Shown here: one piece after another, positions 1-64,000 of the stretch | Numbering within the stretch: position 1 is the first letter of the stretch | How the letters are laid out: each line of letters starts with the position of its first letter | Assembly (NCBI RefSeq): GCF_024228315.1 | Contig: NZ_CP100454.1 | Span: 2,976,001-3,040,000 of the forward strand | Length of the DNA: 64,000 nucleotides | DNA from: Halomarina pelagica | GTDB taxonomy: Archaea; Halobacteriota; Halobacteria; Halobacteriales; Haloarculaceae | Direction of reading: 5' to 3' | Translations under genes and position numbers: made by a program | The notes under the pieces: model-generated | The model's database searches: none | Told to the model about the DNA's origin: nothing | The model's input: the letters and a program-made list of their open reading frames with translations, nothing else

Positions 1-13
1 CGGAGGAAGTTCG

Positions 14-253
14 ATGAACGCCAGAGACCTCTTGGAGGAGTGGGAAGCCGGGGAGAAAACGGGAGTCCGTCCGTCGAGAGCGCAGGTTCTCCGGCCCCAT
101 CTCATCGAGTACACCAGTTTGTACGTCCCCCACCGACACGCCGCGTTAGAAGCCTGGCTTCCTCGATTCCGAGGGCAAATTACTCGCTTCCTTCGCGAGG
201 CCGCTGAAGCAGAGGAGGAAGAGGAGGCCCTCGCTTCAGAGGCTTCAGATTAG
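14..253 (+). CDS. Small acidic hypothetical protein (79 aa)
   Basis: Function not recognised. The start is supported by a GGAGG Shine-Dalgarno at 2-6, unusual in this otherwise largely leaderless genome. The protein has a mixed N-terminal half with a basic stretch and ends in a run of Glu/Ala (residues 62-79), typical of a soluble halophilic protein. It lies at the left edge of the lower-GC island and is convergent with the winged-helix gene at 342-716. Codon use is less GC-biased than in the core genes further right. It may belong to an integrated element, but nothing in the protein proves that. Confidence 0.6.
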   Translation: MNARDLLEEWEAGEKTGVRPSRAQVLRPHLIEYTSLYVPHRHAALEAWLPRFRGQITRFLREAAEAEEEEEALASEASD

Positions 254-260
254 CCTGAGA

Positions 261-297
261 GACATTCTTTGCCTTCTGTGCTCCCTAACACTAGGAG
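261..297 (+). repeat. Repeat copy 1: GACATTC-like block plus hairpin
   Basis: A 24-base block beginning GACATTC and containing TTGCC and TCTGTG is repeated at 1102-1125 with three internal mismatches. It is followed by a short potential hairpin (CTCC 281-284 with GGAG 294-297). It lies 8 nt after the stop codon of the 14-253 gene, in the gap between convergent genes. It could be a terminator or RNA element of the island. Confidence 0.5.
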
Positions 298-341
298 AGT
301 CATTGAATCGCTGAGAACGAGCGTGGTGGCCTCTGAGCTTA

Positions 342-716
342 CTATCGGTAGAAGTCTTCGATCGCCTTCCTCGAAGCACCGATAGTATCCTCTGCGGTCT
401 CTACGGCCGCTTTGAGAGCCTCACCATCGTCCGAGAGAACTACTTCCCCTGTCTCCCGGTTGTGATCCACGATCCCGTGCTGGCTCAGCTTCGGGAGATG
501 ACAGTGATATAACGAGATGTGTGCCTCTTGCACGCATCCCGTCTTTGCGTCCGCTATAGACTCACCTGTCTCATCCTCTACGATCGCTTTCACGAGCGCC
601 TGCCGAGTAGCCATTCCACCGTTCGCCGCTATCGTTTTGACAACGGACCGACGGCGCGCATTGGACAGCAACCCAAGCGCCGTATCAGGAGCCGTTGTCG
701 GGTCCCACGCCGACAT
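342..716 (-). CDS. Winged-helix DNA-binding protein (DUF7344-like)
   Basis: A 124-residue putative transcription regulator. The pattern LLSNARRRSVVKTI near residues 16-29, followed by a helix-rich region and a 'LSQHGIVDHNRETGEVVLSDDG' type wing, matches the haloarchaeal winged-helix proteins annotated as DUF7344 or ArsR-like. Such proteins are common in haloarchaeal viruses, plasmids and integrated elements. An inverted repeat just upstream (739-764) could be its own operator. It is the only recognisable regulator in the left island. The family call is from pattern recognition only; the target is unknown. Confidence 0.7.
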   Translation of the reverse strand: MSAWDPTTAPDTALGLLSNARRRSVVKTIAANGGMATRQALVKAIVEDETGESIADAKTGCVQEAHISLYHCHLPKLSQHGIVDHNRETGEVVLSDDGEALKAAVETAEDTIGASRKAIEDFYR

Positions 717-738
717 TTTGTTTCCACCTGTGTCTCCT

Positions 739-764
739 ACCCATTCTGTTCCTCTCTAATGGGT
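739..764. promoter_or_regulatory. Inverted repeat upstream of the winged-helix gene
   Basis: ACCCATT at 739-745 and AATGGGT at 758-764 form a perfect 7-base inverted repeat with a 12-base spacer. It sits 23-48 nt before the start of the minus-strand regulator gene, a good place for autoregulation. Inference only. Confidence 0.4.
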
Positions 765-856
765 GCTTGGGTTGCATGTGACACGCTTTCATAACCCCGT
801 GACTATTGCTGTCAATTCGATTAAATCCAGTGAAAATCGCTTATTATTGGCTGTTG

Positions 857-1021
857 TCACCCTCGAAGGCCCCGATCGATCGCGCACTTCCCACAGTAGT
901 CCTTGCCGTCCTCCTCTCGCCATTGGAGCCACTCCTCCTCGCGGTACATCCTTTCGCAATCGGCGCAAATCCGATCGGGGACCGGTTCACGGAAATCGAC
1001 CATAGGGTCTTCTCGTTCCAT
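857..1021 (-). CDS. Tiny zinc-ribbon protein (54 aa)
   Basis: A 54-codon reading frame with a convincing four-cysteine zinc ribbon: CADC at residues 19-22 and CGKC at residues 43-46, separated by an acidic/aromatic segment. A GAGG Shine-Dalgarno-like element lies just before the ATG at 1021. Small one-ribbon proteins of this type are abundant in haloarchaea and their viruses, where they are thought to mediate nucleic-acid or protein contacts. The specific role is unknown. Paired CxxC spacing and acidic composition argue against a chance frame. Confidence 0.65.
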   Translation of the reverse strand: MEREDPMVDFREPVPDRICADCERMYREEEWLQWREEDGKDYCGKCAIDRGLRG

Positions 1022-1101
1022 AGAGGCCTCTGAGTACTACTCGGACTTAGGTATCTCCCTCGGCGGGCAAATCCCCGAGAAGCTCACAGTTTTACCTCGA
1101 A

Positions 1102-1139
1102 GACATTCATTGCCCTCTGTGGTCTATCCTACTCGGATA
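1102..1139 (+). repeat. Repeat copy 2: GACATTC-like block plus hairpin
   Basis: Second copy of the block at 261-297. The following hairpin has a different sequence but keeps the shape: TATCC (1125-1129) pairs with GGATA (1135-1139). It lies between two tiny minus-strand genes (857-1021 and 1194-1343). Confidence 0.5.
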
Positions 1140-1193
1140 ATCGCGGACGCTCTCAGGAAGGGCGTGAGTGGGCTTGGAATCGAAGAGAGGGGG

Positions 1194-1343
1194 TCAGTCG
1201 ATCCGAGAGTAGCGCTTTCCTCGAAGGACGAGGTCCCCCTCTCCCGTGATATGCGCATCTCCCGGGCTAAGGTCTCCTTTGATGTGAGCGAAACAGAGCC
1301 CGGCTCCGTTAATTGTAGAACCGTCGTCGGACTCCCATAGCAT
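1194..1343 (-). CDS. Tiny hypothetical protein (49 aa)
   Basis: A 49-codon frame on the minus strand whose predicted protein is acidic and glycine-rich (WESDDGS near the start, then HIKGDLSPGD and a basic C-terminal RGKRYSRID). The amino-acid balance is halophilic and unlike the Arg/Ser-rich shadows in the other frames. No function is recognised. It lies in a row with two other tiny minus-strand genes, 48 nt after the 1392-1550 gene, which suggests co-transcription. It may be a viral or plasmid accessory protein. Confidence 0.45.
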   Translation of the reverse strand: MLWESDDGSTINGAGLCFAHIKGDLSPGDAHITGEGDLVLRGKRYSRID

Positions 1344-1391
1344 GAGCGAGGGGAGGCCCTCACGGGGCTTCAAACCCCGGGGTAGGGGCTA

Positions 1392-1550
1392 TTATTCGAT
1401 CCTTTGGAAGGGCTCGCCGTGGATGTAGACCGTTTCCCCGTCGGGAGACCACTCAATGTCGCCAGGGTAGACCCGATCCCGAAGGAGAGCCTCGATGAGG
1501 ATTTCTCCCTCCACTTGCTCCCCCGACCGAGATTGATAGACCGTCGCCAT
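1392..1550 (-). CDS. Tiny hypothetical protein (52 aa)
   Basis: A 52-codon minus-strand frame starting at the ATG at 1550. The protein is acidic with a plausible beta-rich segment (DIEWSPDGETVYIHGEPF, residues 31-48), similar in character to the neighbouring 49-residue product. No Shine-Dalgarno is clear. No family is recognised. It is probably the first of three co-oriented tiny genes (1550 down to 857) filling the island between the winged-helix gene and the truncated actin gene. Confidence 0.45.
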   Translation of the reverse strand: MATVYQSRSGEQVEGEILIEALLRDRVYPGDIEWSPDGETVYIHGEPFQRIE

Positions 1551-1651
1551 GTCAGAATTAGAAGATGCGGCAATATAATCCGTTGGGTTTGGTCGGGAGG
1601 TAACCCGCTACCCTCGAAGTACCGGCAAAGGGGGCCGATAGTGTGTAGACA

Positions 1652-1969
1652 TTATGCAGAATATGGAATTTTAAAGAGCTTCATCATGGGGATGGCGCTC
1701 TTCTCGTCGTTCGAGAGGATGCCGCGCTGCATCGGGCGGCGCGTCTCCTGCTTGAAGATGTTCGCGAAGCTGAGCGCGTCGTCGCCGACGACGTACACGG
1801 CGTCGTCCTTCCGGATGTGGAGGACGTCGCTCCGTGAGAGCATCTGCTCTGCCATGTCCGAGTACTCGATCTCGACGAACGAGTTGCGCTGCTGTACGAA
1901 CACCGTCTCCTCCGCGTCCTGCTTCCCGGAGATGATGTTCATCGTGCCGACGTCGATCCCCTTTGCCAT
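1652..1969 (-). pseudogene. 5' fragment of actin-like (volactin/salactin type) gene
   Basis: The 105-residue product begins with the actin-fold phosphate-1 motif (GIDVGTMN, residues 4-11) and continues with FVQQRNSF and VVGDDAL segments that I recognise from haloarchaeal actin homologues (volactin of Haloferax, salactin of Halobacterium; filament-forming shape/partition proteins of roughly 330-350 residues). Similarity appears to stop after 'AIPMMKL' at about residue 98; seven unrelated residues and a stop follow. The other two thirds, including the second phosphate loop, are absent to the left. The promoter side looks intact (TTTATTAC about 40 nt upstream). The simplest reading is truncation by insertion of the 1-1670 segment. 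Confidence 0.7.
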
Positions 1970-2061
1970 AGTCGGGCGGTATCACTACAGCGTAATAAAC
2001 TTACTGTGGATAGAGAAAGTAACGAGATATTGGGTGTACGTGGGCGAGCCCTATCCCACGT

Positions 2062-2934
2062 CTATCCCAGCCGCAACAGCCCCTTGAGACGGTCGACGAG
2101 TGACGGCGGCGTCTCCGACTCGGCGGCCTGTCGCTCGCGGAGTCGGCGCAGCGCCGCCGCCTGGTCGTCCGTTCCGCCGCCGCGGGCCGTCCGGTCCTCG
2201 TTCCCGCGCAGTCGCTTCAGCCCCGCGACCGCGCCGTCCACACCCTCCGAACGGTGGGACGTCGGCGCGACGCTGTCGAAGCCGGATCGGTCGATCGACT
2301 CCGACTCGGACTCGTCGAACCGGATCCGCCGCGTCTCGACCGTCCGCACGCCGCCCCAGGAGACCTCGGCGCTCGCGAGCGCGTCGTCGATGTCGCGCCG
2401 GACCTGCTCGTCGGTCACCGTCGGGTCCGGGCGCGTCTCGCCGTCGCCCTCCGTCGGCCGGGCGCGTTCGACGTGGTAGCTGACCAGCGCCGCGGCCGTC
2501 ACCGCGACGACCGCGACCAGCCCCACCGCGTAGACGGCCACGCCCTGCACGCTGTAGTCCGGTCCCGCCCGAACGTCCCACCGGTAGGGGTAGGTGCCGA
2601 CGAACAGCGCGACGGCGGCGAGACAGATCGCCTCGCCGCCGAGCGCGGCGTACCGCGCCCGCCGCTCGACGGGGAGCAGGACGGTCACGCCGAGCAGGAG
2701 CGTCGGGAGGCCGCTCGCGCCGACGGCGAACGCGATCTCGCGGAGCCAGTACGCCTTGCCCGGTCCCGAGAGCGTCCCCTCGTAGACGAACAGCGCGAGC
2801 CCCGAGAGCCCGAGCCCCAGTCCGCCGAAGAACAGCGCGAACCCGAGGTAGACGTCGACGCGCCGCTCCGGTTCGCCGATGTGTCGCCGATACCACGCCA
2901 CGAGGCGGTCGGTCGCCGGCTCGTTTCCGGTCAT
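2062..2934 (-). CDS. DUF7139-like membrane protein
   Basis: A 290-residue protein with about five hydrophobic segments in residues 28-165 (two early helices, a pair near 70-115, another near 135-155) and an acidic, Arg-rich cytosolic tail with likely coiled-coil character. It matches the haloarchaeal family annotated as 'permease' or DUF7139. Transport activity has not been shown for the family as far as I know. It lies directly upstream of the truncated actin-like gene on the same strand, so a link to cell shape or envelope is possible but unproven. Confidence 0.7.
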   Translation of the reverse strand: MTGNEPATDRLVAWYRRHIGEPERRVDVYLGFALFFGGLGLGLSGLALFVYEGTLSGPGKAYWLREIAFAVGASGLPTLLLGVTVLLPVERRARYAALGGEAICLAAVALFVGTYPYRWDVRAGPDYSVQGVAVYAVGLVAVVAVTAAALVSYHVERARPTEGDGETRPDPTVTDEQVRRDIDDALASAEVSWGGVRTVETRRIRFDESESESIDRSGFDSVAPTSHRSEGVDGAVAGLKRLRGNEDRTARGGGTDDQAAALRRLRERQAAESETPPSLVDRLKGLLRLG

Positions 2935-3022
2935 TACGGCACAATACGTATCGAAGTATATGACTGTTCTCCCGGCGTGTATTCCCGCCGAGAGTTAAGT
3001 CGGCGGTGTGCCAGTTACAACC

Positions 3023-3967
3023 ATGTCCCGCGAACCCGACCCGCAGGCGCAGGCCGTCCTCGACCTGATCGACTCGATCCCGCGCCCGCCGACGTACGCG
3101 CTGTCGGTCCCGAGCGCCCGCGCGGCGCTGGAGGAGTTCTTCGCCAACGAGGATCCGGAACCCGTCGGTGACGTGACCGATTTCTCGATCCCCGGCCCCG
3201 CCGAGGACGTTCCGGTCCGGCTCTACCTCCCCGAGGGGGACGGCCCGCACCCCGCGCTGGTCTACCTCCACGGCGGCGGCTGGGTCATTGGTAGCCTCGA
3301 CACCGTCGACGACGTCTGTCGCGGGCTGGTGAACCGCGTCGGCTGCGCCGTCCTGAGCGTCGACTACCGCCTCGCGCCGGAACACCCCTTCCCGGCCGCC
3401 CTCGACGACGCCTACGCCGCCGTGGAGTGGGTCGCGGCGCACGGCGACACGGTGGGTATCGACCCCGGGCGGATCGCCGTCGGGGGCGACAGCGCGGGCG
3501 GCAACCTCACCGCCGGGGCGACGCTCGTGGCGCGCGACCGCGGCGGGCCGGAGATCGCCCGCCAGGTGCTCGTCTACCCCGCCGTCGCCTCCCCCGCCGT
3601 CCACGACTTCGACAGCTACGAGGAGAACGGCGAGGGGTACTTCCTCGAGCGCGAGAGCATGGCGTGGTTCTACGAGCGGTACGTCCCCCGGGCGGTGGAC
3701 CAGCGCAACGAGTACGCCGCGCCGCTGCTCGCGCGCGACCTCTCCGGCCTCCCGCCCGCGACCGTCGTCACCGCCGGGTTCGATCCGCTACGCGACGAGG
3801 GCCGCGAGTACGCCGACCGCCTGTCCGACGCCGGCGTCGCGGTGACCGACTATCACTACGAGGGCATGATCCACGGCTTCGTGAGCCTCCCCGACTACCT
3901 CGACGCCGCGGACGAGGCGCTCGACGACGTCGCGGCGGACCTGGAGGAAGCGTTCTACTCGGGGTGA
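3023..3967 (+). CDS. Alpha/beta hydrolase, HSL-family esterase
   Basis: Carboxylesterase of the hormone-sensitive-lipase (bacterial family IV) type. Oxyanion-hole HGGGW at residues 83-87, nucleophile elbow GDSAG with Ser157, acid Asp254 (in AGFDPLRDEG) and His284 (MIHGF). Length 314 is normal. ATG at 3023 is preferred over GTG at 3008 because GAGTTAAGTC at about 2990 is positioned as a leaderless TATA box, and because the start then aligns with the paralogue at 18923-19870. A 66-base stretch (3736-3801) is identical to that paralogue. Substrate unknown, probably short-chain esters. Confidence 0.9.
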   Translation: MSREPDPQAQAVLDLIDSIPRPPTYALSVPSARAALEEFFANEDPEPVGDVTDFSIPGPAEDVPVRLYLPEGDGPHPALVYLHGGGWVIGSLDTVDDVCRGLVNRVGCAVLSVDYRLAPEHPFPAALDDAYAAVEWVAAHGDTVGIDPGRIAVGGDSAGGNLTAGATLVARDRGGPEIARQVLVYPAVASPAVHDFDSYEENGEGYFLERESMAWFYERYVPRAVDQRNEYAAPLLARDLSGLPPATVVTAGFDPLRDEGREYADRLSDAGVAVTDYHYEGMIHGFVSLPDYLDAADEALDDVAADLEEAFYSG

Positions 3968-3977
3968 GCGGGGCCGA

Positions 3978-5303
3978 TCAGCCCCCGCGCTCGGTGGCCA
4001 TCGACGCCGCGTCGGCGACGTGCCCCGGGATAGCCACGGCGAGGCGGTAACGGGCGTACGCCCTCGCCCGGGGATCGCCCTCGCCGCCGCCACCGCTCCC
4101 ACCGCTCGCGGCCGAGTCGATACGGTAGTCGGCGATCCGGATCGTACCGGCGGCCGCACCGAGGAGCCGTCTCTCCAGGGGGCGGTCGACGCGCGCGTCG
4201 GCCGTCGCGACCGCGTCGATCGCCGCTCCCCGCGCGCGTTCGAGCGCGTCGAACGACACCCGATCCGCGTCCACGAGCGGATCGGTGCGGTCGACCGCCG
4301 TCCGGACGGCGCGGGCGTGGACCAGCCCGCGCGCCGCGGCGAACAGCGAGATCGCGTCGTGATTCCGTTCGGCGGCGTTCCAGCTGTTCGCCACGTGCCA
4401 CTCGGCCTCCCTCCCGAGGTCGACGAGCGCGCGGGCGACCTGCTGACGGGCCGGCGAGTCGTCGTTCCCGACCGTCTTCGACGGTTCTTCGACGGCGTCG
4501 AGTTCGGTCCGCACCGCCCGCCGCAGGCGCGCTCGATTACGCCGGAGCGCCGCCGCGAACGGCTCGCGCTCCGACGCCGGACCGCTCCCGGCGACAGTGA
4601 GCCGCCTCGCGTCCTCGAGCGCGTGCCGGAGGTGCGCGCGGTGGCGATACCGCGCCGCGATCGCGTCGGGGTCGCGCCGATCGTCGGGGTCCGGAATGCC
4701 CATGCGCTCGACCTGTCGCAGCACCGACCGGAGTCTCGACTCGGCCGCTACCGCGTTGACGAGCAGTCGACCGGGATCGGCGCACGCGAAGCGCCGATCG
4801 GCGAAGTACGCCCGACAGTCCGCGCGGGCGGCCTCGGGGTCGACCGGCTCCGCGTCGGCCCCGTCCCGAAGCGCCAGCGCGTAGCCGAGCGCGTGGCCCG
4901 CGTGGGGGATCCGCTCGCGGATCCGATCGAGCGCGACGAGCGGATCGTCCCACCGTCGGTCGAGGAACGCGCGCAGGTCCTCGACGTCGATCCGCAGCGA
5001 GGACACCTCTCGCGCGGTCGCGTCGTCGCCCCCGGCTTCGACGCCGTCCAGCGCTCGCGCGGTTCGATCGACCACCCGCCGGAGGTGATCGCGACTGGCC
5101 GGCACGTGGTCGTCCGCGACGGCGACGTCGCGTCCGATCCGCGGCGGTCGCTCCGCCGTCAGCGCCTCGATCGCCTCGTCTCGGCCACGCGGGACCGGCG
5201 CGGGCGTCACCGTCGGGAGTTCGGTCGGTTCGGAGACGGCGTTACAGCCGGCGAGCGCCGCCGCCGAGGAGGCGAGGAGAGCGCGTCTGGTGAGGCGGGG
5301 CAT
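3978..5303 (-). CDS. Exported lipoprotein, conserved haloarchaeal type
   Basis: A 441-residue protein with a short twin-arginine-like signal (RLTRRALLASSAAALAGC) ending in a lipobox; Cys20 would be lipidated and exposed outside the membrane. The rest is Arg/Ala/Asp-rich, predicted mainly helical, with repeated 'RARR' and 'ARDA' patterns but no recognised enzyme motif. The gene is convergent with the esterase (10-nt gap). Function unknown; a helical extracellular scaffold or binding protein is possible. Confidence 0.75.
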   Translation of the reverse strand: MPRLTRRALLASSAAALAGCNAVSEPTELPTVTPAPVPRGRDEAIEALTAERPPRIGRDVAVADDHVPASRDHLRRVVDRTARALDGVEAGGDDATAREVSSLRIDVEDLRAFLDRRWDDPLVALDRIRERIPHAGHALGYALALRDGADAEPVDPEAARADCRAYFADRRFACADPGRLLVNAVAAESRLRSVLRQVERMGIPDPDDRRDPDAIAARYRHRAHLRHALEDARRLTVAGSGPASEREPFAAALRRNRARLRRAVRTELDAVEEPSKTVGNDDSPARQQVARALVDLGREAEWHVANSWNAAERNHDAISLFAAARGLVHARAVRTAVDRTDPLVDADRVSFDALERARGAAIDAVATADARVDRPLERRLLGAAAGTIRIADYRIDSAASGGSGGGGEGDPRARAYARYRLAVAIPGHVADAASMATERGG

Positions 5304-5414
5304 GCGTCCGTCCGGACTTCGTGACGCTCCGGCATAAGTTTCCGCCGCCGGGACGTTCGGACGCGGACGGCGGAACCGAGGAACCCCCTCGTCAGGTCCG
5401 GCGGAGGGCGTCCC

Positions 5415-6464
5415 TCACCAGGTCCCGTGGAAGGTGTCGAAGGAGAGCGAGTCGAGGGGTTCGTTCCCGACGGCGATCTCGTACTCGCCGGGGGTGAGCA
5501 TCGGGCTGTGGAAGCGCGGGCCGTCGTCGGTCGTGATGCGCGGACAGCCGGTGTTAACGAAGGCGTCGAAGCCGAAGTTCCGCAGCCTGTCGGGCGTCAC
5601 CTCGTCCATCGTCAGGAGGTAGGCGTTCTCGTTCTCCTCGACGATGTCGGTGGCGACCTCCCAGCGCCCCTGGCCGATCTTCGTGCAGAAGATCACGCCC
5701 CACGTCTCCGCGTCCATCGCGCGGTGGACCGCGCCGTAGCGCTGCTTGAGGAACTTCTCGGTGTCGGCGACCGTGACGACGTTGTTCACCGGATCCGCGA
5801 TTACCACCTTCTTCTCGGGGTGCTCCATGGCGAGGCCGAGCGGGTGGAACTTCCCGCCGCCGACGTAGAGCACCTGGTCCGCGCCGACGTCCGCGCTGGC
5901 GTAGTTGCAACCGAGCACCTGCCCCTCGTGGGTGAGCCGTTCGTCGCCGCGGCGGGTGTGGACCTCGTAGCCGCGCTCCTCGAGGAAGGTGCGCATCTCG
6001 TCGAACCGGTTCATGTGCTGGGCGGTCGTGACGAGGCCGACCTCGGGGTCCTCCTCGGGGGCGGCGAGTTCCGACAGCGCCTCCTCGACGATTGGCGTCA
6101 CCTCGACGTTCGAGAACAGCGGGACGTAGATGATCTTCTCCGACTCCTTCATCGGCGAGTGGCCGAAGTGGACGAACACGTCCGTCCGGCGCATCAGGTA
6201 GGTATCGAGGTCGCACGCGCCGTAGCAGGGCTGTCCCGAGATGAGCACGCGCACGTCGTCCGCGAGCAGGTCGCGCAGGTCGTCGGCGACCGCCGACCCG
6301 CGGCGCTTCAGCCCTTCGGGGAACTGGAGGCCGACTTTCTTCGCGTCGCGCTCCTCGACCGCCTCGACGATCCGCCCCAGTTCGTAGTCCCACTCCCGGT
6401 CGTGCTTGAGGGCCATGCCCGTGTTGCGGAGGTCGCCCTCGGAGAACTCCGACTCCTGACTCAT
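5415..6464 (-). CDS. dph2: Diphthamide biosynthesis enzyme Dph2
   Basis: 2-(3-amino-3-carboxypropyl)histidine synthase, which transfers the aminocarboxypropyl group of SAM to a histidine of elongation factor 2 in the first step of diphthamide synthesis. It is a noncanonical radical-SAM enzyme with one [4Fe-4S] cluster; three spaced cysteines fit the known cluster ligands: Cys84 (YGACD), Cys186 (LGCNYAS) and Cys307 (NTGCPR). The 349-residue length is typical for the archaeal homodimeric enzyme. It is a housekeeping gene with no obvious operon partner here; the rubredoxin-like gene at 6519-6815 lies just upstream on the same strand. Confidence 0.95.
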   Translation of the reverse strand: MSQESEFSEGDLRNTGMALKHDREWDYELGRIVEAVEERDAKKVGLQFPEGLKRRGSAVADDLRDLLADDVRVLISGQPCYGACDLDTYLMRRTDVFVHFGHSPMKESEKIIYVPLFSNVEVTPIVEEALSELAAPEEDPEVGLVTTAQHMNRFDEMRTFLEERGYEVHTRRGDERLTHEGQVLGCNYASADVGADQVLYVGGGKFHPLGLAMEHPEKKVVIADPVNNVVTVADTEKFLKQRYGAVHRAMDAETWGVIFCTKIGQGRWEVATDIVEENENAYLLTMDEVTPDRLRNFGFDAFVNTGCPRITTDDGPRFHSPMLTPGEYEIAVGNEPLDSLSFDTFHGTW

Positions 6465-6518
6465 TGGCGGGAGGAGTGGCTCCGCGCGGTTAACCTGTGT
6501 GGTTCGCCCGAGGGGGCG

Positions 6519-6815
6519 TCAGTCCTCCAGCCAGGCGTAGAGGTCCTCCTTCGGCGCGCCACAGTCCGGACACGCGTCGGGGAGGCCGTCGTCGAGTTCA
6601 CCGACCTCGCCGCACTCGGCGCAGCGCCAGACGAGGTACCCCTCGCCGAACCCCCGCCCGGGATCGTGTTCGAGGTCGACGTGATCGACCGACTCGTGCG
6701 TACTCACGCGGAATCCCTCCTCCGAGAGCCCCCGGATGACGCCGAGTTCGTTGCCGTCCCGGTCGAAGATGGGCTGTCCGGGCTTCACGACGATGGGCGC
6801 TGATTCCTGTGCCAT
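6519..6815 (-). CDS. Rubredoxin-like zinc-ribbon protein (DUF7130-like)
   Basis: 98 residues from the ATG at 6815 (MAQESAP); a longer upstream extension in frame is Arg/Ser-rich and not credible. The N-terminal half (GQPIFDRDGNELGVIRGL) looks PRC-barrel-like; the C-terminal third has a two-CxxC rubredoxin/zinc ribbon (CAECG, then CPDCG) ending in YAWLED. Haloarchaeal proteins of this architecture are named DUF7130 rubredoxin-like. It may bind zinc or iron and mediate protein contacts; no enzymatic role is visible. It lies 55 nt upstream of dph2 on the same strand and may be co-transcribed with it. Confidence 0.8.
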   Translation of the reverse strand: MAQESAPIVVKPGQPIFDRDGNELGVIRGLSEEGFRVSTHESVDHVDLEHDPGRGFGEGYLVWRCAECGEVGELDDGLPDACPDCGAPKEDLYAWLED

Positions 6816-6986
6816 ACCTCTACGAAGGTGCGGGCGGAGCATCAAACTGATGGGCGGTAGCACCCAACACGATCTGGCCGCGCCGGACGTGCTCCTCCGG
6901 AGCGGGGGGACGGCCCCGTGGGGGCCGGGGACGACGCTTCGCGACCTCTTCGGCACACCTAAACCCGCCCGGTCCCAAGGCGGGGT

Positions 6987-7394
6987 ATGAGCATCGAAAC
7001 CACGCCGGACGCGGAGGGAGAGAACACGCCGGAGGCCGAGGTCACGCGCCTCGCGACCGAGTTCGGCGAGGCGATCTCAGAACTCCCGGCGTACCGGGAG
7101 TTCGCCGAGGCGAAGGCGGCGGTCGAGGAGAGCGAGGAGGCCCAGGAGAAGATCCGGGAGTTCGAGGGGCTCCGCGAGGAGTTCATGCTCGCGCGCCAGA
7201 CCGGCGCGGCGACGAACGACGACCTCCGCGAACTCCAGCGCGCACAGCAGGAACTCCACGAGGTGCCCGTCATGAACGAGTTCCTCCGCGCGCAGTCCGA
7301 CCTCGAACTCACGCTCCAGGAACTCAACGAGATGGTCTCCGCCCCGCTCGCCATCGACTTTGGCGGGAAGGCCGGCGGCTGCTGCGAGGACTGA
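6987..7394 (+). CDS. YlbF/YmcA-family protein
   Basis: A 135-residue, almost entirely helical, charged protein of the YlbF/YmcA (DUF964) family. In Bacillus, members act in RNase Y and competence/biofilm control; archaeal roles are unknown. The helical core covers about residues 20-115 (ELPAYREFAEAKAAVEES..., then LQRAQQELHEVPVMNEF). It ends in a small cysteine-containing tail (GGCCED) often seen in haloarchaeal members. The start ATG at 6987 follows closely on a GC-rich region with no clear Shine-Dalgarno. Confidence 0.85.
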   Translation: MSIETTPDAEGENTPEAEVTRLATEFGEAISELPAYREFAEAKAAVEESEEAQEKIREFEGLREEFMLARQTGAATNDDLRELQRAQQELHEVPVMNEFLRAQSDLELTLQELNEMVSAPLAIDFGGKAGGCCED

Positions 7395-7490
7395 GCGGCC
7401 GCCGTTCCCGTTCCCGTATCTACCGCCGTCACCGATTCCTTCCCGCGGTTCTCTCAATTTATCGCGCGCGCCGGGAAACATACGTATAGG

Positions 7491-7503
7491 TTATTTTATA
7501 TAA
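7491..7503 (+). promoter_or_regulatory. TATA box for the 7527-7952 gene
   Basis: TTATTTTATATAA stands out in very GC-rich DNA about 30 nt before the GTG/ATG starts at 7527/7533, as expected for a leaderless archaeal promoter. Confidence 0.7.
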
Positions 7504-7526
7504 TCGGAAGTGAGTGTGCGTGTACT

Positions 7527-7952
7527 GTGGTAATGGTACGGGAGGTGTCGTTCACGGCGACCGACGAACTGCTCGAGTGGTTGGAATCGGAGGCGCAGCG
7601 CCGGGCGACGACGCTTCCGGCGACCGTCCAGGGGTTGCTCGCGGAGCGCTACCGCGAGGAGCGACCCCGCGACGAGGGGCGCACCGACGGGACGTCGCAG
7701 TACGACGAGGAGGCCCTCTCGGCGCTCACCGAGGAGCTGGAGCGAGCGGGGGGCGAGCGCCCCCCGCTCGAACGCCACCCGGACGTCTGGCACGTCGAGT
7801 CCCGCGGAGACGGCAACGAGTACGCCGTGCGCCTGCCGGACGGCAAGTACGCCTACTACCGTCGCCGCGAATTCGCCGCCCGACGGGTCGTCCGGGAGTA
7901 CGAGGGGGGCGACGCGGCGGACCCCTCGTTCGACCTCGAAGCGAACAACTAA
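7527..7952 (+). CDS. Haloarchaeal hypothetical protein (141 aa)
   Basis: Function not recognised. GTG at 7527 and ATG at 7533 are both possible starts; the TATA box at 7491-7503 favours either as leaderless. The N-terminus (EVSFTATDELLEWLESEAQRRATTLPATVQGLLAERYREE) resembles a ribbon-helix-helix DNA-binding fold, with a beta strand then two helices. The C-terminal part (EYAVRLPDGKYAYYRRREFAARRVVREYE) looks like a small mixed domain. A DNA-binding role is possible but inferred from shape alone. It lies 24 nt before the MBL hydrolase gene and may share its transcript. Confidence 0.7.
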   Translation: MVMVREVSFTATDELLEWLESEAQRRATTLPATVQGLLAERYREERPRDEGRTDGTSQYDEEALSALTEELERAGGERPPLERHPDVWHVESRGDGNEYAVRLPDGKYAYYRRREFAARRVVREYEGGDAADPSFDLEANN

Positions 7953-7976
7953 CCCCCTCCCGGGAGAGCGCCCGGT

Positions 7977-8807
7977 ATGGTTCACTCCGACTGGGGCGAC
8001 TGGCTCCTCCGGGCCGTCGAGGACGCCGACCCCGACGGGCTGGCCGCCTGGTACCTCGGGTGCAACGGTTTCGTGCTGAAGGCGAGCGACGGGACGACGA
8101 TCTTCGTCGACCCGTACCTCGGGACGGGCGACCCGCCGCGGACCGTCCGGATGATCCCCGTCCCGTTCAACCCGACGGACGTGCGCGAGGCGGACGCCGT
8201 CCTCGCCACCCACGAGCACACGGACCACGTCCACGGTCCGAGCCAGGCACCCATCCTCGCGGGGACGGACGCGACGTTCTACGCGCCGGACGCGGGCCTC
8301 GACGTGGTCGAGGACGAGGGCTGGACCGACGAGTGGGACCTCGGCGACGACCGGTTCGTCGAGGTGACCGAGGGCGACAGCTTCGAGGTGGGCGAGGTGA
8401 CCGTCCGCGTCGAGGGGGCGAACGACCCCGATGCCGAACACCCCGTCTCCTACGTGATCGAGCACGCGGGGCGGACGTTCTTCCACGGCGGCGACGCGCG
8501 CCCCGGCGAACCGTTCGAGTCCGTCGGCGAGCGCTACGAGATCGATCTCGGGGTCCTCGCCTTCGGGAGCGTCGGGATGATCCGGGACAAGGAGACGGGG
8601 GAACCGACGCGCACGCGGTGGTACTCCGACGAGAACATGATCGTCGAGGCCGCCGCGCAACTCGACCTCGACCGACTCCAGCCGACCCACTGGGACATGT
8701 GGCGGGGGATGACGGCCGATCCGACGGCCCTGTTCGACCACGCGCGGAGCTTCGACGCCCCGCGCCGCGTCGAGATCCGCGAGATCGGCGACCGGACGGA
8801 CGTCTGA
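7977..8807 (+). CDS. MBL-fold metal-dependent hydrolase (UlaG-like)
   Basis: A 276-residue metallo-beta-lactamase-fold hydrolase. The metal-binding signature HEHTDH is at residues 79-84; a further FFHGGD metal ligand block follows near residue 163 and a late histidine is in 'PTHWDMW'. The overall layout (early 'VDPYLGTGD', then the His motif) resembles UlaG/L-ascorbate-6-phosphate lactonase-like proteins rather than RNase Z. Substrate cannot be deduced; archaeal UlaG-like proteins are mostly uncharacterised. Probably co-transcribed with the preceding small gene. Confidence 0.9.
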   Translation: MVHSDWGDWLLRAVEDADPDGLAAWYLGCNGFVLKASDGTTIFVDPYLGTGDPPRTVRMIPVPFNPTDVREADAVLATHEHTDHVHGPSQAPILAGTDATFYAPDAGLDVVEDEGWTDEWDLGDDRFVEVTEGDSFEVGEVTVRVEGANDPDAEHPVSYVIEHAGRTFFHGGDARPGEPFESVGERYEIDLGVLAFGSVGMIRDKETGEPTRTRWYSDENMIVEAAAQLDLDRLQPTHWDMWRGMTADPTALFDHARSFDAPRRVEIREIGDRTDV

Positions 8808-8867
8808 CCCCGATCCGGGATCGACACGCATAGATTTAATACAAAATAACGAGACGTTCATCTATTC

Positions 8868-9872
8868 ATGAGTGATGCAGAGACGGACGTCGTCACCGCC
8901 GAGGAGGACGGGGTCGCGGTGGAGAAGTCGTTCGCGCCGGACGACTTCCCCGTTCCCGCGATCGCCTTCGTCGTCGAGAACGCGCGCGACGACCGGGCCG
9001 TCGTGCGCGTGACCGACGACCTCCCCGACGGGGTGGCCCCCGACGACGTGGGGTTCCACCCCGAGTACGGCGAGGACTGCTGGCGGGTCGAAGACGGCCG
9101 GCTCGTCTTCGAACGGGCGCTCGACGCCGCCGAGACGTACACGACGGTCTACGGACTCCGCGACGCCGATCTCGCCGCCGTCGAGCGGTTCCTCGTCGAA
9201 CCGACCCTCGACGCGCTGGACCCGGCGGAGGCGGATTCCCGCGACGACGCCGGTCACCCCGGCCGCGTCGACGTCCCCCCGGTGGACGCCGAGGCCGTCC
9301 TGGGGTCGGACGACGAGGCGACGGACGGCGCAGAGCGGGATCTCGAGAGCGGGGGTGACGACGGGCTGATCGGGCCGCTACCGCTCTCGGAGCCGGGCGT
9401 CGCGGGTGACGACGCCGCGGACGGCTCCGACGGCCCCACCCACTCCGCTGCGGGCGGGTTGGCGACGCGGTTGGCCGCCGAACTCGAATCCGGCGACGTG
9501 GACGACGGGACGAGGGAGGTCCTCGCGTCGCACCTCGGCGGCGCGACGGGGAGCGTCGACGCCCGCATCGAACGGCTCCAGGCCGACGTGGCCGACCTCC
9601 GCGCGTACGCCGACGCGCTTGAGTCCTTCCTCGACGAGAACGGGGACGCCCAGCGGGTGCTCGGTGATCTCCGCGAGGAACTGGCGTCGGTCGCGGAGCG
9701 CGTCCGAAGCGTCGAGGACCGGTCGACGGCGACCCGCGACGGCGTCCGGGAAGTGAGCGACAGGGTCGACGACCTCGAGTCGACCGTCGCCGACGTCGAG
9801 GCCGACCTCGACGCCTTCGAGGGCTTCCGCGAGCGGGTGGCGAGCGTCTTCGGCGCGGGCGACGGAGTCTGA
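8868..9872 (+). CDS. Two-part protein: Ig-like N-domain and C-terminal coiled coil
   Basis: A 334-residue acidic protein, haloarchaea-type. Residues 15-110 form a beta-rich module (VEKSFAPDDFPVPAIAF..., ending TTVYGLRDAD) resembling an immunoglobulin-like domain. A disordered acidic/Gly linker covers about 125-205. Residues 220-325 are heptad-rich coiled coil. No signal peptide or membrane segment is seen, so it should be cytoplasmic. Leaderless promoter likely: TTTAATACAAAA at about 8834. It precedes another unknown gene by 44 nt, so they may act together. A scaffold or partitioning role is conceivable; nothing proves it. Confidence 0.75.
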   Translation: MSDAETDVVTAEEDGVAVEKSFAPDDFPVPAIAFVVENARDDRAVVRVTDDLPDGVAPDDVGFHPEYGEDCWRVEDGRLVFERALDAAETYTTVYGLRDADLAAVERFLVEPTLDALDPAEADSRDDAGHPGRVDVPPVDAEAVLGSDDEATDGAERDLESGGDDGLIGPLPLSEPGVAGDDAADGSDGPTHSAAGGLATRLAAELESGDVDDGTREVLASHLGGATGSVDARIERLQADVADLRAYADALESFLDENGDAQRVLGDLREELASVAERVRSVEDRSTATRDGVREVSDRVDDLESTVADVEADLDAFEGFRERVASVFGAGDGV

Positions 9873-9916
9873 CCGCAACCGTTCGGGTTTTATCTCCGCG
9901 GCGTGAGCGTCCGACA

Positions 9917-10801
9917 ATGGCAACCATCAGCGTCGCCGTTCCGCGGAAGGGGCGGCCGCTCGAGGCGGTCCTCGAACGCCTCGCCGCCCGGACCGGCGCG
10001 CGAGGGGTGGCCGACGACGTCGTCTCGACGCTCCGGTACGAGAAGGCACTCACGAAGGGCACGCAGACGACCGACGCGCCGGTCTACGACCGACTCGCCG
10101 CCTACAGCGACCGCGACGATCCGTACGCCCCGGAGTACACGCTGCTCCGCGACGCGCGCGCGGGCTTCCCGCGGCGCGTCGTCTTCGACTCGCTCACGAT
10201 CCCGGCGGGCGATCACGACCTCCTGCTGGTCGGCCGCGAGGAGCCGTTCCGCTCGCTCCGCAAGCACGAGTTCGCCCTCGGGTTCGACAGCGCCGATCTC
10301 GTGCTGGAGGAAGTGGTCACGCTCGACGCCGACCCGCTCGCGGACATCGAGGCGGTCAACGGTCGGATCGACCCGCGGGACACCGACGTTCGCGTCGTCG
10401 GCGGACTCGGAGACACCGTCTACCACACGCTCCTCGCGACGCCCGTCGTAGGCGACGGCGACCTCGACCGTTCGTTCGTCGAGGGGTACGCCGGCCCGCT
10501 GTGCGTCTCGCCGCGCTACGAGCGCCTGGTCGAGGCGGTCCTCGGGACGCGCGCGACCGAGGACGTCGAGTTCTGCTACCCCGCGGAGTCGGAGACCGAG
10601 GAGGAGGCCATCTCGGACGCGGGGCTCGGCGTGTACGTCACCGTCACCGGGTCGACCGCGCGCGACCACGGCCTCGTCCTCGGCGAGCGGCTCTTCCCGA
10701 GCGAGACGGTCCTCCTCGAGAACCGGCGCGAACTCACGTCGGCGGAGGCCGGCGTGAAGGAGCTGTTCTCGTCGGCGGAGACCGAACTCACCGTTCGGTG
10801 A
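9917..10801 (+). CDS. HisG-like fold protein of unknown function
   Basis: A 294-residue protein starting MATISVAVPRKGRPLEAVLERL, which resembles the opening strand-helix of ATP phosphoribosyltransferase (HisG; 'iAvPkGRl'). Later blocks (ADLVLEEVVTLDADPLADIEAV and ETVLLENRREL) sit roughly where HisG has its 'ADAIVDLVSTG' and 'SSARLIVN' segments. The match is weak and the phosphoribosyl-binding signature is not clear, so this may be a divergent periplasmic-binding-protein-II-fold protein without HisG activity. No other histidine genes are nearby. Follows the coiled-coil protein gene by 44 nt. Confidence 0.5.
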   Translation: MATISVAVPRKGRPLEAVLERLAARTGARGVADDVVSTLRYEKALTKGTQTTDAPVYDRLAAYSDRDDPYAPEYTLLRDARAGFPRRVVFDSLTIPAGDHDLLLVGREEPFRSLRKHEFALGFDSADLVLEEVVTLDADPLADIEAVNGRIDPRDTDVRVVGGLGDTVYHTLLATPVVGDGDLDRSFVEGYAGPLCVSPRYERLVEAVLGTRATEDVEFCYPAESETEEEAISDAGLGVYVTVTGSTARDHGLVLGERLFPSETVLLENRRELTSAEAGVKELFSSAETELTVR

Positions 10802-10850
10802 CCGCCGATGGCCGGACGCGGCGGGACCGTCGCGTCCCGCGACCGCTCGA

Positions 10851-11717
10851 TCACTCCGGCGCGAGCGGTTCGTCGCCGTCCCATCGGTAGAACCCCTCGC
10901 CCGCCTTCTTCCCCAGCTTCCCCGCGCGGACCTTCCTGCGGAGGAGGGCCGGGGGGCGGAAGCGCTCGCCCAGTTCCTCGCGGAGGTACTCGAGGACGTG
11001 CAGGCGCACGTCAAGCCCCACGCGGTCGGTGAGTTCGAGCGGCCCGACCGGGTGGTTGTAGCCCTCCCGCATCGCCCGGTCGATGGCGGCGGGGGAGGCG
11101 ACGCCCCCCTCGACCATCCGGATGGCCTCCGCGCCGAGCGCGACGCCGAGCCGCGAGGTCGCGAACCCCGGGAAGTCCTCGACGACGACCGTCCGCTTCC
11201 CCACCTCGTCGAGGGTGGTGACCGCCCACTCGCGCGTCTCGTCGCTCGTCCGCTCGGCGACGATCACCTCGACGAGGTCCATCAGGTGCGGCGGGTTGAA
11301 GAAGTGCAGGCCGACGAAGCGTTCGGGCCGCGAGACGGCGCTCGCGAGTTCGGTCACGGAGAGCGACGAGGTGTTCGTCGCGAGGACGGCGTCGGTCGGC
11401 GCGTGTTCGTTCACCTCGGCGAACACGGACCGCTTGAGGTCCATCTCCTCGGGGATCGCCTCGACGACGAGGTCGGCGTCGCGGACGGCCGCCGCGAGGT
11501 CGGTCGTCCCCGTCATCCGAGCGAGCGTCTCGTCCCGGCGGTCGGGCGCGACCTTCCCCAGTTCGACGCCCTTCTCGAGGTTCTCTCGCACCTGGTCGAG
11601 TCCCGCCTCGACGAGTTCCGCGTCGACGTCCCGGACGACGACGTCGTGACCCGCCATCGCGAACACCTGTCCGATCCCGTGGCCCATGCTCCCGGCACCC
11701 AGTACTGCGACGTGCAT
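10851..11717 (-). CDS. 3-hydroxyacyl-CoA dehydrogenase
   Basis: NAD-dependent short/medium-chain 3-hydroxyacyl-CoA dehydrogenase (HbdA/PaaH type), oxidising 3-hydroxyacyl-CoA to 3-ketoacyl-CoA in beta-oxidation or the reverse in synthesis. Rossmann motif GAGSMG at residues 7-12; catalytic His138 in GLHFFNPP and Glu150 in DLVEVI; the C-terminal dimerisation domain ends with the common 'GKLGKKAGEGFYRW' block. Length 288 is normal. It stands alone and convergent with the unknown gene before it. It may feed the same acyl-CoA pool as the 41.6-46 kb cluster. Confidence 0.93.
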   Translation of the reverse strand: MHVAVLGAGSMGHGIGQVFAMAGHDVVVRDVDAELVEAGLDQVRENLEKGVELGKVAPDRRDETLARMTGTTDLAAAVRDADLVVEAIPEEMDLKRSVFAEVNEHAPTDAVLATNTSSLSVTELASAVSRPERFVGLHFFNPPHLMDLVEVIVAERTSDETREWAVTTLDEVGKRTVVVEDFPGFATSRLGVALGAEAIRMVEGGVASPAAIDRAMREGYNHPVGPLELTDRVGLDVRLHVLEYLREELGERFRPPALLRRKVRAGKLGKKAGEGFYRWDGDEPLAPE

Positions 11718-12389
11718 ACGCCCCCTGACGCGCGGGGGAACAAAGGTGTACGTCGTCCGTGCCTCCGGGTTCCCCGCGACGGAGGGCAGTGGGCGTCCGG
11801 GACGCGGTCGACGGAGCGTGAAGCGTTATCGGACGACTCCCCGCCCGACGTTCGGACACGCGGTGAACGGTACCGACGTCGGACACGGACCTATCTCACC
11901 CGCCGCGTTCGAGCCGTCCACGGCGACGCGCTCTCCCCGGCCGCGAACGCGACGGCCGCGTTCGGCCCGTTCATCCCGGAGCAGACCAGCGACGGGTTCG
12001 ACCCCGGCGACTCGGTCGGGTCGGACGCCGATCGAGGGTGAGCCCGGCGCGAAACGTTCACGTAACGGGGGCTGTCCCCCCGTCGGTCGCGACCCGACCG
12101 CTGTAAGCTCACCTTCGAGAGAAGCTCCCAACGATGACGACGATGACCTGATGACCGAGAACCGCCGCAGGCAGTCGACTTCCCGGCGATCTGCGCCCTC
12201 CCTCGATACGCTCGACGGTAGCCCGGTTCATACCCGCCGTCCGGCTCCCGTCGAGACGAGCGGTGATCCGGACGACGTTCCGCTCCGATCGCGTCGCGTA
12301 CGTTCCGATTTCTACGCGTCATATCGACTATATTACAATAAGTACTCCGGTCGATGATCGGGTGTGCCACAGCGCACAGACGACCACAC
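11718..12389. other. Gene-poor stretch, 670 nt
   Basis: No gene can be supported. Open frames on both strands here are Arg/Ser-rich or lack family resemblance. A GC hairpin, ACGGGGG-CTGTC-CCCCCGT, lies at about 12065-12083. AT-rich elements at about 12327-12345 (ACTATATTACAATAAG) are 45-60 nt before the next gene and are its likely promoter. Confidence 0.5.
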
Positions 12390-13418
12390 ATGAGTGACGA
12401 CAATCGAGGCACGCAGACGGAGCAGGGAGAATCGTACGTTGAAGCAGTCCGCGAGCAGCTCACGTCCCGCCGGAGCTTTCTGGCGGGGTCGGCGGCCGCC
12501 GCGGGAGCGGTCGGTCTCGGGGGGGTGGGCGTCGTCGGTGCACACGGCGACGAGCGGAAGAAGGACGATCACGCGAAGAAAGCGATGAAGGACGGGAAGG
12601 CCGACGACGGATCGCGTCCGTTCGCGGGCGTCGAGTTCACCAACCAGTTCTCGGGCGGTCGGTCGGTCGTCGTCGACGAAGTGGTCCTCTCTGCGGGCGG
12701 CTTCGTCGCCATCCACGACCTCAGCCTCCTGGACGGGAAGGTACTCGAGAGCGTCGTCGGGGTCACGGAGTTTCTCGAGGCGGGCGAGCACCACGAGGTG
12801 CGTGCGACGCTGTTCGACGTGAAGGGCGCGGACTTCGAGACGGACCGACTCGAGGCGAGCCAGCCGCTCATCGCGATGCCTCACCTCGACACGAACGGTA
12901 CCGAGACCTACGACTTCGTCGCCACCGGCGGGAAGCAGGACGGACCGTACCTCGAAGCCGGACAGGCGGTCGTCGATCTCGGGTTCGTCACCGTCGGGGA
13001 GGACGGGGCGGACGACTGCGACGGGAGCACGGCGTTCGCGACGATCGACTTCGAGAACCAGGTTTCGGACGGGCGATCGATCGTCGTCGACGAGGTGGTC
13101 CTCTCTGAAGGCGGCTTCGTCGCCATCCACGACCGAACGCTCCTGGAGGGGAACGTGATCGGAAGCGTGATCGGGGTCTCCGCGTTCCTCCCGCCGGGCG
13201 TACACTACGACGTGCCGGTGACGCTGTTCGAGGTGAAGGGTGCGGACTTCGAGACGGATCGGCTGACGAAGACCCAGCCGCTCATCCCGATGCCCCACCT
13301 CGACACGAACGACACCGAGACCTACGACTTCGTCACCACGGAGGGGAAGGAAGACGGCCCGTACGTGAAGGCGGGCAACGCGGTGGTCGACCTGGGGATC
13401 GTGACCGTCGACGAGTGA
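12390..13418 (+). CDS. Exported protein with two DUF7282 repeats
   Basis: 342 residues from the ATG at 12390 (MSDDNRG). A twin-arginine signal (SRRSFLAGSAAAAGAVGLGG) is followed by a charged linker and two tandem copies of the haloarchaeal DUF7282 domain: each has a 'FxNQxSxGRSxVVDEVVLSxGGFVAIHD' strand block and ends with 'MPHLDTNxTETYDFV'. The domains occur on exported or surface proteins; the role is unknown. The two copies are very alike in DNA (around 12664-12720 and 13078-13134), implying recent duplication. Confidence 0.85.
   Translation: MSDDNRGTQTEQGESYVEAVREQLTSRRSFLAGSAAAAGAVGLGGVGVVGAHGDERKKDDHAKKAMKDGKADDGSRPFAGVEFTNQFSGGRSVVVDEVVLSAGGFVAIHDLSLLDGKVLESVVGVTEFLEAGEHHEVRATLFDVKGADFETDRLEASQPLIAMPHLDTNGTETYDFVATGGKQDGPYLEAGQAVVDLGFVTVGEDGADDCDGSTAFATIDFENQVSDGRSIVVDEVVLSEGGFVAIHDRTLLEGNVIGSVIGVSAFLPPGVHYDVPVTLFEVKGADFETDRLTKTQPLIPMPHLDTNDTETYDFVTTEGKEDGPYVKAGNAVVDLGIVTVDE
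12664..12720 (+). repeat. Direct repeat inside the DUF7282 gene, copy 1
   Basis: Codons for VVVDEVVLSAGGFVAIHD here are nearly identical at the DNA level to 13078-13134 (copy 2), differing at only a few bases, including silent ones. Marks the intragenic domain duplication. Confidence 0.7.
13078..13134 (+). repeat. Direct repeat inside the DUF7282 gene, copy 2
   Basis: Second copy of the block at 12664-12720, offset by 414 nt (one domain length, 138 codons). Confidence 0.7.
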
Positions 13419-13643
13419 CGGTCGCGACCCCGGCCGAATTCGACCTCGCCAGTCGAACTGCACGAACCGCACTCCGTACATCTATCGATCGTTTTCGGCT
13501 AATTGACCACTGATGAGAGAACGAGGAGGGCACCACTCACAGTCCGGATGAAGCCGCGTTGGAATGCGGAATATGAGGACGAGTGGCGCAAGTCGCCAGA
13601 GGGTTGTAGGCATTCAAGTTACATCGTAACGGGTCAGTGAACG

Positions 13644-14042
13644 ATGAAGAGAAGACACTGTGTAAGTCTCCTCGTTTCGGCAGTAACCGGATGTTCCGCG
13701 TTACAGTCAGATCGTACGGATTTCTCCGGAATCAAACGCAACTGCGACTGGGAATCCGGTGAGTCGAGGATCTCAGCTACTTGCGAAATGTTTTCCGGGA
13801 CTAGCGTTCGGAAGGTCCTTTTGAACGATGGTGGTGACGTTTCGATCGATTGTAAGGCTAAGCTGGATCAGGGAACTATCGAGTTCACCCTGTGGACGCC
13901 GACCGAGGAAGTGCTGTGGGAGCAAACGGGCCGCAGTTTCGAGGCGATCCAGCGGGTATCGATCGAACGGAGCGGCACGTATCGATTCGTGATTCAGGGT
14001 GCCGAGGCAGTTGGTCAATTCGAACTGTCGTGGACAACGTGA
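13644..14042 (+). CDS. Small exported lipoprotein
   Basis: 132 residues with an N-terminal signal ending in a lipobox (VTGC, Cys17), then a beta-rich domain with two further cysteines before residue 50 and one near 73; such a layout suggests a small Ig-like extracellular domain. No family recognised. The gene and its flanks (13490-14310) are clearly less GC-rich than the surrounding DNA and use more A/T-ending codons, a sign of horizontal acquisition. Surface location is inferred from the signal. Confidence 0.7.
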   Translation: MKRRHCVSLLVSAVTGCSALQSDRTDFSGIKRNCDWESGESRISATCEMFSGTSVRKVLLNDGGDVSIDCKAKLDQGTIEFTLWTPTEEVLWEQTGRSFEAIQRVSIERSGTYRFVIQGAEAVGQFELSWTT

Positions 14043-14311
14043 CGGAAGTGATTGCTAGATGCGGTACCCGTTCACAGATCGAGTACCTTCCCCACCTGCA
14101 TCTCCCCTCGAATCGGATCACGTCTGGCGGTTTCTCGCTCGAACAGCACCTCCCGGGATCTCGCCAGTAGCACTCATCAGCACTCCACCCTTCGACGTTC
14201 TGAACCGGATGACTAGCCACATTTCATATCGCGAGATAGGGTTTATTCGACGCGCACCCGACGCGGAATTCGGTTGCTACGCGGGCGACAGATGGTGGGG
14301 TCGGGGGCACG

Positions 14312-15346
14312 TCACGTCAGCGTGTAGATGTTCGCCTCGTAGACCCCGCGGACGCGGTCGCCCCAGTTGTGGGTGTAGGTGTCGATGACGTCCGTCGCCA
14401 CGTCCCCCCGGAGGTACTTGACGATCCCGCGGTCGCCGGTGCGATCCCGCAGGTGGGTCGTGAAGAAGTGCCGGAAGTAGTGCGGCGTCACGTTCTCGCT
14501 AGCGCCCCCGCCGGTCCGGTACCATCCCCGGGCCTCCGCGTGGCGCTTTACGGTCGCCCGAACCCGAGGCGGAGTGAGGCGCTCGCCCCAGTCCTCGCGG
14601 GTGCTGACGAACAGCGGTTCGGCGGGTGAGCGGGCGTCGGGGCGGATCGCGAGCCAGCGAACGAGCGCCTCCGCGAGTTCCGAATCGACCGGTACGACGG
14701 TCGCCCGTTTGCGCTTGTTCGAGGCGGACCGTTCCTCGCCGTTGACGACGGTTCCCCGCGCGGGATCGCTCGCGACGAAGAGCGAGTTCGGCCGGCCGTC
14801 GAGCTGCGGACGCGGGGCGACCGAGTACGCCGCTCGGACCGCCGGCTCGTCGAGGTGAACGTCGCGGAGGTCGAGGTTACAGGCTTCGCCGACCCGCATT
14901 CCCGTCTTCAGTAGCGTCAGGACGACCGCCCGTTCGAGCGGGTGGGTGACGCTCGCGACGAACTCGCGCATCGCCGGAACGCCGATCTCGCGGCGCTCGG
15001 GGTCGGTGTCGATCGACTCGTCCATCTCGGAGGTCACGAGCGCCATCGGGTTTGCGTCGAACGCGCCCGTCTGGGCCATGTACGCGTAGAACCGGTGGAC
15101 GTACGTCGCGTAGGTGGCGACGGTGCTCGGGGCGTGCTTCCCCCGGAGCGAGTGAACCCAGGCGAGACACTCCCGCTGTCCGGCACTCGCGGGCGTCTCT
15201 CCGTCGGCGGCGACGAACGCTTCGAACTGCCGTAGGACTCGCTCGTAGGCCGACCGGGTCCGCTCCGAACGCCCGTGATAGGTCATGTCCTGCAAAAAGT
15301 ACTCCACGGGGTCTGCGTCCTTCCCGACAGTGTGGTCTCGGCTCAT
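14312..15346 (-). CDS. Tyrosine recombinase/integrase (XerC/D-like)
   Basis: A 344-residue site-specific recombinase. The SAM-like N-terminal DNA-binding domain covers about residues 10-105; the catalytic domain has Arg151 (TGMRVGEA), the HxxR box His289-Arg292 (HYFRHFF) and nucleophile Tyr324 (IDTYTH). The usual 'LGH' box before the tyrosine reads YLRGDVATD, so the second conserved histidine is missing there. It overlaps the upstream DUF5805 gene by 4 nt (ATGA), a pairing common in haloarchaeal chromosomes. It may be a resident Xer-type protein rather than an element integrase, since no att sites or phage genes surround it. Confidence 0.85.
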   Translation of the reverse strand: MSRDHTVGKDADPVEYFLQDMTYHGRSERTRSAYERVLRQFEAFVAADGETPASAGQRECLAWVHSLRGKHAPSTVATYATYVHRFYAYMAQTGAFDANPMALVTSEMDESIDTDPERREIGVPAMREFVASVTHPLERAVVLTLLKTGMRVGEACNLDLRDVHLDEPAVRAAYSVAPRPQLDGRPNSLFVASDPARGTVVNGEERSASNKRKRATVVPVDSELAEALVRWLAIRPDARSPAEPLFVSTREDWGERLTPPRVRATVKRHAEARGWYRTGGGASENVTPHYFRHFFTTHLRDRTGDRGIVKYLRGDVATDVIDTYTHNWGDRVRGVYEANIYTLT

Positions 15347-15936
15347 CGCCCGTCGTACCCCTTCCCGCTCCGACGGTCAGACGTGGGTGTCGTCCCCGAG
15401 CGCGAGCGCGATGGACGGCGATCGCGGGGCCCGCGATCGGTCCCGTCCTCGCTTCGTCGCCGGCCGCGATCCCGGCGCTGACGTCGAACCCGATCCTCGC
15501 CCGATACGTCAGTTCCTGACGAGCGGGCGTCGCGTTCCAGTGACGCCCGCTCGTCCGCGTCCGACTCGACGAGGGCGTATCCGCCGTGTCGACCGCTGTA
15601 TCGAACGCGTCCCTCGCGCTGAAGCGTCTCGAGGGCATCGTCGAGACGGCCCTCGACGTTGCCCGCGAGGTGAGCGAGGAGATCGTCCCACGAGAGATAC
15701 TCCTCCCGTCGAAGAAGTTCGAGGAGCGTGGTTTCGAGGCCCTCACTCCGGGGGGTAACGTCTCCCTCAGGGCCTTCCGCCGGATCGAGATCGAACCCCC
15801 GCCTCCCGGCCTGCACCATCGTCCTCACGAATTCGCTCTGGCTCATGTCGAGGGCGTCGGCGTGATCTACCCACTCCTCCTTCTGGTAGCGCGGCACGTA
15901 CGTCTTCACCGCCGTACGATCATCGTCATCGGTCAC
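15343..15936 (-). CDS. DUF5805 protein, putative DNA-binding
   Basis: A 197-residue protein whose N-terminus (KTYVPRYQKEEWVDHADALDMSQSEFVRTMVQAGRRGF) has the strand-helix-helix outline of ribbon-helix-helix regulators, followed by a winged-helix-like segment (residues 65-115) and a very basic, Arg/Ser/Asp-rich tail. The family name DUF5805 is from memory. The stop overlaps the integrase start by 4 nt, so the two are translated together; it may help the recombinase bind DNA or regulate it. Confidence 0.75.
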   Translation of the reverse strand: MTDDDDRTAVKTYVPRYQKEEWVDHADALDMSQSEFVRTMVQAGRRGFDLDPAEGPEGDVTPRSEGLETTLLELLRREEYLSWDDLLAHLAGNVEGRLDDALETLQREGRVRYSGRHGGYALVESDADERASLERDARSSGTDVSGEDRVRRQRRDRGRRRSEDGTDRGPRDRRPSRSRSGTTPTSDRRSGKGYDGR

Positions 15937-16297
15937 GACCTGTCTATTCCCGTGAGAGACAATCAGTGTTGTCCTACGCTACTCGATAATGGCCCTTATC
16001 CTGCTCAAGTTCACTATCAATCTCGGAAAAATAGTACTCTACTACTGGATATTAGTGAATACGTGGGGCCACGTACGGAGATATCCTATCCTCACGGACG
16101 ACCCTCGCCTTCGGTTCGGCGGGATGCCGTCGTTCCGTTCTCTGTGTCGCGCTCGAGGTGGGTACGTTCCTGACTGTTATTCGTATTCCTCCTCGGGCCG
16201 GTCCGTTCCTGATTGGGGTAGCGATTCGCGTCGTCCGTCGGGACGGTGCGTCGGGGGTGAACGCGACGTTATCGTGCGTCACTCGCTATCCTTTCCT
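15937..16297. other. Intergenic region, 360 nt, with a palindrome
   Basis: No gene supported. AT-rich for this genome. ACGTGG-GG-CCACGT at 16061-16074 is a perfect 6-base inverted repeat and could be a regulator site for either divergent gene (15936 leftward, 16298 rightward). Confidence 0.4.
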
Positions 16298-17017
16298 ATG
16301 GTCGACGAATCCACGGACTCCTCGGACTTCGATCCCAGGGAACACGACGCCCGGGAGGTCGCGAGCGAAACCGCGGACGATCCCGAGCGGTTCCTCTCGT
16401 TGATGCCTCACTACTATCGGGGGGAGGTCTCGAACATGAAGTCGCTCATGGACCGGATGGACCTCACCGTCGACTGGGCGATCGCCGTCCTCGTCGCGTT
16501 GCTCGCCCTGTCCTTCGAGAGTCCGGATCGGCCGCCGCACCTCCTGCTCATCGGCATGGGCGCGATGACGATGTTCCTCCTGTTCGACGTGCGACGCTAC
16601 CGGACGTTCGACGCGACGCGGTCGCGGGTCCGCATGATCGAGGAGAACCTGTTCGCCAACGCGTTCGACCCGAGGGGAGCGGAGCGCGCCGAGTGGCGAG
16701 GAGAGATGAGCGACGACCTCAGAGCGCCCACGTTGAAGGTAACGACGCGCGAGGCGGTCGCGCGCAGGCTCCGCCGCGTCTACCTGCCGCTGCTCACGGT
16801 CCTCCTGATCGCGTGGGCGTACCGAATCACGGTCTTCGTGTCGGGGGAGACGTGGACCGAGACCGCTGCCGTACCGGGGGTACCGGGGACCGTCGTCACG
16901 GCCGGCGTCGTACTGTACTACGTCGTCCTCGTGGCGATCGCCTACTGGCCGAAACGGCGCGAGGCGATGGGTGAGTTCCACGATGAACGACCGGGCGAGT
17001 GGAAGCGACCGGGGTGA
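16298..17017 (+). CDS. DUF2270 membrane protein
   Basis: 239 residues from ATG at 16298; longer in-frame starts upstream give an implausible N-terminus. The family motif PHYYRGEVSNMKSLMDRMDLTVDW (residues 37-60) is characteristic of DUF2270. Four hydrophobic segments: about 60-77, 81-96, 165-183 and 193-215. Inner-membrane location. The family is found in haloarchaea and some bacteria; function unknown. Confidence 0.88.
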   Translation: MVDESTDSSDFDPREHDAREVASETADDPERFLSLMPHYYRGEVSNMKSLMDRMDLTVDWAIAVLVALLALSFESPDRPPHLLLIGMGAMTMFLLFDVRRYRTFDATRSRVRMIEENLFANAFDPRGAERAEWRGEMSDDLRAPTLKVTTREAVARRLRRVYLPLLTVLLIAWAYRITVFVSGETWTETAAVPGVPGTVVTAGVVLYYVVLVAIAYWPKRREAMGEFHDERPGEWKRPG

Positions 17018-17309
17018 CGCGGCGCGGCGTGACCGATGAGTCTCTCCTAATCCCCGGTGTTCTTGCCGACCTCCCCGGTGTACCCTCGACGTTTCCGCGC
17101 TCTTGCGAACGACCACGCCGACACGTACACCACATATCGCTATATCAACTTGCACGGGGGCCGGTGGTGTCGGACGGTTCCGGGCCCCGTCGATCGTCTC
17201 TGTCTGATAGTTCCCCCGGTCGAACGTCCACGACCGGTGGTCATCGACGGTATCTACGCGGCCCTTCGGTTCCGTAGTCTCCACCGCCGATGCTCCGTGA
17301 AGCGGGTAG
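17018..17309. other. Intergenic region, 292 nt
   Basis: Nothing supported in either strand. It lies between the DUF2270 gene and the 3' end of a degraded methyltransferase gene. Confidence 0.5.
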
Positions 17310-17486
17310 CTATCGCTCGCAGACGAGCGCGTAGTGATGCGGAGGGAGGTCCACCAGGCGTGCGTCGCCGAACGGTGCGGCGGAGAGTCGGCCCTCCGTT
17401 TCCTCGGGGGTCAGCCGGAGGTCTTCTGGCGGACCGCGGGGGGTCCCGGCGACGGACGTCTCTCGCTTCGGGCGGTCGTGCCAGTA
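17310..17486 (-). pseudogene. 3' remnant of a SAM-dependent methyltransferase
   Basis: An open frame without a start codon encodes about 58 residues: YWHDRPKRET, then GTPRGPPEDLRLTPEET, and a terminal DLPPHHYALVCER. This order (N/YWH.RP, GPP.DLR..P.E, VDLPP.HYG..) is, in my memory, the C-terminus of a common haloarchaeal class I methyltransferase. A TAA lies in frame immediately upstream and no catalytic SAM-binding part precedes it before the kynureninase gene. Best read as a decayed gene end. Confidence 0.55.
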
Positions 17487-17559
17487 TTACGAGCGATTGA
17501 ACGCTCCGGAGGGAGGTCCCGGCGGTCGACGCGCCGCCGTCGGCGATCCCGCGGCGCGG

Positions 17560-18834
17560 TCAGGTCACGCCGTCGCGTGGTTCGAAGCGCTCGTACTCGC
17601 GCTCGTCGAGGACCGCCCTGACGTGCGCGACGGCGTCGACCACGTCCTCGAAGCCGACGTACAGCGGGGCCGGACAGAGCCGGACGACGTTCGGCGGTCG
17701 GTAGTCCACGATCACGTCGCGCGCGCCGAGCGCCCGGCTGATGCGGTCCGCCTCGTCGTGTTCGAGGGCGACGTGTCCGCCGCGCCGGGCCGGGTCCCGC
17801 GGCGTTCCCACCTCGCACTCGGGGAGGTGCTCGTCGGCGAGGTCGACGAGCAGCGTCGTGAGGGCGACGGACTTCTCGCGGATCGCCTCGATACCCGCCT
17901 CCTCTACGACGTCGAGCGCCCCTTCGAGCGGCGCGGCGCTGAGCATCGGGACGGTCCCGATCTGCCACGCGCCGGCGCTGCGCTCGGGGGTGTAGGTGAG
18001 TTCCATGTCGAACTGCGTCGCCTTCTCGTGACCCCACCACCCCGCCAGCGCGGGCGTCATGCCGAAGTGCTCGCGATCGACGTACAGTCCCGCGATCGCG
18101 CCCGGCCCGGCGTTGAGATACTTGTAGCTACACCAGACGGCGAAGTCGACGTCCCATTCGGAGAGGTGGTGCGGGACGACGCCGACGGAGTGCGCGAGAT
18201 CGAACCCCGCGACGATCCCCCGGTCGTGGGCCTCCCGCGCGATGCGCTCCACGTCGAGCAGTTGGCCGCTGCGGTAGAGCACCGACGGCAGGAAGACGAT
18301 CCCCACGTCGTGTTCGTCCATCGCGGCGACGACGTCGTCCTCCTCGACGGTGCGCCCGTCGCGGCTCTCCACGGCGATCAGCCCCTCGTCGGGATCGACC
18401 CCGCGCGCGCGCAGCTGGGCGCGGACGGCGTAGTGGTCGGTCGGGAAGTCGAGTTCGTCGACGAGGACGGCGGGCGTCCCCTCCAGCGCGTCGTAGAACG
18501 TCCCGACGAGGGTGTGGACGTTGACCGTCGTGGAGTTGGCCGCGACCACCTCCTCGGCGTCCGCCCCCACGACCGGCGCGAGGCGGTCGCCGAGGCGCTC
18601 CGCGTACTCGAACCACGGCGGATCGGCGTCGGTCCACCCGCGGATGCCCAGGTCGCGCCACTCGTCGACCACGCGGGAGAGCGTCCGCTCGGCGTCCGTC
18701 GAGAGCGGACCGAGGGAGTTACCGTCCATGTAGAGTTCGCCGTCGGGGACGGCGAACCGCTCGCGCAGGCCCGCGAGGGGGTCCGCCGCGTCGCGCCGTC
18801 GCGCGTCGTCCCGTTCGGCGTCGAGGGCTCCCAT
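17560..18834 (-). CDS. kynU: Kynureninase
   Basis: PLP-dependent hydrolase cleaving L-kynurenine to anthranilate and alanine in tryptophan degradation. Landmarks: LYMDGNSLGPL (residues 34-44), FLPSVLYRSGQL, FDLAHSVGVVPHHL, the PLP lysine Lys238 in WCSYKYLNAGPG, and GWWGHE. Length 424 is typical. No tryptophan dioxygenase or kynurenine formamidase is next to it, so the upstream steps must be encoded elsewhere. It is divergent from the second esterase (88-nt gap). Confidence 0.95.
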   Translation of the reverse strand: MGALDAERDDARRRDAADPLAGLRERFAVPDGELYMDGNSLGPLSTDAERTLSRVVDEWRDLGIRGWTDADPPWFEYAERLGDRLAPVVGADAEEVVAANSTTVNVHTLVGTFYDALEGTPAVLVDELDFPTDHYAVRAQLRARGVDPDEGLIAVESRDGRTVEEDDVVAAMDEHDVGIVFLPSVLYRSGQLLDVERIAREAHDRGIVAGFDLAHSVGVVPHHLSEWDVDFAVWCSYKYLNAGPGAIAGLYVDREHFGMTPALAGWWGHEKATQFDMELTYTPERSAGAWQIGTVPMLSAAPLEGALDVVEEAGIEAIREKSVALTTLLVDLADEHLPECEVGTPRDPARRGGHVALEHDEADRISRALGARDVIVDYRPPNVVRLCPAPLYVGFEDVVDAVAHVRAVLDEREYERFEPRDGVT

Positions 18835-18922
18835 ACCACCGCTGTGCCCCCGAGGGGGTTGTGCGTTCCCGTTTCGTCTTCCATCTCGGAGCGTTCATGT
18901 CACGGCCGCCCCCGGGTCGACC

Positions 18923-19870
18923 ATGCGCGCGGAACGACCCGACCCGCAGGTCGAGGCGGTCGTCGAGGCGATCGAGAGCGAGGGGATCCCCGAGTGGAAC
19001 GCGATGAGCGTGGCGTGCGCCCGCCGCGTCGAGGACGAGGTGTTCTCCCCGACGGATTCGCAGGTTCCGGAACTCGCTCTCGTCCGCGACCTCGCGATCC
19101 CGGGGCCCGGCGGCGACCTCCCCATCCGCGTCTACCGATCGACCCTCGACGCCCCCGCCCCCGTCGTCGTCTACTTCCATGGGGGCGGCTGGGTGCTCGG
19201 CACGCTGGACTCCGTCGACGGGATCTGCCGCGAGATCGCCGCGCACACCGGCTGCGTCGTGGCGAGCGTCGGCTACCGCCTCGCGCCGGAACACCCCTTC
19301 CCAGCGGCCGTGGACGACGCCTACGCCGCCGTCGAGTGGGTCGCACGGAACGCGCCCGCGGTCGGGGGCGATCCGGACCGCGTCGCGGTCGCGGGGACGA
19401 GCGCCGGGGGGAATCTCGCCGCGGTGACGGCACTGCGCGCACGAGAGGAGCCGATCGACGGGCTGACGCTCGCGGGCCAGCTCCTCCTCTACCCGATCAC
19501 CGACCGCGCGTTCGACACCCGTTCCTACGAGGAGAACGCAGAGGGGTACCTGCTCACTCGCGCCGACGTGCGCTGGTTCTGGGACCTGTACCTCCGGAGT
19601 TCGGTCGACGCGCACAGCCCCTTCGCCGCGCCGCTGCGAGCGCCCGACCTCTCCGGCCTCCCGCCCGCGACCGTCGTCACCGCCGGGTTCGATCCGCTAC
19701 GCGACGAGGGGGTGGCGTACGCTCGACGGTTGGAGGAGAGCGGGGTGGACGTCGCCCACGAGCACTACCCGGGTATGATCCACGGGTTTCTCAGCGTGAC
19801 CGACGAGGTGGACGTCGCGAGGGAAGCGATGGAGACGGTCGCGGGGCAGGTGCGCGCGTGGTTCGAGTAG
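18923..19870 (+). CDS. Alpha/beta hydrolase, HSL-family esterase (paralogue)
   Basis: 315-residue paralogue of the 3023-3967 esterase. HGGGW at residues 86-90, nucleophile Ser160 in GTSAGG (GDSAGG in the paralogue), Asp257 and His287. HSL-family enzymes are split into GDSAG and GTSAG subgroups; having one of each with near-identical DNA around the Asp motif suggests recombination between diverged copies. Convergent with thymidine kinase (4-nt gap). Substrate unknown. Confidence 0.9.
   Translation: MRAERPDPQVEAVVEAIESEGIPEWNAMSVACARRVEDEVFSPTDSQVPELALVRDLAIPGPGGDLPIRVYRSTLDAPAPVVVYFHGGGWVLGTLDSVDGICREIAAHTGCVVASVGYRLAPEHPFPAAVDDAYAAVEWVARNAPAVGGDPDRVAVAGTSAGGNLAAVTALRAREEPIDGLTLAGQLLLYPITDRAFDTRSYEENAEGYLLTRADVRWFWDLYLRSSVDAHSPFAAPLRAPDLSGLPPATVVTAGFDPLRDEGVAYARRLEESGVDVAHEHYPGMIHGFLSVTDEVDVAREAMETVAGQVRAWFE
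19645..19710 (+). repeat. 66-bp block identical to 3736-3801
   Basis: Encodes the DLSGLPPATVVTAGFDPLRDEG segment in both esterase genes. Identity includes every silent position, whereas flanking DNA differs. Confidence 0.9.
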
Positions 19871-19874
19871 TCGT

Positions 19875-20462
19875 TCAGTTTCGACGGACTGCGTGACAGT
19901 TCCGACACCGCGCTTCGTAGCGCTCCTCCGCGCCGACGAGGATGGTCGGGTCGTCGGCGTGGGCGGGTTCGCCGTCGATGAGCCGCTGGTTGCGCGAGGC
20001 GGGTTCGCCGCAGACCGAGCAGATGGCCTGTAGCTTGTCGACGTACTCGGCGACGGCGACGAGTTGCGGGACGGGTTCGAACGGCTCGCCGCGGAAGGTC
20101 TGATCGGTGCCGGAGACGACGACGCGACGGCCGTCCGCCGCGAGGTGCTCGCAGACGTCGACGAGGTGCGTCGAGAAGAAGTTCGCCTCGTCGACCGCGA
20201 CGACGCGCTCGCCGTTGAGGCGGTCTACGAGCCCCCAGACGCCCTCGCCCTCGCTCTCGACCACGGTCGCCTCCCAGTGGTGGCCGTCGTGGGAGCCCAC
20301 CGTCGTCTCACCGAAGCGGTCGTCGAGCGCGGGGGTGAAGACGGCGACCTCCTGGCCGGCGATCTCCGCCCGGCGGAGGCGACGGAGGAGTTCCTCCGTC
20401 TTCCCGGAGAACATACAGCCGGTGATGACCTCGATCCACCCGCTGTTCGTGATCGCGTGCAT
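19875..20462 (-). CDS. tdk: Thymidine kinase
   Basis: Type II (TK1-like) thymidine kinase: phosphorylates thymidine in the salvage pathway. P-loop GCMFSGKT at residues 15-22, catalytic Glu92 in DEANFF, and a structural zinc site Cys148/Cys151 (CSVC) with Cys186/Cys189 (CRNC). 195 residues from ATG at 20462; the longer frame upstream is not needed. Confidence 0.95.
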
Positions 20463-20545
20463 ATCGGCTGGGCAGGGCGCGCTCACAAAGCCGTTTACAC
20501 TCGCCACTCGTGACGGTGTCTTCTCCGAGAAAGCGACAGACCGCG

Positions 20546-20776
20546 TCAGTCCGCGCCGCCGGTGAGGTCCGCGACGAAGGGAACGATCTCCTCGGTGTCG
20601 CGCGTTCGGTCACTGGCGTACGTGGTGTCGACCGGGCGGGACGCGATGCGTCTGGCGGGTCGCCCGCGCGGGGGTCGCGACCGGCGGCCGCCGTCGGTGC
20701 GGGCGGGCGCGATCTCGCGGGGCAACTCGGGAACGAGCGGCGCGTCGTCCTGGTCCGTGTAGTGGGTGTCGGTCAT
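20546..20776 (-). CDS. Small hypothetical protein (76 aa)
   Basis: Function not recognised. An acidic N-terminus ([19 protein letters not shown]) is followed by an Arg/Pro-rich middle and a short hydrophobic end. Probably real because the composition of the first 25 residues is halophilic, but the middle could be a shadow-frame artefact. An AT-rich TATA-like element (TTTATAATA, 20842-20852) lies about 70 nt upstream. Confidence 0.4.
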
Positions 20777-20841
20777 GGTGATCTGCGATGCGGCCGGGGA
20801 TCCGGCGGCACCTGTTGCGTCTGCGATCGCCTATTCTTCAC

Positions 20842-20927
20842 GATTTATAATAAAGGTTGTCCACGTCGTCGTTCTTGCCGGAGACGGGCTATCGTCGGCG
20901 TTCGCGACTATATCATGATTTATAATA
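20842..20927. promoter_or_regulatory. Two copies of GATTTATAATA in a 460-nt gap
   Basis: Within the gene-free stretch 20777-21238, GATTTATAATA occurs at 20842-20852 and 20917-20927. Both are TATA-like. The left copy could serve the small minus-strand gene ending at 20546; the right copy has no obvious gene and could drive a non-coding RNA. The rest of the gap shows no supported feature. Confidence 0.35.
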
Positions 20928-21238
20928 GTTTTTTCGAGGTGGCGCGGTTCTCGCTCCGTGGGTGGCCATGTCCGGGTGACGGGTATGTACGCCGTCGACT
21001 GCCGCTGCGATCGAGGGACACGCGCGCAGATCGGCCCCGTTCCGATCTTAGGCATCTAAGAAAATGAGGTGGTTTCCATCCCCTCCGACTCTCGTCCGAC
21101 TCGTAAACTCTACTTCGCGATACGAATACGCGGGATCCGGAGGTAGCGTCACGAACGATCGCGATCCGAGCGGACGTCCGGATCGCTCCCTCCACGTAGC
21201 GACAGAAGCGTTATACCGACTGTCTGATGAGCTAACGT

Positions 21239-21460
21239 ATGGGAAACAACCCCGTCGAGGATAATTTCGTCACGCGGTTTCTCCTCGGTCTCGCGGTGAT
21301 CTTCGCGATGATGATCGGCGGAGGAGCGATCGGTGGGGCCTTCCTCTCGCTCGGTGTTCCATACGGGGATTGGCTGGGGGTCGCGGTCGGATCGGTCCTC
21401 GTGTTCGTCGCGTTCGTCGTCCTGTACCGGCGCTACGACGCCTCCTACGACACCGAGTAG
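21239..21460 (+). CDS. Small two-helix membrane protein (73 aa)
   Basis: Two hydrophobic segments (about residues 11-36 and 42-63) joined by a short Gly/Tyr loop, with an acidic tail (DASYDTE). Positive residues after the second helix (YRRYD) suggest an inside C-terminus. No family known to me. Start ATG at 21239; no Shine-Dalgarno visible. Confidence 0.75.
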   Translation: MGNNPVEDNFVTRFLLGLAVIFAMMIGGGAIGGAFLSLGVPYGDWLGVAVGSVLVFVAFVVLYRRYDASYDTE

Positions 21461-21694
21461 CGGGCGAAGAAGTGTACGGCCTCGACCCGCTGGACCGACG
21501 CCGAATCGTCTCGCGCCGACCGACCGCCGAGTCGCGGCGCTCCCTTCGTCCCTCGTTTTCGTCCGCGACTCGGCCGTCGCGGAGCTGTGGTCCTCCCCCA
21601 CTCGCCGGTATCGTACCGGTAGATCGTACCGAAAGGGGGGCCACTTGATCGATCACCCGGACGTGTGTCTGACTCCGGAGTAATTCGACGGCGC

Positions 21695-22663
21695 TCACTC
21701 CCAGAGCCGGTAGAGGTCGTCCCGCGGTGCCTCCCGGATCGTCTCGCCGTCGAGCGTCACGCCCGGCGCGTCGGACGCGCGGACCTCGCCGATCGCCGCC
21801 CCCGCGACGCCGCGCTCCCGGATCGCGTCGAGGGCGTCGTCGACGTCGTCGGCCGGGACCGTCGCCACGAGCGCCCCGGACCCGAACACCCGGAGGGGGT
21901 CCACGCCCATCGCCGCGCACACCTCGGCCGTCTCCGGGCGCACGGGGATCGCCTCGCGCTCGACGTCCACGGCGACTCCCGAGGCGAGCGCGAGTTCGAC
22001 CAGTCCCGTCAGGACGCCGCCCTCCGTCGGGTCGTGCATCGCGGTGGCGAGCGGCGCGAGCGCGGTCGCCTCCGGGACGACGCTCACCTCGTCGGCGAAC
22101 ACCCGCGCCGCGTCGAGCGTCGCGCGGTCGACGGCCTCGCCGAGTTCCGCCCCGAAGTCGGCGGCGAGGACGGCGGTCCCCTCGATACCCGCGGCCTTCG
22201 TCAGGAGGACCGCGTCCCCCGGTTGGGCACCGCCGGTCGGGACGTACCGGTCGGTCACGCCCATGCAGGTGAGCGAGAGCACGGGGTGATCGACGCCGGG
22301 GGCGTGTTCCGCGTGTCCCCCGACGACGCTCACCTCGAGCGCCGCCGCCGCGTCGTCCACCGCCGCGGTGATGGCGTCGAGCGTCTCCGGGTCCGCGTCG
22401 GGGAGGAGACAGACGTTCGTCAGCCAGCGCGGGCGCGCGCCGGAGGCGGCCACGTCGTTGCAGGCGACGTGCACGCCGAGCGTCCCGATCCCGTCGCCCG
22501 CGAAGGTGATCGGGTCCGAGTTCACGACGAGCGTCGTCTCGCCGAGGTCGATGGCGGCGGTGTCCTCGCCGTAGGCGGGCCCCTGCAGTACCGCGGGGTC
22601 GTCAGCGCCGGTTCGCCCGAGCACGAGGCGGGCGAGCGCGTCGGCGTCCAGTTTTCCGACCAT
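21695..22663 (-). CDS. AIR synthase-related protein (HypE/PurM fold)
   Basis: A 322-residue PurM/HypE-superfamily protein, ATP-binding fold. Conserved elements: GEDTAAIDLG (residues 52-61), 'VACNDVAASGARPRW' (substrate/metal loop), 'VVGGHAEHAPGVDHP' and the C-terminal 'MHDPTEGGVL' block. No hydrogenase maturation genes are nearby, so it is probably not HypE itself; such stand-alone AIR synthase-like proteins in haloarchaea have no assigned reaction, with thiamine-monophosphate-kinase-like or HypE-like activity being candidates. Confidence 0.85.
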   Translation of the reverse strand: MVGKLDADALARLVLGRTGADDPAVLQGPAYGEDTAAIDLGETTLVVNSDPITFAGDGIGTLGVHVACNDVAASGARPRWLTNVCLLPDADPETLDAITAAVDDAAAALEVSVVGGHAEHAPGVDHPVLSLTCMGVTDRYVPTGGAQPGDAVLLTKAAGIEGTAVLAADFGAELGEAVDRATLDAARVFADEVSVVPEATALAPLATAMHDPTEGGVLTGLVELALASGVAVDVEREAIPVRPETAEVCAAMGVDPLRVFGSGALVATVPADDVDDALDAIRERGVAGAAIGEVRASDAPGVTLDGETIREAPRDDLYRLWE

Positions 22664-22753
22664 GACGGGTCGTCGGGTCGTCGGTCACCTACCGGTTTCC
22701 ATCCCGGCGTGAACCGGCGGGACGAACCGGCGGGATCGACGGCGGATCGCCAA

Positions 22754-23290
22754 TCAGCCGTCGAGGGGCCGCTCGTCGCCGCGGACGCTGTCGACGAGGA
22801 CGTCGCCGCCCTCGCGCTCGGCGAGCCAGAACAGCTTGTACGCGTCGGCGTGGCGCGCGAACGCGATCTCCGGCGGATCGAGTGGCGAGTACTTCCTGAG
22901 CGTCCACTTGAACACCGCCTCGCGCGCTCGCTCGCGCGCCTGCTCGTCGGTGAGCCCCGTCGGGAGGACGAGCGCGTCCTCGACCGCGCGCGCCTCGACC
23001 GTCGGGAACACGTCCGCGCGGAGCGCCAGCCGTCGCACCCGATCGACGCTCACCACGTAGCTCGCGACCCGCTCGCCGAGGACGGGCCGGTCCATGCTCG
23101 ACTCGGCGTCGTACACCCGGTAGGGGTAGGCGACGCACCCGACGCGACCCGTCGACTCGACGTCCTCGCGGGCCACCGCGGGCGGGATGACGTCGAGATC
23201 GACGACCTCGTGGCGGGTTCCGGACGCTCCCGTCGCGTCCACCGCTCCCGTCGCGTCCGCCGTCTCACCAGCCCTCGCGCGGTCGTTCAT
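22754..23290 (-). CDS. Haloarchaeal hypothetical protein (178 aa)
   Basis: No recognised family. Residues 1-25 are an Ala/Thr/Gly-rich flexible lead; residues 28-165 form a mixed alpha/beta domain with 'VGCVAYPYRVYDAES', 'LVLPTGLTDEQARERAREAVFKWTLRKYSPLDPPEI' and 'AYKLFWLAER'. No signal or membrane segment. It lies 27 nt downstream of the sodium symporter gene on the same strand, and may be translated from the same transcript; an accessory role for transport is possible. Confidence 0.7.
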   Translation of the reverse strand: MNDRARAGETADATGAVDATGASGTRHEVVDLDVIPPAVAREDVESTGRVGCVAYPYRVYDAESSMDRPVLGERVASYVVSVDRVRRLALRADVFPTVEARAVEDALVLPTGLTDEQARERAREAVFKWTLRKYSPLDPPEIAFARHADAYKLFWLAEREGGDVLVDSVRGDERPLDG

Positions 23291-23317
23291 CGTCGCGTCC
23301 GGTCGCCCGTCGTCCGT

Positions 23318-25012
23318 TCACTCATCGTCGCGCCCGCCGTCGCGCCAGTAGTCCGCGTCCGCGACGTGCGCGCGGATGGCGTCCGCCTCGGTGACGGCGA
23401 CGGGAGCGGCGTCCCGGCCCCCGTCGGTGACGTAGTCGCGCGACCCCGACGCCCGCTGTCCGACGACCGCCGACAGCGGCTTGTCGAAGACGTCGAACTG
23501 GTCGTCGACGCCCGACGGCGGACGGGTCAGCAGCGAGACGACGACGAGCGTCAGCGACGAGAGGATAAACGCCGGGAAGAGGCCGTAGACGCCGACGAGT
23601 CCGTAGAGGAACCCCGAACTCTCGGGCGGCATGAGGCCGACCGCGTCGAGGATCGTCGGCAGTTGCGTCCAGGTGATCATCGTCGTCGCGCCGACGAGCA
23701 TGCTCGACGCCGCGCCCTCGGCGGTGACGCGCTTCCACCACAGCGTGGCGATGACCGTCGGGCCGAGCGACGCCCCGAGACCGCCCCACGCGTAGTCGAG
23801 CACGAGCGTGTAGACCGGCGTGCCCTTCGCGAGGAAGGCGAAGCCGATGGACGCCGCGCCGAGGAGGACGGTGACGATCCGCGAGTAGCGCACGAGCTGT
23901 TCGTCCGTCGCCTCCTGGTTGAAGAAGCCGTGGTAGACGTCCTCCACGACGGCGCTCGTCGCGACCAGTAGCTGGGAGTCCGCGCTCGACATCATCGCCG
24001 CCAGCGCCGCCGCGAGGATGATACCCGCGAGGACGCCGGGGACGAGTTCGAGCGTGAGCAGGGGCATCACCTTGTTCTGCCCGAGGTTCGCGCCCTGGCC
24101 GAACACGACGAGGGCGTACAGCCCCACCAGCACCGCGCCGACGTACGCGACGAACATGAACAGCTGAGCGACGAGCGCCGCCAGCCGGACGTTCTTCACG
24201 CGGTCGATCCCCATGAACCGCACCATGATGTGTGGGTTTCCGGGGACGCCCAGCCCGATCGCGGCGTAGCTCACGATGGCGAAGACGGCGGCCCATCCGG
24301 TCAGCCCGGCGGTGACGCTCGTGAGCGACCCGCTGCCCATCCGCGCGAGTTCCTCGAACGGGAGCCCGTAGTTCGTGAACGCGATCACCGGCAGGATGAT
24401 GAACGCGACGAGGATGACCGCGCCCTGGAAGTAGTCGGTCCACGCGACGGCGAAGTAGCCCCCGAGCATCGTGTACCCGACGACGATGACGCCGCCGACG
24501 AGGATGCCGACCGAGTCGTCGACCCCCGTGAGCACCTGGAGCAGGACGCCCGCGGCGACGATCTGCGCGCCGACGTACCCCCCTTCGAAGAGCATCAGCA
24601 CGACCGACGAGATGCCCTTGACGTACCCCGTCTCGTCGCCGAGCCGGGTCTCGAAGAACGTGGGGAGCGTGACCGAGCGGACGATCTCCGTGTACTTGCG
24701 CAGGCGCTTCGCGATGCCGGCCCACGCGAGCAGGTCGGCGGGGATCATCCCCAGGCCGTTGTAGAACGCGATGATCCCCGAGCTGAACGCGTCGGCGGGG
24801 ACGCCGAGCGTCAGCCAGCCGCTCATCTCGGAGGCGCGCTCCGAGAAGCCGGTCACGACCGGCCCGATCTGCCGCCCCCCGATGACGTAGTCGCCCACGT
24901 CGTCCATGAATCGGGAGGACCAGAGTCCGATGCCGACGAGCACGACGAGGTACGCGCCGAACGTGACGAGCACCCAGGTGCCCGCGGTCCCCGCGATGCC
25001 GCTACCTTGCAT
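23318..25012 (-). CDS. Sodium/solute symporter, SSS family (PutP-like)
   Basis: A 564-residue SSS-family permease with about 13 hydrophobic helices. The N-terminal 'GRQIGPVVTGFSERASEMSGWLTLGVPADAF' is typical of sodium/proline symporters, as is the later 'AALAAMMSSADSQLLVATSAVVEDVYHGF' core. It should import proline or another compatible solute with sodium. Its start overlaps by 11 nt a 46-residue single-helix protein gene, indicating coupled translation. Confidence 0.9.
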   Translation of the reverse strand: MQGSGIAGTAGTWVLVTFGAYLVVLVGIGLWSSRFMDDVGDYVIGGRQIGPVVTGFSERASEMSGWLTLGVPADAFSSGIIAFYNGLGMIPADLLAWAGIAKRLRKYTEIVRSVTLPTFFETRLGDETGYVKGISSVVLMLFEGGYVGAQIVAAGVLLQVLTGVDDSVGILVGGVIVVGYTMLGGYFAVAWTDYFQGAVILVAFIILPVIAFTNYGLPFEELARMGSGSLTSVTAGLTGWAAVFAIVSYAAIGLGVPGNPHIMVRFMGIDRVKNVRLAALVAQLFMFVAYVGAVLVGLYALVVFGQGANLGQNKVMPLLTLELVPGVLAGIILAAALAAMMSSADSQLLVATSAVVEDVYHGFFNQEATDEQLVRYSRIVTVLLGAASIGFAFLAKGTPVYTLVLDYAWGGLGASLGPTVIATLWWKRVTAEGAASSMLVGATTMITWTQLPTILDAVGLMPPESSGFLYGLVGVYGLFPAFILSSLTLVVVSLLTRPPSGVDDQFDVFDKPLSAVVGQRASGSRDYVTDGGRDAAPVAVTEADAIRAHVADADYWRDGGRDDE

Positions 25013-25142
25013 CGTCCCCCCCGTACTCCCGCCGGAGCCGTCGCTCGCGTCGTCCCTCGAGCACGTAGTACGCGATCAGCATCAGGAAGAACAGGACGTA
25101 CGGCCCGATCAACCCGATCCAGTCGATGACGCTCATCTGCAT
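25002..25142 (-). CDS. Single-helix small protein coupled to the symporter (46 aa)
   Basis: Reads MQMSVIDWIGLIGPYV, one transmembrane helix (about residues 5-27), then a basic RRERRLRREY stretch and short acidic end; ATG at 25142 or 25136. Its last codons overlap the symporter start by 11 nt. This is the layout of the short accessory proteins (for example DUF3311-type) that accompany SSS transporters. A stabilising or regulatory subunit is inferred. Confidence 0.7.
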   Translation of the reverse strand: MQMSVIDWIGLIGPYVLFFLMLIAYYVLEGRRERRLRREYGGDDAR

Positions 25143-25400
25143 ACCGCGCCAGTCCGAAACACACCACTAAAAATCACTCGCTTGGTACTGTGAGTTTATC
25201 CCGACAGACGCGACGGGCGAACGTTCGTCTCCCCCGACCGGTTCGAGGACGCGCGGTCGGTACTGCCCGGAGGTGCCACGGCCGACCTCGGCGTCCGTCG
25301 ATCGACGGGCCGGCCGTACCTCCTCGGGATCGCGTCGTAGCCCCCGGCAATGCTTGTTGGGAATACTTCGTAAACACTTAATGCCCAAAAGTAATACGCC
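25143..25400. promoter_or_regulatory. Divergent promoter region
   Basis: Lies between the symporter operon (leftward) and nhaC-like gene (rightward). AT-rich AAACACTTAATG at about 25373-25384 is placed for the rightward gene; ACACCACTAAAAATCACTC at about 25161-25180 fits the leftward promoter. GC-rich inverted segments in between are not resolved. Confidence 0.4.
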
Positions 25401-25406
25401 GTGACG

Positions 25407-26849
25407 ATGGAGCGCGAACGATTCACGCCGTATCGGTACGACGAGGTCGACCCGGACCACCGCCCGTCGCTGGGCGCGGCGCTGTTGCCGGTGGTCGCCC
25501 TCGTCGCCTTCCTGGGGATCGGGTCGGCCCTGCTCGGGCTCGACCCGCACGTCCCGCTCGTGTGGAGCATCGTCTTCGTGGGGCTGCTCGGTCGCTACGT
25601 CCTCGGCTGGTCGTGGGACCACCTCTACGAGGGGATCGCCCGGAGCCTGCGGATGGGCCTCCAGGCGATCCTCATCCTGTTCGTCATCTACGGGCTCATC
25701 GCCACGTGGATCAGCGCCGGGACGATCCCCTCGCTGATGTACTACGGCCTCGAACTGCTCTCGCCGCGGGTGTTCCTCCCGGTGACGGCGCTGCTGGCCG
25801 CGGTCGTGGCCTTCGCCATCGGGTCGTCGTGGACCACGATGGGGACGCTCGGCGTCGCGTTCGTCGGTATCGGATCCGGCCTCGGCATCCCCGCGCCGAT
25901 GACCGTCGGCGCGATCCTGTCGGGGGCGTACGCGGGCGACAAGCAGTCGCCGCTCTCGGACACGACGAACCTCGCCGCCGCCGTCACCAACACCGACCTC
26001 TACGAGCACATCCGGGCGATGCGCGCCGGAACCGCCGTCGCCTTCGGCCTCGCCGTGCTCGGGTACGTCGCCCTCGGTCTGGGATTCGGCGGGTCGATCC
26101 CCGCCGGACGGGTCGCCGGGATCCAGAGCGCCCTCGCGGGGACGTACGCGATCACGCCGCTCGCGTTCCTCCCGCTCGCCGTCACCTTCGGCCTCGCGCT
26201 CTACGGCGTCCCGGCGCTCCCGACGCTCCTCGCCGGCGTCTTCGCCGGCGTCGGAACGACCGTGCTCCTCCAGGGGCGGTCGTTCGTCGACGCCTGGACC
26301 GTCTTCATGTCCGGCACGTCGCCGGAGACGGGGACGAAACTCGTCACCGACCTCCTGGCGAGCGGCGGGCTCTCGGGGTCGGCGTGGACCGTCGCGGTCG
26401 TCGTCGCGGCGCTCTCGCTCGGCGGCCTCCTCGAATCGACGGGCGTGCTCGCGGTGCTCGCCCGGCGGCTCTCGCGGGGGATCGAGAGCGCGAGCGGCCT
26501 CGTCGTCGCGACGGGCGTGGGCGCGCTCGCGACGAACGCGCTCACCGCCCAGCAGTACATGAGCATCGTCGTCCCCGGGATGACCCTCCGGAACGTCTAC
26601 GACGAACTCGGCCTCGGATCGAGCGACCTCTCCAGCGCGATCGAGTCCGCCGGGACGCCCACCGGCGCGCTCTTCCCGTGGCACGCCGGAGCGGTGTTCG
26701 TCCTCGGCGTCACGGGCGTCGAAACGCTGGCATACGCCCCGTACTACTTCTTCGGGATCCTCTCGCCGCTGGTGCTGTTCGCCGCGGCGCTCCGGGGCAT
26801 CCGCCCGGCGGCCGTGGGGAGGGAAGACGGGGCGTCGACCGCGGACTGA
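25407..26849 (+). CDS. nhaC: Na+/H+ antiporter, NhaC family
   Basis: About 480 residues with 11-12 hydrophobic helices. Family landmarks: 'AILIGxxx' type core 'TMGTLGVAFVGIG...PAPMTVGAILSGAYAGDKQSPLSDTTNLA' (the SPLSDTTNLA motif is diagnostic for NhaC) and 'TALTAQQYMSIVVPG'-like C-terminal block. Exchanges sodium for protons across the membrane, important in a halophile. ATG at 25407 preferred; GTG at 25401 is also open. Convergent with the NSS transporter gene. Confidence 0.93.
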   Translation: MERERFTPYRYDEVDPDHRPSLGAALLPVVALVAFLGIGSALLGLDPHVPLVWSIVFVGLLGRYVLGWSWDHLYEGIARSLRMGLQAILILFVIYGLIATWISAGTIPSLMYYGLELLSPRVFLPVTALLAAVVAFAIGSSWTTMGTLGVAFVGIGSGLGIPAPMTVGAILSGAYAGDKQSPLSDTTNLAAAVTNTDLYEHIRAMRAGTAVAFGLAVLGYVALGLGFGGSIPAGRVAGIQSALAGTYAITPLAFLPLAVTFGLALYGVPALPTLLAGVFAGVGTTVLLQGRSFVDAWTVFMSGTSPETGTKLVTDLLASGGLSGSAWTVAVVVAALSLGGLLESTGVLAVLARRLSRGIESASGLVVATGVGALATNALTAQQYMSIVVPGMTLRNVYDELGLGSSDLSSAIESAGTPTGALFPWHAGAVFVLGVTGVETLAYAPYYFFGILSPLVLFAAALRGIRPAAVGREDGASTAD

Positions 26850-26863
26850 CCCGCCTCACCGCC

Positions 26864-28285
26864 TCAGTCAGCGTCCACCAGCGGTGATCGCTCGCGCCCC
26901 GCTCCGACGAGCGCCCGCAGTACGAGGAGCGCGCCCGCGGTCAGCGCGAGCCTGAACTCGAACGCCAGCGAGATCCCCGCCAGCGAGACGAGGTTCGTGA
27001 GGAGGGTGAACCCGAGGAACGCGGGCAGCACCCAGGCGACGAGCGCGCGCCACGGGTCGGCGAGCGCGCCGACGGTCGGCCCCGTCCCGGAGCGGAACTC
27101 CTCGACCGCGTCCCGACCCAGCACCCACCCGACGAAGACGACGAACGCGAGCAGGCCGACCGTGAGCGCGAGGTTCGCGAGCGTCCCGGCGAGGAGTCCG
27201 AACAGGTCGGGGTTCAGCGCCGTGAGCGAACCCGTCGCCGCGAGGAGCGCGCCGACGCCGAGCGTGGCGGGCCGCCGGTCGACGCCGCGCTCGTCGACGA
27301 GGTAGGCGACGGGCGCTTCGAGCATGCTGATCGCGCTCGACACTGCGGCGAGCAGGACGACGACGAAGAACAGCGGCGCGACGAGCGTCCCCGCGGGGAG
27401 GGAGTCGAACGCCTCCGCGAGCGCGTAGAACAGCGCCCCCTGGCCGCCGCTGCCCGGCGCGATGCCGGCGGAGAACAGCAGCGGGAAGACGACCAGCCCG
27501 GTGAGCACGCCGATCGCCGTGTTCGCCACCGCGATGACGGTGGCGTCGCCCGGGAGGGACTCGTCGCGCCCGAGGTAGGAGGCGTAGGTCAGCATCGACC
27601 CCGCGCCGACCGAGAGGGTGAACAGCGCCTGCCCCGCGGCGGGGCCGAGCACGTCGAAGAAGTTGTTCCGGAGCGTCGCGACGTCGAACGCGAGGAAGAA
27701 CTCGTAGCCGCCGCCCGCCCCCGGCAGAGTGAACGCCCACGCCGCCAGCCCGAGGAGCATGAGGGCGATGGCGGGCATCATCGCCTTCGAGGAGCGTTCG
27801 ATGCCGTCGCCGACGCCCGCGGCGATGATCGCGCCGACGATCGCGAGGAACGCCAGGTGCGCCACTACCGCCTCGGGACCGAAGGCGATCCGGCCGAAGT
27901 ACGCCTGCGGGTCCGCGAAGTACGCCCCGGTGACGCTCCCGACCGCGTACCGGAGGATCCACCCGCCGACGACGGAGTAGAAGGTGAGGATGAGCATCGT
28001 CGTCCCGACGGCGTAGACGCCGACGAACGGCCACCACCGCGAGTCCGACAGCGCGCGGAACGCCCCGACCGGATCGCGGTGCCCGCGCCGACCGATCACG
28101 AACTCCGCGACGAGACCGGGGACCCCTATCAGCGCGACCAGCGCGAGGTAGACGACGAGGAAGGCGCTCCCCCCGTTCTCGGCGGTGAGCCACGGGAACC
28201 GCCAGATGTTGCCCAACCCGACCGCGCTCCCGATCGCCGCGAGCACGAACCCCAGGTTGGTCGACCACGTCTCTCGTTCGCTCAT
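26864..28285 (-). CDS. Sodium-dependent transporter, NSS/SNF family
   Basis: A 473-residue neurotransmitter:sodium symporter homologue (LeuT fold). The opening 'WSTNLGFVLAAIGSAVGLGNIWRFPWLTAENGGSAFL' is the diagnostic helix-1 region that binds sodium and substrate. About 11-12 helices. Likely imports an amino acid; substrate unknown. TCAAATACG about 28 nt before the ATG is a leaderless-type TATA element. Confidence 0.93.
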   Translation of the reverse strand: MSERETWSTNLGFVLAAIGSAVGLGNIWRFPWLTAENGGSAFLVVYLALVALIGVPGLVAEFVIGRRGHRDPVGAFRALSDSRWWPFVGVYAVGTTMLILTFYSVVGGWILRYAVGSVTGAYFADPQAYFGRIAFGPEAVVAHLAFLAIVGAIIAAGVGDGIERSSKAMMPAIALMLLGLAAWAFTLPGAGGGYEFFLAFDVATLRNNFFDVLGPAAGQALFTLSVGAGSMLTYASYLGRDESLPGDATVIAVANTAIGVLTGLVVFPLLFSAGIAPGSGGQGALFYALAEAFDSLPAGTLVAPLFFVVVLLAAVSSAISMLEAPVAYLVDERGVDRRPATLGVGALLAATGSLTALNPDLFGLLAGTLANLALTVGLLAFVVFVGWVLGRDAVEEFRSGTGPTVGALADPWRALVAWVLPAFLGFTLLTNLVSLAGISLAFEFRLALTAGALLVLRALVGAGRERSPLVDAD

Positions 28286-28432
28286 TGTCGTCGGATTCAG
28301 CGGGACGTATTTGAGTCCCCCGAAATCTGTGTCACGTGTTGTTATAGACCATCATCGTTTCTCGCTGTGATGTGTTTTCGAGTGAGAGGAAGGCGGATGG
28401 AGAAACGACGGCCGCGACGAATTCCAACGGGG

Positions 28433-30346
28433 TCAGTCCTCGCGCGCGACCTCGTACAGCGCGTTTCGAACCGTCCCGTGTTCGGAGGCGTGGGGCCTGC
28501 CGTCGGCGTCGGCGTAGCCGTAGTCGAGCATCCGGTTGCGGTTGAGACAGAGCTTCGTGAACTCCGGTCGGAGCAGATCGAAGAGGGCGAATCGCTCCTC
28601 CAGTTCGGGGAAGCGCGCCTGGTAGTCCTCGACCGCTCCCCGGACCTGCGTCCAGAACCGGGCGTCCTCGTAGCCGTGATGTTCGGTGAGGATCGCGGAG
28701 AGGTAGCGGAAGACGCCGATAAACAGCCCCGCGACGACGAACTGACAGAGTCCCTCCGGCGGCTCCGTCCGGAGCACGGCGTCGAGGTCCGGCGGCAGGT
28801 CGGCGAGTTCAGGTATCGGATACTCGCTCACGTTCACGTCGTCCACGAAGTCCTTGACCGCGAGGCGGGTCGGGACGCACTCGTCGTCGAGCACGAGGAT
28901 GGCGTTCTCGCCGTGCGGGGAGAACGCCGTCCCGTAGCGATACAGGTAGTGCAGCAGCGGCGGGAGGACGACGCCGAACAGTTCGTCGAGCCACTCCTCG
29001 ACGGAGAGGCCCGACCGCTCGACGAGCTTCGAGACGAAGGGCGTCCCGTCGGCGTCCACGTGGAGCAGCGCGGCGAGCGTCACGGGGCGCTCGTCGTCGC
29101 GGACGAGCGACTCGACGCTCTCGCGCCAGACGCAGCCCAGTAACTCGTCGTACTGGTACGGCGACCCATCGATCGCCGCGAAGTCGGGGTGGTCGTAGTT
29201 GAGCCCCGCCACCTCGCCCGGCAGGATCAGCTCGCACTCCTCGCGGAGGAACGGGTCGTCGTCGCGGACGCGCTTCACGTACTCGGTGACGAGCGGCGCG
29301 GCCTCGGTGCGCTCGCCCGGTAACCCGCGGTAGACGAGCGTGTTGAGGATGCGCATGGGGAGCTTCACGTTGCGCTTCTCGGGGTTCGATACGTTGACGA
29401 ACGTCCGAATCGACTGCATCGGGAGGTACTCGTCCGGCCCCTCGCCCAGCGGAACGATGTCACCCGCCGCGATCTGCGCCGGGAAGAGCTGGACGACGCT
29501 GTTCTCCCACTGCCAGTCGTGGACCGGCAGGAGGTAGTACTCCTCGGGATCGCGGCCAGCGCGTTCGAGTTTCCGGACGAACTCGTCGTACGTCTCTCCC
29601 AGTTCCTCGCGGACGAGCGTCCCGTAGTCGAGGTCGGAGACGGCCGCGAACGTCGCCTCCGAGCGCCGGACGGCGAGCCACGAGAGGCGCACGCGCCGCT
29701 TGCGCTCGGGGGCGTACCGCCGGTAGTCGTCGTAGCTCCACCCGATGCGGCCCTTGTTGTACGTGATCCACGGGTGGCCGCCCATCTCGCCCTCCAGTTC
29801 GGCGTAGCTCAGATCGAGGAGGTCCGCCTCGCGCTCGCGCCGACGCGCCTCGATGTGGGCGTCCGCGAGGAGCGTGTGGTTGTACTCGCGGACGAGGTGG
29901 CCGGCCGTCATCCCGTCCATGCCGATGCGCTCGCGCGCGTCGCGGACGAACCGGACGGGATCGGTCGCCGACTCCCACGACTCGCCGTCGTAGCGCTCGA
30001 CCGAGCCGGGGAGGACGCGGTAGCCGTCGAACAGCCGACGCTCGGCGCGGAAGCGGTAGGACGCGCGGTCGAGCGTCAGGCGGTAGGTGCGGATCTCGCC
30101 GCGGTCGTCGTTCCCGTCGCGGTCGTCCCCGTGCTGGTCCTCGCCCTCCTCGCCCGCGCGTCCGACGACGGTCGGGTCGATCAGCCCCTCGTAGGCGAAC
30201 TCCGCCAGCATCTTCTCGAGCAGGTTCGTCCCGACGGTCTCCCACACGTCGGGGTCGAGCGCGTCCGCGAGTGGTTCGGGCAGCGGGTCGTCGGTTTCGG
30301 GGATCTGTGCGTCGGATTCCGTCTCGGGCGTGTGCGCGTCTGACAT
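28433..30346 (-). CDS. iucA: IucA/IucC-family siderophore synthetase (last operon gene)
   Basis: A 637-residue NIS (NRPS-independent siderophore) synthetase: ATP-dependent condensation of a citrate carboxylate with a hydroxylated/acylated diamine. Visible landmarks: 'EMGGHPWITYNKGRIGWSYDDYRRYAPE', 'LPVHDWQWENSVV', 'PMQSIRTFVN' with 'KRNVKLPMRILNT', and 'YGTAFSPHGENAILVLDD', all typical of the family's ATP/substrate pocket. Final gene of the siderophore operon, 6 nt after the hydroxylase. The IucA versus IucC label follows the Haloferax cluster order and is tentative. Confidence 0.88.
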   Translation of the reverse strand: MSDAHTPETESDAQIPETDDPLPEPLADALDPDVWETVGTNLLEKMLAEFAYEGLIDPTVVGRAGEEGEDQHGDDRDGNDDRGEIRTYRLTLDRASYRFRAERRLFDGYRVLPGSVERYDGESWESATDPVRFVRDARERIGMDGMTAGHLVREYNHTLLADAHIEARRREREADLLDLSYAELEGEMGGHPWITYNKGRIGWSYDDYRRYAPERKRRVRLSWLAVRRSEATFAAVSDLDYGTLVREELGETYDEFVRKLERAGRDPEEYYLLPVHDWQWENSVVQLFPAQIAAGDIVPLGEGPDEYLPMQSIRTFVNVSNPEKRNVKLPMRILNTLVYRGLPGERTEAAPLVTEYVKRVRDDDPFLREECELILPGEVAGLNYDHPDFAAIDGSPYQYDELLGCVWRESVESLVRDDERPVTLAALLHVDADGTPFVSKLVERSGLSVEEWLDELFGVVLPPLLHYLYRYGTAFSPHGENAILVLDDECVPTRLAVKDFVDDVNVSEYPIPELADLPPDLDAVLRTEPPEGLCQFVVAGLFIGVFRYLSAILTEHHGYEDARFWTQVRGAVEDYQARFPELEERFALFDLLRPEFTKLCLNRNRMLDYGYADADGRPHASEHGTVRNALYEVARED

Positions 30347-30352
30347 CTCGGG

Positions 30353-31720
30353 TTAGTCCTCCTGTATCGGGTGGTCGGTTCGCCCCTCTACGGGGGAGTC
30401 TGACAGGAACTGCTCGACGCCGAAGTCCTGGAACACGGTGTCCCGGTCGACGGGATAGACCGCCTCGCCGAGCAGCTGCTCCACGATGACGCTGTTGCGG
30501 TAGGTGCCGAGGCCGAGGTCGGGCGCGCCGACGCCGTGGGTGTGGAGTTCGGCGTTCTGGACGAACACCCGCCCGGCCACGTCGTCGAGTTCGACGCGGT
30601 AGTCCTCGGTGATCCGGAGGCGGTCGCGCTCGTCGCGGCGGATGCGCGGTTCGAGCGGCGCGAGGAACTCGGGCGTCGGCCGGTGGTAGCCCGTGCCCAG
30701 GACGACGACGTCCGCGCCGTGCTCGAAGCGCGTCGCCTCCTGGCGCTGCTCGCAGGCGAGGCGGTAGCGGTGCGGGCCGTCGGCCGACGGCTCGATCCCC
30801 CGCACCTCGGTCATCGCCAGCAGGCCCACGTCGGGGTCGCGCTCGATCGAGTGCTCGTACAGGGTCTCGTAGATGCGGTCGTTCGTCTCGGGGTCGATCC
30901 CCTTGTACAGCAGGTCCTGCTCGGGGAGCACCTCGTCGCGGGTCTCCTGCGGGAGCGAGTTGAAGTACCGCGCGTACTCCGGCGTGAAGTGCTGGAGGCC
31001 GAGCTTCGAGTACTCCATCGGGAAGAAGCCGTCCGATCGCGTGAGCCAGTCGAGGCGGTAGTCGCGCTCGGGCTGGCGTTCGAGCAGGTCGAGGAACACC
31101 TCCGCCGCGCTCTGGCCCGACCCGACGACGGTGATCGCGTCGGCGTCCAGGCAGCGTTCGCGACGGTCGAGGTAGGACGCCGTGTGGAACACGTCGGCGT
31201 CGGGGAGGTCGCGGAACGCCTCCGGGACGTAGGGGACGCTCCCCACGCCGAGTACGAGGTCGCGGGCGAGGTAGCGGTGGCGTTCGCCCGTCTCGGGGTT
31301 CCGGGCGCGCACCTCGAACACCTCGCGCTCGTCGTCGTACTCGACGGCGGTCACCTCTCGCGAGAACCGACAGGAGTCGAGGCGCTCGGCGACCCACCGC
31401 ATGTACGCGTCGTACTCGCGCCGTGGGATCTGGAACGTCTCGTAGAAGTAGAACTCGTACAGCCGGTCGCGCTCCCGGAGGTAGTTGAGGTAGCTGTGGG
31501 GGCTGGTGGGGTCCGCGAGCGTCACGAGGTCCGCGAGGAACGGGACTTCGAGGGTGGTCCCCTCGATGAGCATCCCGCCGTGCCAGCGGAACTCGGGCTT
31601 CCGGTCGAGGAAGACGGCGTCCGCGTCGGCGTCCGCGCCGTCGAGCAGCGCGGCCAGCCCGAGGTCGAACGGGCCGATCCCGACGCCCACGAGGTCCCGA
31701 ACGGGTTCGGCGGCGCTCAT
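30353..31720 (-). CDS. iucD: Siderophore N-hydroxylase (IucD/PvdA/SidA family)
   Basis: FAD- and NADPH-dependent N-monooxygenase, 455 residues. FAD-binding GVGIGPFDLGL near residue 12, family block 'SYLNYLRERDRLYEFYFYETFQIPRREYDAYMRW', NADPH-binding 'VVGSGQSAAEVF', and 'VLGTGYHRP' near the C-terminal FAD part. In a pathway starting with diaminobutyrate it should hydroxylate 1,3-diaminopropane rather than lysine. Its start overlaps the end of the upstream acyltransferase gene by 4 nt. Confidence 0.92.
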   Translation of the reverse strand: MSAAEPVRDLVGVGIGPFDLGLAALLDGADADADAVFLDRKPEFRWHGGMLIEGTTLEVPFLADLVTLADPTSPHSYLNYLRERDRLYEFYFYETFQIPRREYDAYMRWVAERLDSCRFSREVTAVEYDDEREVFEVRARNPETGERHRYLARDLVLGVGSVPYVPEAFRDLPDADVFHTASYLDRRERCLDADAITVVGSGQSAAEVFLDLLERQPERDYRLDWLTRSDGFFPMEYSKLGLQHFTPEYARYFNSLPQETRDEVLPEQDLLYKGIDPETNDRIYETLYEHSIERDPDVGLLAMTEVRGIEPSADGPHRYRLACEQRQEATRFEHGADVVVLGTGYHRPTPEFLAPLEPRIRRDERDRLRITEDYRVELDDVAGRVFVQNAELHTHGVGAPDLGLGTYRNSVIVEQLLGEAVYPVDRDTVFQDFGVEQFLSDSPVEGRTDHPIQED

Positions 31721-32310
31721 CCGAGCACCTCCTCGAACCGCTCGCGCTCGCAGACCATCAGGAGCGCGTCCTTGTCCTCCTCCTCGAACCGGAACTCGCG
31801 GACCGGCTCGAAGCCGCAGCGCTCGAAGCAGTGGATCGCCGCCTCGTTGCGCGCGTCCGGTTCGGTGACGATCCGGTCCGTCTCGTGGTGGGTGAACTGG
31901 AACTCGGTCATGGCGCGGAGGAGCGGGATCGCGTACCCCCGCCCGAGGTACTCCGGCGGACCGATCAGCAGGTGGATCCCCTGGTCGGTCGGGTCGGCGT
32001 CGTAGTACGAGGCGAGCGCGTCGTCTGCCGCCCAGTAGGACTCCCAGTAGCTCATCGGGACGTGATCGAGGCAGCCGACGTACGGCGTGAGGTGGTCGTC
32101 GGCCAGCTTCTCGACCAGCGCGTCGCGGAAGCGCGGGAGCGGGTGGTTCAGTTGCCAGTACGGCAGGACGTGGGGCTCGTTGAGCCAGGCGTGGAGCCGC
32201 CCGAGGTCGCGGTCGAGCGCCGCCCGCCGGAACGAGATCGTCCGCCCGATCGCCTCCTCGCGGCGCTGGAAGTCGTAGGCCGCGGCCACCGTGGCGCGCG
32301 GGTCGGTCAT
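31717..32310 (-). CDS. iucB: GNAT acyltransferase (IucB-like)
   Basis: 197-residue N-acyltransferase expected to acylate the N-hydroxy-diamine (acetyl-CoA donor), forming the hydroxamate. Landmarks: 'LHAWLNEPHVLPYWQLNHP', 'SYWESYWA' and the acyl-CoA loop 'GPPEYLGRGYAIPLLRA', shared with IucB/RhbD-type enzymes. The ATG at 32310 overlaps the end of the preceding synthetase gene (ATGA). Confidence 0.9.
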   Translation of the reverse strand: MTDPRATVAAAYDFQRREEAIGRTISFRRAALDRDLGRLHAWLNEPHVLPYWQLNHPLPRFRDALVEKLADDHLTPYVGCLDHVPMSYWESYWAADDALASYYDADPTDQGIHLLIGPPEYLGRGYAIPLLRAMTEFQFTHHETDRIVTEPDARNEAAIHCFERCGFEPVREFRFEEEDKDALLMVCERERFEEVLG

Positions 32311-34199
32311 TCGGCGGTCACCTCGGGTTCCGTCACGAGCGGGTTCTCGATCTCGGCGTACACCGACTGGTCGTCGAGCGACCCGACGAGTTCGTCCATG
32401 TCGTGGAACCGGGTGAGCAGGTTCGCCTTGCACGGCACCGTCGGCTCCGAGAGCAGGCTCGTCACCAGCGAGGAGGTGGGACGGTCGTACTCGGTCGCCC
32501 GCTCCAGTTCCTCGCGGAGAGCGGCCAGCAGGTGGCGCTCGTCCGCGCCCGCCACGCCGAGCGCGTTCGCGACGCCGAAGGCGTTGTTCAGCACGACGTA
32601 GTAGCGGATCCGCTCGTCGGCGACGGCGTCCGGACAGATCGTGTCGGCGCGCTCGCCGACGCCCGGCAGGAGCCGATCCACCTCGTCGTACCTCGCCTCG
32701 GGGAAGTAGTACCCCTGGTTGTCGCGGTAGTAGAACGCCTCGGGATAGCCGTCGTCGAGCCGAAGGAGGCTGTTCTGCTGGTGGGCCTCGAGGCCGATCC
32801 CGCGCTCGAGGTAGAGCCAGAGCAGCGGGCGCACCGAGATCGCGAGGTAGCGGCGGAACCACTCCTCGGCGACGGCGTCGAACGACCGGCCCTCTCGGTC
32901 GGCGAGCGCGGCGACGACCGCCCCCAGCCGGGAGCGCCCCTCGCCGATTCGGTCCTGGCAGAGCGCGACGACCGGCGCGACGTTCCGCGCGTCGTCCCCC
33001 CGGAAGGGGTTCTCCCGGAGGACGACCTCGAAGCCGGATTCGGGGGCGTCGGTCGCGCCGTCCCCGTCGTTCCCTCCTCCCGCGTCGCGTCCGTCGTCCA
33101 CGTCGAGGGTGAGGTACGCGGGGTCGCGCACCACGTCGAAGTCGGGGAACTCGCGGGCGAGGTCGTCGCCGAGTGCCGTCTCCAGCAGCTCTGAGACGGC
33201 GACCCCGCGGTCCAGTTCGGGGCGCTTGTTCACCCGCCGGGAGTTGGTGATGCGCACGTCGAGCGACCCCTTCGCCATGAACGAGGCGTCGGGGTGATAG
33301 AGCGTGCGCACCGACGTGGTGGGGGCGAACTCGCGGCCCACCTCGCCGAGCGGTTCGAGCCGCCCCGCCTCGATCAGCTCGCGCACCGCGGGCCGGTCGA
33401 GCAGGCGGCGGGCCTGCCAGGGATGCAGCGGGAGGAGCGCGTCGCCGCTCTCGACGTGCGCCGCGACGAAGTCGTCGGGGACCTCGGGATCCGCGCGGAG
33501 TTCGCGCTTCACCCACTCGACGGCGCTCTCGTCGCGCGCCGCGTCGTGGACGACGAGGTCGGGGTCGGCGCGGACGTAGTAGAGCGGGAAGCGCCCGCGG
33601 AGTTCCGGGGCGTAGCGCCCCTCCTCGCGGGGGGACATCCCCTGTCGGCTCTTCGGCGTGGGGTGCAGCAGGTGGCCGAAGACGAGCGACTGCTCGGCGT
33701 CGAGCAGGTCGAAGTCGAGCCCGTAGAGGCGCTCCTCGTCGTCCCTTCGCGCCTCGACGAAGCGCTCGACGTTCCGGCAGCTGAGGAGCACGCGGCGGAG
33801 CAGTTCGTCGCCGTCGCCGTCGCGCGCGAGCGAGAGGTCGCGGACGACGAGCGCGGCGAGCGTCGCATAGTCGCACTCGACCGGATCGCCGCCGCCGAAG
33901 CGCGCGCGGGTGGGGCCGTCGAAGAGGTGGCGACCCGTCGGCGATCGGTAGGCCACCGGCGTCAGCAGTTCGACGCCCAGTTCGTCGAGCGCGCACCGGG
34001 CCACGAGGCCGCTCTCGGGGGCGTCGATCGGCGTCCCCTCCGCGGCGACGAACTCGCCGCCCGCCTCGCGGAGGTAGCAGTCGAGGAAGGCGGTGCGGGT
34101 CGCCTCGCGCGCGACTTCTGCGGCGTCGACGCTCGTCGCCCCGGACGCGGTCGTCGGTTCCTCGCCCGCGCCCGTCGTCTCTCCGGCCTCGCCGCTCAT
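32307..34199 (-). CDS. iucC: IucA/IucC-family siderophore synthetase (third operon gene)
   Basis: 630-residue NIS synthetase, second of the pair in this operon; two such enzymes are needed to attach two diamine arms to one citrate. Landmarks: 'LLHPTPKSRQGMSPREEGRYAPELRG', 'LPLHPWQARRLL', 'PTTSVRTLYHPDASFMAKGSLDVRITNSRRVNK' and 'IGLEAHQQNSLLRLDDG'. An Asp/Gly-rich insert (about residues 365-385) interrupts the domain, as expected for a halophilic surface loop. ATG overlap with both neighbours. IucC label tentative. Confidence 0.88.
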   Translation of the reverse strand: MSGEAGETTGAGEEPTTASGATSVDAAEVAREATRTAFLDCYLREAGGEFVAAEGTPIDAPESGLVARCALDELGVELLTPVAYRSPTGRHLFDGPTRARFGGGDPVECDYATLAALVVRDLSLARDGDGDELLRRVLLSCRNVERFVEARRDDEERLYGLDFDLLDAEQSLVFGHLLHPTPKSRQGMSPREEGRYAPELRGRFPLYYVRADPDLVVHDAARDESAVEWVKRELRADPEVPDDFVAAHVESGDALLPLHPWQARRLLDRPAVRELIEAGRLEPLGEVGREFAPTTSVRTLYHPDASFMAKGSLDVRITNSRRVNKRPELDRGVAVSELLETALGDDLAREFPDFDVVRDPAYLTLDVDDGRDAGGGNDGDGATDAPESGFEVVLRENPFRGDDARNVAPVVALCQDRIGEGRSRLGAVVAALADREGRSFDAVAEEWFRRYLAISVRPLLWLYLERGIGLEAHQQNSLLRLDDGYPEAFYYRDNQGYYFPEARYDEVDRLLPGVGERADTICPDAVADERIRYYVVLNNAFGVANALGVAGADERHLLAALREELERATEYDRPTSSLVTSLLSEPTVPCKANLLTRFHDMDELVGSLDDQSVYAEIENPLVTEPEVTAE

Positions 34200-35725
34200 C
34201 GGCCCACCTCCGCGGCGTCGAGGTCGCGGCCGAGCGCCGTCACCCGACTGAGGATCCCCTCCGCGTGCTCGACCGTCGTCCGCGGGTTGAGCAGGGTGAA
34301 CTTGAGGTGGGTTCGCCCGTCGACCTCGGTGCGCGCGAGCACGGCGTCGCCCTCGGCGAGCAGCGCGTCGCGGATCGCCTCGTTGATGCGATCGGCCCGA
34401 CCGCCGTCGCCGCCGTCGGCGGCTGACGACGGGACGTAGCGGAAGACGACGGCGTTGAGCGCCGGTTCGGTCACCAGTTCGAGGTCCGGATCGGCCGCGA
34501 TCCGGGCGGCCACCTCGGTCGCGAGGTCGAGGGTGTGCTCGACGAGCGCGGCGAGGCGTCGGCGGCCGAGCGTGCGGAACGCGACGAGCGGCTTCAGCGC
34601 GTCGAACCGGCGGGTGGTCTGGGTCGACTTCGAGACGAGGTTCGGGACGCCCGCCGCGTCGTCGCCCTCCGGGTTGAGGTAGGCCGCGTTGCGCGCCACG
34701 TGGCGGTAGTCGTCGCCGTCGCGCAGGAGGAACAGCCCGCAGCTGATCGGCTGGTAGAACAGCTTGTGGAAGTCCACCGCAAGGGAGTCCGCCCGCTCGA
34801 TCCCCGACAGCCGATCGCGGTGGCGGTCGCTGAGCGCGAGCGCGCCGCCGTAGGCCGCGTCGACGTGGAACCAGAGCCCGCGCTCGTCGGCGCGGTCCGC
34901 CAGCGCGTCGAGCGGATCGACGCTCCCGAAGTCCGTCGTGCCGGCGGTGCCGACGAGCGCGAACGGCTCCCGGCCGTCGTCGTCGAGGCGGGAGAGCGCC
35001 TCGTCGAGCGCCGCGGGCGACAGCCGGAAGTCGTCGTCCGTCTCGACCTCGACGACCGCCCGCTCGCCCAGCCCGAGGTGGGCGGCGGCCTGCGCCGCCG
35101 TGAAGTGCGCCGCCTCGGAGGAGAGGATTCTGAGGTCGGCCGCCTCCGGCGGGAGGCCGTCGCGCCGTGCGTCGCGGTCGTGCTCCTCGGCGAGGTGGCG
35201 GTTGCGCGCCAGCAGCAGGCCGAGGAAGTTGGACGCCGTCCCGCCGCTCGTGAAGACGCCGTCGGCGTCCTCGCCGTAGCCGAACAGCGCCGCGAGCCGG
35301 CCGACGAAGCGCTCCTCGAGCACCGACGCCGCGGGGCTCTGGTCCCAGGAGTCGAGCGACTGGTTCGTCGCGGTCAGCATCGCCTCCGCCGCGAGCGAGG
35401 GGACGAGCGGCGGGCACTGCAGGTGGGCGGCGCAGGCCGGGTGCGAGACGTTCACCGAGTCCGCGAGCACGAGGTCAGCGACCTGGCGAACCGTCCGCTC
35501 GAAGCCGACGCCCTCCTCGGGGAGACACTCGAGGTCCGCGAGTCGGTCGCGCAGTCGCTCCGGCGAGCGGCCGGAGTAGGGGGCGTCGCCCTCCACGACC
35601 GTCTCGACGACGGCCTCTTCGGCGAGGCGCATCGCCGCCCGGTAGCTCTCCGCGCTCCCCTCGCCGCCGAGGAAGAGCGTTTCGGCGGTCGTGCGACCGT
35701 CGGCGTACGCCGGGACGCCGCTCAT
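34196..35725 (-). CDS. ddc: L-2,4-diaminobutyrate decarboxylase
   Basis: PLP-dependent group II decarboxylase, 509 residues, making 1,3-diaminopropane for the siderophore backbone. HVDAAYGG at residues 287-294 and the PLP lysine Lys321 in AVDFHKLFYQPISCG; also 'NVSHPACAAHLQCPP' and 'FTSGGTASNFLGLL'. The Haloferax volcanii equivalent is called bdb. Assignment to diaminobutyrate rests on pairing with the aminotransferase upstream. Confidence 0.93.
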   Translation of the reverse strand: MSGVPAYADGRTTAETLFLGGEGSAESYRAAMRLAEEAVVETVVEGDAPYSGRSPERLRDRLADLECLPEEGVGFERTVRQVADLVLADSVNVSHPACAAHLQCPPLVPSLAAEAMLTATNQSLDSWDQSPAASVLEERFVGRLAALFGYGEDADGVFTSGGTASNFLGLLLARNRHLAEEHDRDARRDGLPPEAADLRILSSEAAHFTAAQAAAHLGLGERAVVEVETDDDFRLSPAALDEALSRLDDDGREPFALVGTAGTTDFGSVDPLDALADRADERGLWFHVDAAYGGALALSDRHRDRLSGIERADSLAVDFHKLFYQPISCGLFLLRDGDDYRHVARNAAYLNPEGDDAAGVPNLVSKSTQTTRRFDALKPLVAFRTLGRRRLAALVEHTLDLATEVAARIAADPDLELVTEPALNAVVFRYVPSSAADGGDGGRADRINEAIRDALLAEGDAVLARTEVDGRTHLKFTLLNPRTTVEHAEGILSRVTALGRDLDAAEVGR

Positions 35726-37080
35726 GCGGGTACCTCCGTCGCCACGGCCGCCTCGACCGCCTCGTCGAACCGGTCGGCGATGGCGTCCACGTCCTCGCGC
35801 GTGACGATCAGCGGCGGGAGGAAGCGGGCGGTCGCGCCGTGGCGGCCGCCGAGTTCGACGATCAGTCCGCGGTCGAAGCACTCCGCCCGCACCCGCTCCG
35901 CGAGGTCGCCGTCGGCGGGGTAGCTCCCGATCCCGTCGGGTTCGGCGGTCGGGTCGACGAACTCGACGCCGAGCATCAGCCCGCGACCGCGCACGTCGCC
36001 CACGGCGTCGTGCCTCTCGGAGACGGCGTCGAGGCGGTCGCGCAGGCGCGCGCCCATCGCGGCCGCGCGCTCGTGCAGGTCGTGTTCGAGGACGTACTCG
36101 ATCGTGGCCTCCCCCGCGGCCATGGCGAGCTGGTTGCCGCGGAAGGTGCCGGCGTGCGCCCCCGGCTCCCACACGTCGAGGCGCTCGTCGTAGACCACGA
36201 CGGCGAGCGGGAGGCCGCCGCCGACGGCCTTCGAGAGGGTGACCACGTCGGGCGTGATGCCCGCGTGCTCGAAGGCGTACAGCTCGCCCGTCCGCCCGAG
36301 GCCGGTCTGGATCTCGTCGACGACGAGCGGGACGCCGTGCTCGCGGGTGATCCGGCGGAGTTCCCGCGTCCAGCCGTCCGGCGCGGGGATCGCGCCCCCC
36401 TCGCCCTGGACGAGTTCGACCACCGCCCCGGCGGGGTCGGTGACGCCGCGTTCGGGGTCGTCGAGGAGGCGATCGACGTAGCGCGCAGCGGTGCGCGCGC
36501 CCTCGTCGCCGCCGATCCCGAACGGACAGCGGTAGTCGTAGGGATACGGGAGGTGCTGGACGCCCGGCATGAGCCCGGAGACGGGTTCCTTCGGGTCGGT
36601 GTCGCCCATCAGGCCCAGCGCGCCGTTGGTCATCCCGTGGTAACCGCCGCGGAAGGCGAGGACGCTCTCCCGCCCCGTGGCGGTCTTCACGAGCTTGAGG
36701 GCGGCCTCGACCGCGTCCGTCCCGGCCGGACCGCAGAACTGCACGCGGGCGCGCTCGGCGAACTCGTCGGGGAGGCTCTCGAAGAGCCGATCGACGAACG
36801 CCTCCTTCGCCGGGGTGGTGATGTCGAGGGTGTGGAGCGCGCGGCGCTCCTCGAGCACGCGCTCCATCGCCTCGACGGCGACGGGGTGGTTGTGCCCGAG
36901 CGCGAGCGTCCCCGCGCCCGCGAGACAGTCGTAGTACTCCTCGCCGTCCATGTCGACGACGGTGACCCCCCGCGCCTCCCGGATGGCGAGCGGCAGGTGC
37001 CGCGGGTACGTTCGCGCGTTGGACTCCCGGCGCGCCTGCTGGTCGAGCAGTCGCGCGTTCGACGCCTCGCCGTAGCTCAC
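35722..37080 (-). CDS. dat: Diaminobutyrate--2-oxoglutarate aminotransferase
   Basis: Class III PLP aminotransferase, 452 residues, converting aspartate semialdehyde to L-2,4-diaminobutyrate with glutamate as donor. DEIQTG at residues 255-260, PLP lysine Lys284 in TLSKAVGGGLP, 'FCGPAGTDAVEAALKL' substrate/phosphate loop. First gene of the siderophore operon. The start is GTG at 37080, supported by a GGAGGTG Shine-Dalgarno about 8-14 nt upstream and by fit to the family N-terminus. Its promoter has two iron-box palindromes. Confidence 0.94.
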   Translation of the reverse strand: MSYGEASNARLLDQQARRESNARTYPRHLPLAIREARGVTVVDMDGEEYYDCLAGAGTLALGHNHPVAVEAMERVLEERRALHTLDITTPAKEAFVDRLFESLPDEFAERARVQFCGPAGTDAVEAALKLVKTATGRESVLAFRGGYHGMTNGALGLMGDTDPKEPVSGLMPGVQHLPYPYDYRCPFGIGGDEGARTAARYVDRLLDDPERGVTDPAGAVVELVQGEGGAIPAPDGWTRELRRITREHGVPLVVDEIQTGLGRTGELYAFEHAGITPDVVTLSKAVGGGLPLAVVVYDERLDVWEPGAHAGTFRGNQLAMAAGEATIEYVLEHDLHERAAAMGARLRDRLDAVSERHDAVGDVRGRGLMLGVEFVDPTAEPDGIGSYPADGDLAERVRAECFDRGLIVELGGRHGATARFLPPLIVTREDVDAIADRFDEAVEAAVATEVPA

Positions 37081-37144
37081 GCGAGGACACCTCCGCTCGA
37101 AACTACCGCGACGGGTATCGTATCTCCGTGTTCCGGCATACGCG

Positions 37145-37162
37145 TTTTAGGCTAGCCTAAAA
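37145..37162. promoter_or_regulatory. Iron-box palindrome 1 (perfect, 18 bp)
   Basis: TTTTAGGCTAGCCTAAAA is a perfect palindrome, form TTAGG-N4-CCTAA, close to DtxR/IdeR/SirR-type operators. It lies 65-82 nt upstream of the dat start. Likely bound by an iron-responsive repressor of the DtxR family when iron is plentiful. Confidence 0.8.
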
Positions 37163-37180
37163 CACTGAAAAGGGTATCGG

Positions 37181-37198
37181 TTTTAGGATGGCCTAAAA
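37181..37198. promoter_or_regulatory. Iron-box palindrome 2
   Basis: TTTTAGGATGGCCTAAAA has the same 7-base arms and 4-base spacer as box 1, 36 nt away centre to centre (about 3.4 helical turns). The two boxes probably act together on the siderophore promoter. Confidence 0.75.
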
Positions 37199-37305
37199 AT
37201 TAACGCGCCCCCTATCCGTATGATTCTTACTATCGTGCGCCCCGGCGAAGAAAGATCTCGCGGAGGGCAGTAACGTGGCTCTGACAGCCGGCGCTCGGCG
37301 CTTCG

Positions 37306-37321
37306 TCTAGGTGGGCCTAAA
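37306..37321. promoter_or_regulatory. Iron-box-like site 3 (weaker)
   Basis: TCTAGGTGGGCCTAAA keeps the spacing but one arm is imperfect (CTAGG). No gene starts right beside it: dat is 226 nt away and the next gene (37453-38067) ends toward it. May be an auxiliary site or belong to a lost gene. Confidence 0.5.
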
Positions 37322-37452
37322 GTCCTTCTACTCCGAACGGGTTCGATCGGGCGGTCGCGGAGGCGAGTAGTCGGTCGCGGAGGTGGGTGGTCGGTCGTCG
37401 ACGGGACGCGCTCCGCCCCGTAGCGCTCCACCGGTCACTCCCCCTCCACCGG

Positions 37453-38067
37453 TCACTCCTCGTCCGGGGAGCCGTACCGCCGCGCCCAGAACAGCTGGAG
37501 GGGGGCGATGAGCAACGGGACGAGGTAGGCCGCATCGAGGCTCACCGCGCTGACGCCGATCGAGAGGGCGAACACGGCGGGGTTGATCAATCCGCGAAGG
37601 GTGAGGAGGCGCTCGGCGCGGGGAGTGATCTCGTCGGCGACGTACCCGCTCGACGCGGCGTACTGCCAGACGGCGGTCATGGAGATCCCCATCGCGATGA
37701 AGTTGAGCGCGTAGAGCGTCCACGCGAGGCGCGTGCCGTAGGTTCCGGTGAGTTCCGTCGGGAACGGCATGAACGACACCGAGAGGAGAAACAGGAGGTT
37801 GAGATACAGGAGGACGCGGTCGTGTCGGACGATCAGCCGAAACAGGTTGTGGTGGACGACCCAGTAAACGCCGACGACGAAGAAGCTCAGGAGGTAGCTG
37901 ACGAACAGCGGTCGCATCGCGCGCAGCGCGCCCCCGAGTTCCGACGGGGGGACCTCGGGGACCTCGAACTGGAGGACGAGCAGCGTCAGCACGATGGCGA
38001 ATACGCCGTCGCTGATGGCGTTGAGCCGATCGACCCCCTCGCCGCCGACGGTCCGCAGGCGTGGCAT
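37453..38067 (-). CDS. TMEM175/DUF1211-family potassium channel-like protein
   Basis: 204 residues with six hydrophobic helices in one repeat, the prokaryotic TMEM175 layout (tetrameric, proton-sensitive potassium channel in characterised members). The helix-1 signature reads RLNAISDGVFAIVLTLLVLQF (family: R..F.DGVFAIA.TLL), so the Phe-Ser-Asp is Ile-Ser-Asp here. 'YWVVHHNLFRLI' and 'LLFLLSVSFMPFPTELTG' are also typical. Confidence 0.88.
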   Translation of the reverse strand: MPRLRTVGGEGVDRLNAISDGVFAIVLTLLVLQFEVPEVPPSELGGALRAMRPLFVSYLLSFFVVGVYWVVHHNLFRLIVRHDRVLLYLNLLFLLSVSFMPFPTELTGTYGTRLAWTLYALNFIAMGISMTAVWQYAASSGYVADEITPRAERLLTLRGLINPAVFALSIGVSAVSLDAAYLVPLLIAPLQLFWARRYGSPDEE

Positions 38068-38220
38068 GTACCCGCGTTCGACGGTCCGAAACTTAAAACG
38101 AAATCCGTCCGCGGTACACCTGGTTCCCGGTCCGCGGCGACGGGACGTCGCGCGGTCGAAGAGCGATCGCGGGTGTGCGGGGTCGCCCCGTCGAGGGTCA
38201 GTTCGAGGCGAGGTGCGACC

Positions 38221-39720
38221 TCAGGCGTCCGTCGGGAAGTAGCGATCGTACCACGGGTTCGCCTCCTCGTACGCCGCCGACGCTTCGAGCACCAGTTCGT
38301 CGTCGAGGTGACCGCCGACGATCTGCAACCCGACGGGTAGGTCGTCGTCGGTCCACCCCGCCGGTACCGTCGCCGCCGGCTGTCCGGTCAGGTTGATCGT
38401 GAAGGTGAACGAGAGCCAGTGGAACAACTCGACCCGGCGGCCGTCGATGGTGGTCGGGCCGGGGCTCCCGACCTCGAATGGCGGGACGGCGAGCGTCGGC
38501 GTGAGGACGAGATCGTACTCCTCCGTGAACCGCCGCATCTCGACGTTCACCGCCTGTCGGACCTTGTAGGCCTCGGTGAAGTCCGTCGCGGTCCACTCCG
38601 TCTCCAGGATGTCGACCAGGACCGGTTCCATCTCGCCGCTGTGTTCGTGGAGTTCCTTCCGCAGTTCCTTGAGGTCGGTGCTCTGCGCGACGATCGCCGT
38701 GAACGCGTCCAGGGGGTCGGGGAAGACGGGCGTCGCTCGCTCGACGGTACAGCCGAGTTCGTCCTCGAAGATCCGCGCGGCCTCCGCGGTGATCTCGCGG
38801 ACGGACGGATCGACGGCGGCGTACCCCCAGTCCGGCGTGTACGCGACCGTCAGGCCGTCGACGTCCGGCTCCCGTACGGCCCCGAGGTAATCGGTCCCGT
38901 CGTCCGGGAGCGAGTGGCGGTCCATGTGGTGGGGACCGGCTATCACGTCGAGCAGCAGCGCGCTGTCCTCGACCGTGCGGCTCATCGGTCCGACGTGTTC
39001 GACCGACTCCCACGCGTTCGTCCCGGGGAGTTCCGGATCGCGGTGCTCCGGGAACAGGGGGACGCGACCGAACGAGGCCTTCATCCCGTACAGACCGCAG
39101 AAACTCGACGGGATGCGGATCGAACCGCCGCCGTCGGAGCCGAGCGCGAGCGGAACCATCCCCGCCGCGAGCGCGGCTCCGGAGCCGCCGCTCGAGCCGC
39201 CCGGCGTCCGATCCGGGTCCCAGGGGTTCCTGGTCGGTCCGAAGACGGCGTTGTCGGTGATCCCCTGGTAGCCGAACTCGGGAACGTTCGTCTTGCCGAG
39301 GACGATCCCGCCGGCGTCCCTGATCCGTTCCACGACGACGCTGTCCCGGTCCGGCACGAAGTCCCCGTAGAGTTTCGACCCGAACGTGGAGCGAATTCCC
39401 TTCGTCGCGATCAGGTCCTTTATCCCGACGGGCACGCCGTGGAGCGGACCGACGTCGGCACCGTCCTCGATCGCCCTCTCGGCCTCCCTCGCGGCCTCCA
39501 TGGCCTCTTCGTCCGCCAGGGTGCAGAACGCGTTGAGCGTCGAGTCGAGTCGCTCGATGCGATCCAGCGACGCCTCGACCGCGTCCACCGGGGAGATCGC
39601 CCCCTCCCTGATGAGCCGGGCCTGTCGAGCGCCGCTCATCTCGCAGATCTCGTCGGTCGTGAACGAACTCACGATTTCACCGAAGTCCGGCGCTCTTTGA
39701 TAGTTGGTAGCATTTGTCAC
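38221..39720 (-). CDS. Amidase-signature (AS) family amidase
   Basis: 499 residues from the GTG at 39720, chosen because GAGGAG lies 8-13 nt upstream; an ATG much further up (39879) would add an Arg/Ala-rich tail. The AS triad is complete: Lys101 (GIKDL), cis-Ser176 (GGSSGG) and nucleophile Ser200 (SDGGGSIR). Hydrolyses an amide bond; not GatA, since no gatB/C or aspartyl-tRNA context is present. Substrate unknown. Divergent from the zinc-ribbon regulator gene. Confidence 0.9.
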   Translation of the reverse strand: MTNATNYQRAPDFGEIVSSFTTDEICEMSGARQARLIREGAISPVDAVEASLDRIERLDSTLNAFCTLADEEAMEAAREAERAIEDGADVGPLHGVPVGIKDLIATKGIRSTFGSKLYGDFVPDRDSVVVERIRDAGGIVLGKTNVPEFGYQGITDNAVFGPTRNPWDPDRTPGGSSGGSGAALAAGMVPLALGSDGGGSIRIPSSFCGLYGMKASFGRVPLFPEHRDPELPGTNAWESVEHVGPMSRTVEDSALLLDVIAGPHHMDRHSLPDDGTDYLGAVREPDVDGLTVAYTPDWGYAAVDPSVREITAEAARIFEDELGCTVERATPVFPDPLDAFTAIVAQSTDLKELRKELHEHSGEMEPVLVDILETEWTATDFTEAYKVRQAVNVEMRRFTEEYDLVLTPTLAVPPFEVGSPGPTTIDGRRVELFHWLSFTFTINLTGQPAATVPAGWTDDDLPVGLQIVGGHLDDELVLEASAAYEEANPWYDRYFPTDA

Positions 39721-39975
39721 GACACTCCTCGTCGGGATCCTTAGCTCTTTCTGCGCTCTCGCGACCGGTCGTCTCGCTCCCGGGTCCGGTTTACCGGCGG
39801 CTAGCCTCCGCTCCTCGTCGGCGCACATTCGGGCCGCGATGGCGGCCGAACCGTGGCGGGAGCCCGTCTCCGACTCCATCCGTTCGGCGATCGATCCGCC
39901 GCCCCGACCTCCCGCTATCGTTCCAAAAATCTATTTGAGCTATACCTTTACCACGCAGGACACCTATCTGCGGGT

Positions 39976-40860
39976 ATGAGCGAAAGCGAGGCGGAGTCGA
40001 GCATTCAGGAGTGCTCTGACTGCGTCGCCCCGGCGGAGGCGTTCTCCATCGTCGCGAACGAGACGCGCCTCTCGATCCTGGAGGCGCTGTGGCGCGCGGA
40101 GGAGCGACCGGTGCGGTTCTCCCGGCTGCGCGAGATGGTCGGGATGCGCGACAGCGCGCAGTTCAACTACCACCTCGGGAAGCTGACCGACCAGTTCGTC
40201 CGGCGCACGGACGACGGCTACGACCTTCGTCACGCCGGGACGAAGGTGGTGCAGGCGGTCCTCGCGGGGTCGTTCAACGAGCATCCACACGTCGAGCCGT
40301 TCCCGGTCGAGGGATCGTGTCTCTGGTGCGGCGGTCCCGTCGAAGCCCGCTACGACGACGAGATGCTCGCCGTCGTCTGCACCGACTGCGAGCGGCGACA
40401 CGGGAAGTACTCCTTCCCGCCGGGGGGCCTGAACGACCGGACGGACGAGGAGATCGCGCGGGCGTTCGACCAGCGCGTGCGCCACCTCCACTGCCTCGCG
40501 GCGGACGGCGTCTGTCCGGAGTGCAGCGGCCGAATGGAGACCGTCCTCGTGAGCGAGGGGGACTGCTGTCTGGGCGACGGACTGCGCGCGGACCACGTCT
40601 GTGCGCAGTGCAACCACCGGCTCTGCTCGGCGGTCGGCCTGCGCCTGCTCGATCAGTCCGACGTCGTCGCGTTCCACCGCGACCACGGGATCGACCTCGG
40701 AGTGACGCCCTACTGGACGCTCGACTGGTGCGTCTCCGACGAGGCGGTCACCGTCCTGGAGACGGACCCGTGGCGCGTCGAGGTGGCGATCACGCTCGAC
40801 GGCGAGACCCTTCGGGTCACGATGGACGGTGACCTCCGGGTACTCGGGGTCGAGCGCTGA
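39976..40860 (+). CDS. Winged-helix regulator with zinc ribbons
   Basis: 294 residues from ATG at 39976. Residues 20-100 form an ArsR-like winged helix (ANETRLSILEALWRAEERPVRFSRLREMVG, then FNYHLGKL). Two zinc ribbons follow: Cys115/118 with Cys135/138, and Cys180/183 with Cys209/212. The rest is a beta-rich sensor-like domain. Family common in haloarchaea (wHTH with DUF7351-like C-domain, name uncertain). Targets unknown; it might control the divergent amidase. Confidence 0.85.
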   Translation: MSESEAESSIQECSDCVAPAEAFSIVANETRLSILEALWRAEERPVRFSRLREMVGMRDSAQFNYHLGKLTDQFVRRTDDGYDLRHAGTKVVQAVLAGSFNEHPHVEPFPVEGSCLWCGGPVEARYDDEMLAVVCTDCERRHGKYSFPPGGLNDRTDEEIARAFDQRVRHLHCLAADGVCPECSGRMETVLVSEGDCCLGDGLRADHVCAQCNHRLCSAVGLRLLDQSDVVAFHRDHGIDLGVTPYWTLDWCVSDEAVTVLETDPWRVEVAITLDGETLRVTMDGDLRVLGVER

Positions 40861-40959
40861 CCTGATCTGCATCCTACAGAAGAGACGTTCAGTACGATCG
40901 CCTACAGAAATGGATTTCAGATTACACTTTTGCGTCCGGGGACCGTCTCTCCATCCGTG

Positions 40960-41235
40960 ATGAGATCGCCCCGATCCCCCGTCGGCCGAACCGATACGCC
41001 GTACCCACCGATCCCGGAGACGCCGGACGCCCGCACCCTCCTCGTCGCCTTCGCGGTGGCGCTCGCGGTGCCCGTCGCCCTGTGGGTGGTGAGTTACCCG
41101 ACGCTCGCGGCGCTCGCCGCGGTGAGTTTCTCGGCGGGCGTCGTCGCGGTCCGCGTGGCGGCGGCCCGCCGCCGGAGAGCGACCGGGCGCACGACGATCC
41201 GCGTGCCCGGCGTCGGCGTCCGGTTCGACCTGTAA
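40960..41235 (+). CDS. Small membrane protein (91 aa)
   Basis: Two adjacent hydrophobic segments (about residues 28-48 and 50-67) followed by a strongly basic RRRRATGRT stretch, so the C-terminus should be cytoplasmic. ATG at 40960; a GTG/ATG at 40930 extends by ten residues without support. No family recognised. Confidence 0.6.
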   Translation: MRSPRSPVGRTDTPYPPIPETPDARTLLVAFAVALAVPVALWVVSYPTLAALAAVSFSAGVVAVRVAAARRRRATGRTTIRVPGVGVRFDL

Positions 41236-41628
41236 TTCGACAGGGGTGACGATAATTATTCCAGAGTAATTCTCGTAATATCATCTTCTCTGGGTTACTT
41301 ATACGCTATAGCGAATATTGCCGCAAGCTACCGATTCGTGACAGGTGAACGTCACCACTTGCGCACATTCACCGTGCTGTACTATGACATACAGTTATAC
41401 GATTGAGGTCCGTTGGTGGTTCTGTAGGGCGATTACCGTGCCCGTGTCGTACATCGGCATGATGTATGTACACTCGCCAAAATATACTAGGCGATATTAG
41501 GACAAGGCTTTCATCGAGGTCGTCGTGACCTCGAACTAACGGCGCGCACGTTTACCATCGTTCCCGGTTCCGGGCACCCGGGGCGACCAGGGGGTCGTGC
41601 ATGCGCGGTCGACAATAAAGGCAAAACA
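41236..41628. promoter_or_regulatory. Long AT-rich regulatory region before the phaB cluster
   Basis: 393 nt with no gene. CGCTATAGCG (41304-41313) is a perfect palindrome. AAATATACTAGG (about 41480-41491) looks like a TATA box; the transcription start would then be near 41515, inside an inverted repeat TCGAGGTC-N5-GACCTCGA (41514-41534). That leaves a leader of about 110 nt before ATG 41629, itself containing GC-rich complementary segments. Confidence 0.5.
41514..41534. promoter_or_regulatory. Inverted repeat, putative operator of the phaB cluster
   Basis: TCGAGGTC and GACCTCGA, perfect 8-base arms with a 5-base spacer, placed at the predicted transcription start. A repressor binding here would block the cluster. 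Confidence 0.45.
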
Positions 41629-42372
41629 ATGACACTATCGACACAGACCTGCGTCGTCACCGGCGCGTCACGTGGCATCGGACGGGGTATCGCGATCGAA
41701 CTCGGCGAACAGGGCGCGGACGTCGTCGTCAACTACCGCTCCTCGGAGGCGGAGGCCTACGACGTCGTCGAGGAGATCGAGGACGCGGGCGGACGGGCGA
41801 TCGCGGTACAGGCCGACGTGAGCGACCTCGACTCGGTGGAGGGGATGGCCGAGGACGTCGAGCGGGCGTTCGGCGGCGTCGACGTACTCGTGAACAACGC
41901 CGGACTGACCGTCGATCGCAAGTTCGCGAACATGACACGGGAGGACTGGGACCGCGTGATGGACGTGAACCTCGGTGGGGTGTTCAACTGTACGAAGGTC
42001 TTCTTCGACGACCTGCTCGAGGCCGAACACGGCCGGCTCGTCAACATCTCGAGCGTGGTCGGCCAGCAGGGCAACTACGGCCAGGCCAACTACGCCACCA
42101 CCAAGAGCGGCCTGTTCGGGTTCACGCGGACGATCGCGCTGGAGATGGCCCGCTCGGGCTCGACCGCCAACTGCGTCGCGCCGGGGTTCGTCCAGACCGA
42201 CATGCTCGAGGACGTCCCCGAGCGCGTTCAGGAGAAGATCGTCGGCCGGATCCCGCTCGGCCGGTTCGCGCAGGTGGACGACGTCTGCGGGATCGTCCGC
42301 TTTCTGGCGGGTGAGGAGTCGAGCTACATGACCGGCCAGATCCTCGCCGTCAACGGCGGCATGGAGTGGTGA
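41629..42372 (+). CDS. phaB: Acetoacetyl-CoA reductase (PhaB-like SDR)
   Basis: A 247-residue short-chain dehydrogenase: TGASRGIG at residues 11-18, NNAG at 89-92, catalytic Ser141/142, Tyr155 and Lys159. The C-terminus 'TGQILAVNGGMEW' is typical of PhaB/FabG. Reduces 3-ketoacyl-CoA to (R)-3-hydroxyacyl-CoA with NADPH, the monomer step for polyhydroxyalkanoate. FabG-like use is possible, but the adjoining carboxylase and ketothiolase genes favour the PhaB role. First gene of the cluster. Confidence 0.85.
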   Translation: MTLSTQTCVVTGASRGIGRGIAIELGEQGADVVVNYRSSEAEAYDVVEEIEDAGGRAIAVQADVSDLDSVEGMAEDVERAFGGVDVLVNNAGLTVDRKFANMTREDWDRVMDVNLGGVFNCTKVFFDDLLEAEHGRLVNISSVVGQQGNYGQANYATTKSGLFGFTRTIALEMARSGSTANCVAPGFVQTDMLEDVPERVQEKIVGRIPLGRFAQVDDVCGIVRFLAGEESSYMTGQILAVNGGMEW

Positions 42373-42373
42373 G

Positions 42374-43945
42374 ATGAGCCAGGAGGTCCCGCGTACCGAA
42401 CCCGACGACCCCGTCGAGGAGCTTCGGCGACGGCGCGAGGTCGCCCGACTCGGCGGGGGTCAGGAGCGCATCGACCGCCAGCACTCGAAGGGGAAGCTGA
42501 CCGCCCACGAGCGCGTCGAGTACTTCCTCGACGAGGGAACGTTCCGCGAGCTGGACGCCTTCGTCGAGCACCAGTCGACGAACTTCGACATGGCGGAGAA
42601 GCGATACCCGGGCGACGCGGTCGTGACCGGCCGCGGCGAGGTGAACGGCCGCCCGGTGTTCGTGTTCGCCCACGACTTCACCGTCCTCGGCGGGTCGGTC
42701 GGCGAGGCCGTCGCCGACAAGATCTGCAAGGCGATGGACATGGCGATGGACGCGGGCGTCCCCATCGTGGGGTTGAACGACTCCGCGGGCGCGCGCATCC
42801 AGGAGGGCGTCGACTCCCTCGTCGGCTTCGCGCGAATCTTCCGGCGCAACACGGAGGCAAGCGGCGTCGTCCCGCAGCTCTCTGCCATCATGGGCCCGTG
42901 CGCCGGCGGGGCGACCTACTCGCCCGCGCTGACGGACTTCACCGTCATGGTGGACGACACCAGCCACATGATGATCACCGGCCCGGACGTCATCGAGACG
43001 GTCACCGGCGAGCAGATCTCGAAGGACGAACTCGGCGGCGCGCGCCCGCACGCCTCGAAGAGCGGCGTCGCGCACGTCACCTGTCCCTCGGAGGAGGACG
43101 CGCTCGACGACGTCCGACACCTGCTGTCGTACCTGCCCGCGAACCACCTCGAGGACCCCCCGCGGGTCGACCCGCACGACGACCGCGACCGGCCGTGCGA
43201 CGCGCTCGACGACATCGTCCCGAACGCGCCGAAGAAGCCCTACGACGTGACGAACGTCGTGGACGAACTGACCGACCGGGGGACGTTCTTCGAGATCCAC
43301 GGCGACTACGCGCGCAACCTCGTCGTCGGCTTCGCCCGCCTCGACGGCCACTCGGTGGGGATCGTGGCGAACCAGCCGCGGGCGAACGCGGGGACGCTCG
43401 ACATCGAAGCGAGCCAGAAGGGCGCGCGGTTCGTGCGCTTCTGCGACGCGTTCAACGTCCCGATCGTGACGCTCGTGGACGTTCCCGGCTTCATGCCCGG
43501 CACCGACCAGGAGCACAACGGCATCATCAAACACGGCGCGAAGCTCATCTACGCCTACGCGGAGGCGACGGTCCCGCTGCTCACCGTCATCACGCGCAAG
43601 GCCTACGGCGGCGCGTACATCGTGATGGGGTCGAAGGAACTCGGCGCGGACGTGAACTACGCCTGGCCGGGCGCTGAGATGGCCGTCCTCGGACCGCGCG
43701 GCGCGGTGAACATCCTCTACCGCGACGAACTCGGCGCGGCCGAGGACACCGAGGCCCGCCGACAGGAGCTGATGGACGAGTACCGCGAGGAGTTCGCCAA
43801 CCCGTACAAACCGGCCCAGCGGGGCTACCTCGACGACGTCATCGAACCGGCACAGACGCGACGGCGGCTGATCGAGGACCTCGAACTGCTCGACCGGAAG
43901 CGGGCGGACCGCCCGCCGAAGGACCACGGCAACATCCCCCTGTAA
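42374..43945 (+). CDS. pccB: Acyl-CoA carboxylase, carboxyltransferase subunit (PccB-like)
   Basis: A 523-residue biotin-dependent carboxyltransferase beta subunit that moves CO2 from biotin to propionyl- or acetyl-CoA. Two crotonase-like halves: N-half with '[24 protein letters not shown]' and '[17 protein letters not shown]', C-half with '[33 protein letters not shown]'. Starts 1 nt after the phaB stop. The biotin carboxylase/carrier subunit is not in this window, so it must be encoded elsewhere. Confidence 0.93.
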
Positions 43946-43947
43946 CC

Positions 43948-44271
43948 ATGTCTACGCACACCCACACCAGCGTCGAATTCGACGTCGAGACCCACAGCTG
44001 GAGCATCGACATCCGGACGGACGCCGGGGAGACGACGGTGACGATCCCGGAGACGGCCACCGACCGGGAGGCGGCGGCGCTCGCGTGCGCCGTCGGCGCG
44101 CACCTCGAGGACGAGCGCGCGGCGGCGGCCGCGCGGGACGACGGGCCTCGCTCCGCCGATCGGTGGGCGCTCGCCGGCCGCTACGGCTGTCGCAGTCGGT
44201 CCGACCTCCCGCGATCGGTGGAGCGCGGCGAGGAGTGGAAGATGGCGGGCCGGGCGCGGCGGCTGCGGTAG
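43948..44271 (+). CDS. Small PccX-like protein (107 aa)
   Basis: Begins 2 nt after the carboxyltransferase gene. An N-terminal beta-rich part ([43 protein letters not shown]) precedes a basic tail. In Haloferax mediterranei, propionyl-CoA carboxylase needs a small third subunit, PccX, encoded beside pccB. This gene has that position and size class; sequence equivalence cannot be confirmed here. Confidence 0.6.
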
Positions 44272-44336
44272 CTCCCGCCCGTCGCTGCCAACACTTATCA
44301 CGATACGAACTGCATCACCGCCTCGCGAAGAACACC

Positions 44337-44402
44337 ATGAGCGATCGGAAGACGACACCGAACCGAGACGCACCGTCTCCCTCTCCCGGAGGAGAACCAT
44401 GA
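44337..44402 (+). CDS. Tiny ORF in overlap chain (21 aa)
   Basis: MSDRKTTPNRDAPSPSPGGEP then TGA overlapping the next ATG (ATGA). A TATA-like ACTTATCACGAT lies at about 44293. Could be a leader peptide or a chance frame; the exact overlaps argue for the former. Confidence 0.3.
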   Translation: MSDRKTTPNRDAPSPSPGGEP

Positions 44403-44467
44403 TCCGCGTGACAGTCCTCGCCTCCGACGGTACGCCGTCGCGAGAGGCGGCGGGGGGTCGGCGATGA
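44399..44467 (+). CDS. Tiny ORF in overlap chain (22 aa)
   Basis: Starts in the stop of the previous ORF and ends in the start of the ketothiolase gene, both as ATGA. GGAGGAGA just before 44399 is a strong Shine-Dalgarno. It may couple ribosomes into the ketothiolase gene. Confidence 0.35.
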   Translation: MIRVTVLASDGTPSREAAGGRR

Positions 44468-45618
44468 GCGACGTAGCCCTCATCGGTGCGTCGATGACCC
44501 AGTTCGGCCAGCGCGAGGAGTGGGTCCTCGAACTCCTCTCGCAGGCCGGCAAGGCGTGTCTCGACGACGCCGGGGTCGCCCCGCACGACCTCGACCACGT
44601 CTACGTCTCGAACATGGCGAGCGGCGAGTTCGAGGGGCAGACGGGGGTCATGAACGCCCTCGCGCACGACCTCGGCGCGCTCCCGGCGTACACCCAGCGC
44701 GTGGATCAGACCTCCTCCTCCGGCGGCGCGGGGATGTACGCGGCCTGGCAGTCGGTCGCGAGCGGGGCGAGCGACATGACGCTGCTCGTCGGCGGGGAGA
44801 AGATGACCCACCGGTCGACCGGCGAGGCGACCGACGTCATCGCCTCGATCACCCACCCCGTCGAGTACAAGCAGGGCGTCACCCTGCCGAGCTTCGCGGG
44901 GCTGACCGCACGCCTCTACCTGGACACGTACGACGCGCCGCGCGAGAGCCTGGCGAAGGTCGCCGTGAAGAACCACAGAAACGGCGTGGACAACCCCCAC
45001 GCGCAGTTCCGGAAGGAGGTCGACCTCGAGACCGTCCTCGACTCACCGATCGTGGCCGACCCCCTCCGGCTGTACGACTTCTGTCCCATCACCGACGGGA
45101 GCGCGGCGCTGCTGTTCTGCCCCGTCGAGGTGGCCGAGGAGTACACCGACGACTACGTCCGGATCGCGGGGATCGGCGGCGCGACGGACACGCACGTCGT
45201 CCACGAGCGCGCCGACCCGACCACCATGGGCGGCGTCGTCGACAGCGGCGAGATCGCCTACGAGATGTCGGGCTACGGGCCGGAGGACGTCGACGTGGCG
45301 GAACTCCACGACATGTTCACCATCCTCGAGTTCCTCCAGAGCGAGGACCTCGGCTTCTTCGAGAAGGGCCACGCGTGGGAGGCCGTAGAGGAGGGCGTCA
45401 CCGAGCGCGACGGCGACCTCCCGATCAACACCTCTGGCGGCCTGAAGTCGAAGGGCCACCCCCTCGGCGCGAGCGGCGTGGCCCAGGGCTACGAGATCTA
45501 CCAGCAACTCCTCGGCGAGGCCGGCCCCCGGCAGGTCGACGCCGAGGTCGGCCTCTGCTGTAACGTGGGTGGGTTCGGCAACTGCGTCATCACCACGATC
45601 ATGGAGGTGGCGGGATGA
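44464..45618 (+). CDS. Beta-ketothiolase catalytic subunit
   Basis: 384-residue thiolase of the archaeal SCP2-like type. Where the acyl-binding cysteine normally sits (xxCxSG) this protein has QTSSSGG, with Ser84 in the cysteine position. The second-half motifs are present: 'GGLKSKGHPLGASG' (His) and 'LCCNVGGFGN'. I recall Haloferax mediterranei PhaA/BktB alpha subunits as having a Ser-His-His rather than Cys-His-Cys triad. Works with the downstream OB-fold protein (ATGA overlap). Confidence 0.85.
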   Translation: MSDVALIGASMTQFGQREEWVLELLSQAGKACLDDAGVAPHDLDHVYVSNMASGEFEGQTGVMNALAHDLGALPAYTQRVDQTSSSGGAGMYAAWQSVASGASDMTLLVGGEKMTHRSTGEATDVIASITHPVEYKQGVTLPSFAGLTARLYLDTYDAPRESLAKVAVKNHRNGVDNPHAQFRKEVDLETVLDSPIVADPLRLYDFCPITDGSAALLFCPVEVAEEYTDDYVRIAGIGGATDTHVVHERADPTTMGGVVDSGEIAYEMSGYGPEDVDVAELHDMFTILEFLQSEDLGFFEKGHAWEAVEEGVTERDGDLPINTSGGLKSKGHPLGASGVAQGYEIYQQLLGEAGPRQVDAEVGLCCNVGGFGNCVITTIMEVAG

Positions 45619-45977
45619 CGATGGAGGCGACTCGCTACGCCGACGGCAGCATCAGCTACCCGAGTCACCCCGTCGGCCCCGACGGCAGCGAGCCGGTCGA
45701 GACGGTCGACCTGAGCGAGTACACCGCGACGGTCGTCACGTGGACGACGAGCACCGCCACCCCGCCGGGCGTACGCGCGCCCAATCACCTCGCGATCGTC
45801 GAGTTCGACGTGGACGGCGAACCCGTCCGCGCGCTCGGCCAGCTCACCACCGACGAGGTGGACATCGGCGACGAGGTCCGGCCGGTGTACGTCGAGGAAC
45901 TGCGCGAACCGGGCGCGGGGATCCGCGAGCCGGCGAGCCAGGCGTGGGACGGCTACCGGTTCGAGCCCGTGCAGTAG
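45615..45977 (+). CDS. Beta-ketothiolase OB-fold subunit (DUF35-like)
   Basis: 120 residues with the OB-fold signature of thiolase partners: 'TATVVTWTTSTATPPGVRAPNHLAIVEFDVDGEPVRALGQLT' and 'IGDEVRPVYVEELRE'. The N-terminal zinc-ribbon cysteines of many DUF35 proteins are absent. In haloarchaea the two-subunit ketothiolase needs this protein. Translationally coupled to the catalytic subunit; last gene of the cluster, convergent with the next. Confidence 0.85.
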   Translation: MTMEATRYADGSISYPSHPVGPDGSEPVETVDLSEYTATVVTWTTSTATPPGVRAPNHLAIVEFDVDGEPVRALGQLTTDEVDIGDEVRPVYVEELREPGAGIREPASQAWDGYRFEPVQ

Positions 45978-46014
45978 CGCGTTCCCGGAGGGGCTCCGAG
46001 CGCGACGGGGGCGG

Positions 46015-46791
46015 TCAGCCCCCGTCGCCGTCGTCTCGCGGACGCCGTCCGCTCGACCGGTTCGAGTCGTCCCCGGACGCATCGTCGTCCTCGTCCGGAC
46101 GGACGTCCCGCCTGATCGCGTCGAGTTCGGCGTCCACGTCGACCTCGGACGCGGCGGACGCCTCCCCGTCGGTCTCGTCCTCGTCGTCCGCCGTCTCGTC
46201 GGTCACGGCGATGGAGATCGGGTCGGTCGAGTCGCGTCGCGGTCGTCGGTCGCGGCCACGGTCGCGATCGCGGTAGGCCCGCGCGGTGCGAGCGTCCCGG
46301 TCGATCGTGCGCCCGGCGATCGCGTCGTCGATCTCCCGGCGGAGCGCGCGCGCGTCATCGAACAGGGTGCGGGCGTTCTCGTCGGTGGGCCGTCCCTCGA
46401 AGGCGTCCTGCAGGTCGTCGAGGACGGCGTCGACGCCATCGAGCGCGCGTCGGCCGGCCGTCGCGACGCGCTCGTTCTCGCGGTCGGTCGCGGGGAGCCC
46501 CCGCCCGCCGGCCAGTCGGAGCACGCCGCGCAGGAGTTCGAGCGCGCGGACGTTCGCCTCCAGAAAGGCGATAAGCGTCGGGATGGTGTACTCCTCCGTG
46601 AAGCGCACGAACTCGCCGGGACGCGGTGGCGTCGGACGCCGCGGCATAGGATCGCGGGCCGGAACCCCGCGATCAGCGCGTCGCGTCCGTCGCTCGGTCG
46701 CGTCCTCCGCGTCGAGTTCCTCGCGGAGGGCGTCGAGCGTGTCCGCGAGGTCGTCGAGAAGCGCGAGGAGGTCGTCCTCTGGGTCGCTCAT
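46015..46791 (-). CDS. DUF7547-like coiled-coil protein
   Basis: 258 residues from ATG at 46791. Helical N-terminus (DDLLALLDDLADTLDALREELDAE), a central 'RFTEEYTIPTLIAFLEANVRALELLRGVLRL' helix pair, then a long acidic, Arg-rich disordered tail. Widespread in haloarchaea with no known role. The central helices resemble membrane-peripheral scaffolds. Divergent from the DUF7504 gene. Confidence 0.7.
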   Translation of the reverse strand: MSDPEDDLLALLDDLADTLDALREELDAEDATERRTRRADRGVPARDPMPRRPTPPRPGEFVRFTEEYTIPTLIAFLEANVRALELLRGVLRLAGGRGLPATDRENERVATAGRRALDGVDAVLDDLQDAFEGRPTDENARTLFDDARALRREIDDAIAGRTIDRDARTARAYRDRDRGRDRRPRRDSTDPISIAVTDETADDEDETDGEASAASEVDVDAELDAIRRDVRPDEDDDASGDDSNRSSGRRPRDDGDGG

Positions 46792-46917
46792 GGGTGACGT
46801 TGGTCGCCGCTCGGCAAACCTGTGTCGACCCGCGGCGTCGTGTAATGCGGTGCGAGTGTCCGGAACCATGCCAGAAGGCTTATTATATCCTCCCTGCGAA
46901 TATACGAAAGAATAGGT

Positions 46918-47604
46918 ATGACAACGGAGACCGGGGCAGGTGCGTTTGCACAGGCGCTCGCAGCGATGAAGCGCCGCGGGAGCAGTCTGCTCGTCGTCGG
47001 TTCGGCCTGCGGCCGGTCGCACCTCCTGGCGTGTCGACGGCTCCTCGGCGAGGACGGGGACGGGGAACGGCGGCGGGTGGTCGTACTCACCGACGGGACG
47101 GCCGACCTGGACGCGCGCGTTCCGTCGGACAGCCGCGAGACGGGGACGTTCGAACTCTTCGACCGGCGTCCGGCGGTGCGCAGTGCGGCGGCCGCGACCC
47201 CCACCGCACCGGGGCTTCCGGCGACCCTCGGGACGCTCGAAGCGGAGGTACGCGAGTCGATCGACGAGTTCGACGCCGCGACGGGCGGACTCGATCCCGC
47301 GGAGTTGCGCGTGTGCGTCGACTCGCTCCGTCCCCTGCTCGAGCGGTACGACGAGGAGGACGTGGTGTCGTTCGTCGAGAGTACGGTCGACGCAACGCTC
47401 GAGGTGGGCGGGATGTGTCACGTCCACCTCCCCGTCGACGCGAACAACTCGGTGGTCGAACGCCTCGAACCGCTGTTCGACGCCACCATCGAACTGCGCG
47501 AACTACACGTCCCTCCCACCGACGGCGAGGAACCGCGCACGGCGACGGAACAGTGCTGGCACCTCCACGAGGCGGACGTCACCACCGACTGGCTTCCGCT
47601 CTAG
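46918..47604 (+). CDS. DUF7504-like RecA-superfamily protein
   Basis: 228 residues. The N-terminus (GSSLLVVGSACGRSHLLACRRLLG) resembles a P-loop without the canonical GKT, as in the DUF7504/DUF835-type haloarchaeal family linked to signal transduction. A core strand 'RRVVVLTDGTAD' follows and the C-terminal part has 'MCHVHLPVDANNSVVERLEPLFDATIELRE'. Promoter TTATTATAT at about 46879. Function unknown; a cytoplasmic regulatory ATPase-like role is inferred. Confidence 0.75.
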   Translation: MTTETGAGAFAQALAAMKRRGSSLLVVGSACGRSHLLACRRLLGEDGDGERRRVVVLTDGTADLDARVPSDSRETGTFELFDRRPAVRSAAAATPTAPGLPATLGTLEAEVRESIDEFDAATGGLDPAELRVCVDSLRPLLERYDEEDVVSFVESTVDATLEVGGMCHVHLPVDANNSVVERLEPLFDATIELRELHVPPTDGEEPRTATEQCWHLHEADVTTDWLPL

Positions 47605-47626
47605 GCCGACCAAAATCTTTTAGTCT

Positions 47627-47640
47627 TTAGGCACACCTAA
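47627..47640. promoter_or_regulatory. Iron-box palindrome 4
   Basis: TTAGG-CACA-CCTAA, the same arms and spacer as the siderophore promoter boxes. It lies 9-22 nt before the ATG at 47649 and just after a TATA-like element (ATCTTTTAG, 47616-47624), so a bound repressor would cover the transcription start. Confidence 0.75.
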
Positions 47641-47648
47641 TCCGATCG

Positions 47649-47792
47649 ATGGCAGCACCGGCATCGCGCTCGGAATCAGTCGATCGATACGTGACGGCGC
47701 ACTGTACCTCCCCCGAACGGACGGTCTTCACCGAATCGAAAAACCCGGACGGGTGGATTGCGACCGACCTGATCGTCGACGTGGAACGGTAA
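47649..47792 (+). CDS. Small iron-box-controlled protein (47 aa, DUF7331-like)
   Basis: 47 residues; the C-terminal half reads 'TVFTESKNPDGWIATDLIVDVER', close to small haloarchaeal proteins grouped as DUF7331. Too short for a signal or membrane segment. The only gene behind iron box 4, with leaderless spacing, so it should be made under iron limitation. A small iron-sparing regulator or adaptor is possible; function unknown. Confidence 0.65.
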   Translation: MAAPASRSESVDRYVTAHCTSPERTVFTESKNPDGWIATDLIVDVER

Positions 47793-47952
47793 CCGTCCCC
47801 CTCTCTCCCGGCCAGTCCCTCTCTTCCTCCTCCGGAGCGCTCGCGGCGCTCGCGAGCGCGTATCGGTGTCGTCCGCCCCTGACGCGCCTCGCGATCGGTG
47901 TCGCTCGCGCTCGGCGAGCGGTCGATAAAAGAACGGGGGTGAACGCGAGGCG

Positions 47953-48501
47953 TTAGTGCGTCGCTTCCTCGAGCACCAGCGTGTCGTCCTCGAGGTAGTG
48001 TTCGATGTGGTGGGCGTCCTCCTCGAGGCCGACCAGGATCTCGCGGAGTCGCTCCTCGGTCGTGTAGTCGCCGAGGTTGTTGGTGAGTTCGATGTGGTCG
48101 CGCATCGACTCGATGATGTCCCCGTAGATCGCCAGGTCGTTCTCGAGGGAGGTGCGGATGTCGTAGACGTCCTCGCCCTCGAACTCGACGGTGGCGCGCT
48201 CCTCCTGGTTGGACGGTCCCGCGATCGGGACGCCGCCCAGCGCCTGCGCGCGCTCCGCGATCACGTCGGCACCCTCCTCGACGGTCTCGTAGGCCTCCTC
48301 GAGGAACAGGTGCATGTCGAGGAACTCCGCCCCTTCGACGTTCCAGTGGTGCTTCTTGAGCTGGTGATAGAGGACGTACGCGTTCGCGAGGTCCGTGTTG
48401 AGCGCGTCGATGATCTGCTCCGAACGGTCCTTGTCGATGCGCAGCGCGTTCTCCTCCACCTCGTCCGCCGGCTGTCGTATCGCTTCCTTCTGGGTGCTCA
48501 T
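47953..48501 (-). CDS. dpsA: DNA-protecting ferritin-like protein DpsA
   Basis: 182 residues from ATG at 48501. Dps-family dodecamer that oxidises and stores iron. Ferroxidase/interface residues visible in 'HHWNVEGAEFLDMHLFLEEAYE', plus 'ERAQALGGVPIAGP' and 'GDIIESMRDHIELTNNLGDYTT' motifs of halobacterial DpsA. TATA-like GGTTTAAGTGG at about 48526-48536 with a short leader. A TTTTGG-N4-CCAAAA palindrome lies further upstream, consistent with iron-dependent control. Confidence 0.95.
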   Translation of the reverse strand: MSTQKEAIRQPADEVEENALRIDKDRSEQIIDALNTDLANAYVLYHQLKKHHWNVEGAEFLDMHLFLEEAYETVEEGADVIAERAQALGGVPIAGPSNQEERATVEFEGEDVYDIRTSLENDLAIYGDIIESMRDHIELTNNLGDYTTEERLREILVGLEEDAHHIEHYLEDDTLVLEEATH

Positions 48502-48556
48502 CTCGGTTCTAGCCTCGCGCGCGTCCCACTTAAACCTTGCCGTCGGGAGAAGATTA

Positions 48557-48572
48557 TTTTGGGAAGCCAAAA
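48557..48572. promoter_or_regulatory. Palindrome upstream of dpsA
   Basis: TTTTGG-GAAG-CCAAAA, same N4 spacing as the iron boxes but arms TTTTGG instead of TTTTAGG. It lies upstream of the TATA box, an activator-like position. TCTCGAAAAC and GTTCGAGAAAACC repeats lie nearby (48580-48615). Confidence 0.5.
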
Positions 48573-48874
48573 ACAGCTTTCTCGAAAACGCACATCCTTG
48601 CTCGTTCGAGAAAACCCTGGCCCGATCTGGGAAGCGGAGTCCGGCCGCTCAGGGTCGAACTCGCGGTCGAGCGCATCGGGCATACGCCCCGTTCGTCGTA
48701 CCGAACCAAGAATCAGCGCCGTGGCGACCCGCCGCGTCGCGGTCACCCGGCGTGCTGCCGTCGCCGATCGCCGCGCCCACCGGGTCGGCCGGTCGTCGCC
48801 CGCCCGCCCGTCACTGTTCGCCGGTTATCGCCCGCCCGTCAGTCCCACACGCCCGTCACCGCCCGTCACCGCCG

Positions 48875-49465
48875 TCACCGCTCGCCGGTCGCCACCTGCT
48901 CGCCGTGGTGCGTCACGACGACGCGCTGTGGGACCTCCCCGCCGAACGTGAACGACGCCTGGTACTCGATGTCGACGATGCACTGGCTACAGGTCGCGTT
49001 CTTCATCTGCTCGGGGACGTACGTCTGAACGGGCACGGTGAGCGTCCCGCCTTCGAGGCTGACGTCGCCGAGGCGGGCGCTGTGGCAGGCGTTCTTACCG
49101 CTTATGACGCCCGTCACCTTCACCTGGTCGCCGCCGGGGAACGTCACGGAGGCGCTCTCCTTCCCCTGGCCGCAGTTCGACGACTGCGCCTGGAACTGCT
49201 CTCCGGTGATCGAGGAGGCTCCCCCGTCGGTGGCGTTCGTGTCGTTCGTCGCGTTCGTCGCGTTCGTGTCGTTCGTGCCGTTCGTCCCGTTACCGCCGGT
49301 TCCGTTCGTGTCGTTCGTGCCGTTCGTCGCGTTCGTGTCATCTGTCCCATTCGAGCCCGTTCCGTTCTCGTCGTTATCTCCGCCGGAGTCGTCCCCGCCG
49401 AGGCATCCGGTGAGCGCGACCGTCAGGCCGCCCGCAACCGCGCCGAGGACCGTTCGTCGGTTCAT
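48875..49465 (-). CDS. Lipoprotein with N-glycosylation sequon array
   Basis: 196 residues; TAT-like signal and lipobox (LTGC, Cys21). Residues 34-79 are a stalk of 13 N-x-T sequons (NGT, NAT, NDT), then a globular C-terminal domain with four cysteines (SNCGQG, KNACHS, CSQC) that could bind metal or form disulfides. Archaeal N-glycosylation acts on such sequons outside the membrane, so this looks like a glycosylated stalk holding a small domain. Function of the domain unknown. Confidence 0.8.
   Translation of the reverse strand: MNRRTVLGAVAGGLTVALTGCLGGDDSGGDNDENGTGSNGTDDTNATNGTNDTNGTGGNGTNGTNDTNATNATNDTNATDGGASSITGEQFQAQSSNCGQGKESASVTFPGGDQVKVTGVISGKNACHSARLGDVSLEGGTLTVPVQTYVPEQMKNATCSQCIVDIEYQASFTFGGEVPQRVVVTHHGEQVATGER
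49229..49366 (-). repeat. Low-complexity coding repeat (NxT array)
   Basis: Nine-base-like units (GTTCGTGTC and relatives on the plus strand) encode the sequon stalk. Repeats of this type change length easily by slippage. Confidence 0.75.
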
Positions 49466-49618
49466 ACCGCGCGGTCAACGTCCAGCATAAAACCCCTTGC
49501 GGCGGATCAAACGGTCGTTGTATGCTATCGACTGCGGGCCCGCATCCCTCGTCGTACAGCGGGCGCTGCCGACGGCCCGTCCGTTACGGCTATGTCGCTG
49601 GCGGTCGCCGGACGGCCC

Positions 49619-50098
49619 ATGCACCCGCGCGCCGAGGAGTTCAGGAACTGCGCCCGAGAGCGACACGGCTTCGATCCGGAGGTTCACGAGTTCGAGGACG
49701 GAACGAAGACCGCGGCGGACGCCGCGAGGGCGGTCGGCTGCGACGTCGCGCAGATCGCGAGCGCCATCGCCGTTCGCGCGGGCGACGACCTCGTCGTCTG
49801 CGTGACGAGCGGCGCGAACCGCGTCGACATGGAGAAGGTCGCGGCCCTCCGGAGCGCGGACCCGTCGGCGACCGGGATGGCCGACCCCGACGCCATTCGG
49901 GAGACGCTCGGGTGGTCCATCGGCGGGGTCCCACCGTTCTGTCACGACGAGGCGGTCCCCGTCTACCTGGACGAGACGCTCGTCGATCACGGGACGGTGT
50001 GGGCCGCGGCGGGGACGCCCGACGCGGTCTTCCCGATCGCTCCCGAGACGCTCCGGGAGCTAGCGGACGCGGCGGTCGTCGACCTGGCGGAGGAGTGA
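49619..50098 (+). CDS. YbaK/EbsC-family deacylase
   Basis: 159 residues (ATG at 49619; ATG at 49592 also open). Aminoacyl-tRNA deacylase family of YbaK/ProX type: 'CDVAQIASAIAVRAGDDLVVCVTSGANRVDMEKVAAL' and 'ETLGWSIGGVPPFCHDEAVPVYLDETL', with the family GGVPP loop. Expected to hydrolyse mischarged Cys/Ala-tRNA. Its last 39 nt overlap the 3' end of the zinc permease gene on the other strand. Confidence 0.9.
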   Translation: MHPRAEEFRNCARERHGFDPEVHEFEDGTKTAADAARAVGCDVAQIASAIAVRAGDDLVVCVTSGANRVDMEKVAALRSADPSATGMADPDAIRETLGWSIGGVPPFCHDEAVPVYLDETLVDHGTVWAAAGTPDAVFPIAPETLRELADAAVVDLAEE

Positions 50099-51067
50099 GG
50101 TCGCCCGTTCGGGGACGCCGATCCAGGCGGCGGCCGCGGCGACCGCGAACACCCCGATGGCGACGAGGACGATGATGCCGCTCTCCTGGAGGCCGAAGTA
50201 GTACGAGACGACGATGCCCGAGACGACGGCGAGTTCGGCGGCGACGACCGAGAGGGCGAGCGACTGGCGGAAGCTCGTCGCGACCTGCGCCGCCGCGGCG
50301 ACCGGGACGACGAGCATCCCCGCGACGAGGATGACGCCCATGATCTGCATCGCGGCGACGACGACGAGCGCGGTGAGAACGACCAGCAGGCGCTCGTGGC
50401 GGCGGACGTTCACGCCCGCGACGCGCGCCGCCGTCTCGTCGAACGTGAGATAGACGAGCGGTCGGTAGGCGATCGCGACCGCGGCGACCACGATCAGCGT
50501 GAGGACGACCAGCAGGCCGACGTTCGCGCGGGTGACGAGCGAGAGGCTTCCGAAGAGGTAGTCGGTGACGCCGACCGAGAGGCCGCCGCTGTCGAGGCTC
50601 ATCAGGACGGTCCCGAGCGCGAACCCGCCCGACAGGACGATCGCCATCGCCACGTCGCCGTAGGCGTCCGTGTACTCCGCGATGGCCTGCACGAGCAGCG
50701 CCGAGAGGACCGCGACGACGAGCGCGGCGGCGTAGGGCGAGACGGGCGCGTCGAGGCTCGCGCCCAGGAACAGGCCGACGGCGACGCCCGCGAACGCCGT
50801 GTGCGCGAGCGTGTCGCCGATGAACGCCAGCCGCCGGTGGACGAGAAACGTCCCGACGAGCGGCGCGACGACGCCGACGCAGAGGCCCGCGAGCAGCGCC
50901 TGCTGCATGTAGCCCGCGCAGAAGATGTCGCCGCCGATCGCGACGCGGCCGGCGGCGCACGACGCCCCGCCGAACAGCGACAGCGCCCGGTCGAACAGCG
51001 TCTCCAGGGGACCGACGACGGCGACGGTGACGACGACGAGCGCCGCGAGGAGCGTCGACGCAGTCAC
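50060..51067 (-). CDS. znuB: Metal ABC transporter permease (ZnuB-like)
   Basis: 335 residues from the GTG at 51067, which overlaps the ATPase stop (GTGA). About eight hydrophobic helices; 'RRLAFIGDTLAHTAFAGVAVGL' and 'AMQIMGVILVAGMLVVPVAAA' are the family signatures of zinc/manganese ABC permeases. Third gene of the znuA-C-B operon. Confidence 0.92.
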   Translation of the reverse strand: MTASTLLAALVVVTVAVVGPLETLFDRALSLFGGASCAAGRVAIGGDIFCAGYMQQALLAGLCVGVVAPLVGTFLVHRRLAFIGDTLAHTAFAGVAVGLFLGASLDAPVSPYAAALVVAVLSALLVQAIAEYTDAYGDVAMAIVLSGGFALGTVLMSLDSGGLSVGVTDYLFGSLSLVTRANVGLLVVLTLIVVAAVAIAYRPLVYLTFDETAARVAGVNVRRHERLLVVLTALVVVAAMQIMGVILVAGMLVVPVAAAAQVATSFRQSLALSVVAAELAVVSGIVVSYYFGLQESGIIVLVAIGVFAVAAAAAWIGVPERATSLLRQVDDRRVR

Positions 51068-51804
51068 GGGTGATCGTGGTGGAGCCGCCGCTGGTTCGCC
51101 CCGTAGGCGTTCGCGAGCGCGTCGCTGTCGGCGAAGCCGTCCGGGTCGCCGTGGAAGAACACCCGCCGGTTGATGCAGGCCACGCGCGAGGCACGCTCGG
51201 TGACGACGCCGAGGTCGTGCTCGATGAGGATCACCGTCATCCCGCCGTCGTTGAGGTCGGCTAGGAGATCGTAGAAGGCGTCCCGCGAGTCGGCGTCGAC
51301 GCCCACCGCGGGCTCGTCGAGCGCGAGCAGGTCGGCCTCCGAGGCGAGCGCCCGCGCGATGAACACCCGCTGGCGCTGGCCGCCCGAGAGGTCGCCCACG
51401 CGACGGCTCGCGAGGTCGGCCACCCCGACCGTCGCCATCGCGTCCTCGATCGCCCGGCGGTCGTCCGCGCCGAGGCGACGAAGCCCCGCGTGGGGGTACC
51501 GCCCCATGCGAACGACCTCGCGGACCGTGATCGGCAGTTCGTCCGCACCGCGGGTGGTCTGCTGGGCGACGTATCCGATGCGCGTCCCGTCGTCGAACTC
51601 GCGGGCGGGTTCGCCGAACAGTCGAACCGTCCCGCGGTCGGGGCGGAGGAGTCCGAGCACGAGTTCGAGGAGGGTGCTCTTTCCCGATCCGTTCGGTCCG
51701 ACGAGGCCGAGGAACTCGCCGTCCTCGACGGTCAGCGACACGTCGTCGATGACGGGCCGCTCGCCGTAGGCGAACGTGACGGAGTCGACCTCGACCGCGT
51801 TCAT
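51064..51804 (-). CDS. znuC: Metal ABC transporter ATPase (ZnuC-like)
   Basis: 246 residues with Walker A (GPNGSGKST), signature LSGGQRQR and Walker B (LLALDEPAVG). Powers zinc or manganese uptake with the permease. ATG at 51804 overlaps the binding-protein stop (ATGA). Confidence 0.93.
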   Translation of the reverse strand: MNAVEVDSVTFAYGERPVIDDVSLTVEDGEFLGLVGPNGSGKSTLLELVLGLLRPDRGTVRLFGEPAREFDDGTRIGYVAQQTTRGADELPITVREVVRMGRYPHAGLRRLGADDRRAIEDAMATVGVADLASRRVGDLSGGQRQRVFIARALASEADLLALDEPAVGVDADSRDAFYDLLADLNDGGMTVILIEHDLGVVTERASRVACINRRVFFHGDPDGFADSDALANAYGANQRRLHHDHP

Positions 51805-52946
51805 GCCCCGAGTGCGGTCCGAAGGCTCTCGAGGTTGATCTCTCGCATGATCTCCACATACCCCCACTCCTTCTCCTTCCACTCCTCCCTGTACCCCGCG
51901 AGGGCCGTGATCGGGAGCACCTCCGTCGCGTCCGTCTCGGCGACGAGCTGTTTCGCCGCCCGATCGGACTCGAACACCGGCGCGAGGACGTGCTCGATGC
52001 CGTCCGCCTCGATGATCTCCTGAGCGCGCCGCACGTCACTCGTCGTCGGGCTGTCGTCCGGCGAGAGGTCGGTCAGCGCGTGGACCGCGAAGCCGTAGCG
52101 CTCGCCGAGGTACTGGAAGGCGTTGTGCCCGGCCACGAGGACGGCCTCCTTCGATCGACCGGACAGCGCCTCCTCGAACTCGGCGTCGAGGTCCCGGAGT
52201 TCGGCGGCGAAGCCGTCCGCGTTCTCGCGGAAGGTCGCCTCCTCGTCGGGCGCGAGGCCTACGAACCCGTCGCGGATGGTCTCGACGGCGGTCGCCGCCC
52301 GGGTCGGGTCGAGCCAGAAGTGGGGGTCCTTGCCGCCGTGGTCGTGCCCGTCGTCCCCCTCGTCACCCCCCTCGCGGCGGGACTCGTTCTCCCCGTGCTC
52401 TCCCTCGTGGGTGTCGTTTCCATGGGTGTCGTTTTCGCCCCCGTGATCGTGTTCGCCCTCGTGATCGTGCCCCTCGTCGTGGGACTCGGATCCGTTCTCG
52501 TCTTCGTGCGTGTCGTTCTCGTCCCCGTGATCGTGGTCGTGGTCGTGACCGCCGTGTCCGGCCGCGTCGATGAGATCGACGTTCTCGCGAGCGGCGATGA
52601 CCGCCACGTCGGTGCCGTCCTCCTCCAGACTGCGGACCACGTCGTCGGCCCAGGGCTGGAACCCCTCGCCCATGTAGAGGAACGCCCGCGCCACGCGGAC
52701 GCGCCGCTGGAGGTCCGCGGAGGGCTGCCAGCCGTGGCCGTGCTGTCCGAACGGCACCAGCGTGCCGACGCCGAGGGCGTCGCCCCCGACGCGGCCCCCG
52801 AAGTCCCCGAGCACGTAGAACGACGCCTCGACCTCGTTCCCGTTCGACCCCGCGGCGGGGTCGACGCTTCCGAGACACCCGGCGAGCGCTCCGACCGTGA
52901 CCGCCGCCCCGGACGCCAGCAGCGACCGTCGTGTGAGTTTCGACAT
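51801..52946 (-). CDS. znuA: Metal-binding lipoprotein of ABC importer (ZnuA-like)
   Basis: 381-residue solute-binding protein: TAT-type signal with lipobox (LAGC, Cys24), ligand histidine blocks (GQHGHGW near 70, DPHFWLDPTRA near 208, GHNAFQYL). A long His/Asp/Glu-rich loop (residues 131-209) marks zinc rather than manganese specificity. First gene of the operon. TATA-like CTTTTATTAAG and a partial palindrome ACTA-N4-TAGT lie just upstream and may be the promoter and a zinc/metal operator. Confidence 0.92.
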   Translation of the reverse strand: MSKLTRRSLLASGAAVTVGALAGCLGSVDPAAGSNGNEVEASFYVLGDFGGRVGGDALGVGTLVPFGQHGHGWQPSADLQRRVRVARAFLYMGEGFQPWADDVVRSLEEDGTDVAVIAARENVDLIDAAGHGGHDHDHDHGDENDTHEDENGSESHDEGHDHEGEHDHGGENDTHGNDTHEGEHGENESRREGGDEGDDGHDHGGKDPHFWLDPTRAATAVETIRDGFVGLAPDEEATFRENADGFAAELRDLDAEFEEALSGRSKEAVLVAGHNAFQYLGERYGFAVHALTDLSPDDSPTTSDVRRAQEIIEADGIEHVLAPVFESDRAAKQLVAETDATEVLPITALAGYREEWKEKEWGYVEIMREINLESLRTALGA

Positions 52947-53108
52947 CTGATACTAAAACTAGTGCCGATCTTAATAAAAGGTGCTATCTCGGATGGTGGT
53001 GTTGTTATACCGATCGGGGGACGTACCGCCCGCCGATCGCCGCGAGTTTCACCGACCGAGAACGGTCGGCACGTATTTCGGACGCGCCGGTGTAGTCCCA
53101 CGCGACGA

Positions 53109-55205
53109 ATGGGACTGGAAACGTTGTTCAGCCCGAGGTGCGTCGCCGTCGTCGGCGCGACCGAGCGCGAGGGGTCGGTCGGTCGGGCCGTGATGACGAA
53201 CATGCTCGACTCGTTCGAGGGCGAGACGGTGCCGGTGAACCCCAACGCCGAGTCGGTGCTCGGCAGGGAGGCGTACCCCGACGTCGCGTCCGTTCCCGGC
53301 GAGGTCGACCTCGCGGTCGTCGTCGTCCCCGGCCGGGTCGCGGTGGACGTCGTCCGCGGGATCGCCGAGGCGGGCGTCGAGAACGTGGTGGTCATCACCG
53401 CGGGGTTCGGCGAGACCGGGAGCGAGGGCGCGCGGCGCGAGCGGGAACTCCGCGCGGTCGCGGAGGCCCACGACCTCGACCTCGTGGGGCCGAACAGCCT
53501 CGGGATCATCAGCACGCCGGTGGGCATGAACGCGACCTTCGGCCCGGAGAACGCCCTCGACGGGAGCATCTCCTTCATGAGCCAGTCGGGCGCGTTCATC
53601 ACGGCCGTGCTGGACTGGGCGAACGACCGCGGCATCGGCTTCAAGGACGTCGTCTCGCTCGGCAACAAGGCCGTCCTCGACGAGCGCGACTTCGTCGAGG
53701 CGTGGGGCGACGACGAGGGGACGGACGTCGTCCTCGGCTACCTGGAGGGGATCACCGACGGCGCGTCGTTCATCCGCAGCGCCCGCGAGGTGACGGCGGA
53801 GACGCCCATCGTGCTCGTGAAGTCCGGTCGGACGGAGGCGGGCGCGTCGGCCGCCGCCTCCCACACCGGCACCATCGCCGGGAGCGAGGCGGCCTACGAG
53901 GCCGGGCTCGAACAGGCGGGCGTCATCCGCGCCGAGAACGTCCAGGAGCTGTTCGACGCCGCGAGCATCCTCGCGGGGCAACCCCTTCCCGAGACGGACT
54001 CCGTCGCCGTGGTGACGAACGCGGGCGGTCCCGGCGTGATGGCGACGGACGCCATCGGCGACTCCGGCCTCTCGCTCGCGTCGTTCGCCGACGAGACGCT
54101 CGCCCGCTTCGAGGAGGTCCTCCCCGAGGAGGCGAACATCTACAACCCGGTCGACGTGATCGGCGACGCGCCCGTCGAGCGGTTCGCCGAGGCGATCGAG
54201 ATCGCCATGGACGACCCGAACGTCGGCGCGGTCTGCGTCGTCACCTGCCCGACCGCCGTGCTCACCTTCGACGACCTCGCGGAGGCCGTCGTCGAGAGGC
54301 AGGCCGAGTCGGGCCTCCCCGTCGCGACCTGCTTCATGGGCGGCGAGCGCATCGAGTCCGCGCGGGAGATCCTCGGCGAGGCGGGCATCCCGACGTACTT
54401 CGACCCGGCGCGCGCGGTGGAGAGCCTCGACGCGCTGCGGTCGTACGCGGAGATCCGCGAGCGGGAGTACGTCGAGCCGACGACGTTCGACGTGGATCGC
54501 GCTCGCGCGCGTGAGATCCTGCGGGGGGCGGCCGACCGCGGCGACACCCGCCTCGGGGTGGAGGCGATGGGGCTGCTCGACGCCTACGGCGTCCCGATCC
54601 CCGAGGGCGACGTCGTCTCCTCGCCCGAGGCGGCCATCGAGGTCGCAGAATCGATCGAGGGCGACGTCGTGATGAAGATCGTCAGCCCCGACATCCTGCA
54701 CAAGTCCGACATCGGCGGCGTCCGCGTCGGCGTCCGGAACAACGACGTCTACGACACCTACGAGGACCTCGTCGCCCGCGCGAAGAACTACCAGCCCGAC
54801 GCGACGATCCTCGGCGTGCAGGTGCAGGAACTGCTCGATCTCGAGGAGGGCGTCGAGACCATCGTCGGGACGAACCGCGACCCGCAGTTCGGCCCCCTCG
54901 TGCTCTTCGGCCTCGGCGGCATCTTCGTCGAGGTGTTAGAGGACACGACGGTCCGGGTCGCCCCCGTCAGCGAACCCGAGGCGGCGGGGATGGTAGACGA
55001 CATCCGGGCCGCCCCGCTCCTCCGCGGCGCGCGGGGACGCGAACCCGTAGACGAGGGGAGCGTCGTAGAGGTCATCCAGCGGCTCTCGCAGCTCGTGACG
55101 GACTTCCCGGCCATCCTCGAACTCGACGTCAACCCCCTCGTCGCGACGCCCGACGGCGCGACCGCCGTCGACATCAGACTCACCATCGACCCCGACGAGC
55201 TATGA
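53109..55205 (+). CDS. acd: ADP-forming acyl-CoA synthetase, fused alpha-beta
   Basis: 698-residue acetate--CoA ligase (ADP-forming), which makes ATP from acetyl-CoA and other acyl-CoAs. N-terminal CoA-binding domain ('VAVVGATEREGSVGRAV'), succinyl-CoA-ligase-like domains with phosphohistidine region 'AAASHTGTIAGSEAAYEAG', and a C-terminal ATP-grasp part ('VVMKIVSPDILHKSDIGGV', 'EVLEDTTVRVAP'). The alpha-beta order in one chain is usual in haloarchaea. Overlaps the next gene by 4 nt. Confidence 0.94.
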   Translation: MGLETLFSPRCVAVVGATEREGSVGRAVMTNMLDSFEGETVPVNPNAESVLGREAYPDVASVPGEVDLAVVVVPGRVAVDVVRGIAEAGVENVVVITAGFGETGSEGARRERELRAVAEAHDLDLVGPNSLGIISTPVGMNATFGPENALDGSISFMSQSGAFITAVLDWANDRGIGFKDVVSLGNKAVLDERDFVEAWGDDEGTDVVLGYLEGITDGASFIRSAREVTAETPIVLVKSGRTEAGASAAASHTGTIAGSEAAYEAGLEQAGVIRAENVQELFDAASILAGQPLPETDSVAVVTNAGGPGVMATDAIGDSGLSLASFADETLARFEEVLPEEANIYNPVDVIGDAPVERFAEAIEIAMDDPNVGAVCVVTCPTAVLTFDDLAEAVVERQAESGLPVATCFMGGERIESAREILGEAGIPTYFDPARAVESLDALRSYAEIREREYVEPTTFDVDRARAREILRGAADRGDTRLGVEAMGLLDAYGVPIPEGDVVSSPEAAIEVAESIEGDVVMKIVSPDILHKSDIGGVRVGVRNNDVYDTYEDLVARAKNYQPDATILGVQVQELLDLEEGVETIVGTNRDPQFGPLVLFGLGGIFVEVLEDTTVRVAPVSEPEAAGMVDDIRAAPLLRGARGREPVDEGSVVEVIQRLSQLVTDFPAILELDVNPLVATPDGATAVDIRLTIDPDEL

Positions 55206-56269
55206 ACCCGATCCTCATCACATCGACCGACGAGAGCACAGGCAAGACCGCCGTCACGCTGGCGCTGGCGCAACTCGCGCGCGAGCGCGGCCTCGACGTC
55301 GGCTACATGAAACCGAAGGGGACGCGCCTCCAGAGCGCGGTCGGCAAGACCCTAGACGAGGACCCCCTGCTCGCGCGCGAACTGCTCGACCTCGACGCCG
55401 AGATGGCCGACCTCGAACCCGTCGTCTACTCGCCGACGTTCGTCGAGCAGGCCCTGCGCGGGCGCGAGGACGCGACCGCCCTCCACGAGCGCGTGCGTGA
55501 GAGCTACGACGGCCTCGCCGCCGACAGGGACCTCGTGTTCATCGACGGCGGCGGGTCGTTCTCGACGGGCGGCGTCGTCGACCTCACGGACGCCGACGTC
55601 GCGGACCTGCTCGACGCCACCGCGGTCCTCATCGCCCGCTACGAACAGCCCGGCGACGTGGACGCGGTGCTGTCGGCGGCACGGCACCTCGGCGACCGCC
55701 TCGGCGGCGTCCTGTTCAACGCGGTCACCGACGCCGCGTACGACCAGCTGACGACCGACGTGGTCCCCTTCCTCGAGGGGCGGGGGATCACCGTCTTCGG
55801 CGCGCTCCCCCGCGTCCAGGAACTCGCGGGCGTCACCGTCGCGGAACTCGCGGACGACCTCGGGGCGCAGGTCGTCACGGCCGACGCGCCGACCGACGCC
55901 TTCATCGAGCGCTTCACCGTCGGCGCGATGAGCGCCGACGACGCGCTCAGGCAGTTCCGCCGCACCCGCGACGCGGCGATGATCACCGGCGGCGACCGCT
56001 CTGACATCCAGGCGGCGGCGCTCGAAGCGCCCGGCATCAAGTGCCTCCTGCTCACGGGGGGGTTCCGCCCCGCGGGCGCGGTCGTCGGCCGAGCCGAGGA
56101 GGAGGGCGTGCCGATCCTGACCGTCCAGACGGACACCATCACGGCCGTCGAGCGGGCGGAGGACGTCCTCCGCCAGGGCCGCGCCCGGAGCGCCGAGACG
56201 GTCGACGTGATGCGCGGCCTCCTGGAGGACGGCGCGGACGTGGACGGCATGCTCGCCCTCGCGGAGTGA
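55202..56269 (+). CDS. Phosphotransacetylase-family protein (BioD-like plus DRTGG domain)
   Basis: 355 residues: N-terminal dethiobiotin-synthetase-like P-loop (STDESTGKTAVTLALAQLA) and C-terminal DRTGG domain ('RSDIQAAALEAPGIKCLLLTGGFRPAG'), as in the N-terminal part of long Pta, but without the catalytic phosphotransacetylase domain. Overlaps the acyl-CoA synthetase gene by 4 nt (ATGA), so it is probably a regulatory partner for acyl-CoA/acetate metabolism. Confidence 0.88.
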   Translation: MNPILITSTDESTGKTAVTLALAQLARERGLDVGYMKPKGTRLQSAVGKTLDEDPLLARELLDLDAEMADLEPVVYSPTFVEQALRGREDATALHERVRESYDGLAADRDLVFIDGGGSFSTGGVVDLTDADVADLLDATAVLIARYEQPGDVDAVLSAARHLGDRLGGVLFNAVTDAAYDQLTTDVVPFLEGRGITVFGALPRVQELAGVTVAELADDLGAQVVTADAPTDAFIERFTVGAMSADDALRQFRRTRDAAMITGGDRSDIQAAALEAPGIKCLLLTGGFRPAGAVVGRAEEEGVPILTVQTDTITAVERAEDVLRQGRARSAETVDVMRGLLEDGADVDGMLALAE

Positions 56270-56341
56270 TCGCGGCGGGGGACGGCGGGACGCGGACCCG
56301 GCGGAGAGGAGCGTCGACGCGGTCGAGGGGCGGACTCCCCC

Positions 56342-57469
56342 TCAGGACGCGGTCGACGTCGTGTCCGTCTCCGGGACCGGATCGTCGCCGTCCGCGTCGA
56401 GCGGGTCCTCGAGATCCCCGGTGATGGCCTCGAAGCAGTCGGTCGCGGTGACGAGTCCGACGACCTCGCCGTCGTCGACGATCAGCGCGAGTTCCTGGCG
56501 CTCCTCCTGGAACCGATCGATCGCGTCGCTGACGACGACCTCCGCGTCGAGCGTCATCGGCGGCGCGGTGATGTCCTCGAAGGTGCACTCGCCTTCCTCC
56601 AGCGCGTCGAGTTCGCGGAGGACGGCCGGCGTGTAGACGACCCCCCGGAAGTCGGAGAGCGAGTCGCCGACGAGGGGGAATCGCGCGTGCGGCGACTCGC
56701 CGATCGTCCGCATGTTCTCGTCGAGCGAGGCGTCCGCCGAGAGCGCGATCACGTCCTCGCGGGGCACCATCACGGACGTGATGGCCATCCGCTCGATGTC
56801 GAGCGCGGCGAGGACCTCCTCCTTGCGCTCCTCGTCCGAGACGAGCCCGCTCAGCCGCTCGCCCATCTGCTTCCGGAGCACGGCGCGACTCGACGCGTCG
56901 TCCCCGGCTTCCTCCTCCGCCCAGGACCGCTCGATGGTCACGCCGAACACCCCCAGGAGCGCCTTCGCGATGCGATCCGCGACGACGATGACCGGGTACA
57001 TGACCCTCGTCCAGATCCAGAGGGGATACGCGCAGTACGTGCAGACGCCCTTCGTCCGCTCGACGCCGAGGTAGGTCGGGGCCTGCTCGCCCACGACGAT
57101 GTGGAGCATGTTGATGAGGGCGAGCGCCAGGAGGACCGAGAGCGCCGCGTGTCCCCCCTCGCTTCCGCCGACGAGCCCGCTCAACCCGAGCGCCTTCACC
57201 GCGGGATCGAGCAGCGCCGCGAGCGCCGGCTCGGCGACGTAGCCGAGCCCGACGCTACAGATGGTGATCCCGACTTGACACCCCGAGAGGTAGATCTCGA
57301 GGCGGTCGGTCATCTCCCAGGCCCGTTCGAGCCCGCGGTTCCCCGTGAACTCCTCTCTCGGAAACTGGCGAACCCGCGTCATGGCGAACTCGCTGACGAC
57401 GAAGAACGCGTTTCCGAGCAACAGCAGGACGCCGACGACCAACCCCCCGACCGTCGCCAAACCGGACAT
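56342..57469 (-). CDS. CNNM (DUF21)/CBS-domain membrane protein
   Basis: 375 residues from ATG at 57469. Four hydrophobic helices of the CNNM transporter domain in residues 1-175 ('NAFFVVSEFAMTRVRQF', 'LSGCQVGITICSVGLGYVAEP'), then two CBS modules ('MVPREDVIALSADASLDE' and 'VVSDAIDRFQEERQELALIVDDGEVVGLVTATD'). Relatives export magnesium or respond to it. The acidic C-terminal tail is a halophilic feature. Confidence 0.88.
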   Translation of the reverse strand: MSGLATVGGLVVGVLLLLGNAFFVVSEFAMTRVRQFPREEFTGNRGLERAWEMTDRLEIYLSGCQVGITICSVGLGYVAEPALAALLDPAVKALGLSGLVGGSEGGHAALSVLLALALINMLHIVVGEQAPTYLGVERTKGVCTYCAYPLWIWTRVMYPVIVVADRIAKALLGVFGVTIERSWAEEEAGDDASSRAVLRKQMGERLSGLVSDEERKEEVLAALDIERMAITSVMVPREDVIALSADASLDENMRTIGESPHARFPLVGDSLSDFRGVVYTPAVLRELDALEEGECTFEDITAPPMTLDAEVVVSDAIDRFQEERQELALIVDDGEVVGLVTATDCFEAITGDLEDPLDADGDDPVPETDTTSTAS

Positions 57470-57584
57470 GCCTCTCCCGTCTCGTCCCCTTGCCCTAAGT
57501 GTGCTGGACCCGGCGACCGAGCGCCTTTCTTTCGTGTCTGTCGATCCATCAAGATTTATACGTGATCGACACGTTCTGGACGTG

Positions 57585-58937
57585 ATGCCAACGCACACCA
57601 GGCGGACGTTTCTGCGAGCGAGCGGCGCACTCGTCGGGGGGATCGCCGCGAGCGGGACGGTCACGGCGGCGACGCGAACCGACCGGTACCTGGTCGACCT
57701 CCGGCGGAACGCAGACCTCGGCGGCGTCGAGGTGGTCCACGACCTCCGGCGGATCGGATACGCGGTCGTCCGCGCCTCGCGGTCGGAGGCGGAGGCGCTC
57801 GGGACGGCGGTGCCCGACCTCGAACTCCGGCTGAAGGAACCGGAGACGAACGGGCGTGCGCCGCGCGCCGAGGCGGTGACCGCGGCGGACGAACCGCTCT
57901 ACCCCCTCCAGTGGGACAAGCAGGCCCTGGACGTGGAGGCGGCCCACGAGGTGACGACGGGCGAGGGAACGCGCGTCGCCGTCATCGACTCCGGCGTGGA
58001 CGCCGGCCACCCCGACCTCGACGTGAACGTCGACCTCTCGCGGAACTTCACCGACGACGGCGCGGGGGCGGGCGTCCCTGCCGGCGGCGACCACGGCACC
58101 CACGTCGCGGGGATCGTCGCCGCCCTCGACAACGAGACGGGGGTCGTCGGCACCGCGCCCGCGACGGACCTGATCGACTGCCGCGTGTTCTCGGACGAGG
58201 GCGGCGCGTCGTTCGGCGACGTCCTGGCCGCCATCGCGTACGCGGCCGAGATCGACGCCGACGTGGCGAACCTCTCGCTCGGCGCGTACCCCGTGCCGCG
58301 TCGCGCCGTCGAGACGGCGGACGGGGAGACGTCGACCTTCGGCTCCTTCTACGGAAAGGTGCTCAACCGGGTGATGACCGCGGCGAACCGCGAGGGGACG
58401 CTGCTGGTCATCTCGGCGGGCAACGACGGCGCGAACTTACAGAACGACGTCGGCGAACGGATCGACCTCGACGGCGACGGTGACGCGGAGTACCTCAGCG
58501 GCGGCTACTGGATCAGCCTCCCCAACGAGGGCGCGCAGGCCCTAAGCGTGAGCGCGACCGGCCCGATCGGGTTCCGGTGGGGGAAAGAGGGGCTCAGGGA
58601 GCCGCCGGAGAGCCCCGCGTTCTACACGAACTACGGGACGAACGCCGTCACGCTCGGCGCGCCGGGGGGCGACGCCGACCTCAGCGCCATCGGGACCGAC
58701 GCGGCCTGGTACTACGACCTCGTGCTGAGCACGGTACCCGGCGGCTACGGCTGGAAGGCCGGCACGTCCATGGCCGCGCCGAACGTCGCGGGCGCGGCCG
58801 CCCTGGTCAAGAGCGCCAATCCCGAGTACGGCGCGAACCAGGTCGAAGCCGCCCTGAAGCGCGCCGCGACCGTCCCGGAGGGGTACGACAGGGCCTACTA
58901 CGGATCGGGGTTCCTGAACGTCGTCGACGCGCTATAG
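57585..58937 (+). CDS. Exported subtilisin-like serine protease (halolysin type)
   Basis: 450 residues; TAT signal (TRRTFLRASGALVGG), propeptide-like segment to about residue 115, then S8 catalytic domain with Asp135 (VIDSG), His170 (GDHGTHVAG), oxyanion Asn280 (SAGNDG) and Ser395 (GTSMAAPN). No C-terminal extension, unlike many halolysins. Leaderless promoter: AGATTTATACG at about 57552. Secreted protein degradation. Confidence 0.93.
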   Translation: MPTHTRRTFLRASGALVGGIAASGTVTAATRTDRYLVDLRRNADLGGVEVVHDLRRIGYAVVRASRSEAEALGTAVPDLELRLKEPETNGRAPRAEAVTAADEPLYPLQWDKQALDVEAAHEVTTGEGTRVAVIDSGVDAGHPDLDVNVDLSRNFTDDGAGAGVPAGGDHGTHVAGIVAALDNETGVVGTAPATDLIDCRVFSDEGGASFGDVLAAIAYAAEIDADVANLSLGAYPVPRRAVETADGETSTFGSFYGKVLNRVMTAANREGTLLVISAGNDGANLQNDVGERIDLDGDGDAEYLSGGYWISLPNEGAQALSVSATGPIGFRWGKEGLREPPESPAFYTNYGTNAVTLGAPGGDADLSAIGTDAAWYYDLVLSTVPGGYGWKAGTSMAAPNVAGAAALVKSANPEYGANQVEAALKRAATVPEGYDRAYYGSGFLNVVDAL

Positions 58938-58956
58938 CCGTCGAAAATCGAGTTCC

Positions 58957-59355
58957 CTAGGCGTGCTGCTCGATGGCCGAGCGGAGCGTCGCCTCGTCCT
59001 GCACGCCGACGAACTGCCGGACCTGCTCGCCGCCGGCGTAGAGCTGGAGCGTCGGGACGCCGCGGATGCCGTGGGCCTGCGCGAGCGCCTGGTTGGCGTC
59101 GATGTCCACCTTGACGACGGTCGCCGGGGAGTCGGCGGCGAGCGTCTCGACCGTCGGCTCGAGCATCTTGCACGGGCCGCACCAGTCCGCGTAGAAGTCC
59201 ACCAGGACGACGTCGTGGCTCGACACCGCCGCGTCGAACTCCTCGCGGCCGTCGACGTGGATCGGCTCGTCGGGGGCACCCCCGCTCGCCCCCCGTACGA
59301 GTTCCTCCCGCTTCCGCTCCCGTATCGCGTCCAGTTCGTCGTCTGACTCGCTCAT
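58957..59355 (-). CDS. trxA: Thioredoxin
   Basis: 132 residues with the redox motif WCGPCK (Cys59, Cys62) and cis-Pro loop 'RGVPTLQLY'. A 33-residue charged lead precedes the fold. Cytoplasmic disulfide reductase. Confidence 0.95.
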   Translation of the reverse strand: MSESDDELDAIRERKREELVRGASGGAPDEPIHVDGREEFDAAVSSHDVVLVDFYADWCGPCKMLEPTVETLAADSPATVVKVDIDANQALAQAHGIRGVPTLQLYAGGEQVRQFVGVQDEATLRSAIEQHA

Positions 59356-59786
59356 ACCTCCTCGTTATCCGGACGACGGCTTAACGCCCCCGATGGTGTG
59401 TCCGATCCCCGCACAACCGGACGGTTCGTCGCGCTGACGTTCGGATGCGCTGACGTTCTGACGCGCAGACGCTCATACGCGCTGACGCGACGCTCCGGGC
59501 GTCGTGTACAGGGTTCGAGTATACGCGATCGTACAATAGCGGGGGAGTCACTCCCCACCTCGCCGTCGGTTCGGGCAGACCGACGACGAGTGCGTGTTCG
59601 AGACACGCGGTGCCGGGCTGTCAGAGGCATCCGGCGATAGTTCATACCCTAGCCAGGTTAATTACTTCACCGCTCGCCCAGTCACGTAATCGCTGAGTTC
59701 TACTATATATAATTTTCCCCTGTTTATATTGGTCCCTCGGCGATCACCACAGGATACTTACGTATCGTACCGGTTACATACGGTCG
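59356..59786. other. Intergenic region, 430 nt
   Basis: No gene supported. GCTGACG-type 7-base units recur at about 59432-59495. CTACTATATATAATTTTC at 59700-59718 is a strong TATA-like tract about 70 nt before the FilR1-type gene, with TATTGG and GATACTTACG further on. Confidence 0.4.
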
Positions 59787-60572
59787 ATGGACCGGCAGCC
59801 CCCGGCGGCCGTACTCGACCTGCTCGCTCGCCGGGCGGAGTTGCTGGATCGGCTGGTCGAGTCCCCCGCCGAGAAGTCAGACCTCGTCGACGCCCTCGAC
59901 GTCTCGCGCTCGACGGTCGATCGCGCCCTCCGCGAACTCGTCGACCACGATCTGGTCGAGCAGCGTCCCGACGGGTACCGGGCGACGACCCCCGGGCGAC
60001 TCGCCGTCGAGTCGTACGGGCAGTTCAGGCGACGCACGGAGCGCATTCGCGAGGCGACCGACGTCCTGCGCGCGCTTCCGCCGGACGCGCCGCTCGAGGC
60101 TCGGGCGCTCGCCGGTGCCGAGATCGTCACCCCGACGGCGAACGACCCCGGTCTACCGATCCGGCGGATCGGCGAACTCCTCCGGGAGACGGACGGGGTG
60201 CGCGGGATCGCCAGGGCCGTCACCGAGCGGTACGTCGAACTCTACAGGGACCGGATCCTCGACGGGACGACGGTTCGACTCGTGTTCGCGCCCGCGTCCC
60301 TCGAACGGTTGCTCGCGAACTACGCCGACGCCGTCGCGGTGGCGCTCGAGACGGGCAGGGTGGAACTTCGCGAGTCCCCCGACTCCGACCTCCCGCCGTT
60401 CGGCCTGCGGCTCTACTCGACCGACGAGACGACGACCGTGGGCCTCACGATCTACGACGCGGACGACGACCTCCGAGCGTTCGTTCGCACCGACGATCCG
60501 GCGGCGGTCGAGTGGGCCGAGGCGCGCATCGAGCGCGTCTGGACGAACGCCCGCCCGATACCGACGCCGTGA
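59787..60572 (+). CDS. Winged-helix regulator with FilR1 domain
   Basis: 261 residues. Residues 10-75 form a MarR/ArsR-like winged helix (LLDRLVESPAEKSDLVDALDVSRSTVDRALRELVDHDLVEQ). The C-terminal part (ITIVTP-like 'EIVTPTANDPG', 'VTERYVELYRDRILDG', 'LRAFVRTDDPAAVEWAE') matches the methanogenesis regulatory protein FilR1 middle domain. Likely senses a small ligand. Targets unknown. Confidence 0.85.
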   Translation: MDRQPPAAVLDLLARRAELLDRLVESPAEKSDLVDALDVSRSTVDRALRELVDHDLVEQRPDGYRATTPGRLAVESYGQFRRRTERIREATDVLRALPPDAPLEARALAGAEIVTPTANDPGLPIRRIGELLRETDGVRGIARAVTERYVELYRDRILDGTTVRLVFAPASLERLLANYADAVAVALETGRVELRESPDSDLPPFGLRLYSTDETTTVGLTIYDADDDLRAFVRTDDPAAVEWAEARIERVWTNARPIPTP

Positions 60573-60626
60573 ACGGACGTTGTCGTCGACAGTACTGTTA
60601 AGACCCCCGGCTACAACGGCAGGAAC

Positions 60627-60923
60627 ATGGACGTCACCGCGAACCCGACACCGCAGGAGATCACCTCGCTCGTCGGACGGGAGGTCTACTCCAACAACGG
60701 CGTGTTCGTCGGCCAGGTCGAGGACCTCCGCCTCGACCTGGACGGGGAGCGCGTCACCGGTCTCGCGCTCTCGCAACTCAACGGCGAACTGTTCAAGGAC
60801 CGCGCCCGCGGCGCTCGCGGCGTGCTCATCCCCTACCGCTGGGTTCGCGCCGTCGGTGACGTCGTCCTCGTGAACGACATCGTCGAGCGGCTCAAGGAAC
60901 CCGAAGAGGAAGCCGCGGTCTGA
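60627..60923 (+). CDS. PRC-barrel domain protein
   Basis: 98 residues, one PRC-barrel: 'LVGREVYSNNGVFVGQVEDLRLDLDGERVTGLALSQLN' and 'IPYRWVRAVGDVVLVNDIVERL'. In archaea such proteins occur near RNA or division genes (CdpB type). Small paralogue; role not assigned. Confidence 0.85.
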   Translation: MDVTANPTPQEITSLVGREVYSNNGVFVGQVEDLRLDLDGERVTGLALSQLNGELFKDRARGARGVLIPYRWVRAVGDVVLVNDIVERLKEPEEEAAV

Positions 60924-60949
60924 TCTGCGGTCCCCGATCCCTTCTCGCG

Positions 60950-62083
60950 CTATCGCTCGTCGAGCGGCGTCCACGTCCGCTCGGCGTCTCCGACGTACCG
61001 ACCGCGCGGTCGGATGAGCCGGTCGGCCTCGAGCTGTTCGAGGCTGTGGGAGGTCCAGCCGCCGACGCGCGCGACGCCGAACGTCGCCGCGAACAGGTCG
61101 CGGGGAACGCCGATGCCGTGGAGGAGCAGTGAGGTGTAGAACTCGACGTTCGTGTCGAGCGGTCGGTCGGGCTTGTACTCCGCGAGCAGGTCGATCGCGG
61201 TCTCCTCGACCTCGGCGGCGAGCGCGAGGAACTCGCCGTCGCCGTCGGCCTCGTAGAAGCGCTCGGCGGCGGCCGAGAGGACCGCCGCTCGGGGGTCGCG
61301 GACCCGGTAGACGCGGTGTCCGAAGCCCATGATGCGCTCGCCGGACTCCAGTCGCTCGCGGAGGTACGCCTCGGCGTCGCCCGTCTCCTCGATCTCGAGG
61401 AGCATGTCGAGTACCGGTCCCGGCGCGCCGCCGTGCAGCGGTCCCTTCAGCGCGCCGACGGCCCCCGTGACGGCGGAGACGACGTCCGACCGCGTCGAGG
61501 CGATGGTCCGCGCGGTGAACGTCGAGGCGTTCAACCCGTGATCGACGACCGTGTTCAGGTACGTCTCGAGCCCGCGGACTTCGGCGTCGCTCGGCTCCTC
61601 GCCGGTGAGCACGTACAGGTAGTTCGCGGCGTGCGAGAGGTCCTCGCGGGGGGCGACCGGTTCCTCGCCCTCGCGCGCCCGCCAGTAGGCCGCGACGATC
61701 GTCGGGAAGCGCGCCACGGCGGTCCTGGCGGCCTCCTCCGGGGACTCGTCCTCGCGGCCGAGGTTCGCGCTCGCCGCGCCCATCCGGAGGGCGTCCATCG
61801 CGTCTGCCCCGTCCTCCGCGGCCGCCCGGACGACCTCGTAGGATTCGTCCGCGATCTCGCGGCGGGCGGCGAGGTCGGTGCGCAGCGCGTCGAGTTCGTC
61901 GGCGTCGGGCAGGCGGTCGTTCCAGAGCAGGAAGAGCGTCTCCTCGTAGGTGGCGTTCGCCGCGAGTTCCTCCACCGGGAACCCCCCGATGACGAGTTCG
62001 CCCGCCTCGCCGTCGACGTGGCTCAGGCGCGTCTCCGCGGCGATGACGTTCTCGAGACCGGGAGCGAACGTGTCGTCCGTCAT
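60950..62083 (-). CDS. citZ: Citrate synthase
   Basis: 377 residues; condenses oxaloacetate and acetyl-CoA at the head of the TCA cycle. Catalytic histidines His217 (PLHGGAPG) and His256 (GFGHRVY), also His182 (DHGLN). The usual catalytic Asp in 'NVDFYS' reads NVEFYT here. Type I short enzyme, as in other archaea. A 2-methylcitrate synthase is less likely without prp genes. Confidence 0.93.
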   Translation of the reverse strand: MTDDTFAPGLENVIAAETRLSHVDGEAGELVIGGFPVEELAANATYEETLFLLWNDRLPDADELDALRTDLAARREIADESYEVVRAAAEDGADAMDALRMGAASANLGREDESPEEAARTAVARFPTIVAAYWRAREGEEPVAPREDLSHAANYLYVLTGEEPSDAEVRGLETYLNTVVDHGLNASTFTARTIASTRSDVVSAVTGAVGALKGPLHGGAPGPVLDMLLEIEETGDAEAYLRERLESGERIMGFGHRVYRVRDPRAAVLSAAAERFYEADGDGEFLALAAEVEETAIDLLAEYKPDRPLDTNVEFYTSLLLHGIGVPRDLFAATFGVARVGGWTSHSLEQLEADRLIRPRGRYVGDAERTWTPLDER

Positions 62084-62193
62084 GATGACCCATAGCCGGC
62101 GGAGGGATTTAGCCGGTCCCCCTGCGGGGGCGGTTGCCGGTACGTGGGGGGTTCGCGGTCGGCGATACGTCGATCGCCGATGATCGACCGCTC

Positions 62194-62294
62194 AGAGGGA
62201 GTATCGTAGAAAGCCGGAGACACGGCGAGTCTCGACCGGGTGCGGTGTTCGATTCTCCCGGGAGGAGTCGATGAACTCCTGCGATACTCCCTCT
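62194..62294. repeat. Inverted repeat after the DHH gene
   Basis: AGAGGGAGTATCG (62194-62206) and CGATACTCCCTCT (62282-62294) are perfect 13-base inverted arms 75 nt apart; the right arm ends at the DHH gene stop. CTCCCGGGAG also lies inside. May form a large terminator hairpin or a small element. Confidence 0.5.
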
Positions 62295-63742
62295 CAGCTT
62301 CCGTTGGAGTCGCCCGTCTCGACGCCCATCGCGTCGAAGAGCTTCCGTCGGACGGCCTCCTCGGTGAGCGCGAGCAGCGTGTCGCGGTTGTCCTCGCTGG
62401 TCTCGATGCCGGTGAAGATGCCGAGGGGGATCTCGACGGTGGCGTCGGTGGAGTGGCCGCGCGCCTCGCCGATGTCGCCGAAGGCGTCGTCGAGCACCGC
62501 GCCGATGTTCATCCGGATGTCCTTCGAGCGGGCGGCGAGGTAGATGGTGTCTTCGGTGATGGCGAAGACGGCGGTCGTGGTGATCCCCTCGAGGTTGAGG
62601 AGGTGCTGGGCGGCCTGCGCGAGCGCGTCGCGGTCGCGGACGAACCCGGCGTTCGAGACGAGGTGGCTCCCCTTCACGTCGCGGTTGCGGATGGCCTCCG
62701 CGAGCACGTCGAGCGTCTCGGGGCTCATGCTCGGCGACTCCACCTGTTCGAGCGTGTCGTGGTCGACGAACGGGTAGAGGTACGCCGCGGCGGTGAGGTC
62801 CGCCGGGGTGGTGTCGCGCTTGAAGTCGAGCGTCTCCGCGCGGATGCCGTAGAGCAGCGCGGTCGCGACCTCCTCGTTCAGGCTCAGGTCGAACTCCTGG
62901 ATGTACTTCGTGAGGATGGTCGAGGTGGAGGAGATGTTGGGGCGGATGTCCTCGAAGCGGGCGTCGTACTCGAGTTCGGGTTCGGCATGGTCGATGTAGA
63001 TGTCGATGCGGCGGTCGACGGCGGGTTCGGACGCCTGGGCGTGATCGACCAGTGCGACGGTGTCGTAGTCGTCGAGGTCGACGTCGCTACGCGCCACCAG
63101 GTCGATACCGAGCAGGTTGACGAACGCGCGGTTCTCCTGGAGGCCGATCTCGCCGTCGTAGACGATGTCCGCCTCGACGTCGTGCGCCTCCGCGATGGCC
63201 TTGAGCGCGACGGCGCTCGCGATGGAGTCCGGATCCGGACTCCGGTGGGTGAGGATGGCGAGCTTGCTCGAGGTCTCCTCGAGTATCTCGGCGAGCTTTC
63301 CCGTCTTGTACTCGAGTTCGCCGGTCTCGAGCGCGCGGAGCGCGGAGTCCGCGATGACGGTAGAGGGGTTGATCACCACGTCCGCCCCCAGTTCGGCGAG
63401 GTCGTCGGCCGACACCGGGTCCGACGCGCGCGCGACGACGAACTGCTCGCCGCCCCGGTCGCGGATGTTCTCGACGGCGGCCATGTTGGCGTCCACGTCG
63501 GAGGAGAGGATGAGGACGACGTCGCGGTCCGCGATCTCGTCCACGACGCTCGCCTCGCGGATGTCGGCCGTCCGGGCGTCCATGTCCTGGTCGCGGAGCG
63601 CCTCGACGCGCCCCTCGTCCATGTCGAGGATGAGGACGTCCTTCCCCTCCTCCTCGAGGTCCTCGGCCACGGCGTGGCCGACGCTGCCGCAGCCGAGGAT
63701 GGCGTACGTGGACATGGACGCCATGGTGATGGCGGTACTCAT
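62294..63742 (-). CDS. TrkA-N plus DHH phosphoesterase fusion
   Basis: 482 residues (ATG 63742; ATG 63715 also open). N-terminal Rossmann TrkA-N/RCK domain (YAILGCGSVGHAVAEDLEEEGKDVLILDMD), then DHH phosphoesterase ('LTHRSPDPDSIASAVALKAIAEAH', 'ALVDHAQ', 'YIDHAEPE': the DHH itself reads DHA) and DHHA1-like C-part ending in a conserved 'GHSTDATVEIPLG' nucleotide-binding block. A c-di-AMP or nanoRNA phosphodiesterase-like role is possible. TATA-like CTTATTTGAAG about 30 nt upstream. Confidence 0.9.
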   Translation of the reverse strand: MSTAITMASMSTYAILGCGSVGHAVAEDLEEEGKDVLILDMDEGRVEALRDQDMDARTADIREASVVDEIADRDVVLILSSDVDANMAAVENIRDRGGEQFVVARASDPVSADDLAELGADVVINPSTVIADSALRALETGELEYKTGKLAEILEETSSKLAILTHRSPDPDSIASAVALKAIAEAHDVEADIVYDGEIGLQENRAFVNLLGIDLVARSDVDLDDYDTVALVDHAQASEPAVDRRIDIYIDHAEPELEYDARFEDIRPNISSTSTILTKYIQEFDLSLNEEVATALLYGIRAETLDFKRDTTPADLTAAAYLYPFVDHDTLEQVESPSMSPETLDVLAEAIRNRDVKGSHLVSNAGFVRDRDALAQAAQHLLNLEGITTTAVFAITEDTIYLAARSKDIRMNIGAVLDDAFGDIGEARGHSTDATVEIPLGIFTGIETSEDNRDTLLALTEEAVRRKLFDAMGVETGDSNGS

Positions 63743-64000
63743 GATATGCTACCCTCTGGCTCCCTCGTACTTCAAATAAGTGGGATCGCGGCGTCTCGCC
63801 ACCCCTCGCGGACCGGTCGGGATGGGATTGGAACCGTTCGCGTCGCAGTCCGCCGAGCGTCGCGCGTCGAGACGACGGTCCGAGCGCCGTCCCTCGGCGA
63901 CGAGACCGTCACGATAATCCCAGCTTACCGCGCTCGACGCCGGTGTACGTGCTCCGTAACTAAGCGGCTCCCGTCCGGTCACTCGGATGGCTTGGCGGTG
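63743..64000. other. Right edge, no gene supported
   Basis: Open frames here are Arg/Ser-rich and lack support. Promoter elements for the DHH gene lie at about 63770-63782. Confidence 0.5.

Follow-up and report, generated by a model that had tools for sequence, protein, structure and literature searches.

The window (the whole 64,000-nucleotide stretch of DNA analysed, G000:C1:2976001-3040000 of a 4.6-Mb haloarchaeal genome, on a contig of 3.54 Mb) begins beside a gene for the actin-like protein volactin that breaks off after its first third, which raises the question of what has interrupted it and what kind of DNA lies beyond the break. An earlier note made from the letters of this DNA had reported an abrupt end of the conserved N-terminal third of an actin-like gene at about 1675, with a shift of GC content and codon use, and both observations hold. 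Specifically, the ORF at window 1652-1969 (minus strand) matches positions 1-98 of the 321 positions of the Pfam family Volactin (PF25216; E 5e-30); these 98 codons cover window 1676-1969, and the frame then continues for 7 foreign residues to a stop. The break lies at window 1676-1682, where GC drops from 68-71% to ~57%, and GC3 is 0.63-0.75 in the genes of the insert compared with ~0.95 in volactin. Since the family is 321 positions long, volactin does not naturally end near residue 105, an outcome that the note had considered. The missing 3' part, which it had expected to the left of the window, is present there (G000:C1:2965807-2966484, minus strand; profile positions 96-321, i.e. 226 profile positions; E 1e-97), on the same strand and the same contig and 11.2 kb from the 5' part. 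The whole 321-position match is reached only when the two pieces (1-98 and 96-321) are joined, and joining the flanks yields a single open frame encoding a volactin of 363 amino acids. A whole-genome search detected no second full volactin copy in this genome, and in each of the seven other genomes of the genus, which lack the island, volactin is present as a single intact copy.

When both flanks were compared by blastn with the intact locus in the nearest relative (G001) the alignments met with an overlap of 7 bp, GAAGCTC. Based on such flank alignments to intact relatives, one copy of this core (read on the volactin strand) forms the right end of the insert at window 1676-1682 (minus strand) and the other lies at G000:C1:2966476-2966482; they constitute a direct repeat of the kind that the note had suggested looking for, and the distance from core to core is 11,200 bp. 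The insertion point corresponds to volactin codons 96-99 (PMMKLII). An 11.2-kb element has thus been inserted precisely in the sole volactin copy and has split the gene, in keeping with the note's suspicion of a mobile element in a cytoskeleton gene. The GC content of the element is 57%, that of the DNA outside it 68-70%. It is exceedingly improbable that the two halves are truly adjacent and were separated by an assembly artefact: the junctions are known from one assembly only, but both are on one 3.54-Mb contig and have the 7-bp core in common, and in an unrelated assembly the same codons are occupied by another element of this kind (see below).

Tyrosine recombinases use inverted arms flanking a short overlap. 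In G001 and G003 the empty site is the near-palindrome GATGATGAAGCTCATCATC; the rebuilt circular junction of the element includes AAAGAAGCTCTTT, and the circular junction predicted for this strain is CACAAAGAAGCTCTTTAAAATT. Judging from the anatomy of the element, it is nearly certain that integration was carried out by its own tyrosine integrase. Comparison of the two volactin halves with G001 gave dS values of 0.12-0.13 and a dN of 0.013 (dN/dS ~0.1), as in a constrained gene, which implies either a recent insertion or continuing selection on the halves. The former is probable because both halves are undecayed. That the split gene remains functional, with both halves expressed and assembling so that the actin is not inactivated, appears very unlikely: both halves are conserved at the dN/dS given above, and in the second element the junction provides an in-frame ATG (MKLIIQQVV...), but here the 3' half has no in-frame start at the junction, the first being a GTG several codons in, and recent insertion alone explains the conservation.

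The right-hand 1.7 kb of the element occupies window 1-1675 and the remainder G000:C1:2966476-2976000. Listed from the far end towards the window (L016 coordinates, i.e. genome minus 2,960,000), the remainder carries an RHH-like (ribbon-helix-helix-like) gene (6484-7074, plus strand; assigned by inspection, the Pfam matches being weak), an intact tyrosine integrase gene (7071-8030, plus strand; PF00589, E 3e-28), a gene whose 206-aa product probably contains membrane segments (8664-9284), a gene for a primase-polymerase-like protein (10346-12238; PHROG 13901, E 7e-41) and cysteine-rich small genes (12358-12881). These are followed by a compact operon in which a 66-aa gene is listed first, before the protease-scaffold gene (13304-14737), and then come a 66-aa zinc ribbon gene (14737-14937), a gp123-like gene (14945-15337) and a TerS-like HTH gene (15304-16017). 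The last gene of this capsid/packaging operon encodes a 79-aa protein and lies at window 14-253 (plus strand). Beyond it, on the minus strand, are a gene for a DUF7344 protein of the winged-helix type (window 342-716; PF24035, E 4e-17), which is probably a regulator of the element, and three small ORFs from the ORF list: one of 54 aa with four cysteines, zinc-finger-like (857-1021), one of 59 aa (1194-1373) and one of 52 aa (1392-1550). The 54-aa and 52-aa ORFs gave no family match in Pfam or NCBIfam, while the 59-aa ORF has a homologue (46%, E 2e-13) beside another DUF7344 gene in the genome (L106). The winged-helix gene, the several genes of 52-79 aa and the short imperfect repeats that had been described to the left of the break are accordingly all present.

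Among these repeats is an imperfect direct repeat, AGACATTC(T/A)TTGCC(T/C)TCTGTG, at window 258-280 and 1100-1122, on either side of the DUF7344 and 54-aa genes, and the final 1.4 kb of the element contains five copies of CCTCGAAG; both are possible regulator or integrase arm sites. Close homologues of the DUF7344 protein (67% and 62%) are encoded in the same genome at L106 (G000:C1 ~815 kb) and L107 (G000:C1 ~2284 kb), where they are solitary or accompanied by the 59-aa gene. A further region, at G000:C1 ~33-39 kb (L105), may be a decayed relative of the element: it combines two DUF7344 genes with a homologue of the 79-aa gene (48%) and a short ORF resembling the N-terminus of an integrase.

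Family scans of the element gave no match to capsid, portal, TerL, tail or lysis genes, and there is no transposase among its family matches. A DNA transposon is ruled out by the lack of a transposase match and by the tyrosine integrase, a complete head-tailed provirus by the lack of matches to major capsid, portal, TerL and tail genes, and a capsid-forming PICI by the lack of any capsid, portal or TerL match.

The operon genes point to one group of viruses. Druskaviridae (HVTV-1, HCTV-1, HCTV-5) are virulent tailed haloviruses, and four proteins of the element are homologous to theirs. The protease region is 52% identical to that of HVTV-1 (E 4e-83), the TerS-like protein 38% identical to HVTV-1 gp108 (E 5e-22), which is encoded two genes upstream of TerL, the gp123-like protein 32% identical to HVTV-1 gp123 (E 2e-18) and the 79-aa protein 52% identical to HCTV-1 gp120 over 61 aa (E 3e-13); the last two are homologues of small proteins from the viral head-tail gene region. 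Eight Druskaviridae records in the phage library were each matched by the protease, the TerS-like and the gp123-like protein, and three of these eight also by the 79-aa protein. The element's protease retains the EHSDQLVG and YSISGE blocks, which we take to bear the catalytic His and Ser. At 477 aa the protease-scaffold protein is smaller than its HVTV-1 counterpart (637 aa), and it is the portion after the protease that is shortened; its position and acidic composition suggest that this portion is the scaffold. The TerS role is suggested by gene position in HVTV-1 together with weak terminase matches (E 0.001-0.002). In other respects the element is unlike the viruses: it measures 11 kb vs 102 kb, it integrates, it lacks capsid, portal, TerL and tail genes, and its virus-type genes are in a different order. 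In IMG/VR no match was obtained for the integrase pair, the protease, the TerS-like protein or the attP junction, and the matches of the 79-aa protein were limited to HCTV-1 itself and a single other viral contig. TerL-like matches occur elsewhere in the genome, at G000:C1:1789476-1790807 (a 600-codon open frame) and G000:C7:5546-7054 (stop-interrupted), and mark possible resident proviruses; these are unlikely to be druskavirus-like helpers, as the element's own protease is the sole one of its kind found in the genome.

Volactin is split likewise in one other of 392 sampled genomes of the class, that of Natronococcus sp. A-GB1 (G370; NZ_JARUKW010000006.1), which belongs to a different family. 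Here the two pieces cover positions 1-102 and 96-321 and lie on either side of an 8.9-kb element. Its ends share a core of 13 bp, GATGAAACTCATC, at the same volactin codons, as comparison with the intact locus of G139 confirmed, and the joined flanks encode a volactin of 347 aa. Scanning 125 genomes of the Natronococcus family added no further volactin insertions, and a scan of genome contigs added only Natronococcus as a close relative. Two more candidates were rejected, G463 because its overlapping adjacent pieces in two copies were read as frameshifts and G363 because it runs off its contig. Both split loci, the only two found in this small sample, hold small elements and no full provirus. 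Three genes common to both elements, those for the integrase (42-44%), the RHH-like protein (29%) and the DUF7344 protein (23%), are alike in order and orientation, the DUF7344 gene lying at the same element end (PF24035, E 5e-18 for the Natronococcus counterpart); the remaining genes differ. The Natronococcus element encodes a TerS (PHROG 9231, E 3e-21) that is related to the HGTV-1 TerS and matched five viral contigs in IMG/VR, and no TerL was found in it. The two elements thus have their integration module in common, and the packaging gene of the second is of another virus type. A tree, mostly unresolved, did not recover the two volactin integrases as sisters (22% of the bootstraps). Neither the second, different element at the same volactin codons in another family nor the satellite-like type of the element, with its virus packaging and capsid-assembly genes, had been foreseen in the earlier note.

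Related elements are present at other sites, although the restricted genome sample contained only a few. In G406 a DNA glycosylase gene is divided in two by an 11.5-kb element (G406:C1:865497-876978), with 9 bp shared, ATGATGCTC. This element carries RHH-like and integrase genes, a homologue of TerS and a gene resembling that of the protease (PHROG 12864, E 3e-7). The G165 element has an integrase, a primase-like gene and counterparts of the zinc ribbon (51%) and of the 79-aa gene (55%), and its C-terminal scaffold-like domain is encoded as a separate 197-aa protein (PHROG 23555 positions 510-616, E 7e-4). The zinc ribbon common to this and the window's element, a candidate for a gene exclusive to such elements, was not found in the searched HVTV-1 stretch; the elements compared are few. 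The G153 element combines an integrase with RHH-like and gp123-like genes and the 79-aa gene (36-40%), and in place of the scaffold it encodes an acidic protein of 155 aa; no TerS was seen in the G153 and G165 elements. Moreover, a related RHH-integrase element is located beside a uracil-DNA-glycosylase-like fragment in G011 (L049 12172-12576, G011:C4). Because of the G406 and G011 sites we rejected the idea that every related integrase is directed to volactin; the family appears to prefer conserved protein genes, among them two for DNA repair.

Four genes with homologues in one family of complete tailed viruses might also be the few fragments left of a druskavirus-like provirus that has lost its capsid, portal, terminase and tail genes. 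We consider such decay unlikely: the genes are intact and form one compact operon in an order unlike that of the virus, known druskaviruses measure ~102 kb and the element 11.2 kb, its integrase and primase are of types with another origin, and the undecayed volactin halves speak for a recent insertion. A satellite is preferred mainly because the same choice of virus genes recurs in different hosts and at different sites.

In bacteria, satellite parasites of tailed phages are widespread. We propose, with a probability of roughly 0.7, that the element exploits tailed haloarchaeal viruses as a satellite and would work like the bacterial PICIs (phage-inducible chromosomal islands). Several traits of PICIs are seen in it: an integrase with a specific att site (the 7-bp core at a fixed volactin position, with the second element at the same codons), a primase/replication module, and a size within ~15 kb (11.2 kb) with no matches to phage structural or lytic genes (capsid, portal, TerL, tail, lysis). 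A TerS without TerL is clear in the Natronococcus element, while the window's element has the TerS-like protein identified by position and weak matches. The protease-scaffold protein and the two small head-tail-region homologues fit assembly-redirecting genes, as would be expected of a satellite.

With SaPI1 and the PICIs as models, we infer excision, dependence on a helper, packaging and head redirection as follows. A circular form almost certainly recombined with the near-palindrome in volactin through its own integrase, across the 7-bp overlap, and the element would then stay silent in the chromosome, probably under its DNA-binding regulators (the DUF7344 and ribbon-helix-helix-like proteins). 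On infection by a Druskaviridae-like helper it would excise, restoring the in-frame 363-aa volactin, replicate by means of its primase-polymerase-like protein and be packaged via its own TerS-like protein; this protein and the shortened copy of the helper's protease-scaffold may redirect helper heads.

Like the PICIs/SaPIs of bacteria (PMC6092414), the element is no larger than ~15 kb, has an integrase at one end, a primase-type replication gene and a specific att site, and lacks a lytic and virion structural set, and several PICI members have TerS without TerL; sequence kinship with PICI genes was assessed by family scans. Unlike them, it has an archaeal host, archaeal-virus genes and a protease-scaffold homologue, and it sits inside conserved protein genes. 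In SaPI1, CpmA and CpmB redirect capsid size and the satellite assembly protein competes with the helper scaffold (PMC5644958). The same logic is proposed here, except that the part would be played by a prohead protease-scaffold in shortened form (in G165 by a free-standing C-terminal domain) and that any size redirection is predicted. Charybdis elements (PMC12324425) are likewise small archaeal virus-like elements, some of them integrated, that have been discussed as possible satellites; at ~4.6 kb they lack genes homologous to helper-assembly genes according to their authors, whereas the present element has such homologues.

The capsid-assembly homologues could alternatively serve as decoys, in which case the element would be a plasmid-like element or genomic island, not a satellite, whose virus genes block infecting viruses, e.g. 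by poisoning head assembly. Its integrase and primase would suit any integrative element. This we regard as decidedly unlikely: PADLOC gave no known defence family among nine unknown proteins, and the occurrence of a TerS-type gene in each of two different elements speaks for packaging over mere blocking. Interference is also an activity of satellites, so that the two readings overlap.

If the satellite reading is correct, tailed viruses are subject to molecular piracy in both prokaryotic domains. We found no description of an archaeal tailed-virus satellite with helper-assembly genes in the open-access full-text literature; one may nevertheless have been published. More tentatively, the elements may belong to a family of haloarchaeal tailed-virus satellites that integrate in conserved protein genes, use volactin as att site in at least two archaeal families and redirect helper heads by a shortened or stand-alone protease-scaffold and their own TerS; integration and excision might then act as a reversible actin switch, possibly at partial occupancy of a polyploid chromosome.

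For the host, the only volactin copy is split although the gene appears essential in Haloferax volcanii, where only a partial deletion was obtained (PMC10869688), and such splitting has occurred at least twice; in Halobacterium salinarum the salactin gene can be deleted (PMC10746226). Either volactin is dispensable in both strains, or the assemblies represent the majority chromosome of polyploid cells, or the halves still work. Reversible control of volactin by excision is possible, as in active lysogeny, where an element such as phiSa3 splits hlb and its excision restores the gene (PMC6597384); here the host gene encodes a cytoskeletal actin and excision is predicted. Dispensability of volactin in these species, mixed chromosomes and switching of cell shape by the element are now directly testable.

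Finally, two observations concern volactin in other genomes. The G067 genome has volactin positions 238-321 only (G067:C1:1837300-1837539; L027), a truncation or other disruption. In many Natronococcus-family genomes, including G125 (C2:40973) and G470 (C1:255442), another complete volactin domain is contained in open frames of ~900-1400 codons, which apparently encode giant volactin fusion proteins beside the normal volactin.

Follow-up and report, generated by a model that had tools for sequence, protein, structure and literature searches.

What a 47-codon gene placed directly behind an iron box does for its host is the question raised by this locus of Halomarina pelagica. The original prediction held that the gene links an uncharacterised family of small proteins to iron starvation. 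We analysed the surrounding 64,000 nucleotides (the window, meaning this whole stretch of DNA), the rest of the genome and the homologous loci of other haloarchaea. The features of the locus are collected in Table 1.

Table 1. Features of the microprotein-dpsA locus, in window coordinates
Feature	Position	Strand	Basis
DUF7504-family gene 5' of the microprotein gene	46918-47604	+	PF24336, 167.9 bits
Distal, imperfect iron box CTAGGCCGACCAAA	47601-47614	.	8/10 vs. TTAGGNNNNCCTAA, 9/10 vs. TTWGGNNNNCCWAA
TATA-like element TCTTTTAG	47616-47623	+	about 28 nt 5' of the ATG; TTTT kept in the promoter consensus
Proximal iron box TTAGGCACACCTAA	47627-47640	.	palindrome at -22 to -9 from the ATG; kept in homologues
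Microprotein gene, 47 codons, DUF7331-like	47649-47792	+	ORF list; purifying selection
dpsA, haloarchaeal Dps-type ferritin	47953-48501	-	NF041388, 294 bits (cut-off 170)
Palindrome TTTGGGAAGCCAAA (TTTGGCTTCCCAAA on the dpsA strand)	48558-48571	.	related to the iron box

The proximal box is a perfect match to the 14-bp palindrome TTAGGNNNNCCTAA, the core that has been proposed for IdeR/DtxR regulators (PMC8464063). With at most one mismatch, this pattern was found at five sites in the window (three perfect, two with one mismatch), as compared to 0.09 expected from shuffled sequences, and the whole genome contains 18 perfect sites vs. none for the reversed pattern. On these counts, and on the conservation of the promoter described below, a chance origin of the box was rejected. 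In Haloferax volcanii, leaderless transcripts account for 72% of the protein-coding ones and the TATA motif is TTWT (PMC4983044); since transcripts are mostly leaderless there and follow this motif, transcription of the microprotein gene is expected to start at or near its ATG. The box had been described as overlapping this expected start: the palindrome is present, but it lies between the TATA-like element and the presumed leaderless start, and not strictly on the latter. The distal box overlaps both the end of the upstream gene, at its stop codon, and a BRE-like ACCAAAA. The DUF7504 family of this gene adjoins 25 of 130 microprotein homologues. The proximal box is very probably an operator of the iron-repressed type.

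The reading frame behind the box is under strong constraint. With respect to the nearest orthologue (L017), dN was 0.059 and dS 0.608, and 17 of the 21 differences fall on third codon positions; the resulting dN/dS of about 0.1, indicative of purifying selection, means that the 47-codon gene is real, as had been predicted. The protein scored 17.6 bits against PF24018 (DUF7331), under the gathering cut-off of 27, and 29 of 37 aligned boxed members matched this family at E <=0.01 (best 5.1e-7), with the similarity located in the C-terminal half. On the strength of these profile matches, the microprotein is to be regarded as a distant DUF7331 relative. In alignment A1 the invariant or nearly invariant residues are M1, V26, F27, E29, N32, W36, I37, D40 and V43, and no cysteine is found among them; given that A1 has no set of four conserved cysteines, the microprotein is not expected to be an Fe-S electron donor. 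An AlphaFold model (pLDDT 68) gave a single hairpin of low confidence, in which no cofactor site was seen.

Conservation of the box was followed in the taxonomic family of the window, where 110 of 116 genomes contain a microprotein homologue. From 150 matches (sum of per-genome counts), 130 loci were examined; the 20 excluded ones were seven from a genus already represented by six, one near-identical genome copy (G084) and 12 weak matches (E from 1.5e-4). A box precedes 122 of the 130 homologues, proximal in 103 cases and distal in 19. The start codon is 20-23 nt from the first base of the box in 102 proximal cases, all scoring 9 or 10 out of 10, while a perfect box 23 nt 5' of the ATG at L075 was counted as the 103rd; the 19 homologues with a distal box alone have it 47-50 nt 5' of the ATG. 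Outside the promoters of the same loci, only 35 of 474905 positions reached at least 9/10. In 55 of the 102 promoters the best second box lies 26 bp 5' of the proximal one, and the consensus of 101 distinct promoters, ttaggc..acCaaaAccctTTTa..TTTAGGc..gCCTAA, shows two boxes that flank a TATA element. No box was found at eight of the 130 loci (L097, L099, L107, L115, L117, L125, L129 and L144), and the genomes concerned, except that of L097, hold a boxed copy too.

The same arrangement was observed in named haloarchaea, in all of the best 80 of 256 loci, picked by peptide similarity alone (57 proximal, 23 distal), and in 35 of the 36 loci that make up the whole set found beyond the taxonomic family by the phylum search (22 proximal, 13 distal), the single exception being a canonical DUF7331 locus. 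The phylum search matched 38 of 246 genomes, all in the order of the window, and no microprotein match was reported outside the class. Absence of the box from orthologous promoters had been named beforehand, along with the lack of an iron response, as what would speak against the prediction, and the three sets show the box in place. The box is not a general DUF7331 trait, a possibility that was considered and rejected: it was found in none of 30 canonical loci, whose core FYDAENPLAWV differs from that of boxed microproteins, nor at L271 and L272, two paralogues in this genome. Many canonical DUF7331 genes (L146-L175) share another promoter element, about GTGGTAACACATA, near their starts. An Idr-type DtxR gene adjoins mostly microproteins of the CE..PG type, at nine of 210 loci (L119-L122, L124, L127, L136, L139 and L143) and five of the 36 (L296, L298, L302, L303 and L306); at a tenth locus of the 210, L241, the neighbour is a SirR-type gene.

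The other perfect boxes of the genome place the microprotein in a recognisable company. Ten box-side proteins were scanned, giving six Peripla_BP_2, one SBP_bac_6 and one class-III aminotransferase, together with members of the gluconate dehydrogenase subunit 3 and RGP families; two further sites precede the microprotein gene and its paralogue (C1:2474870). The iron-uptake genes of this genome thus bear the same 14-bp box. The aminotransferase heads a siderophore-type cluster on the minus strand (28433-37080), preceded by two perfect boxes (37147-37160 and 37183-37196). This gene was covered by the domain scan, and the remaining ones were assigned from their translations, as decarboxylase-like, two IucA/IucC-like, acetyltransferase-like and monooxygenase-like. 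Their order resembles that of the dat-bdb-iuc cluster described in H. volcanii (PMC7407949), which is induced by iron limitation (PMC11349517). Four PF01325 (DtxR-family) genes score above the cut-off; by translation, L263 and L264 are DtxR-like, L265 is a shorter relative and L266 is more like another winged-helix regulator. A search for autoregulation found no perfect box in the promoters of these four genes. Taken together, the conserved box, the site held in common with iron-uptake genes and its identity with the IdeR/DtxR core bear out, at the level of sequence, the predicted link of this small protein family to iron starvation. In the literature searched, DUF7331 was not found named and the microprotein was not found as a regulon target; the main haloarchaeal regulon studies, outside that scope, may list it, and its novelty as a member of the iron regulon is provisional.

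Further boxes deserve mention in their own right. A 9/10 box, TTCGGCACACCTAA, lies at 6949-6962, 38 nt 5' of the ATG (6987) of a 135-aa ORF, and at C1:2103490 (L260:16091) a variant box, TTTGGTCGGCCTAA, stands in tandem with a perfect one before a gene. Genes for an ABC ATPase and a permease-like protein come after the second boxed microprotein gene, on the same strand, at L131 (C1:2474848-2477078), an order found also in G030 (L130); the ABC pair is possibly an iron-regulated exporter.

On its other side the microprotein gene faces dpsA, with which it is convergent at a distance of 160 nt. A dps gene lies within 1.2 kb of 92 of the 130 homologues, and anywhere in the fetched stretch for 65 of the 80 and 25 of the 36. 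Convergent orientation was seen for 90 pairs of the 130-locus set, the two genes being a median of 72 nt apart; at several loci they overlap at their stop codons, and at several others more than 300 nt separate them. In several genomes with two dps genes (e.g., G109, G087, G013 and G089), each microprotein type is found beside its own dps. The palindrome in front of dpsA lies 70 nt 5' of its ATG, upstream of a TATA-like TTTAAG. This palindrome, the distal box and the ferritin neighbour had no place in the original prediction. Among 87 distinct dps promoters, TTWGGNNNNCCWAA was present at >=9/10 in 44, vs. 1.3 in shuffled sequences, and in 32 of them at -73 to -66, vs. 0.06; about half of the promoters score under 9/10 for it. 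Judging from this position upstream of the TATA region, the palindrome could be a place from which a regulator activates. TroR of H. volcanii reportedly represses uptake and induces storage. The DpsA of Halobacterium is a ferritin whose level is lower under iron deficiency (PMC3600143).

The two genes also go together beyond this neighbourhood. In 292 genomes of the class, a microprotein (A1 match at E <=1e-3) was found in 276 and DpsA (NF041388 at E <=1e-40) in 279; both were present in 275 and neither in 12, with DpsA alone in four and the microprotein alone in one (Fisher p = 4e-17, not corrected for the tree). The microprotein-only genome, G134, owes its match (L310) to a canonical-type DUF7331 without box, and rescoring of all candidates (9 + 10 genomes) gave no other match at E 1e-3. 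The 12 genomes with neither gene belong to eight genera, several of which have other species with both. The test is weakened by the fact that a joint loss can be one deletion of a linked block and that assemblies are incomplete (three genomes without both genes are 91-95% complete); it is strengthened by the unlinked pairs, which both persist (e.g., in G001, G120, G127 and G142). The four DpsA-only genomes (G234, G245, G252 and G337) all belong to genus g33, which provides a natural test of the action of DpsA alone. In three DpsA-less genomes, a 38-aa ORF ending with EENTEAWIATD and a few more residues was observed (L336, L337 and L338), with a 9/10 box farther upstream; these ORFs are perhaps remnants or diverged relatives.

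Considering all this evidence, we find it probable that a DtxR-type iron operator controls a microprotein that works on or with DpsA. Against this reading count the poor structural model, the four genomes that have DpsA alone, the eight homologues with no box and the low palindrome scores of about half of the dps promoters. When iron is plentiful, a metal-loaded regulator of the DtxR family, sitting between TATA and start, would block transcription of the microprotein gene, and at the distal box it would cover the BRE too. The dpsA promoter has its related site 5' of the TATA-like element, from where bound regulator could promote expression of the ferritin gene. Under iron starvation the regulator would be released, so that the microprotein is made and the induction of dpsA ends. 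The target or partner of the microprotein would then be whatever DpsA is left, and its most likely mode of action would be to bind the ferritin shell, so that storage is stopped or iron is released. The shared operator strongly suggests repression by an iron-loaded DtxR-family protein and induction by starvation; which regulator binds, and with what sign, we infer from the same sites, and the palindrome 5' of dpsA, by its position, would serve to activate this gene. Action on or with DpsA is in itself fairly likely, linkage and co-occurrence being consistent with contact between the two proteins, while the more precise proposal of iron release is a guess modelled on Bfd. As a tentative extension, haloarchaea may possess, throughout the class, a family of microproteins that lack an Fe-S cluster and serve as partners of ferritin. 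Produced during starvation from a tandem iron-box promoter, they would bind DpsA and mobilise or shut off the stored iron, and a single regulator would turn one gene of the convergent ferritin-microprotein pair up as it turns the other down. To our knowledge, little is known about the exit of iron from archaeal ferritins, and a microprotein that is conserved, seems to be under iron control and accompanies DpsA across haloarchaea is a testable candidate for this step; in addition, a protein family of unknown function is tied to a predicted condition of expression, iron starvation.

The microprotein might instead be just another iron-starvation protein, involved in uptake, siderophore handling or metal sparing, whose adjacency to dpsA reflects shared regulation and no contact. 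This is what the box shared with uptake genes would lead one to expect, and no dps lies within 1.2 kb of 38 of the 130 homologues; moreover, the boxed paralogue of this genome adjoins the ABC exporter-like pair and not dps, which speaks against a DpsA partner. We nevertheless consider it less likely, as the microprotein is not kept without DpsA in the 292 genomes, one unboxed canonical relative excepted, and several genomes give both paralogue types a dps neighbour of their own. Members of the DtxR family differ in metal specificity, and with four PF01325 genes in the genome the box might answer mainly to another metal, e.g., manganese, through a regulator of other specificity; sites in front of siderophore-type binding proteins and of the siderophore-type cluster make this improbable. 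Control at the RNA level, by which the transcript started at the iron box would enter the 3' end of dpsA and lower its expression as antisense RNA, the peptide being secondary, would suit the many closely spaced or overlapping convergent pairs, but it is very improbable with a peptide under such strong purifying selection, gaps of more than 300 nt at several loci and a pair that is unlinked in many genomes. Finally, little weight attaches to a lone 47-codon ORF when the DNA is GC-rich, but a chance box before a spurious ORF can be dismissed, box, spacing and peptide being conserved across the class.

The preferred reading, an iron-controlled partner of DpsA, can be set beside known systems. 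The predicted control is like that of DtxR/IdeR regulons (haloarchaeal Idr, SirR and TroR) in its 14-bp core (PMC8464063), in its siderophore and iron-uptake targets and in the presence of PF01325 genes in the genome, whereas the operators are predicted here to be single 14-bp boxes or tandem ones, 26 bp apart around the TATA element. The window protein is unlike canonical DUF7331 members in its score below the PF24018 cut-off, in its core and in the box, which they do not have. RyhB-type regulators are iron-sparing regulatory RNAs. The microprotein resembles them in its predicted production under iron shortage; unlike them, it is a conserved protein, and the original suggestion of an iron-sparing small regulator was not sustained, since nothing shows gene regulation by the protein and the evidence points to a DpsA partner. 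Bfd, the small bacterioferritin-associated ferredoxin, releases iron from bacterioferritin and uses four cysteines for its [2Fe-2S] cluster. The microprotein is unlike Bfd in having no four conserved cysteines (A1) and a Dps-type ferritin as putative partner, and no homology is claimed; the two have in common their small size, induction by starvation (a prediction in the case of the microprotein) and a neighbouring gene of the ferritin family together with which they are conserved.
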